NCBI GenBank assembly: GCA_021325335.1
Contig: JAJPHJ010000037.1
Coordinates: 1 to 33,969, forward strand
Direction of reading: 5' to 3'
Source: Pseudomonadota bacterium
GTDB lineage: Bacteria > Vulcanimicrobiota > Vulcanimicrobiia > Eremiobacterales > Eremiobacteraceae
Length of the DNA: 33,969 nucleotides
Under the pieces are notes generated by a model. That model worked only from the letters and a program-made list of their open reading frames with translations, had not been told where the DNA came from and did not search any database. This document shows positions 1 through 33,969 of this stretch, piece by piece. Position numbers and translations under genes: made by a program. Positions within the stretch are counted from its first letter, which is position 1; each line of letters opens with the position of its first letter.

Positions 1-474
1 GACCCGCTCATCATCATCATGGCCGTGCCGCTCGCGATTCTAGGAGCGCTGACGGCCGTCTGGCTGCGGCATCTACAGAACGACGTCTATACCCAGATCG
101 GACTGGTCATGCTCGTGGGGTTGGCGAGCAAGAACGCCATCTTGATCGTGCAGTTCGGCAACCTCTTGCGCAAGCAGGGGGTGCCGGTCGCGGAAGCCGC
201 GGTCTTGGCGGCGCGCACGAGGCTGCGGCCGATCCTCATGACGTCGTTCGCATTCATCTTCGGCATCATGCCGCTCGTCTTCGCGTCGGGCGCAGGCGAG
301 GCGGGCCGCCATTCGATCGGCACCGCGGTGGTCGGCGGCATGCTCGTGTCGACGCTGCTCAATCTGTTCCTCATCCCGTTGCTTTACGTGCTGATCGCAG
401 GAGCGGAAGAGCGTTGGCGCGCGCGCCGCGCGAAAGGCACGCCTGGCTCGCAACAGCAGGCCGCCTCGCGCTAA
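1..474 (+). CDS. RND (HAE1/AcrB-type) efflux transporter, C-terminal fragment; gene starts upstream of the window
   Basis: Frame is open from base 1 ([17 protein letters not shown]...); '[21 protein letters not shown]' and '[41 protein letters not shown]' are typical of the AcrB TM10-12 region. Confidence 0.93.
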
Positions 475-510
475 ACACCAGCGTGCGCAATCCATGAAAC
501 GCAGGCGCAA

Positions 511-942
511 ATGAATTCGCGCGCGCTCCATATCATCATCGAACCGCACGCTGCGAGCGCCCTCGCGCAGGCGGTGCTCGCGCTGCACATGGCGATCGCC
601 GCTTTCATCGTTCTCGGCACCGTCGCGATCCCGCTCGGCGCTCGATTCGGCTCGGTCATCGTCCGGATTTTGTGGTGGCGGTTCGCCCATCTGATCGCGA
701 TGGGGGCTGTCGCGCTGCAAAAACTGCTGGGCAACTCGTGCTTCTTATCGGTGTGGGAGCGGCGCCTCGTGGACATCGCAAGCGAGATACCACACCGCCC
801 GCCGGCCTTTCAGTCCTTCGGGGAGCACGTGCTCTATTGGAACCTGCCGCTTTGGTTTTTTAGCGCGCTCTATAGCCTCATGTTCGTCTTCGTCGCGACC
901 ATGTGGTTCGTCGTGCCCCCGCGGCAAAAACGGGCTACTTGA
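511..942 (+). CDS. Small membrane protein, DUF2784-like
   Basis: 143 aa with several hydrophobic helices; 'LALHMAIAAFIVLGT...WWRFAHLIAMGAVALQKLLGNSCFLSVWER' resembles the DUF2784 pattern; overlaps the end of the convergent RND gene by 8 nt. Confidence 0.6.
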   Translation: MNSRALHIIIEPHAASALAQAVLALHMAIAAFIVLGTVAIPLGARFGSVIVRILWWRFAHLIAMGAVALQKLLGNSCFLSVWERRLVDIASEIPHRPPAFQSFGEHVLYWNLPLWFFSALYSLMFVFVATMWFVVPPRQKRAT

Positions 943-3900
943 GGCGCGCGTATTCCGGTTCGCCCGGCCGCGGCGCGCCGGGAGACAGCGGAGGCACCTG
1001 CTCTTCTTCCACGTCGAGGTCGATCTTGTCAGGCGCGATGCGCATGTAGACGACCGGGATCAGCACGAGCGTCAACGCGAGCGAGCTTGCGAGTCCGCCG
1101 ATGATGACGACGCCCAAGGCTTGGCGGACCTGAGAGCCGTTGACGAGCCCGAGAGCGAGGGGCGTCATGCCCGCGATCATCGCGCACGTCGTCATGACGA
1201 TCGGGCGGAAGCGGATGCGCGCGCTCTGCCGGATCGCGTCGAGCTTGTCGTGGCCGCGCGTGCGCAGCGTGTTCGCGTAGTCCACGAGCAGAATGCCGTT
1301 CTTCGAGACCAGGCCGACGAGCATCACCACGCCGATGAGCGAGAACAGATTCAAGGTCTGATGGGTCAGCGCGAGGAGCGTGAAGGCGCCGACCGATGCG
1401 CACGGCACCGAGAACATGATGATGAACGGCATCGTGTAGCCGTTATAGAGCGCCACCATGAGGAGATAGACGAGGACCATCGAGAGCGCAAGCGCGGCGC
1501 CCATGCCCACCACGACGTCGTGGAGGTTCTGCTGGTTGCCGTTCGGATTGGCGTGCACGTCGACCCAGGCCGGGAGATGCGCGTTGCGCAGGGTCTTGAT
1601 GAAGGCATTCTGCACGATCGAAAGCGGCACGGAGGGTGCGGTGTTGGCCGTGACGTGCACGACCGTTTGCCGGTTGACGCGGGTGATGATGGGCGGCGCG
1701 GGCGCGTTTTGCAGCTGCGCGATCTGACCGACCGAGACGAGCGTGCCATCGATGGCTCGAATTCTGATGCTGCGAATATCGTCGAGCGAGGTCTGAGCGG
1801 AGACGGGAAAGATCACGTAGACGTCTTTGAGCCCATTGACCGCCTCGAACTGCGTTGCAACCACGCCGCCCATCGCTGCGCGGATGGCGGTCGAGGCGGC
1901 GCCGATGCTGACCCCGAGCGCCTGCGCGGCCTGCCGGTCGAATTCCACGTCTACTTGCGGTGCCAGGTCGAGCGCGGAGCTCGTCACGTTCGCGGCGCCT
2001 TTCGTGTTGCGCAGCAGCTGCGCGACCTGGGCCGCGAATGCGGTCGGATCCCCGTGCAGGTTCGTCACGATGTAGTCGATCGGCTGCGCGTTGCCGCCGC
2101 CCGTGCTCGTCGCCGGGATCACGGAAATCGTCGCGCCGGAAGCGAGCGGGCGTAGTTCCTTCTTCAGCTCGTCCACCCAGTAGTCGGTCGAGTGCTTCCG
2201 ATCGTCGCGCAGGAACAGGTGGATCTGGCCGACGTTGCCTTGCGTCAGGTAGCCGCCGAACGGCGATGAGTACGCGCCCGCGATCGCGACGTCGGTCTGC
2301 AGGTCGGGAATGTCGAGCACTTTGCGATCGAGTCGCTGGACGACCCCGTTGACCTGCGCGAGCGGCGTCCCCGTCGGATAGGTGATCTGGATGAAGATCT
2401 CGCCCCGGTCTACCGACGGGATGAACGTGAAACCGACAAGACCGAGCGGCAAGAGCGTGAGCGAAGCTAAGAACAGGCCCCCGGCGGTGCCCGCGACGAG
2501 CAACGGACGCTCGATCGCCTTGGGCAGGACGCGGTCGGCATACCACGCGCGGACGCGCTCGAACCACGCGTCGAACGCCGCGATCGGCCGCCACGGTTTC
2601 CAGCGACTGCGCAAAGACCAGCGTCCGGCGAGCGTGGGCGTGACGGTGAAGCTCGTCCATAAAGAGGTCAACGTGGCGACGACGACCACGAGCGCGAACT
2701 CGCTCATGAACCTGCCCACGACGCCGGGCAAGAAGGCCATCGGCAAGAACACGACCACGTCGACGAGCGTGATCACGATGGCTGCAAACCCGATCTCCGT
2801 CCGGCCGCTGATCGCGGCCGCAAGCGGCGCTTCGCCCTCCTTATGGTGGCGCTCGATGTTCTCGAGCACCACGATCGAGTCGTCCACCAGGATCCCAACG
2901 ATGATCGTCATGCCCAACAGCGACACCGTGTCGATCGTGAAGTTCGCGAACTTCATCGCGATGAGCGTGATGAGCAACGAGAACGGGATGGCGATGAGCA
3001 CGACGATCGAGCTGCGCCACGAACCCAAGAAAAAGAGCATGACGATGGCGGTGAGCGCGATGCCCTCTTCGAGCGTGCGCAGGACGCCGTCGATCTGCTG
3101 CTTGGTGAACCTGGCTTGGACGTTGACGACCGAAAACGTGATGCCCGGGAACTGCTGCTGGAGCCGCGGCAGGGCTTTGAGCACGTTCGCGGAGGTGGAT
3201 ACCTCGTTTGCCTGGGTCGTCTTTTGGACCGAGATGTTCACGCGCGGCACGCCGCCCTGATACGAGAACACGCGCCGCGGCTCGTAGGCGTCGGTCACGG
3301 TGGAAACGTCGCCGACCCGGACGATATTCGAGCTCGTGCTCCAGGCATTGAGCGCGCCCGCGGGCTGCGCCGATGGCGATGATTGCAGCTGCGAGACGCC
3401 ATTGAGCAGCAGCGGCAGGTTGGCCACCGACTGCGGCGCTTGGATGTCGCCGCGCACGTCGACGAGCGTTTCGCGATTGGGTTGATAGACGATACCGCCG
3501 GGTAGGCGTTGATTGTTCGTGGCGAGCGACGAGACCACGTCGTTGATGGTGAACCCAGAGCCTTGCAGCTGGACCGGGTTGACCGTCACTTCGAGCGAGG
3601 GCGTCACCGTGCCGTTGGCCGTGACGAAGCCGACGCCGTTCACTTGCTCGAGCGCGGGTATCACTTGATTCGTGACGATGTCTGAGAGCCCGGCGAGCGA
3701 ATAGGCGCGCGACGAGGCCGCGAGCGAGACGACCGTCGATTCTCCGGGATTGACGGTCGAGATGGTGGGCGAGCGCAGGTCGGTGGGCAGGAGCGATTGC
3801 GCGGCTTGCACGCGCCGCTGCACCTCGACCTCAGCGTTGGTCTCATTGGCGTCGAGGTTGAAGATCGCCGAGATCGTCGCCGAACCTTGGCGGATCGTCG

Positions 3901-4144
3901 AGTTGATAACGTTGAGGTCCGGCGCGCCGGCGATCTGATCCTCGAGGGGCCGCACGATATTGTCGCGCATCTCCGTCGGCGATGCGCCGGTATAGTTGAC
4001 TTGCACCGTGACGGTCGGCAGATCGATGTTCGGGAACTGCTGCTGCGTGAGGTTGGCGTAGGCGATGAGACCGCCCACCATGACGAACGCGATCATCACG
4101 AAGACGAGCGCAGGACGGTGGACGAAGAGACGCGTCAGCCACAT
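935..4144 (-). CDS. RND multidrug efflux transporter, HAE1/AcrB family (1069 aa)
   Basis: Full-length RND: 'QQFPNIDLPTVTVQVNYTGASPTEMRDNIVRPLEDQI', 'GILVDDSIVVLENIERHHKEG', 'GLVSKNGILLVDYANTLR', 'RFRPIVMTTCAMIAGMTPLALG'. Confidence 0.95.
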   Translation of the reverse strand: MWLTRLFVHRPALVFVMIAFVMVGGLIAYANLTQQQFPNIDLPTVTVQVNYTGASPTEMRDNIVRPLEDQIAGAPDLNVINSTIRQGSATISAIFNLDANETNAEVEVQRRVQAAQSLLPTDLRSPTISTVNPGESTVVSLAASSRAYSLAGLSDIVTNQVIPALEQVNGVGFVTANGTVTPSLEVTVNPVQLQGSGFTINDVVSSLATNNQRLPGGIVYQPNRETLVDVRGDIQAPQSVANLPLLLNGVSQLQSSPSAQPAGALNAWSTSSNIVRVGDVSTVTDAYEPRRVFSYQGGVPRVNISVQKTTQANEVSTSANVLKALPRLQQQFPGITFSVVNVQARFTKQQIDGVLRTLEEGIALTAIVMLFFLGSWRSSIVVLIAIPFSLLITLIAMKFANFTIDTVSLLGMTIIVGILVDDSIVVLENIERHHKEGEAPLAAAISGRTEIGFAAIVITLVDVVVFLPMAFLPGVVGRFMSEFALVVVVATLTSLWTSFTVTPTLAGRWSLRSRWKPWRPIAAFDAWFERVRAWYADRVLPKAIERPLLVAGTAGGLFLASLTLLPLGLVGFTFIPSVDRGEIFIQITYPTGTPLAQVNGVVQRLDRKVLDIPDLQTDVAIAGAYSSPFGGYLTQGNVGQIHLFLRDDRKHSTDYWVDELKKELRPLASGATISVIPATSTGGGNAQPIDYIVTNLHGDPTAFAAQVAQLLRNTKGAANVTSSALDLAPQVDVEFDRQAAQALGVSIGAASTAIRAAMGGVVATQFEAVNGLKDVYVIFPVSAQTSLDDIRSIRIRAIDGTLVSVGQIAQLQNAPAPPIITRVNRQTVVHVTANTAPSVPLSIVQNAFIKTLRNAHLPAWVDVHANPNGNQQNLHDVVVGMGAALALSMVLVYLLMVALYNGYTMPFIIMFSVPCASVGAFTLLALTHQTLNLFSLIGVVMLVGLVSKNGILLVDYANTLRTRGHDKLDAIRQSARIRFRPIVMTTCAMIAGMTPLALGLVNGSQVRQALGVVIIGGLASSLALTLVLIPVVYMRIAPDKIDLDVEEEQVPPLSPGAPRPGEPEYARLK

Positions 4145-4148
4145 TGGG

Positions 4149-5366
4149 TCAGCGCACTGCGACCTTCTCGCCGTCCGTCACGCCGGCTTGCCCGTTCGCG
4201 ACCACGACCGCACCTTGCGGCAATCCCGTCACCACCGCGTCAGCACGATCCTCGGCGACTTCGCTGACATGGGCGACCCGCGCAGTACCGTCCGTAACGG
4301 TCAACACGGTCTGATGCGTGTCGTCGAGAAAAGCGCTGACCGGCACCGCGATGCCGCGTAACGGCGGCGCGCTCACCTGCGCCGATACCGTCATGCCCGG
4401 ACGCAAGGCTTGCGACCGGTTCGGAATCTTGACCTTCACGATAAATCCCGCCCCGTTCGGCGAGGTGGGCGAGAGCACGGCGACCACGCTGCCTGCGAAC
4501 GAGCGCTGTGGCACGGACGGGGAGCTGAGGGTGGCCCTGGCTCCCTGCACGATGCCCGCGACTTGGGATCCAAACGCGTTGAGCTCCGCGTAGACGTTGT
4601 CGACCTCTTGGAGCGTGAAGATCTGCCGCGTTCCCGGATATTCGCCCGCATTGAGGTTGCGGTTCACGACGACGCCGTCGATGGGCGACACGATGTCCGC
4701 GCGATCGATCTGGGCTTCGATCTGCTGCAACGCCGCTGCAGCTTGATCGACGTTTGCTTTTTGCAGGCCCTGGTCTTGCGTGCCGTTGGCCTGCGCGTTC
4801 TCGACCGCTTGGGCGAACGCGGCTTGGGCCGCGGCGACCGCTTTTTGATCGACGTCCACTTGCGTGCGTTGCGTGTCGACCGCCTGCTGCGCGATGTACC
4901 CTTGCGTCAGCAGCTCTTCGTCGCGCTGCAGATTCGCTTGCGCCAGCTGCAGGTTCGCTTTCGCTTGCGCGAGCCCGGCTTGCGCCGCGCGCACTTGATC
5001 GCCCCCTTGGCTGATGGAAAGACTCGCTTGATACTGCGTCTGGGCGAGGTGCGCGGCCGCTTGGCTTGCGTTTGCGGACAGGTCAGCCGTGTTGAGGCGC
5101 GCGAGCACCTGCCCCGCTCGCACCGGATCGCCTTCGTTGACCAAGACCGCGTCTGTCGGTTCCTGGAGCGACGTGGTGATGGCGACGTTCTGCAACGGCG
5201 CGATGATGCCGGACAAGACGATAGCCGGGTGAACGGTGCGTTGCGCCGCCGTCGCGGTCGTCACGGTGGGAGGTGGCGGCGCGGTTTGTGTCGTGCGGGC
5301 GCAAGCGGCGATGGCGAAAAGACAAGCCGCGACCAGACACCGAACCACAAACCTTTCGCTCGCCAT
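4149..5366 (-). CDS. RND periplasmic adaptor (HlyD/membrane fusion protein family)
   Basis: Start set at MASERFVVRCLVAACLFAIAACARTTQ (lipoprotein-like signal); lipoyl/barrel motifs 'VNEGDPVRAGQVLARLNTADL' and 'IVSPIDGVVVNRNLNAGEYPG'; 4 nt upstream of the RND gene. The longer ORF to 8084 is an out-of-frame extension through the TBDR gene. Confidence 0.92.
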   Translation of the reverse strand: MASERFVVRCLVAACLFAIAACARTTQTAPPPPTVTTATAAQRTVHPAIVLSGIIAPLQNVAITTSLQEPTDAVLVNEGDPVRAGQVLARLNTADLSANASQAAAHLAQTQYQASLSISQGGDQVRAAQAGLAQAKANLQLAQANLQRDEELLTQGYIAQQAVDTQRTQVDVDQKAVAAAQAAFAQAVENAQANGTQDQGLQKANVDQAAAALQQIEAQIDRADIVSPIDGVVVNRNLNAGEYPGTRQIFTLQEVDNVYAELNAFGSQVAGIVQGARATLSSPSVPQRSFAGSVVAVLSPTSPNGAGFIVKVKIPNRSQALRPGMTVSAQVSAPPLRGIAVPVSAFLDDTHQTVLTVTDGTARVAHVSEVAEDRADAVVTGLPQGAVVVANGQAGVTDGEKVAVR

Positions 5367-5381
5367 GACGGGGGTGTCGTA

Positions 5382-5387
5382 ACTATA
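5382..5387 (-). promoter_or_regulatory. Putative extended -10 (TGCTATAGT) upstream of the RND adaptor
   Basis: Minus strand reads TGC-TATAGT, 15 nt before the start at 5366; suggests an internal promoter in the TBDR-adaptor gap. Confidence 0.35.
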
Positions 5388-5443
5388 GCATCCGACCCTG
5401 AGAAAAGCTTGAGAGGGTCTGCGGACGGCCGGCCTAGCGCCCG

Positions 5444-8400
5444 TCATTGCGGGGGTGGGCCACCGCTGTCTTGTGGGACGTTTCGCACGATGTATAGCCC
5501 GATCGCGGGCGCAAAGTTTACGGCGGGCAAGCGGGCGGCGCCGAGCTGCAGCGCTGCGATCTCCGCCTGCGAACCGGCCGAAATGCGGGCGCAATTCAGT
5601 AGCGCCGGAATGCCGATCGGTGCTTGCGGCGTCAATTCCAACCACCATCCTTTGGCCGCGGTATGGGGCATGACGGTCCAGCCGGCCGGTGCGGACGGCG
5701 CGGCGGTGCCGGCGGTTTTTGCGGCGACGTACTGGGCGAGCGATGAGAGCAGGTCTTGCGCCATCGGCTTCAGGTCGCTCGTGCAGCGATCCGAATCGAC
5801 AACGGCGAGCGGCTGCGTGGGCGGCGTCGCCGGCAGACGGTAGACGCGGAACTGCTCTTGCCCTGCGACCGGCGGTTGACGCACGATGTAGAGTCCCAGT
5901 GCGGGCGCGTATGCGAGCGGGCTGCGCAAGAACGAACTCGACTCGGGCGTGTACGCGTGCACCGCCATGGCCTGATCCTTCGTGGCGACATGGATGGACG
6001 CGCACCCGAAAAGCCCGCGCATCGCGTCGAAGGATTGCGGCTCGAAGGTGAGGGCGTAGGTCGACTGCAGCGGGTGATAGCCGAGAGTGAAGCCGGGCAC
6101 GCTCGGCATCTGCGCGGGCAGCGTCGTCGGATATCCGCGTGCAGTCTTCAGCGCCTCGATCGCCGCGACGTATGCTTTCACCGCGTCGAGGGTTTGCGCT
6201 GCCGTCGCGGCTGACTGCGGGCTGCAACTCGGCCGATTCGTGTCGGGCGCGAACGGGTTCGGGGGCGGCGCCTGCGGCAAGCCTTGCGGCAGACTTGCGA
6301 AGAATCCGCCGCCGCGGCCGCCCGGACCGGAAAAGCCTCCGGGCCGCGGACTCGGCGGCGTGCTGGCATGCCATTCTTTCGCCTGCGCGGCGGTTTGACC
6401 GTATCCCACGTGCACCGAATAGGTCACCTGCAGCGTGCGCGGCGCGAGCGGCCGCGCGATCACGGGCAGCGATCCGACGCCGACGGTCGGCGGTCCGACC
6501 GCATAGGACGAGGACGCGAAGGCGTAGCCGAATTTGTCGAAGATGTTGCTCTCGGACAGCGAGAGAGAGCCGTGGGTGAAGTCGTACTCCAAGCCCGCGT
6601 CGGCCGTGACGAACCCTGGCAAGAATTGGCGGTTGTCGGGGCTGTTGTAGCGGGCATCCGCGAGGATCTCGAGCGGTGAGTTGAACGCGCGGTAGTCGAA
6701 CGTCACGCCGGCCTGATGGAGCGGTACCCCGGGCAACTGCGAACCCGAGATGATCGATGAATAGACATTGGTCAGGCGCGGGTCGTCTGTGACGGGCTTG
6801 ACGACTTGCGTGGAATAGAACGGTTCGGCGGCCAGCGTCTTGGTGAGGTTGAAGTCGCCCTGTAGCTGGATGCCTTCGTACACTTCTTGCACGCCTGAGA
6901 CCGGCACGCTCAGATAGAGGTCGTTCGGTTGGAAGGTCGTCGCCGGCTCGTTGCAGCCCCCAGCCGAGTCGAAGATCTGCCCGATCTGCGCGAAGTAGCC
7001 GGGTGGGAAGTAGTTCGGCGGGAATGCGGTTCCGTTCACCTGCGCATTGAGCAACACGTCGTTTTGCACTTGCCGGTAGAGCGACAGCGAAAGGTCGCCG
7101 ACGCGCGGCCAATCGTGCTGCCACGTCGCGCGCGCGCTGAACGCGGTCTGGTGGCCCGGTGCATCGCCGGGTCCCGAGCCGTATGCCGTGCCGCTCTGGC
7201 AGTCGAACGAAAGCTGCGTGGGGTCGCTCAGAACCCCGAAGCGCGGCGGCCCCGCGCCGTTGTTGCCGAAGTCGACGTTGCCTGCGAAGGCGTCGATCTG
7301 CGAGGGATTCCATTGCGCGTGAACCCCCGCGAGAAGCGAGTAGCCGCGAAGGTTCGCCCTGGCGACGCCGACATGTTCGCCAAGCGTGAGGGTGTCGTTC
7401 GAACGGATGGTGTCGTCGAGCGAGAGCGACGAGTACGAGCTCGAGCCTTGTGCGTTGCCGAAAAATGTTTGCGACGGCACGAGCGCCACCGAGCTCACAT
7501 TGTTCGACGAGGTCGTGGCCAAAATAGAGAGCGTGTGCCGCTCGCGCGAGGGCAGCTGCGCGCTGAGCGTCGCGCCCCGGCTCGAGCCGGTCGTATTCGT
7601 GCCGAACGGTGAATACACGCCATCGACGTATTGCGAGAGCAGGTCGCGCGTGGCGTTGGTCTGCGTGCCGAAGAGAGAGAATTGCATCGCGGTCGCGCCC
7701 ACGAAGGCGGTGTCGCTGAGCGATTCGAGCGCGAGATGGCGGTAGTTCGAGTTGCCGGGACCGTATCCGCATGGGATAGGTCCGGTCTGCGTCGTGCACA
7801 GCGCGTCGTTGAAGCCGTTGGAAGAGACGAACATGCCGGCGATCGACTGCGCCCCGCCGATGTTGGCCCGCAGCTTGATGAGATCGCCGCCGGTTTCGTT
7901 GCCCGCTTGATGGACGTAGTCGAAGCCGCTCGCATCCAGGTAGCGAGCGCCGTCGAGTTGGTTGTCGCTGCCCCGGATCGCGTGCAGGTATGCGATCCCG
8001 ATACCGCCCGAGGTGCCTTGCGCGGACAAAAGCGTATCGGCGTTGCCCAGATTGCCGAACATCTGCGTCGCGCCGAACTGCCATGTCCGCGTCGGCTCGA
8101 GCGTGCGATAGTTGACGGAACCTCCCAGAGCGCCGGCCACGGGATTGAAACTCACCGACGCGCCGCCGAAGAGATCGGAGCTGATCATGCGCAGGTCTGC
8201 GGCGCTGCCGGGACCGTTGAGCGGAATGCCGTCGAGCATCACCTGCGTCTGCGACGGGTCATGCCCTTCGAGAGAGATGGTTTCGGGCGCGTCGTCGCTC
8301 GCCGAATCGGAGCCGACCGAAACGCCGGCGAGTTTGTTCAGCGCGTCGTTGAGGCTTGTGGAAAGCTTGCGGATCGGACTGTCTTGCGAAACGTTCGTGC

Positions 8401-8836
8401 TCGAGATACTGGCTTGCGACGTGACGACGATCGTGCCGAGCGTCTTCGGGCCTGACTGGACCGCAAGCGTGACGGCGACGCTCACCACTTGGCCGGAGAC
8501 GACTTCAAAGCTCGCGGTCGTGATCGGCGCGTACCCGCCCTTGATGATGCGCGCCGAATAGACCCCGGGAGGCGAATCCGTAAAAACGACCTTGCCGTTG
8601 CTCGTCGTGAGTTCGCTCGCCATGACGGGTCCTTCGAGCAGCACGCGCGCGTAGGCAAGCGGCGCTTTGCTTTGGGCGTCGGTCACCGTGATGACGATCT
8701 GACCGTTTTGGTCTTGCGCTGCCGCAGGCGCGCAGACAAATCCGACGCTCGCTCCGACGGCGGCGAGGGAGACGGCGAGCTTGACAGCCAGGATGCGTCG
8801 CATGAGGGGCGAGCGCAGGATCCGCGCAAATTCCAT
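5444..8836 (-). CDS. TonB-dependent receptor with N-terminal carboxypeptidase-regulatory-like domain and a long C-terminal extension
   Basis: Signal peptide 'MRRILAVKLAVSLAAVGASVGFVCAPAAAQ'; 'GQIVITVTDAQSKAPLAYARVLLEG' regulatory-like domain; plug 'ISLEGHDPSQTQVMLDGIPLNGPGSAADLRMISSDLFGG'; many amphipathic barrel strands. ORF extends to 8959; start assigned at MEFARI (8836), with 8803 also possible. Confidence 0.88.
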   Translation of the reverse strand: MEFARILRSPLMRRILAVKLAVSLAAVGASVGFVCAPAAAQDQNGQIVITVTDAQSKAPLAYARVLLEGPVMASELTTSNGKVVFTDSPPGVYSARIIKGGYAPITTASFEVVSGQVVSVAVTLAVQSGPKTLGTIVVTSQASISSTNVSQDSPIRKLSTSLNDALNKLAGVSVGSDSASDDAPETISLEGHDPSQTQVMLDGIPLNGPGSAADLRMISSDLFGGASVSFNPVAGALGGSVNYRTLEPTRTWQFGATQMFGNLGNADTLLSAQGTSGGIGIAYLHAIRGSDNQLDGARYLDASGFDYVHQAGNETGGDLIKLRANIGGAQSIAGMFVSSNGFNDALCTTQTGPIPCGYGPGNSNYRHLALESLSDTAFVGATAMQFSLFGTQTNATRDLLSQYVDGVYSPFGTNTTGSSRGATLSAQLPSRERHTLSILATTSSNNVSSVALVPSQTFFGNAQGSSSYSSLSLDDTIRSNDTLTLGEHVGVARANLRGYSLLAGVHAQWNPSQIDAFAGNVDFGNNGAGPPRFGVLSDPTQLSFDCQSGTAYGSGPGDAPGHQTAFSARATWQHDWPRVGDLSLSLYRQVQNDVLLNAQVNGTAFPPNYFPPGYFAQIGQIFDSAGGCNEPATTFQPNDLYLSVPVSGVQEVYEGIQLQGDFNLTKTLAAEPFYSTQVVKPVTDDPRLTNVYSSIISGSQLPGVPLHQAGVTFDYRAFNSPLEILADARYNSPDNRQFLPGFVTADAGLEYDFTHGSLSLSESNIFDKFGYAFASSSYAVGPPTVGVGSLPVIARPLAPRTLQVTYSVHVGYGQTAAQAKEWHASTPPSPRPGGFSGPGGRGGGFFASLPQGLPQAPPPNPFAPDTNRPSCSPQSAATAAQTLDAVKAYVAAIEALKTARGYPTTLPAQMPSVPGFTLGYHPLQSTYALTFEPQSFDAMRGLFGCASIHVATKDQAMAVHAYTPESSSFLRSPLAYAPALGLYIVRQPPVAGQEQFRVYRLPATPPTQPLAVVDSDRCTSDLKPMAQDLLSSLAQYVAAKTAGTAAPSAPAGWTVMPHTAAKGWWLELTPQAPIGIPALLNCARISAGSQAEIAALQLGAARLPAVNFAPAIGLYIVRNVPQDSGGPPPQ

Positions 8837-8958
8837 GTGCGTCAAGTGTAGCCGAAGGCCCTTGGATGCCACTGAGAAGGACGCTGGGGCTTGCTTGCGG
8901 CTGCTATTTTTCGCCTGAAAAGGGTGCTCATTCTGAGGCTGGATTAAGCCTTGCGGCA

Positions 8959-8964
8959 TACAAT
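8959..8964 (+). promoter_or_regulatory. Putative -10 element (TACAAT) just upstream of the response regulator
   Basis: TACAAT ends 9 nt before the ATG at 8974, implying a very short or absent leader; no clear -35 seen. Confidence 0.4.
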
Positions 8965-8973
8965 AGCTGAGAA

Positions 8974-9657
8974 ATGCCGAGGAACTCCAAGGTTCTGGTC
9001 GTGGACGACGAGCGTTCGATGCGGGATATGTTGCGCTTGGGTCTGGAGCAGCAGGGCTATGTCGTCAAAGACCTGCCGGACGGGCGCGGCATTGATGGGA
9101 TCATCGGCGACTGGCAGCCCGACGCCATCTTGCTCGACGTCATGATGCCCTTTGCCGACGGGTTCACGCTCCTGCCCGTCATCCGCCGCCGGACCCAAGC
9201 CCCCGTCATCATGCTCACGGCGAAGTCCGACGTCGACGATCGGGTCACAGGTCTGGGTCTCGGCGCCGACGATTATGTCCCCAAACCGTTCGCCTTTCCC
9301 GAGCTTGTCAGCAGGCTCGAGGCGGCCTTACGGCGGCCCCACATCTCCGCGCCGGAATTCTTGCGCTATGAGGATTTGAGCGTCAATCTCAAGACGCGCG
9401 AAGTCACGCGCAACGGGCGCTCCGTGTCGCTCACGAACAAAGAGTTCACGCTGCTGACCACGCTCATGCGCGAGCCGCGTCGCATCTTCAGCAAGGAAGA
9501 ACTGCTGGCGCTTGTCTGGGGCGAAGATTTCGAAGGCGAAGTGGGCAACGTCGAGACGTATATCTCGTACCTGCGCGCCAAGATCGACACCGACGTGAAC
9601 GCCAAACTCATCCACACGGTGCGCGGCGCCGGCTACTCGCTGCGCAGCGCCAAATAG
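8974..9657 (+). CDS. OmpR/PhoB-family response regulator
   Basis: Receiver domain 'VLVVDDERSMRDML...DAILLDVMMPFADGFTLL...LTAKSDVDDRVTGLGLGADDYVPKPF' plus winged-helix 'LTNKEFTLLTTLMREPRRIFSKEELLALVWG...VETYISYLRAKID...IHTVRGAGYSLR'. Confidence 0.96.
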   Translation: MPRNSKVLVVDDERSMRDMLRLGLEQQGYVVKDLPDGRGIDGIIGDWQPDAILLDVMMPFADGFTLLPVIRRRTQAPVIMLTAKSDVDDRVTGLGLGADDYVPKPFAFPELVSRLEAALRRPHISAPEFLRYEDLSVNLKTREVTRNGRSVSLTNKEFTLLTTLMREPRRIFSKEELLALVWGEDFEGEVGNVETYISYLRAKIDTDVNAKLIHTVRGAGYSLRSAK

Positions 9658-9666
9658 GCGAGCCTC

Positions 9667-9984
9667 TCAGACGATGATGACGTGCGCGAAGCGCACGAGA
9701 TCCGATATCTGAAGCAGACCGCGCAAGCGCTCCCCGGCGATCACCGTCACCGAGTGGCCGCTCACGCTTAGATCTCTGATCGCTTTGACGAGCGTGCCCC
9801 AGGCATAGGACGCGACCGATCGTGTTCGACGAAGATCGATCGCGGCGTCCGACTGCGACGTGCGCCGGGCGCGTTTCTCAAACCGGCGCATGGCCTTCGC
9901 CGCGCCGGCGTCGAGCACTTCGTCGAACACGAGCGTGGTGGTGGGGGAAAAGCGGCTGTCGTCGGAATGTTGGCTGTCGCGCAT
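9667..9984 (-). CDS. STAS-domain-like protein (anti-sigma-factor-antagonist type fold)
   Basis: 105 aa; 'AAIDLRRTRSVASYAWGTLVKAIRDLSVSGHSVTVIAGERLRGLLQISDLVRFAHVIIV' follows the STAS strand/helix pattern, with a degenerate DSSG-like site. Confidence 0.6.
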   Translation of the reverse strand: MRDSQHSDDSRFSPTTTLVFDEVLDAGAAKAMRRFEKRARRTSQSDAAIDLRRTRSVASYAWGTLVKAIRDLSVSGHSVTVIAGERLRGLLQISDLVRFAHVIIV

Positions 9985-10008
9985 GACGTCGTGGAGATCC
10001 TCATGGTC

Positions 10009-10035
10009 GGCGGCGAATCGGTGTCATTCGCCGCC
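10009..10035 (-). promoter_or_regulatory. Strong hairpin in the leader of the STAS-like gene
   Basis: 10-bp perfect stem GGCGGCGAAT / ATTCGCCGCC with 7-nt loop, located 25 nt upstream of the STAS-like start. Confidence 0.55.
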
Positions 10036-10082
10036 GCACCGCGATTGTAGCGCGGCTTGCTCAAAGCGCCCTGAGAAAAAAA

Positions 10083-11594
10083 TCAGTTCGAAGAGGCGTG
10101 TTGCCAGGCGGGAAAGCGGAGCTGCACGGTCGTGCCTTTCCCGAGCGCCGAATCCAAAGAGACGGAACCGCCGGCCCGTCCGACCGCTCGCTCGACGATG
10201 GCAAGTCCAAGGCCGGAGCCCGAGATGGACCCGCCCATCTCGCCGCGGGAGAAGCGTTCGAAGGCGCGTGCCCTCACTTCAGGAGACATTCCCGGCCCGT
10301 TGTCACTCACCGCGACGTAGACTGAATCGCCGGTCGCGTTCACCTTGGCTTCGATGTTCGAGCCTGGCGCGTACTTGAGCGCATTGTCGATGAGATTGCC
10401 GATCGCTTCGTAGAGCTCTGACTCGGAGACTTGGATGAAGGAATCGTGCTGGGCATTCAGCGTCAGGCGTGCCCCGTTGGCGAGCGGGCGGAACGACTCC
10501 ACCACGTTGGCTGCGACGTCTGCCGCGTCGAGGATCTTCACGTCGTGTGGTTCTTGACTCTCGAGGCGCGTGAGCAGCAGCAGTTTTTGGATGAGCACGC
10601 TGATGCGCCGGCCTTGGTCGTCGATCTCCGAAAACACCCGTGCCGCCATGTCGGAATCGGCGCTCACGCCCTGGCGCAGCAGCTGCACGTAGCCCATGAT
10701 CACGGCGAGCGGGGTGCGCAGCTCGTGGCCCGCATCCGCGACAAACTGGCGCATCTTGGCCTCGATCTCGGAGCGTTGTTTGGTCGTGTTCTCCATCTCG
10801 GTGGCCACCGCGTTGAAGGCGTCGACGAGCTGACGCGCGTCTTGGTCGTCGGGGTCGAAAGATTCCAACCGTGCGTGGTCGCCTTGCGCCAAGCGCAGCA
10901 ATCCACTGCGCAATCGCTCGACCGGCTTCATGGTGACGCCGAACATCCGCCGGCTGACGAGCAGGACGATGGCGAAGGCAAGCACGATGACGGCGCCGCT
11001 GATGAACCGCTCCAGCGCCTGGATCGAATTGACCGAATCTTGCGTTGGTGCGAAGATCACGGTCGCACCGTTGATCCGCACGAACGACACCGGTTCGCTC
11101 ATGGTGGCAAACGGCGAACGGATGAAGCTGATGCCGTGCGTCCGGGGAGGACGCATCGCGAACAGCGTCCCCCGAAAACCGAGGTCACCGCTCTCGGCCT
11201 CGCCGGCACGTTGCGCCGATGCGTTCGGCGAAGGCGACCCCGGTGGCGGCCCGAGCAAGGGCGAGCCCGGACCGCTTGGCCGAGCGGGCGCGAGGCTCGC
11301 GTCACCCGCGAGCAGCTTGCCCGAGTCATCGAAGACCGCCGCCGTGAAACCGTTGACGGAATCGACGAGCGCGATCAGCCCTTGCGCGACTTGCGCCGGC
11401 GATTCATGGGCCGCCTGCAACCTGTCGGCGGTGTGCTGCACATCGTCAGCGATGCGAGCGCGCATGTTCGCGTCGAACCACAGATTGGGAGCGACGAGCG
11501 TCAAACCCCACGACATCACCGCAAGGACCGCAAGCGCGAACACGGCCGCGATCGCGGCAAGCCAAAAGCTAGAGGCCCAGGTACGTCGGGTCAC
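10083..11594 (-). CDS. Sensor histidine kinase (TM-extracytoplasmic-TM-HAMP-HisKA-HATPase)
   Basis: H-box 'FVADAGHELRTPLAVIMGYVQLL'; N-box 'ELYEAIGNLIDNALKYAPGS'; G boxes 'VSDNGPGMSPE', 'GSGLGLAIVERAV'. Confidence 0.96.
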   Translation of the reverse strand: MTRRTWASSFWLAAIAAVFALAVLAVMSWGLTLVAPNLWFDANMRARIADDVQHTADRLQAAHESPAQVAQGLIALVDSVNGFTAAVFDDSGKLLAGDASLAPARPSGPGSPLLGPPPGSPSPNASAQRAGEAESGDLGFRGTLFAMRPPRTHGISFIRSPFATMSEPVSFVRINGATVIFAPTQDSVNSIQALERFISGAVIVLAFAIVLLVSRRMFGVTMKPVERLRSGLLRLAQGDHARLESFDPDDQDARQLVDAFNAVATEMENTTKQRSEIEAKMRQFVADAGHELRTPLAVIMGYVQLLRQGVSADSDMAARVFSEIDDQGRRISVLIQKLLLLTRLESQEPHDVKILDAADVAANVVESFRPLANGARLTLNAQHDSFIQVSESELYEAIGNLIDNALKYAPGSNIEAKVNATGDSVYVAVSDNGPGMSPEVRARAFERFSRGEMGGSISGSGLGLAIVERAVGRAGGSVSLDSALGKGTTVQLRFPAWQHASSN

Positions 11595-11660
11595 GCGGTT
11601 GCCTTCCTTATCTCTTTGGTTATTTTTGCGCAGAAAGCTGGGAATCTTCTGGGAATCGCA

Positions 11661-13091
11661 TCAGTCTTCGCGCGAGAACGAGATATCCGAGACGCGGCCG
11701 TCCGGATCGACCTCGACCCAATAGCTGACGACCGCGGCGGGATAGAAAAGCCGGTAGATCTCGGACACCGCCCCGGGCCGAGAATCCCGGCCCAAGAAGA
11801 TCATCCGCTGGAGCCGCCCATAGCCGGCGAGCATTCGCTGCAGTTTGCTTGCCGCTGCGGGCGTCAATCGCTTGCGCAGGTCCGGCGAAAGCTTATCTGG
11901 ATCGAGGCGTCCTGCCGCCAGTTGCGCGAGCACGATCTGCGCCAGGCGGGTGGCCTGCACGTTCTCTCCCGGGAGCGATGACAACTCAATCGCATGCTCG
12001 GCGAGGCTCGGGTGCTCGAAGATCGCGAAGATCTCACGCGCGAGGTAGTCCTCGTTGAACCCATCGGTGTTGCCGAGCAAGATGATCACGAACCGATCGT
12101 CCGGGAAGGTCACGTTTTCGCCCGAGTAACCCGTCCAATCCCCTTGATGCGAGATCTCGCCGTGGCCGAACGCCGAGTCGATCGCAAGGCCGAAGCCGTA
12201 GTTGTAGGTCGTCTCGGATCCGTGCGGGCCGGGCGTCATCATCATCTTCAGGTGCACGGGATCCACAACCCGCCCCGCGTCGAGCGCCGTATCCCATTTC
12301 ACGAGATCGAGCACGGTGGTGTTGACGCCGCCATCGGGATAATCGAGGATGGCGACGCCTTGCGGCGGCGTCAGCACCGTCTTGCCGTTTTGCACGGTGT
12401 AGCCGAGCGCGCCCTCGGGCAGATCGAGGGGCGTTGTGCCGATGCTCGTCGAGTGCAAACCCAGCGGCTGGAAGATCCGCTTGGTCAGAAACTCATCAAA
12501 GGGCATGCCCGCGGCCTTTGCGACGATCACGCCGGCCAAGACGTAGTTGCTGTTCGAGTATTCGTACCTCGTGCCGGGTTTGAAGCGCAAGGGAGCCTTC
12601 TCGATCGTGGCGACGATCTTTGGAATGGAAAGAGCGTTCGGATCCATGAGATCGAGGTAGTCGGCAAGCCCCGAGGTGTGGTTGAGCAGCTCGCGGATCG
12701 TGATCGTATCGCCGTGCGGAAAACCGGGCAAGAACTTGGAGATCGGATCGTCGACTTTGAGCTTGCCCTCTTGGTCGAGCAGCATGACGCACGCAGCCGT
12801 GAACTGCTTGGTCATGGAGGCGATATTGTAGATCGTGTGCGGCGTGGCCGGCAAGCGTTTGGCGAGATCGCGATAGCCATAGCCTTGCGCGTAGAGCACC
12901 ACGCCGTCGCGAGCCACGGCGATGGAGAGTCCGGCCAGATGCTGGTGTTGCAGCGCTCCGTTCGCCAGGGCATCGACTTGGGCGCGCCAGTTGGGAGACG
13001 GGCCCGCCTGGGTGGTCGCGTCGCCGTGGCTACAGGCACAAAGAACCGCGCTCAAGACGGCGGCGATCGGGTAAGAAAAAGTGCGCCTCAC
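11661..13091 (-). CDS. Serine hydrolase, beta-lactamase class C/S12 family
   Basis: 'IYNIASMTKQFTAACVMLLDQEGKLKVDDPISKFLP' (SxxK), 'YEYSNSNYVLAG' (YxN), 'ISHQGDWTGYSGE' (HxG-like). Confidence 0.92.
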   Translation of the reverse strand: MRRTFSYPIAAVLSAVLCACSHGDATTQAGPSPNWRAQVDALANGALQHQHLAGLSIAVARDGVVLYAQGYGYRDLAKRLPATPHTIYNIASMTKQFTAACVMLLDQEGKLKVDDPISKFLPGFPHGDTITIRELLNHTSGLADYLDLMDPNALSIPKIVATIEKAPLRFKPGTRYEYSNSNYVLAGVIVAKAAGMPFDEFLTKRIFQPLGLHSTSIGTTPLDLPEGALGYTVQNGKTVLTPPQGVAILDYPDGGVNTTVLDLVKWDTALDAGRVVDPVHLKMMMTPGPHGSETTYNYGFGLAIDSAFGHGEISHQGDWTGYSGENVTFPDDRFVIILLGNTDGFNEDYLAREIFAIFEHPSLAEHAIELSSLPGENVQATRLAQIVLAQLAAGRLDPDKLSPDLRKRLTPAAASKLQRMLAGYGRLQRMIFLGRDSRPGAVSEIYRLFYPAAVVSYWVEVDPDGRVSDISFSRED

Positions 13092-13107
13092 GTTGCTGCC
13101 GACGTTC

Positions 13108-16098
13108 CTACGGCAAGCGATGGTAGGCCTGCAGCAGCGAAGAGTAGGTCGCGCGTAACTGCGCCGCGGTTTGGAGCTGGCTTTGCGTGGGCGCCTGGTA
13201 CGAGTTCGAGCTGATGCGGCTTATCAAATCCAAGAGGCGCTCGCGCAGTTGCGCGATGATGCCGAGGTCCTCGACGTTGTGCGGATCGCCGGTCAGCCGT
13301 CCGCGCAAGGCCAGCAGCGATGCGCGACGGTTCCCCGCCGCCTGGGGCAGACGCCGGTCGATGGCGTTGAGCATCGTGTCCACGTCGCCGACCTGCGCGT
13401 AAAGCGTCGAAAGGGTCTGGTAGCGCGATCGCATCTGATCCGGCGTTTGGGGATCGCGCGGGTCTGCTTTGACGACGGCCGGTTTGGATTCGGAGAAACC
13501 GTCGACCTTGAGCCGGATCGTGTATGTGCCGGGAAGAACTTCCGCGCCGCTGTCGGGGCCTTGATTTTGCTTATAGGTTCCGAGCCACTTTGCAGGACCG
13601 TCCTCGGTCAGGTCCCACGAGGTGCGATGGAAGCCAGGCTGGCGAGGGACGTCCGCCAAGCGCCTCACGATGCGACCGCTGCCGTCTTCGATGGCGATGC
13701 TGGCGGCGCGCCGCACGCCGGCAGGCAGCCAGTACGTGATGAGCACGCCGTATTCGACGTTCGGCCCAGCGAAGACGTTCGCCGGTAGATCTCCGCTTGC
13801 AAAAGAGTTGACGTCCGTCCATTGCCACCAGCGGAAGCTATCGCGTGGCGCAAAAAGCGTGGGCGCGGCGGGATGGACGGAGCCGAGCTCTTGGAGCGCG
13901 CGCACATCGTCGAAGATCCAAACGCCGCGCCCGTGGCTTGCCACGATGAGGTCGTCGCGCTCCGGCTGGATGGCGAGATCGTAGATGGCCGACGCCGGCA
14001 TGTTCAAACGCAGCGACCGCCAGTGCGCGCCGCGGTCCCACGAAGCCCACACCCCACGCTGCGTTCCCGCGTAGAGGAGCTTTGGGTCTACAGGGTCCTG
14101 GCGAATCGTGCGGACGAAAAGCGTCCCCGGGAGATCTCCGGATATCGAACTCCAGCGCGCGCCGAAATCGTCGGTCGCGAACACATGCGGACTGTCGTCG
14201 CCGAGCATGTGGTTGTCCACGGCGACGAACGCGGTATTCGCCCCAGTGCGACTTGCGTCGATAGTCGCGACGCGCCCCCAATGCGGCGCGCCGCGCGGCG
14301 TCACGTCGATCCAATGAGCGCCGCCGTCGCGGCTCAGCTGGACCAGACCATCATCCGTCCCCGCCCAGATGGTCGCGGCGTCGACGGGTGATGGCGCGAG
14401 GGAGAGCAGCGTATCTGAGATTTCCGCGCCGGAGATGTCGGCGTTGACGGGACCGCCGGGAATCTGTTGATGCGACTTGTCGTCACGCGTGAGATCCGGG
14501 CTGATGACGCTCCAGTGCTGACCTCGGTCGATGGTTTTGAAGATGACGTTGCCGCCGACGAGCGCCGCGCCATCGCTCGTGAACGCAAGGGGCGAGTTCC
14601 AATTGAAGCGGTAGGCGAGCGTCCGCGCCGGGACCCAGTTCAGCTCGGAGTCCGGTGAAACATCGTACGCTTGGCGCGTGCGAGCATCCCAAACGAAGAC
14701 TTGCCCCGTGCCGTCGTTGGTCGAGGTAGACCACACAATGTTCGGATCTGCTGGGTCGTACAGCACCCACATGCCGTCGCCCGGTCCGACGAGGTGCCAA
14801 TCGCGGTTGAGCACACCAAGACCGCTATCGGCGTTGGCTGCGCCGCACCATTGGTTATTGTCTTGAAGTCCGACGCAGACGTGATAGTTCGGCAACGCAT
14901 CGTCGAACCCGACGTGATACGGTTGCGCGAGCGGCAGTCCATACGGTTGGCTCCAGACGGAGCCCCCGTCACCCGACAGGATGAAGCCCTCGTCGGTGCC
15001 CACCGCAACGCGCCGGCCGTCCGCAGACCACCACACGACGTGATAATCCCAGCCCGCGTTTGGCGCGATGCGATGGAAGGAACGGCCGGCGTCCGTCGAG
15101 AGCGAGAGGTCGGAGCCGGCGCTGATGAGATGATCCGGATTCGCCGGATCCACCGTGATGCGGCTGAAGTAAAACGGCCGCGCGCCTACGAGCGGGCTGC
15201 GCGGCAGTACATGCCACGTGAGGCCGGCGTCATCCGAGCGCCAAAGATCTCCGCTTTTCGACTGGATGATGCCGTAGAGCCGACGGCCCGAGCCCGCGGC
15301 AAGACCGATCCGGCCGGTAGGAGGCGATGGCAGCCCGTTGCCCACTATGTGGCGCCACGTTGCGCCGCCGTCATCCGAGCGGAAAACGCCGCCTTGGGAT
15401 CCGCCACTGACGAGCGTCCATGGCCTGCGGCGCACTTCGTACAGACCCGCCAGTAGCGTGTCCGGGCGGCCGGACACCCGCGCGATGTCGGAGACGCCGG
15501 TCGATTCGCCGGCGTAGAGGGTTTGCTGCCAGTGCGCCCCGGCGTCACCGGTCACATAGACGCCGCGCACCCGGCTGTCGCGAAACACCTGGCCCAGCAC
15601 GCCGACGACCACGCGGCCGGGGTTGCGGGGATCGATGGAGATGCAGGAAATGGCGCCGGCGTCTACCAGACCCAGGTGGCGCCACGTCTTGCCGCCGTCA
15701 CGCGTGTGCCAGATGCCATCGCCCATGGCGACGTCGTTGCGCGGATTCGATTCGCCCGTCCCCACCCAGATGTCGCGGCGATCCTGCGGAGCGACCGCGA
15801 TGGCTCCGATCGCGGCGCTGTCAGCGCTGTCGAATATCGGCGACCACGTAAGGCCCCCGTCCGTGGTCGCAAAGACGCCGCCGTCGGCGCCGCCCGCCAA
15901 ATAGAACAACGGATCGGCATCGCTGCCTGCGACTGCGGTGACCCGGCCTCCGCTGATCGCCGGACCGATCGAGCGGTACTGCAGGCCGCGCAAATCGATG
16001 CCTGAATCAGCGGCAGTTGCGGGCGCCAGGCTGGTTGCAACGATTGCTACAAGCAAAAATGGAAAGAGGGAAGAAAAACCTGTCATCATCCGAGGCAT
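13108..16098 (-). CDS. Secreted BNR/VPS10 (sortilin-like) beta-propeller protein
   Basis: Signal peptide, then repeated BNR motifs 'ATTDGGLTWSPIFD', 'HTRDGGKTWRHLG', 'RSDDGGATWRHIV', 'KTIDRGQHWSVIS', 'SWDRGAHWRSL'. Confidence 0.88.
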   Translation of the reverse strand: MPRMMTGFSSLFPFLLVAIVATSLAPATAADSGIDLRGLQYRSIGPAISGGRVTAVAGSDADPLFYLAGGADGGVFATTDGGLTWSPIFDSADSAAIGAIAVAPQDRRDIWVGTGESNPRNDVAMGDGIWHTRDGGKTWRHLGLVDAGAISCISIDPRNPGRVVVGVLGQVFRDSRVRGVYVTGDAGAHWQQTLYAGESTGVSDIARVSGRPDTLLAGLYEVRRRPWTLVSGGSQGGVFRSDDGGATWRHIVGNGLPSPPTGRIGLAAGSGRRLYGIIQSKSGDLWRSDDAGLTWHVLPRSPLVGARPFYFSRITVDPANPDHLISAGSDLSLSTDAGRSFHRIAPNAGWDYHVVWWSADGRRVAVGTDEGFILSGDGGSVWSQPYGLPLAQPYHVGFDDALPNYHVCVGLQDNNQWCGAANADSGLGVLNRDWHLVGPGDGMWVLYDPADPNIVWSTSTNDGTGQVFVWDARTRQAYDVSPDSELNWVPARTLAYRFNWNSPLAFTSDGAALVGGNVIFKTIDRGQHWSVISPDLTRDDKSHQQIPGGPVNADISGAEISDTLLSLAPSPVDAATIWAGTDDGLVQLSRDGGAHWIDVTPRGAPHWGRVATIDASRTGANTAFVAVDNHMLGDDSPHVFATDDFGARWSSISGDLPGTLFVRTIRQDPVDPKLLYAGTQRGVWASWDRGAHWRSLRLNMPASAIYDLAIQPERDDLIVASHGRGVWIFDDVRALQELGSVHPAAPTLFAPRDSFRWWQWTDVNSFASGDLPANVFAGPNVEYGVLITYWLPAGVRRAASIAIEDGSGRIVRRLADVPRQPGFHRTSWDLTEDGPAKWLGTYKQNQGPDSGAEVLPGTYTIRLKVDGFSESKPAVVKADPRDPQTPDQMRSRYQTLSTLYAQVGDVDTMLNAIDRRLPQAAGNRRASLLALRGRLTGDPHNVEDLGIIAQLRERLLDLISRISSNSYQAPTQSQLQTAAQLRATYSSLLQAYHRLP

Positions 16099-16101
16099 CG
16101 A

Positions 16102-17940
16102 TCAGACGTAGTCGCGCAGCGTGAGGGTCACGGTGCGCTTCGCGCCCGCATGCAGTACCGTGAGCTTCACTTGGCTCCCCGCGGCCGAGTGGAACATCGT
16201 CCGCAGGAGCAGCAACCCAACGCTTGACGCGGGCGCCCCGTTGACACCAACGATGAGGTCACCGGCTTTGATGCCGGCGGCGGCCGCCGGAGTATCTTTG
16301 AGCGCGTCGATGACCCGCAGGCCTCCGTTGGTCTGCACGATGACGAGACCGGAGCGATCGTAGGTGTCGGGTTTATCGTAGATCGCATTCGGCTGCAAGT
16401 ACATGATCTGCCGCCGGTAGGCGAAGGTCACGCTGAAACGCTTGAGCAGTCCGCCGCCGATGTTGCCGGAGGTGCCGGGTTCGGTCGTCGCTCCAGCCGT
16501 GTCTTCCGAGTAGGTCGCGACCACGCTGCGAACCGGCACGGTTCCGATGTTGAAGACGGGGACGCGTCCGAGCGAGCCGTACGATGGCCCGCCGATGCCG
16601 AAGCCCGTGATGCCACGGACCTTCGTAAAGCCGAGATTGTTCGCGACCACGAACGGTTCGTAGAAGTCGAGCGACCCGCGATTGCCGGTGTCGATGATGA
16701 ACGTGCCGCGCAGCTTGCCGAAGCTGCCTTGGACGAGCGGCACGCTGTCGTCGTAGCCGAAAGGCACCGCGGTGCCGAAATTTCCAGTGCTTCCGGCGGG
16801 CCGGAACGTGATGCGGCTAGTGTGGTAGTCGATCGTCGTCACGAAGCGGCGGAGAACCTCGTAACCGATCATGCCCTGGATCCTCACCCCCTCGATCGCC
16901 TGCATCACTTTTCCCAACGGCAGGATCGCGCACAGCTGATCGCGCAACGTGGCGCCGCCGACTTGAATGGACTTCGCGATGCCAAATCCCGTCATGACCT
17001 GCCCAGCGCCGGCGCCGCTTGCGTGGTAGGCACCGGCCGAGGTCGCGCCGACGAGCGCCGCCGTCTGCGGCGTGAGCACGTTGCGTCCGCCCGAATCGAA
17101 GATGAAAAGGAACGGACCTTTGCCGTTCACCATGGCATGCAAATAGATGTGGTTGTTGATGAGCTTGAACGGCACGGTGGAAGACCCGCCGGCGATCGAA
17201 GCGTCGGTGACCGAACTGGCCGGCATTTTGAACGCCCCTGCGACCGGCACGTTGAGGCTGACCGCTGTGGTCTGGATCTGCGTCTGGTTGTTTTCCGACG
17301 TGGTCGTTGCTGAGAACGGCAAGACCACGCCGTTCACGCTGCGGTAGTCGGAAAGCGCGGTCGTCACATCGCGACCGTTAGGGATCATCGCCGTTTCGCG
17401 GGCGATCAGGCCCGTCGCAGTATCGATCCAGATATCGACCGGAAAGCCGCCTTTGGGCTGCGCTTGCAGCTCGGAGTACCGTCCATGCGCGTCGACTTTG
17501 ACGCCGACGTACGAGATGGTGCCCGGCCACCGGTCGCGGTACAAGAACGACCACGAGCTGAGGAAGGCTCCGGTCGCCGCCAGGTGCAGCGTCGAGAAAT
17601 CGCTGACGGGCCACGCATCGCCCGTGACGTCTTGCGACCAGGCGACCTTGCCGTCGAAGCCTTGGGCGTTCGTGAGCGGTCCGAGATGCTGGCGCTGGAC
17701 GGAGCTTCCGGTGCGAACGTCGTCGATCTCCTCGCCCGTACCCGAAATCCCCGCGAAGACCACGCGCTGCTTCCAATCGATCGAAGTCACAAGGTCCAGC
17801 GCTGCTCCGCCCATCGCCGCCTTCGTGCGGGCGAGGATGCGATCGACCGTGCCGCTCGCGTGGGCCGGGCGCGCGCAGACAAGGAAAACGAGAAGGGCAG
17901 TGCACAGTACGGAGGCCGGCGTGCGACGCATGTCGCGCAC
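16102..17940 (-). CDS. Secreted retropepsin-like aspartyl protease with C-terminal PDZ domain
   Basis: Two catalytic-like motifs, 'FLFIFDSGGRNVL' and 'GTFIIDTGNRGSL'; PDZ 'LRVIDALKDTPAAAAGIKAGDLIVGVNGAPASSVG'; N-terminal signal and beta-rich domain. Confidence 0.85.
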   Translation of the reverse strand: MRDMRRTPASVLCTALLVFLVCARPAHASGTVDRILARTKAAMGGAALDLVTSIDWKQRVVFAGISGTGEEIDDVRTGSSVQRQHLGPLTNAQGFDGKVAWSQDVTGDAWPVSDFSTLHLAATGAFLSSWSFLYRDRWPGTISYVGVKVDAHGRYSELQAQPKGGFPVDIWIDTATGLIARETAMIPNGRDVTTALSDYRSVNGVVLPFSATTTSENNQTQIQTTAVSLNVPVAGAFKMPASSVTDASIAGGSSTVPFKLINNHIYLHAMVNGKGPFLFIFDSGGRNVLTPQTAALVGATSAGAYHASGAGAGQVMTGFGIAKSIQVGGATLRDQLCAILPLGKVMQAIEGVRIQGMIGYEVLRRFVTTIDYHTSRITFRPAGSTGNFGTAVPFGYDDSVPLVQGSFGKLRGTFIIDTGNRGSLDFYEPFVVANNLGFTKVRGITGFGIGGPSYGSLGRVPVFNIGTVPVRSVVATYSEDTAGATTEPGTSGNIGGGLLKRFSVTFAYRRQIMYLQPNAIYDKPDTYDRSGLVIVQTNGGLRVIDALKDTPAAAAGIKAGDLIVGVNGAPASSVGLLLLRTMFHSAAGSQVKLTVLHAGAKRTVTLTLRDYV

Positions 17941-17949
17941 GTTCAGCGG

Positions 17950-18822
17950 TTAAGCGTAGGCGTCCTGGAGCGAGACGAGTTTCGGGTCGATGCGTTCAAT
18001 CGCAAGCGAGGCGATGGGCACGCTTTCCTTCGCGAGCGTGAGTTCTTCGAGCGTCGGGCGCAGCTCGCGATAGAATATGCCAAGGGGGATCTTGCCGGGC
18101 TGCATGAGCGTCGCAAAGGCGCGCGCGCGATCCGCTGGGTCGTAGTCCGCGATGTCCTCGACGTGATAGACGTTCTCTTTGAACCACTTGTAGGTGTTGA
18201 TCTTATTGAACGTCACGCAGGGCGACATGACCTCCACGATGGCAAAACCTGGATGACGAACGGCTTCCTTGATCATCTCCGTCATCTGCTTGGGCTCGGA
18301 TGAAAATCCGCGCGCCACGAACGTGCCGCCGGCGGCGAGGGCGATCGCCAGTCCGTTGACGGGGGCGTCGGGATTGCCCTCGGGGTGGGGGCCCGCCTTG
18401 AAGCCGAGCATGCTTGTGGGCGATGACTGCCCCTTCGTCAAGCCATACGTCTGGTTGTCCATGACGATGTAGGTCATGTTCGGATTGCGCCGCACCGCGT
18501 GGAGAAAGTGGCCGGCGCCGATGGCGTAACCGTCGCCATCGCCTCCGGCGACGATGACCGTGAGGTCCTTATTCGCAAGCTTCACCGCGGTCGCGGTCGG
18601 CAACGCTCTGCCGTGGACACCATGAAATGCGTAGGAGTGCAAGTAGCCTGAGATCTTGCCCGAGCAACCGATGCCGGAGATGAACGCGACGTTGCGCGGC
18701 TCGAGCGCGAGGTCGGCGCATGCCTGTTTGAGCGCCGCGAGCACGCCGAAATCCCCGCAGCCTGCGCACCACCATGAAGGCGTGGCGGTCGCGAAATCCT
18801 TTGGACCCAAGACGGTGGCCAA
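17950..18822 (-). CDS. korB: 2-oxoacid:ferredoxin oxidoreductase, beta subunit
   Basis: 'WWCAGCGDFGVLAALKQA', 'FISGIGCSGKISGYLHSYAFHGVHGRALPTATAVKLAN', 'VIVAGGDGDGYAIGAGHFLHAVRRN', 'DNQTYGLTKGQSSPTS' (TPP-binding subunit). Confidence 0.93.
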   Translation of the reverse strand: MATVLGPKDFATATPSWWCAGCGDFGVLAALKQACADLALEPRNVAFISGIGCSGKISGYLHSYAFHGVHGRALPTATAVKLANKDLTVIVAGGDGDGYAIGAGHFLHAVRRNPNMTYIVMDNQTYGLTKGQSSPTSMLGFKAGPHPEGNPDAPVNGLAIALAAGGTFVARGFSSEPKQMTEMIKEAVRHPGFAIVEVMSPCVTFNKINTYKWFKENVYHVEDIADYDPADRARAFATLMQPGKIPLGIFYRELRPTLEELTLAKESVPIASLAIERIDPKLVSLQDAYA

Positions 18823-18833
18823 TGTCTATCCTT

Positions 18834-20597
18834 TCAGCGCGCAGCCAAACCGGCGGAGAGCTTGAGCTCTCGCTGGACGGCCTCGATGATCTCGATCGGC
18901 CGGAACGGCCGGCCGTTGTACTTGCGCACGGGGTGCATGCGTGGCAGCGGCCCTGTCACATAGCGGATCAAGCGCTCGAGCTGACCCGAGAAGTTGTTCT
19001 CGACGACGAAGATGTGCGACGTGCTCTCGATGAAAGCACGCACTTCTTCTTCCGGAAACGGCCACAGGGTGCGCAGCTGCAGGAAGCGCGTGGGGATCCC
19101 CTGTGCCGCAAGACGGTCTTGCGCTTCGCTCACGGGTCCGCGGTTCGCCCCGAACGCGATGAAGGCCACGCCCGCGCTGCGATCGCCGAGGATGTTCGCT
19201 TTTGGCAGTTCGGTCCGCATGGACTCGAGCTTGCGCATGCGCTTCTCCATCATGCGCGCGCGGTTTCGGGCATCTTCCGTGATCACGCCTTCTTCGTTAT
19301 GCTCGGAGCCCGGCTCGAGATGCATGCCGCCCTGGACGCCGGGGATAACGCGCGGTGAGACGCCGTCGTCGGCAAACGCGAAACGCTTGTATTCGCCGAA
19401 GGTGACGCCACCGTTGCGCACGAGCTTGCCGCGGTCGACCGCGACCGCGTCGAGCTCCAAGCGCGGAATGGTCTCCTTGCTTTGGCAGAGCGCTTGCTCC
19501 GTGAGCACGAACACCGGCAGCTGATAGCGCTCGGCCAGGTTGAAGGCGGCCACCGTGAGATAGAATGACTCTTCGACCGTGCCCGGCGAGATGACGACCT
19601 TCGGGATCTCGCCATGCCCCGAGAAGATCACATGGTTGAGGTTGCTCTGCTCGGTCTTCGTGGGCATCCCGGTGGAGGGGCCGGCGCGGGCGCATTCGAT
19701 GATGACGATCGGCGTTTCGACGACGCCCGCGAGGCCGATGCCTTCGGTCATGAGCGCTTGACCGGGCCCGGACGTGGCGGTCATCGCCCGCACGCCGGCA
19801 TATGCCGCTCCGATCGTCATATTGATCGCGGCGAGTTCGTCTTCTGCTTGCACGACGATGCCGCCGTAGCGCGGCGCGTGTTTCGCCATCCACTCGAGCA
19901 CGTCGGTCGCGGGCGTGATGGGATAGCCCGCCATGAAGCGGCAGCCGGCCACGAGCGCTCCGTAGCCGATCGCGTCGTTGCCCATCATGAGCAGGCGCTC
20001 TCCGTCCGCTCGAGCTGCGAGCGCGTAGCCGGAAGGGCGGGTGAAATGCTCTTTGACGTATTGCGCGCCCGCCTCGATGGCGCCGATGTTTTGCGCCACG
20101 ACTTTTTCGCCCTTGCGCTCCCACAGCTTCGTGATGAGCCCGCGGATGATGGCCGGGTCCATGCCAATGAGCTGGCCGAGCACGCCGAGCGAGATGGTGT
20201 TGCGCACGAGCTCCAGGCCGAGCTGCTGCTTCGCGATGTTAGCGAGCGGCACTTCATAGAAGAACACATCGTCGCGGCGGACGTTATCGGTGAGCTTCTC
20301 CGTCGAGTTGTCGAAGATCGCGAAGCCGCCGGGCCGCATCTCGGCGATGTGCTTCTCGACGCATTCAAGGTCGAAGGCGACCATCGCGTCGACCATATCC
20401 GCAACGCCGTAGTGCCGATGTTCGCCCGCGCGGATGACGTAGTTCGTATGGCCGCCGCGTATGCGCGAGGGGAAGTCCTTGAAGGTGTAGACCTCGAGAC
20501 CCATGCGTTTGAACACGCTGGCGATAAGGTCGCCCGTGGTCAGACTGCCGTCGCCGGCCTGGCCGCCGAACAGCACCTCGATATCGTTCGTGATCAC
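18834..20597 (-). CDS. korA: 2-oxoacid:ferredoxin oxidoreductase, fused gamma-alpha subunit
   Basis: Gamma part 'IEVLFGGQAGDGSLTTGDLIASVFKRMGLEVYTFKDFPSRIRGGHTNYVIR'; alpha part 'CRFMAGYPITPATDVLEWMAKH', 'AEDELAAINMTIGAAYAGVRAMTATSGPG'. Start assigned to GTG at 20597; the ORF upstream of this is non-homologous-looking. Confidence 0.92.
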   Translation of the reverse strand: MITNDIEVLFGGQAGDGSLTTGDLIASVFKRMGLEVYTFKDFPSRIRGGHTNYVIRAGEHRHYGVADMVDAMVAFDLECVEKHIAEMRPGGFAIFDNSTEKLTDNVRRDDVFFYEVPLANIAKQQLGLELVRNTISLGVLGQLIGMDPAIIRGLITKLWERKGEKVVAQNIGAIEAGAQYVKEHFTRPSGYALAARADGERLLMMGNDAIGYGALVAGCRFMAGYPITPATDVLEWMAKHAPRYGGIVVQAEDELAAINMTIGAAYAGVRAMTATSGPGQALMTEGIGLAGVVETPIVIIECARAGPSTGMPTKTEQSNLNHVIFSGHGEIPKVVISPGTVEESFYLTVAAFNLAERYQLPVFVLTEQALCQSKETIPRLELDAVAVDRGKLVRNGGVTFGEYKRFAFADDGVSPRVIPGVQGGMHLEPGSEHNEEGVITEDARNRARMMEKRMRKLESMRTELPKANILGDRSAGVAFIAFGANRGPVSEAQDRLAAQGIPTRFLQLRTLWPFPEEEVRAFIESTSHIFVVENNFSGQLERLIRYVTGPLPRMHPVRKYNGRPFRPIEIIEAVQRELKLSAGLAAR

Positions 20598-20768
20598 TCT
20601 TTGGATTATCGGCCTTTTGGAGCAGATGGGCGGCGGTTGGGCGCATCTCCATGTGACATGGGTCCATTGCGCGCTCGCCGACCTTAGGTGGTTTCCAAAA
20701 GGCGGAGCGCCTTCCTGCGGTCCGGGCGATGCAAGGCACAGCCGAACTCGTGCGCGTAGTGGCCTCGC

Positions 20769-21587
20769 GTGAGCACGCCTGGGCAAAAACCAGATTTCGA
20801 TACGCTGGCGACCGATTACGCGAAGTTCAGGACGTCCTATTCCGAAACGCTTTTCGATGCGATTCTTGGCTACGCGCGACTTGGAGCGAGCGGTTGCGTG
20901 CTCGACCTGGCATGCGGCACGGGTCTCGGCTTGCTCCCCTACGTGCGGCGCGGCTTTTCGGTGATCGGCGTCGATGTCGCCCCATCGATGGTCGAGCAAG
21001 CGCGACGGATACTGCCGCCGCACGCGCACGTGGAATTCCGCCTAGGCCGCGCGGAGCAGCTTCCGGTCCCCGACGCTTCGATCGACCTCGTCTCCTGCGC
21101 GCAGGCCTTTCACTGGTTCGAACCGCACGCCGCGTTCGCGGAATGCGCGCGGGTACTCGTCCCCGGCGGCGCGCTGGCGATCTTCTGGAAACATGCGGCG
21201 CCGGGCGATGTGTTGACCGCGACGAGCGAGGCGCTCGTCCGGGAGTGGCTCGGAGAAGAAGCCGTGCGCAGGTCGCGCGATCATGCGGACGAGCACATCG
21301 CCGGTTGGCCGGTGTTTTGGCAACAGGTCGCGGCGCAGGGCGAACCGGCGCAGGGGCGCTCCTTCATCGACGGCCGTAAGGAGGTCGTCGAGTTCATGCT
21401 CCCGCGGACTGGGGAAGAATTCGTGGGCTACCAGCGCTCGCGTGAAAAGATCCGCTTCGTACTCGGCGAGCGCCGCGACGAATTCTTGGCGGAGCTCGAG
21501 CGGCGGCTGCGCGCGGAAGGACCGATGGACAAACCTATCGATCAGCGCCAAGTGCAGTACGTTTTCCTCGCACGAAAGGCGGCTTGA
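20769..21587 (+). CDS. Class I SAM-dependent methyltransferase
   Basis: 'VLDLACGTGLGLLPYVRRGFSVIGVDVAPSMVEQAR' motif I, 'LVSCAQAFHWFEPHAAFAECARVLVPGGALAIFW'; GTG start. Confidence 0.9.
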   Translation: MSTPGQKPDFDTLATDYAKFRTSYSETLFDAILGYARLGASGCVLDLACGTGLGLLPYVRRGFSVIGVDVAPSMVEQARRILPPHAHVEFRLGRAEQLPVPDASIDLVSCAQAFHWFEPHAAFAECARVLVPGGALAIFWKHAAPGDVLTATSEALVREWLGEEAVRRSRDHADEHIAGWPVFWQQVAAQGEPAQGRSFIDGRKEVVEFMLPRTGEEFVGYQRSREKIRFVLGERRDEFLAELERRLRAEGPMDKPIDQRQVQYVFLARKAA

Positions 21588-21677
21588 ACGAGGCAGGTTT
21601 CACATCCGGCGACTCGGAACTGCCCTGTCCCTCGCGGCCCCTGAGCGGTCGCTTCGCGTTGAAGGTGAGTGTGAACG

Positions 21678-22073
21678 ATGTTTATCTCTGTCGTGAGCTT
21701 GCCGGTCGATGACGTCGACCGAGCGATCGATTTTTACACGAAGTCCCTAGGCTGGGAGAAGACCATGGACGCCCCCATGCAGGACGAGAACAACAGCCGC
21801 TGGGTGACGGTCGCACCTGCGGGAGCGCAGACAGCCTTCTCGCTCATCAAGGGTGATAGCGGTTGGGGTCCAGGCAAGGCGGGCGGCGACACCGGCATCG
21901 TTGTGGAAGTCGACGACGTCTTTGCGGCCCGCGACCAATTCAAAAAGAACGGCGTGCAGTTCGAGACCGAACCATCGATCGAATTCTTCGGGGGCTGGGC
22001 CCGGTTCAAGGATTCCGAGGGCAACATCTTGGGGTTGCATTCCTCGGCGCCCGCGAACGTCTCCAACAACTGA
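21678..22073 (+). CDS. VOC superfamily (glyoxalase/bleomycin-resistance-like) protein
   Basis: 'VSLPVDDVDRAIDFYTKSLGWEKTMDAP...GIVVEVDDVFAARDQFKKNGVQFETEP...WARFKDSEGNILGLHS'. Confidence 0.9.
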   Translation: MFISVVSLPVDDVDRAIDFYTKSLGWEKTMDAPMQDENNSRWVTVAPAGAQTAFSLIKGDSGWGPGKAGGDTGIVVEVDDVFAARDQFKKNGVQFETEPSIEFFGGWARFKDSEGNILGLHSSAPANVSNN

Positions 22074-22093
22074 CGCGCGACAAAGATGTAGGG

Positions 22094-22113
22094 GTCGCAA
22101 ATTCATTTGCGAC
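22094..22113. repeat. Palindrome GTCGCAAAT-TC-ATTTGCGAC; core of repeat copy A (copy A spans 22085-22116)
   Basis: 9-bp perfect inverted arms; 26/32 identity over 22085-22116 with 30395-30426. Confidence 0.7.
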
Positions 22114-22118
22114 GATAA

Positions 22119-22147
22119 AAAGCGGCAAACGCATGGTTTGCCGCTTT
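22119..22147 (-). terminator. Rho-independent terminator between convergent VOC and PilZ genes, possibly bidirectional
   Basis: 12-bp perfect stem AAAGCGGCAAAC / GTTTGCCGCTTT with loop GCATG; on the minus strand it is followed by a T-tract (GCTTTTTATCG); the plus-strand T-tract is weaker. Confidence 0.85.
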
Positions 22148-22155
22148 CCTTGTGA

Positions 22156-22557
22156 TTAGGCGCGAGGCATCGCGAAGCCGACCTGACGGCGGCGTTGCTC
22201 CTCTTCGACGAACAGCGCGATGTGGCGGTCCCCTTTGGGCTCCACGTCCACGAAGCTCAGACCGCACGACCACGTGAAGCCGCGATCCTCTTTGACCGCG
22301 TGAGCCACCATAGCTGTCAGACTTCGACGCCCTGCGACGCCGACCGCGAATTCTACGAGCACCATTTCCCCCGGCCGAAGACGCTTCGCCAGGGTCACTC
22401 TCGCTCCACCCGCGCCCAATTGAGACAGCATCGCCGGATGCGTCGATCCGTCGTGGAAAACGATCTTCGCCGGCTCGCTCATGAGGATGCGCTGCCAACG
22501 CCGGACATAGTTCTTCGGCTGATCGTTGGCAAATAATCGACGAAAGGAATTCAACAT
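22156..22557 (-). CDS. PilZ-domain-like protein (paralog 1)
   Basis: 'RRWQRILMSEPAKIVFHDGSTHPAMLSQLGAGGARVTLAKRLRPGEMVLVEFAVG...WSCGLSFVDVEPKGDRHIALFVEEEQRRR' has a PilZ-like layout; start at ATG 22557 behind a GAGAGAG purine tract; ORF opens at 22623. Confidence 0.72.
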   Translation of the reverse strand: MLNSFRRLFANDQPKNYVRRWQRILMSEPAKIVFHDGSTHPAMLSQLGAGGARVTLAKRLRPGEMVLVEFAVGVAGRRSLTAMVAHAVKEDRGFTWSCGLSFVDVEPKGDRHIALFVEEEQRRRQVGFAMPRA

Positions 22558-22695
22558 ACCGGAGCTCTCTCTGCCGGCGCGCGCGAGGATATTGCTTGCT
22601 TGCTCTTGTGACCCAGGCCACACGTGATTTGTGTCACCGACCGGGGCACCGGGTCTGCCTGCATGCGCGCGCGTTTCATATGGGATGCCACCACT

Positions 22696-22703
22696 CTATT
22701 GTA
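22696..22703 (-). promoter_or_regulatory. Putative -10 element (TACAATAG) upstream of PilZ paralog 1
   Basis: TACAAT resembles TATAAT; similar TACAAT(A/G/C)G octamers lie upstream of other genes in the window; no convincing -35 found. Confidence 0.35.
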
Positions 22704-22753
22704 CACCGGGAGCGGTCGCAGAGCTTGAGCGCGGGATGAGAATGCGCGGCTTT

Positions 22754-23188
22754 TTAGTCGAAGCCCGGCGCTTGGGCAGGCGCGTCTGGCTGCAGCGTTC
22801 GACGGCGGGCCTGCTCGGACGCGATAAACGCGGCGATCCATTGCGTCTCGTGCGGTCTCAGGCCGAGAAAGCACAAGCCGCACGCGAAATAATAGCTCGA
22901 GTTCTCGCGCAGTGAGTAGACGATACGGGCGAGGATGCTTTGCCTGCCGTCGGGTCCGCGGTCGAGCTGGAGCTCGACACTGTCTCCGGCCCGCAGCTGC
23001 ACCGTTGTTTGCAGGCGTGCGCCGCCGACCGACAGCTGATTCACGATAACCGGCCTATCGGTTCCGTCAGCGAGCTTGACGTGCGCGGGCTCCTCGATCG
23101 CAAGGCGCGGCCATCTGCGGGAATAACGGTCTGGAGCTCTCTTGAGCAGCAGACGTTTCAATGAGTCGAGCAATCGTGATGCCCCCAT
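22754..23188 (-). CDS. PilZ-domain-like protein (paralog 2)
   Basis: 'RRWPRLAIEEPAHVKLADGTDRPVIVNQLSVGGARLQTTVQLRAGDSVELQL...YYFACGLCFLGLRPHETQWIAAFIASEQARRR' aligns end to end with paralog 1. Confidence 0.7.
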   Translation of the reverse strand: MGASRLLDSLKRLLLKRAPDRYSRRWPRLAIEEPAHVKLADGTDRPVIVNQLSVGGARLQTTVQLRAGDSVELQLDRGPDGRQSILARIVYSLRENSSYYFACGLCFLGLRPHETQWIAAFIASEQARRRTLQPDAPAQAPGFD

Positions 23189-23353
23189 TGTACAAGGACC
23201 CTAACCGCATCCCGTTTGTGTCATGACCGGCGTCATATGAACGAGCCGCGACCCGCCAAAAATCTGAGCGGCTGCCGTCTCCACGACGCTCACGGTGTAA
23301 TGGGGCGCCTAGCGGCGTTGTCCTACGGCCGTGAGGAGAGCGATCGCATTTTG

Positions 23354-23944
23354 ATGACGAGACCAGAACGAGTATTGGCCGTGGGCGGCCTCGGCATCGT
23401 CGCAAGCGCCATCCTCCTCTTCTCCTATGTGACCCATTCGAACGCAGACCCGCGGCCGGAAGGCTGCGGCATCAGCGCGCAGCGGTTCGATCAAACCCTC
23501 GATCAGTTGCGTTTCGCGAACTCGGCCCAGCACGCTCTCGCCCTTGCGCTTGAGTACTCCGCCCGTTCCCGCGTTTCGTACTACGACGAGATAAAAGCCA
23601 TGCGGCTCCAACGTGGCGGTGCCGCCGACCCGCGCGTCCAGCGCGACCTCGTACTGGCGTCGGTCATTCTGAGCGATCAAGAGTCGTCCATTAGCCGAGC
23701 TGAGGCGGTCGCCACCGAAGCGAAGCGAGAACTGTCGACAGGTTCGCCGCTCATCGCGCAAGCCTCGGCAGCATTGCGACAAAGCGATTGCCGCGCGCTC
23801 GCGCTGACGATGGCGCGGTCTGGGTGGCCCAAAGACCATCTCCTTGGCCAACTCGCATTGGCTGCGCGCCTCAACAGCACGGTGAGCGATCAGCTCGACG
23901 ACGCACTTGCGCTCATCACGCAAGCCAAGAACCTCGCGCGCTAA
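23354..23944 (+). CDS. Uncharacterised protein with a single N-terminal TM helix
   Basis: ORF 23216-23944; start uncertain (23237 or 23354). From 23354: 'MTRPERVLAVGGLGIVASAILLFSYVTHSN' TM anchor followed by an alpha-helical region. Confidence 0.6.
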   Translation: MTRPERVLAVGGLGIVASAILLFSYVTHSNADPRPEGCGISAQRFDQTLDQLRFANSAQHALALALEYSARSRVSYYDEIKAMRLQRGGAADPRVQRDLVLASVILSDQESSISRAEAVATEAKRELSTGSPLIAQASAALRQSDCRALALTMARSGWPKDHLLGQLALAARLNSTVSDQLDDALALITQAKNLAR

Positions 23945-24005
23945 CGCGGCGCTGGTTTTGTAAGACTATCCTTCATTAGAGACGGCGATACGGCGCCGGG
24001 GTGGC

Positions 24006-24206
24006 TCATGGGCGCAGCCGGGCGAGCCGGGCGGCGAGCTCCGCCGGATCGAGCGTGGCGAGCGCGAACACCTTGACCGCAACGCGCGCTCCGCGCACGA
24101 GCTTCACGCTTGCGACCGGCACTCCCAAGGCGCGCGCGAGCGCCTTCCTGCATGCTTCGGTGGCCTTTCCTTCGCGCGCCGGTTCCTTGACCCGGACTTC
24201 GACCAT
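24006..24206 (-). CDS. DUF167/YggU-family protein (5' end problematic)
   Basis: 'MVEVRVKEPAREGKATEACRKALARALGVPVASVKLVRGARVAVKVF' resembles DUF167; in-frame upstream codons also encode DUF167-like 'VAVRVKPGSKEPSIGASHG' without a start codon. Confidence 0.65.
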   Translation of the reverse strand: MVEVRVKEPAREGKATEACRKALARALGVPVASVKLVRGARVAVKVFALATLDPAELAARLARLRP

Positions 24207-24292
24207 GCCATGGCTCGCGCCGATCGAAGGCTCTTTCGATCCGGGTTTTACACGGACTGCGACGGTCGCTTGCTGCGCGGACTAGCCCTCTG

Positions 24293-25834
24293 TCAGGTTG
24301 AGAACCAACCTGATGGTTCGACGGCAAGGTTGACGTTGATCTGTTTCACCTCGGTGTATGCTTCAAACCCGTACGTGCCGAGCTCGCGGCCGATGCCGGA
24401 TTGCTTGTATCCGCCCCAGGGCGCCTCGTTGTAGGTGGGATGATACGTGTTGATCCAAGTGATGCCGGCTCGCAACTTGCGTATGACACGATGTGCTTTG
24501 GCGATGTCGTTTGTGAAGACGCCCCCCGCGAGACCGTAGATCGTGTCGTTGGCGAGTCTGATTGCATCTTTTTCATCTTTGAACGTCTGGACGACGAGCA
24601 CCGGACCGAAGATCTCTTCTTGCACGATCTTCATCCCCGGCTTCGTGTGTGAGAAGATGGTCGGCTCGATGAAGTTGCCCTTCTCTTCAAGCCCTTCGGG
24701 GCGGTGGCCGCCGCACTCAAGCGTCGCCCCCTCGGCGAGGCCCGTTTTGATATACGACTCGATTTTCTCTTCGTGCGCGCGACTGATGATGGGACCCATC
24801 TCCGTCTGCGGGTCGAAGCCGTCGCCGACCCGGATCTTTTTTGCCCGGTCCACGACCGCGCCGACGAACTTCTTGGCGATGGACTCCTCGACCAGCAAAC
24901 GCGAACCGGCCGAGCATACTTGCCCCGCGTTCGCAAAAATGCCGTAGAGCGCGTAGTCGACCGCCGTGTCGAAATCCGCATCGGCGAAGACGATATTCGG
25001 CGATTTGCCGCCTAGTTCGAGCGAGATCTTCTTCAGGTTCCCGACCGCGGCTTGCATGATAGCGCGGCCTGTCTTCGTTCCTCCGGTGAAGGCGATCTTG
25101 TCGACGAGATGGCTTGCAGCGAGTGCGTGTCCGACGATCGGCCCGGCTCCAAGCACGATATTGACGACGCCTTTCGGGAACTCGAGCTCTTCGATCCAGG
25201 TGGCCAAGCGCAACGCCGTGAGCGGCGTCAGCTCTGACGGCTTGAGCACGCAGGTGTTGCCGGCCGCGAGCGCCGGCGCAAGCTTCCAAGCCGCCATGAG
25301 CAATGGATAGTTCCAGGGGATGATCTGCCCGCAGACCCCGATCGGTTCGCGCACGACCATCGTCTGCGATGCCGCCGGCACTTCGAAGGTCTGACCGCTC
25401 GGCTTGGTGGCAAGACCCGCGTAGTAGCGGAAGCAATTGGCCGCGTCGGCCATGTCGTATTGCGTCTCCCGCAGCGGTTTGCCGTTGTTGAGCGTCTCGA
25501 TGCGCGAGAGCTCGTCCGCGTTCTCGTCGATGCGTTCGGCGAGCCGGAAGAGCAGCTTCGCGCGGTCTTGCGCGAGCGAGTCACCCCACGGACCTTCGTA
25601 AAAGGCATCGTGTGCCGCCTGGATAGCGCGATCTGCGTCTTGGGCCGTGCCTTCCGACACTGCCGCGATCTTCTGGCCGTTAGCCGGATTGATGAGATCT
25701 CGCGTGCCGCCATCGGATGCCGCGATCCATTCTCCGCCGACGTACATGAGGTACGTGTCACCGGCGCGTTTGAGGTTGGCGAGCAGCTCCGAGGATCGAG
25801 ACGCTCCTGCATAGGTGGTTTGCACTGTGGCCAT
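24293..25834 (-). CDS. NAD(P)-dependent aldehyde dehydrogenase (candidate gamma-aminobutyraldehyde or succinate-semialdehyde dehydrogenase)
   Basis: 'LELGGKSPNIVFADADFDTAVDYALYGIFANAGQVCSAGSRLLVEE' catalytic region; 'IIPWNYPLLMAAWKLAPALAAGNTCVLKPSELTP'; start at MATVQTTYAG (25834) with AAAGGAAA upstream. Confidence 0.94.
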   Translation of the reverse strand: MATVQTTYAGASRSSELLANLKRAGDTYLMYVGGEWIAASDGGTRDLINPANGQKIAAVSEGTAQDADRAIQAAHDAFYEGPWGDSLAQDRAKLLFRLAERIDENADELSRIETLNNGKPLRETQYDMADAANCFRYYAGLATKPSGQTFEVPAASQTMVVREPIGVCGQIIPWNYPLLMAAWKLAPALAAGNTCVLKPSELTPLTALRLATWIEELEFPKGVVNIVLGAGPIVGHALAASHLVDKIAFTGGTKTGRAIMQAAVGNLKKISLELGGKSPNIVFADADFDTAVDYALYGIFANAGQVCSAGSRLLVEESIAKKFVGAVVDRAKKIRVGDGFDPQTEMGPIISRAHEEKIESYIKTGLAEGATLECGGHRPEGLEEKGNFIEPTIFSHTKPGMKIVQEEIFGPVLVVQTFKDEKDAIRLANDTIYGLAGGVFTNDIAKAHRVIRKLRAGITWINTYHPTYNEAPWGGYKQSGIGRELGTYGFEAYTEVKQINVNLAVEPSGWFST

Positions 25835-25869
25835 TTTTCGTTTCCTTTGGCGCGACGTGCCGGTCGCAT

Positions 25870-27264
25870 CTACATAGTGGCGAGTGAATCGGCCAAGGCT
25901 TTGCAGACGTAATCTGCCTGCTCCTCCGAGAGCGTCAGGGGTGGTTCCACCCGGATGACTCGCGCGTTCACGAGCGTGCCCGAGACCAAGACGCCGCGAT
26001 CGAGCATCGCCTTGCTCAAAGCGAAGCCGAGCTGGTCGTTCGGGAACTCCATCGCCATGAGCATCCCCTTGCCGCGGATGTCGATGACGATGTTGCGATG
26101 CCCCTGCGCGGCTTCGCGCATGCCCTTGAGCATGCGCGCGCCGATGCGCGCGGCACGTTCGGGCAGCCGCTCTTCGATGAGGACGTTGATCGTGGCAAGC
26201 GCTGCCGCACAGGCCAACGGATTGCCGCCGAACGTCGTCGTGTGCAAGAACGGATTGCCGAACAGGCGCGAGAAAACGGCTTTGGTCCCCACGACCGCGC
26301 CAGCGGGCATCACGCCGCCGCCGAACGCCTTCGCCAGGCACATGAGATCCGGCGCGACCCCCCAGTGCTCGCAGCAGAACATGGTGCCGGTGCGGCCCAT
26401 GCCGGTCTGCACCTCATCGAGGATGAGCAGCGCGCCAAACTCGTCGCATAGCGCGCGCACGCCCGGCAGATAGTCATCATCGGGGATGTTGACGCCGCCT
26501 TCGCCTTGGATGGGTTCCAAGATCACCGCGCCGACATCTTCGCCCACCGTCCGAAGCGTCTGCATGCGCCAGCGCAGCGCCGCCAAATCATTGAACGGCA
26601 CGTGTTCGATGTTGGGGAGCATCGGGCCGAACGGGCGGCGGAACTCCGCCTTCGCGCTGACCGACAGCGCCCCCATGCTCTTGCCGTGAAAACCCTTGGT
26701 CGCAGCGACGATGGTCTGCTTGGCTGGATCGAAAGCACGCGCCAGCTTGAGCGCGGCTTCGATGGTCTCCGTGCCGCTGTTGCAGAAAAACGAGTATTCG
26801 AGGTCGCCGGGCGTGAGCATGGCCAGGGCCTTTGCGAGCATCGCCCGTAACGGATCGAGCAAATCTTGGCTGTGCAGGGCCTGGCGTTTGAGCTGGTCGG
26901 TGACTGCTTTGACCACTTTGGGATGGCGATGGCCCACGTTATAAATCCCAAACCCGCCGAGGCAGTCGATGTATTCTTTTCCGGTGACGTCTCGGTAGGC
27001 GTTGGCGCCGGCGTCGCCCCATTCGACGACGGCCGCGGCGTGCTCGACCGAAGTCGCTTTGCGGTATTCGAGAAATCCAGGGTTCACATGATCGCGGAAA
27101 CCGTCAACGGTCTCAGTCGTGACCCACTGCGCGTCTTCCGAAGTGATGTCCGGTTTTGCGATGAGATCCAGCACCCGCTGGGTGTAGGCGAATACCTCGC
27201 CGTCCGGCCGCTTGCCGTGCGCGTTCGGTAGTTTCGATGCTTGTGCGGGGTCGATGATCTGCAT
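25870..27264 (-). CDS. patA: Putrescine aminotransferase (class III aminotransferase)
   Basis: Closely resembles E. coli PatA/YgjG as recalled: 'FRDHVNPGFLEYRK', 'YIDCLGGFGIYNVGHRHPKVV', 'ALHSQDLLDPLRAMLAKALAMLTPGDLEYSFFCNSGTE', 'NPFLHTTTFGGNPLACAAALATINVLIEE', 'IRVEPPLTL'. Confidence 0.88.
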   Translation of the reverse strand: MQIIDPAQASKLPNAHGKRPDGEVFAYTQRVLDLIAKPDITSEDAQWVTTETVDGFRDHVNPGFLEYRKATSVEHAAAVVEWGDAGANAYRDVTGKEYIDCLGGFGIYNVGHRHPKVVKAVTDQLKRQALHSQDLLDPLRAMLAKALAMLTPGDLEYSFFCNSGTETIEAALKLARAFDPAKQTIVAATKGFHGKSMGALSVSAKAEFRRPFGPMLPNIEHVPFNDLAALRWRMQTLRTVGEDVGAVILEPIQGEGGVNIPDDDYLPGVRALCDEFGALLILDEVQTGMGRTGTMFCCEHWGVAPDLMCLAKAFGGGVMPAGAVVGTKAVFSRLFGNPFLHTTTFGGNPLACAAALATINVLIEERLPERAARIGARMLKGMREAAQGHRNIVIDIRGKGMLMAMEFPNDQLGFALSKAMLDRGVLVSGTLVNARVIRVEPPLTLSEEQADYVCKALADSLATM

Positions 27265-27271
27265 GACGCCT

Positions 27272-28567
27272 CTAGTGGGCCCGCGCGAGGGCGGCGCCGA
27301 TCGCCGCGTCAAGGCGTTCGAGCGCCGTTGCAAGGTCGGCATCGCCGATCACGAGCGGCACGAGCACGCGAATGATGTTGCGCTTCACTCCGGCGGGCAT
27401 GAGCAGCAGCCCGCGGGCGCGCGCCTCGTGGGTGATCCGTGCGACGATCTCCGTGGCGGTCGTCTGCTGCTGGTCGACGAACTCGAGCGCCATCATGGCG
27501 CCCCGTCCGCGCACGTCGCCGATGGCGGGATAGCGTCGCGCGAACTCCTTGAAAGCCCGCTCGAGCTTGACGCCGATGACGCCCGCTCGCTCGAGCAGGC
27601 ATTCGTCTTCGATGATATCGAGCACGGCCAGCGCGGCCGCGCAGGCCAGCGGGTTCCCGCCGAACGTGCCGCCAAGGCCGCCCGACGTGGGCGCATCCAT
27701 GATCTCCGCCTTGCCGATCACTCCCGCGAGCGGCAGTCCGTTCGCGATACTCTTAGCGACCGTGATGAGATCGGGTTCGACGCCGGAGGGTTCGATGGCG
27801 AACATCGTGCCGGTACGGCCGTAGCCTGATTGAATCTCATCTGCGACGAGCACGATCCCATGCTCCTTCGTGATCGCGCGCAGAGCGCGGAGAAACTCCG
27901 CGGGCGCAGGAACGAATCCGCCTTCGCCTAGGACGGGTTCGACGATAATCGCCGCGGTGCGACTCGGCGCCACCGCCGACTCGAACAGATCGTGCAGCGC
28001 GCCGAGCGCCCTCTCCGTCGTCCAGCCGTGGAACTCGTAGGGGTACGGCGCATGATAGACCTCGCCGACGAACGGTCCGAAGTTCTGCTTGTATGGCGCG
28101 TTTTTTCCCGTCATCGTCAGCGCGAGGAGCGTGCGGCCGTGAAAGCTATGATGGAAAGCGATCACCGCCGGCCGGTTCGTGAAGCTGCGCGCGATCTTGA
28201 TCGCGTTCTCCACGGCCTCGGCCCCCGTGCTCACGAAGAACGTTTTCTTGGGAGACGTACCTGGCGCCAGACGGTTCAGCCGCGCCGCGAGCTCGACATA
28301 TCCTTCGTACATCGCAACCTGGAAGCACGTGTGCGCGAAGCGCTGCAATTGTTCGCTGACAGCCCTGATGACGCGCGGGTGCGAGTGACCGACGTTCAAG
28401 CAGCCGATGCCGCCCACGAAGTCGAGGTACTCCTTGCCGTCTGTATCCCACAACTTTGCGCCGAGGCCGCGATCCGCAAAGATCGGATGCGTATTGCCGA
28501 CGCCTCGTGGGACTTCGGCATTCCGAAGCTCGCGCAGCCGTTCGGTTTGGGAGGCGGCGATTGCCAT
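27272..28567 (-). CDS. gabT: 4-aminobutyrate aminotransferase-like class III aminotransferase
   Basis: 'YLDFVGGIGCLNVGHSHPRVIRAVSEQLQRFAHTCFQVAMYEGYVELAARLN', 'FFVSTGAEAVENAIKIAR', 'LVADEIQSGYGRTGTMFAIE', 'PLAGVIGKAEIMDA...LGGTFGGNPLACAAALAVLDII'. Confidence 0.85.
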   Translation of the reverse strand: MAIAASQTERLRELRNAEVPRGVGNTHPIFADRGLGAKLWDTDGKEYLDFVGGIGCLNVGHSHPRVIRAVSEQLQRFAHTCFQVAMYEGYVELAARLNRLAPGTSPKKTFFVSTGAEAVENAIKIARSFTNRPAVIAFHHSFHGRTLLALTMTGKNAPYKQNFGPFVGEVYHAPYPYEFHGWTTERALGALHDLFESAVAPSRTAAIIVEPVLGEGGFVPAPAEFLRALRAITKEHGIVLVADEIQSGYGRTGTMFAIEPSGVEPDLITVAKSIANGLPLAGVIGKAEIMDAPTSGGLGGTFGGNPLACAAALAVLDIIEDECLLERAGVIGVKLERAFKEFARRYPAIGDVRGRGAMMALEFVDQQQTTATEIVARITHEARARGLLLMPAGVKRNIIRVLVPLVIGDADLATALERLDAAIGAALARAH

Positions 28568-28730
28568 GACTAGCCTTTCAGCGATCGATGTCGGGGACCG
28601 TTCGCGCCCGAAACACGCCCGTGAAGAGCGTTGGGAGCGCCATCCTTCATTAAGTGTACCTGGTCGCGAAGGCAAAAACTATGTAAACAGCATACAAAAA
28701 TAGCACCGGAATTCATATGGGACAACGGAT

Positions 28731-30332
28731 TTGATACTCCGTGAAGCTCTGGCGCTCGATTCCCTCAAGACCGCTTCCGTGGTGGCCGGGCACGGCGGGT
28801 TGGAGCGGGACATCCTGTGGGCTCACGTGGTCGACATGCCGGATCCGGCACCGTGGGTTAGCGCAGGCCAGCTGCTGCTCACCACCGGTTATGCATGGCC
28901 TGCCGATGATGCAAGCTTGAGGTCTCTCGTGCGCCTGCTCTCAGAACGCGGTCTTGGCGCTGTCGGTCTTGCCGTTCCAGGCTATCTGAAGAGCTTTCCG
29001 GCCGCGGCGCGAGACGAAGCAGACATGCTCGGGCTGCCGCTCATCGAAATCCCGTTCGCGATCCCGTTCGCGCAAGTCACAGAAGAGCTCCACCGCACGA
29101 TCCTCGCCGAACAATACCGCATCGTCGAACGGTCCGAGCAAATCCACCGCAGTCTCACGCGCGCCGCCGCGGAAGGCAAGAGCCTCGCGGATCTCACCCA
29201 CGTTCTCGGAGATCTTCTCGGACGTTCGATCACGTTTGAAGACCCGGACGGCAAGCTGCTCGCGTTCCACAGCGTGCCGGATCACCCCGAGGATTTGGCC
29301 CGGCGCGAAACGTTGGAGAACGAGCAGAGCCCAGCGGCACTCGCGCAGGCGCTTGCCAAGACGGGCGTCGCCGATGAAATCCGCCGAAGCACGGGTCCGG
29401 TGCGCGTGCCCGCGATGCCCGAGCTTGGCTTGGGGCCACGCGTCGTCTGTCCGATCCGTCTCGGCGACGAGCTCGTCGGCTTGGTGTGGATCATCGAAGG
29501 CGATGCCAAGCTTTCGGAGCTGGACATGCGCGCGGCCGAACATGCAGCGCTCGTGGCTGCGGTTCACGTCGCGCATCAACGCGAACTCGCTACGACCGAG
29601 GCGCGACTGGGCTACGCTTCGTTTCTCTCTCTGCTAGAAGCCGAGGAGGACGATCCTCAAGCGCTCGAGCGCATGCGCCTGGCCGGCTTCGAACCTGGCG
29701 CTCGACATCGCGTGGGCATGTGCGTCATCCCCGAGCCTTTACCGCTCAGCCGCGATGGGTTCTTGCACCGCGAGCGCATCGCAGAAAAGCTCGCTCGCGC
29801 GCTGCGGGCCGGCGGGCACAAACCGATGTTGACCGCCGCGCTCCAGCGCGTCATCTTCTTGTTGCCCGAGGGCGTCGAGGCAGAGATCTTGTGGTCAAGT
29901 CTCGCAGATGCGAGCGTGCGAATGGTGCTTGGCCGCGCTCATCCGGGCACCAGCGGCGTCCGAGCGAGCTATAAAGAAGCGCTGTCGTTGTTGAACTACG
30001 CGGACGGCTCGGCGGTCCAAACCTTCGAAAAGGCGCTCGTGCCGCGGGTCCTCATGGGGGATACCGCTGCGCACGCGGCCTTCGTCGACCACATCTTCGG
30101 CGGCCTCCGGAAGCGCAAGGACGGTCCGACGCTCGAGGCCGTGCTTATCGCCCTCGCCAAGAACGGCTTCAGCCTGAAAGCTAGCGCCGAAGCCTTGGGC
30201 ATCCATCAGAACACACTGCGTTACCGCTTGACGAAGGCGCTCGACGTCGCGCACCTCGATATCGACGACCCCGAATCCCGATTTTCGCTCGAGCTGGCAG
30301 CGCGCATTTTGGACTTTTCAAATAAGAAATAA
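28731..30332 (+). CDS. PucR-family transcriptional regulator
   Basis: N-terminal PucR domain 'LREALALDSLKTASVVAGHGGLERDILWAHVVDMPDPAPWVSAGQLLLTTGYAW'; C-terminal HTH 'TLEAVLIALAKNGFSLKASAEALGIHQNTLRYRLTKALDVAHLDIDDPESRFSLELAARIL'; TTG start. Confidence 0.92.
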   Translation: MILREALALDSLKTASVVAGHGGLERDILWAHVVDMPDPAPWVSAGQLLLTTGYAWPADDASLRSLVRLLSERGLGAVGLAVPGYLKSFPAAARDEADMLGLPLIEIPFAIPFAQVTEELHRTILAEQYRIVERSEQIHRSLTRAAAEGKSLADLTHVLGDLLGRSITFEDPDGKLLAFHSVPDHPEDLARRETLENEQSPAALAQALAKTGVADEIRRSTGPVRVPAMPELGLGPRVVCPIRLGDELVGLVWIIEGDAKLSELDMRAAEHAALVAAVHVAHQRELATTEARLGYASFLSLLEAEEDDPQALERMRLAGFEPGARHRVGMCVIPEPLPLSRDGFLHRERIAEKLARALRAGGHKPMLTAALQRVIFLLPEGVEAEILWSSLADASVRMVLGRAHPGTSGVRASYKEALSLLNYADGSAVQTFEKALVPRVLMGDTAAHAAFVDHIFGGLRKRKDGPTLEAVLIALAKNGFSLKASAEALGIHQNTLRYRLTKALDVAHLDIDDPESRFSLELAARILDFSNKK

Positions 30333-30403
30333 CAGGTAAATTGTCGGGAAGATACATAGTTTAGAGGCCGGTTGTGGAGTAAACTTGGCTTACTGATGTA
30401 GCG

Positions 30404-30423
30404 GTCGCGAACGTATTCGCGAC
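30404..30423. repeat. Palindrome GTCGCGAA-CGTA-TTCGCGAC; core of repeat copy B (copy B spans 30395-30426)
   Basis: 8-bp perfect inverted arms; same flanks (gatgtag / gat) as copy A. Confidence 0.7.
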
Positions 30424-30453
30424 GATGCGCGATCTGCTCGAGGAGATACGCCC

Positions 30454-33400
30454 GTGTCGTTTCGGAAGCTAGCGTTTTTGGCATTTGCGCTCCTGACGTT
30501 GGGGATGCTCGGCCGGCCCGGTGCAGCCGGCACGACCGGAGGTATTCACGGCAGAGTCACGGACATCTCAAACGGACAACCGATCGCCGCAGCTGCAGTC
30601 ACGGCCGCCTCGCCGGGGCAGACGGAAACGCGCGTCACCGACACCACAGGCTATTTCGCGTTCATCTCGCTCGCGCCCGACACGTACACGCTGACCGCAA
30701 AAAAAGACGGCTACGTGCTCGAGCAGGTCCCTGGTATCACCGTGATCTCGGACCAAACGCGGTCGGTCGACATCCACATGCAGTCGACGCTGCGTACCAT
30801 CGCGCACGTCACGATTCGCGCCACCGGCGGCCTCGTGCGCTCGGGCGTCGTCAGCGACGTGTACTCGATCAACGCGAGCCAGCAGAAAGCCGCCGCGCCG
30901 CTTGGAGGCGCAGGTTCGATCAATCAGTCATATGGGGCGATCGCAAGCGCGCCGGGTGTCAACTACGATCAGGGCCAGCAAGGCTGGTATCAGAACGTGT
31001 ACATCCGTGGCGGCGACCTCGACCAAGTCGCCTACGAGTTCGACGGCGTGCCGGTCATCCGCGAGTCGGACCAAGGCGCCGTCACGACGTTGACCAGCCT
31101 CGGGCAGGCGGAAGTGCAGGTCTACACCGGTGGAACCCCGGCATCCGCCGACGCTCCCGGTCTGGCCGGCTACATCAATCAGGTCGTCAAGAGCGGCACC
31201 TATCCAGGTTACGCCAATTTCACGTCGGGCGTCGGCGGCCCGACGCTGTACAACAAAGCGACGCTGGAAGTCGGAGGTGCGACGCCGGATCGGCTCTTCT
31301 CCTACTACGTGGGCGGTCAGCTCGTCGTGCAGAACTACCGCTTCGGCGACCAGTTCAACGGGGTCAGCAATCCGCTGTACTTCTACCCCATCGCGATCGG
31401 CAACCAATATCCCCCGCCGGTGGGGCCTCTCGCCGGCATCCCGACGCCGTTGAACACGCAGGTCTGGGATGGCTCTTCTGCCTGGCTCTATGGGCCCGGG
31501 CCGGCGAATGCCATCGCCGGTGTCCGCGATCAGGAGACGATCGCCAACTTCCATTTCGGCATCCCGCACAAGAACGATTCGAACAAGGACGACGTGCAGC
31601 TGCTTTACGACAACAGCCTGATCGTGCAGAAATTCTATGGGTCGGCCGTGGATCAAGGTCTCGGATCCGTGCAACAGGAGAACGGCGGACCGCTTTCCTA
31701 TTTCGACGGCTTCGCGTATAACGGTCCGCTGTTCGCGCCGCCGCAGAACGGACTGATCTCAAACGTCTTGTTCCCGAACTCTCCGCAAGGCCGCGCCCCG
31801 TTCGATCAGTTGCCGGTCGGCGAACGAGAAGGTTCGCAAAACGGCGTCGAGCTCGCGAAGTTCCAATATCAGCACAACTTCACCGATCGCTCGTTCCTCC
31901 GGTTCGACGCCTACACCGATTACGCGATATGGTTCATCAGCGGCCCGGTGAGCGCCAACCTCCCCTACGGAGGCCAGCTGCCGGACTACGAGGTCAACGA
32001 GCACAAGTATGGCGGTAAGATCGACTACTCGAACCAGTTGAGCGACAAGCACTTGATCGAGCTCACCGCGTCGTACCTCACCGCGCATCTGGAGACGTAC
32101 TCCGGTCAGTTCGGCACGTTTTTGGATTATGCGGAGCCGACGTCAAATCTCGTCGATTCAAGAGGCAACTGCTACGCGTACGTGACCGGTCAATTCGCTG
32201 ACTGTTTCCCGCAATTACCGCCGGCGAGCTACCCGAATCCCGTCTCGCAAGGCTGTATCGATTCCACGCTCGGCTGCACGGGGCTCGTCCCCGGCAATCC
32301 ACCGCTAGGAAGTCCGGCAGCGCTCAACAGCGCGCGCTGGCTCGTCACCGAGCCGGGAGCAAAAGCGCAAATCGACACGGTGAAGCCGTACTTCTCAGGA
32401 TTCTCGGCGAACGACCAGTGGCGTCCGAACGACAAGCTCACCCTCAACCTCGGCGCTCGCGTCGACGTCTTCGACTACCGGCTCGACGATCTCGCTGACG
32501 GTTATCCCGCCCGGGCGTTCTGGTACGCGGCATATAACCGCGAATATTGCTTCATCCCGAACACCGCGGCTCCGTACCTCGGCCAGCTCAACACGGCGAC
32601 CGGCGTGTTCTCGTGCAACCAGGGCGGCACGCACACCAATCTGGTGAACTTCGCTGGCGGCACGATCTCCGAACAGATCTATCAACCGCGAGTCGGCGCG
32701 ACGTACACCATCAATTCCGACCTCGTGTTGCGCGCGACCTATGGCCGCTACGCCCGCCCCGCTGCGACGTCGTACCAGGAATACAACGTCACGCAGCAAG
32801 ACTCGCCGCAGTTCATCAGCACGTTCATCAACATGGGCTTCAATTCGCCGATCCACTACCTCCACGCGGATACCGCGAACAACTACGACCTGTCGATTGA
32901 AAAGCGCTTCCACGACACCGATATGTCGGTAAAGCTGACGCCCTATTACCGCACCACGCAAGGGCAGGTCCAATTCCTCTCGCTCAACGCTCAGGGAGTG
33001 CTCGCCGGCGTGAATGCCGGGCAGCAGAACTCCTACGGCGTGGAACTGGCCTTCAACAAGGGCAGCTTCGCCGCTGACGGCTTCGCGATGCAGGCATCGT
33101 TCACGTACCTCAATAGCACGATCAAGTACGGCCCGCAGCCGAACGGCCAAAACGTCATCGACCTGCTCAACGCGTACATCCGCCAGTACAACTCGTTCAC
33201 GGCGGCAGGCAATCCCGCGCTCGCAGGCTTGCCGTGCTTCACGCCGGGGACCTCGAGCACGCCCGGCACGCCGGCCGCATGCGGTGGCGGCAATATTCCC
33301 AACCCGTATTTCAACATGCCCGCGCAGCCGCTCATGGATCCGAGCGCCCGCTATACCACGTATAGCACGATTCCCGCGCCGTTCAACAACGCCAATGGTT

Positions 33401-33951
33401 TTGCGACGCCGTTCGAAACGTCGCTCGTGTTCAACTACAAGCATCAGAATTGGTCCATCACGCCGAGCTTCACCTATAGCGACGGCGCCTCGTACGGGTC
33501 GCCGCTCGTCTGGCCCGGATACGACCCGAGCACGTGCGGCAATGCGACGGCACTCGTCATGCCGCGCATCCCCCAGACCTGTGAAGGCTTCATCTTCATC
33601 CCCGACAAGTACACAGGCCAGTTCGACACGATCGGTGCCTTCCGCCAGCCGTCGCGTTTGACCGCCAACCTCGCGCTCAACCTGCACGTCAGCGACCGCA
33701 TTGACGCGACGCTGACCGGTACGAGCCTCATCGACCGCTGCTGGCAGCGCGGCTTCCCGTGGGATTCGCAGACCACGTGCATCTACGGCCAGCTTCCGTC
33801 AAACTTGCTCGCGCCTGCCGGCAACTTCGTCAACAATCCGCCTCCGCAGCTCGCGTTCCCGTACGGCAGCTGGTACAACAACACCGAGATCGGACAGGAA
33901 GGGCAAAAGTCTCCGACTGTCTGGACGCTCGAGACGACGTTCAAGCTGTAG
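30454..33951 (+). CDS. TonB-dependent receptor with N-terminal carboxypeptidase-regulatory-like domain (1165 aa)
   Basis: Signal peptide; 'GGIHGRVTDISNGQPIAAAAVTAASPGQTETRVTDTTGYFAFISLAPDTYTLTAKKDGY'; plug 'VYIRGGDLDQVAYEFDGVPVIRESDQGAVTTLTSLGQAEVQVYTGG'; barrel ends canonically 'TVWTLETTFKL'; GTG start with GAGGAGA RBS. Confidence 0.93.
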   Translation: MSFRKLAFLAFALLTLGMLGRPGAAGTTGGIHGRVTDISNGQPIAAAAVTAASPGQTETRVTDTTGYFAFISLAPDTYTLTAKKDGYVLEQVPGITVISDQTRSVDIHMQSTLRTIAHVTIRATGGLVRSGVVSDVYSINASQQKAAAPLGGAGSINQSYGAIASAPGVNYDQGQQGWYQNVYIRGGDLDQVAYEFDGVPVIRESDQGAVTTLTSLGQAEVQVYTGGTPASADAPGLAGYINQVVKSGTYPGYANFTSGVGGPTLYNKATLEVGGATPDRLFSYYVGGQLVVQNYRFGDQFNGVSNPLYFYPIAIGNQYPPPVGPLAGIPTPLNTQVWDGSSAWLYGPGPANAIAGVRDQETIANFHFGIPHKNDSNKDDVQLLYDNSLIVQKFYGSAVDQGLGSVQQENGGPLSYFDGFAYNGPLFAPPQNGLISNVLFPNSPQGRAPFDQLPVGEREGSQNGVELAKFQYQHNFTDRSFLRFDAYTDYAIWFISGPVSANLPYGGQLPDYEVNEHKYGGKIDYSNQLSDKHLIELTASYLTAHLETYSGQFGTFLDYAEPTSNLVDSRGNCYAYVTGQFADCFPQLPPASYPNPVSQGCIDSTLGCTGLVPGNPPLGSPAALNSARWLVTEPGAKAQIDTVKPYFSGFSANDQWRPNDKLTLNLGARVDVFDYRLDDLADGYPARAFWYAAYNREYCFIPNTAAPYLGQLNTATGVFSCNQGGTHTNLVNFAGGTISEQIYQPRVGATYTINSDLVLRATYGRYARPAATSYQEYNVTQQDSPQFISTFINMGFNSPIHYLHADTANNYDLSIEKRFHDTDMSVKLTPYYRTTQGQVQFLSLNAQGVLAGVNAGQQNSYGVELAFNKGSFAADGFAMQASFTYLNSTIKYGPQPNGQNVIDLLNAYIRQYNSFTAAGNPALAGLPCFTPGTSSTPGTPAACGGGNIPNPYFNMPAQPLMDPSARYTTYSTIPAPFNNANGFATPFETSLVFNYKHQNWSITPSFTYSDGASYGSPLVWPGYDPSTCGNATALVMPRIPQTCEGFIFIPDKYTGQFDTIGAFRQPSRLTANLALNLHVSDRIDATLTGTSLIDRCWQRGFPWDSQTTCIYGQLPSNLLAPAGNFVNNPPPQLAFPYGSWYNNTEIGQEGQKSPTVWTLETTFKL

Positions 33952-33969
33952 CGCCTCGATGGCTCGCAC

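Follow-up and report, generated by a model that had tools for sequence, protein, structure and literature searches.

We found that a TonB-dependent receptor of otherwise familiar type, encoded in the window (the whole stretch of 33,969 nt analysed here), carries a real, conserved and apparently undescribed tail behind its barrel. The tail consists of a linker and two related small domains; it is ancient and is conserved across one class of uncultured Ca. Eremiobacterota. The features of the window and of the stand-alone relatives of the tail are collected in Table 1. The receptor ORF (5444-8959, minus strand) is open throughout and its start is signal-peptide-like. The encoded TonB-dependent receptor is Oar-like (CarboxypepD_reg) in its architecture: in the Pfam scan the CarboxypepD_reg domain takes the place of an STN domain, which was absent at E≤1, the Plug domain scored above the cut-off and PF00593 stayed below threshold. 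The barrel was matched by Foldseek to the solved structures of Cir, FepA, FpvA and PfeA with E-values down to 2.7e-15, and its final strand is RTLQVTYSVHVGYG at 6398-6439. The AlphaFold model of the full receptor, computed from the ATG at 8836, is of low confidence (mean pLDDT 66.9). TonB_C proteins are encoded in the same genome as the tailed receptor. Elsewhere on the minus strand of the window we noted a 996-aa protein (13108-16098) with a Sortilin-Vps10 match (PF15902, E 1.2e-19) and a BNR repeat just below the cut-off, and two adjacent ORFs at 17950-21029, the first of which resembles by eye a 2-oxoacid:ferredoxin oxidoreductase beta subunit.

Table 1. Positions of the receptor, its parts and its neighbors in the window, and of stand-alone tail units at other loci.
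Feature	Position	Strand	Remark
RND transporter, AcrB family	935-4144	-	Pfam ACR_tran, E 1e-214
Efflux-type membrane fusion protein (MFP)	4149-5366	-	Lipobox-like LFAIAAC; read from ORF 4149-8084
TonB-dependent receptor with two-unit C-terminal tail	5444-8836	-	ORF opens at 8959; likely start ATG 8836
CarboxypepD_reg, N-terminal (Oar-type extension)	8465-8704	-	Pfam PF13620, E 1.4e-10
Candidate TonB box LGTIVVTSQA, ahead of plug	8411-8440	-	Read by position alone
Plug domain	8162-8413	-	Pfam PF07715, residues 183-266, E 2.4e-8
Transmembrane beta-barrel, about 22 strands	6398-8080	-	AlphaFold secondary structure and Foldseek
Gly/Pro-rich linker, 43 aa, predicted disordered	6269-6397	-	AlphaFold pLDDT < 50 for residues 807-849
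Tail unit 1	5870-6268	-	Two Cys, in 6215-6229 and 5996-6010
Tail unit 2	5474-5833	-	Two Cys, in 5777-5791 and 5585-5599
Duplication trace in DNA, copy 1	5484-5512		24/29 identical to copy 2 (83%)
Duplication trace in DNA, copy 2	5880-5908		24/29 identical to copy 1 (83%)
OmpR-type response regulator	8974-9657	+	Pfam Response_reg and Trans_reg_C; divergent from receptor gene
Sensor histidine kinase	10083-11594	-	Two TM helices flanking a ~170-residue periplasmic loop; beyond response regulator
Stand-alone unit	L139:7543-8085		Just upstream of tailed receptor gene, same strand
Stand-alone unit	L140:9677-10282		Just upstream of tailed receptor gene, same strand
Stand-alone unit	L141:9961-10527		Just upstream of tailed receptor gene, same strand
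Stand-alone unit	L152:6394-6975		Just upstream of tailed receptor gene, same strand
Stand-alone unit	L143:1942-2574		Short contig, no receptor matched
Stand-alone unit	L233:4625-5206		No receptor matched within the 12 kb read

The receptor extends about 310 residues beyond the last barrel strand, in good agreement with an earlier note on this DNA, which had proposed a C-terminal extension of about 300 aa. The same note had observed that the second TonB-dependent receptor of the window ends at its last strand, and this turned out to be the usual condition in the genome. In total 16 Plug matches and one tail were found there. Thirteen further receptors were inspected, two of which run off the contig or the stretch; the 11 that reach a stop codon all have their C-terminus at or a few residues past the final strand, as does the window's other receptor.

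The linker is followed by two units that are clearly related to each other. BLASTP aligned 134 columns of unit 1 and unit 2 with 29% identity (E 2e-10), and the profile-profile comparison gave an HH probability of 99.5% (E 5e-23). The similarity at the protein level shows that the units are homologous, and a chance repeat was rejected. A trace of the duplication is also visible in the DNA, where the two 29-nt segments pointed out earlier do share 24 bases, although such a match is weak evidence if taken alone. The Pro/Gly-rich linker and the two related units of the earlier note were hence recovered as described; of its more detailed account of the units the duplication stands, while the single central cysteine does not (each unit has two) and unit 1 starts further upstream than was proposed, at PPPNPF..C.

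Regarding the fold of the tail, AlphaFold run on the tail alone with 35 homologues returned a mean pLDDT of 89.3 and a pTM of 0.74. Each unit is predicted to consist of a helix, two strands, a helix, a strand, a short helix and two strands. Additional barrel strands were considered as an identity for the tail and rejected, since the model places two repeated alpha-beta units after the disordered linker. Exactly four cysteines at fixed columns, two per unit and none elsewhere in the tail, were found in 39 of 40 full-length homologues, one of each pair lying ahead of the first helix and the other after the second helix. This constancy suggests one bond per unit, so that a disulfide of its own probably closes each of them. 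Besides the cysteines, the alignment has conserved His, Tyr and Trp columns.

The tail appears to represent an uncatalogued, so far undescribed family of small domains. It gave no Pfam or NCBIfam match, the Pfam scan covering 39 tails, and the search of its fold against the PDB with Foldseek yielded no match at E≤0.001. Its sequence had one chance-level match in the PDB (E 0.85), and nothing was found in a viral structure library or, by tblastn, in plasmid records. An OmpA-family domain was rejected as the identity of the tail, being absent from 39 of 39 tails in Pfam, and no peptidoglycan-binding domain was detected in the same 39 tails. We also considered the head of a type IV pilin or pseudopilin, an idea prompted by a Cys-helix-YP motif followed by strands and by the Foldseek near-match 4d40. 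The best Foldseek match reached a probability of 0.63, a TM-score of 0.44 over 62 columns and an E-value of 0.5, and the HH probability against the class's own pilins was 1.6-3.7%, with scores slightly above those of column shuffles. The pilin identity was rejected, and the resemblance is a weak hint at most. Pilin-like proteins of the class (L157-L173) do show the Cys-helix-YP pattern, many of them with C-P-G-x-H, a superficial likeness to the tail unit.

With the tail of the window as query, matches were obtained in 73 of 101 related genomes. The profile search extended this to the phylum, where 96 of 149 genomes match, part of them with partial, one-unit tails; all 96 belong to the window's class of Ca. 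Eremiobacterota. A pattern scan of an 85,000-species collection, which was built on a closer set of tails and reaches only close relatives, yielded 38 loci; those titled by organism belong to Ca. Eremiobacterota, and several have no more than 'bacterium' or 'unidentified bacterium' as their title. The extension is thus conserved class-wide, and the question of whether it is a frequent, known receptor tail has a divided answer: it is frequent, within one class as far as visible, and no model or publication was found that would make it a known one. In a tree of the units, which is based on few columns and has long branches, a single branch (94/99) sets all unit-2 sequences apart from unit 1 and from the stand-alone forms. 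As this split spans all three families of the class, the simplest reading of the tree is a single duplication before the families separated.

Besides the two-unit form we found tails of one unit that a large Gly/Pro insert interrupts, at the 3' ends of receptor ORFs (L144-L149, L155, L156); the majority of these end in a GGGS-like motif. The idea that the extension could also occur as a protein of its own proved correct, with single units of secreted type at six loci, in 6 of 148 genomes, all with signal-peptide-like starts. The barrel subfamily also includes paralogues that lack the tail (L237, L238, L239, L241) and end shortly after the last strand.

The neighbors of tailed receptors that Pfam identified, in the subset scanned, include a response regulator and a histidine kinase. 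The kinases belong to one family: of its best 66 matches, 49 are encoded on the same strand as a two-unit tail and at most 6 kb upstream of it, the kinase of the window included. In seven more a receptor gene comes next and runs into the contig end, and four of these (G045, G051, G053, G078) have a barrel gene directly after the kinase on the same contig; in G018 and G036 the kinase was found without a receptor. The same kinase family is located downstream of one-unit receptors in 11 of 24 cases. In most of the linked kinases, two TM helices flank a periplasmic loop some 100-175 residues long. The window kinase is a divergent member of this family, its sensor half being about 20% identical to that of the main group. 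In the main group of family f2 the tailed receptor gene is preceded, in this order, by genes for a MalT/LuxR-like regulator, an HD-domain protein, a response regulator and a histidine kinase; at L039, L044, L061 and L063 the cluster upstream of the response regulator and kinase is conserved, its regulator being a MalT/LuxR-like ATPase and its HD-domain protein HD-GYP-like. That the kinase link has been kept although the order of the genes changed speaks for a functional connection of the tailed receptor with the two-component system. In the stretches examined, no linked two-component system was found beside the tailed receptors L034-L037 (family f3 and part of f1), nor beside most of the divergent two-unit paralogues (L052-L059), which shows that the tail does not strictly require the kinase as a partner, or the reverse.

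The earlier view of a soluble domain tethered to an outer-membrane barrel is supported and can be refined, since the tail is most likely periplasmic and not surface-exposed. The number of barrel strands in the model looks even, so the C-terminus should face the periplasm, and the signal-peptide-like starts of the stand-alone units agree with this location. Our favored reading, which we put forward tentatively, is that the tail could be a periplasmic docking module, braced by disulfides, of a receptor working with a two-component system. An ancestor of the class would have added the linker and two small alpha-beta domains to the C-terminus of an Oar-like receptor. Barrel and plug would bind or import a ligand at the outer membrane, and the tail would act as a flexible periplasmic docking or receiver arm, either keeping hold of the ligand on its way in or binding to a partner in the periplasm. 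The most plausible such partner would be the histidine kinase encoded at the locus, through its extracytoplasmic sensor. Receptor occupancy would then be reported, or the ligand delivered, to the two-component system controlling the locus, and the tail may in this manner connect uptake to sensing. A stricter version, in which the tail is a C-terminal signalling domain of undescribed fold that signals directly to the histidine kinase, as a mirror image of the FecA-type N-terminal domain, we regard as unlikely.

The kinase linkage may, on the other hand, stem solely from control of the receptor gene, with no contact to the tail. The tail could in that case be a periplasmic module that binds ligand or cargo and passes the substrate onward, while the kinase regulates expression and never touches it. 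We consider this rather doubtful, although related units are secreted as stand-alone proteins, several of them directly upstream of a receptor gene and one (L233) with no receptor matched nearby, some tailed receptors have no adjacent kinase, and the conserved His, Tyr and Trp columns would suit a binding module; the tail matches no known binding protein in sequence or fold, and the stand-alone forms occur in just six genomes. A structural or assembly element, either an anchor to the cell wall or to envelope proteins or an aid in barrel folding, is distinctly improbable. OmpA-family and peptidoglycan-binding domains are absent according to Pfam, and the existence of tail-less paralogues that end at the last strand indicates that barrels of this subfamily do not in general need the tail for folding, even though a linker with a disulfide-braced domain would fit a mechanical tether and OmpA likewise has a soluble domain after its barrel. 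In the window's own lineage the tail might couple the receptor to the downstream MFP-RND pump, with the barrel as its outer-membrane exit or entry port. The MFP starts (at about 5366) 77 bases past the receptor stop on the same strand and is followed by AcrB; in L031 the receptor is likewise followed by an MFP and then AcrB, and in L032 by an MFP. We saw this arrangement in only a few f1 genomes, while the tail occurs throughout the class, and think a pump connection very improbable indeed.

In the literature that we found, TonB-dependent receptors are sorted by the parts that precede the plug, and a conserved C-terminal module, mostly encoded next to a sensor kinase, would be a new way to equip them. 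If the signalling reading is true, the tail would provide a possible new route by which the outer membrane signals to a two-component system. The natural occurrence of one-unit, two-unit, stand-alone and tail-less forms makes experimental comparison within this domain family straightforward.

The publications found in a search on C-terminal extensions of TonB-dependent receptors did not concern such a tail; the extension described in one of them belongs to the lipoprotein BtuG1. OmpA consists of an 8-stranded barrel, a linker and a soluble periplasmic OmpA-family domain. The window receptor resembles the OmpA type in the order of barrel, linker and soluble domain, but the 8-stranded barrel and the OmpA-family domain are both absent here. 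With Oar-type transporters such as Oar of Myxococcus xanthus it shares the N-terminal order of CarboxypepD_reg, Plug and barrel. Oar takes part in protease secretion. A survey of 34,893 Oar-type proteins by Pfam sorted them by five N-terminal architectures and, in the section consulted, describes no C-terminal domain (PMC6434023), whereas the window receptor has one. In Pseudomonas aeruginosa the receptor PfeA is under the control of PfeS/PfeR, whose kinase senses ferric enterobactin in the periplasm after its import (PMC8001512). The PfeR-PfeS-PfeA gene cluster is comparable to the tailed receptors with their two-component genes and constitutes the nearest regulatory precedent. PfeA is not known to carry such a tail. 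FecA, FpvA, PupB and HasR possess an N-terminal periplasmic signalling domain whose partner is an anti-sigma regulator (PMC9249621), and such receptors come closest as a precedent for a signalling domain in the periplasm. If the tail is periplasmic, both types of receptor would have a small periplasmic domain that possibly signals to an inner-membrane regulator. The FecA-type domain is N-terminal and works with an anti-sigma regulator, in contrast to the tail of the window receptor, which is C-terminal, duplicated, without a Pfam family and encoded next to a histidine kinase.
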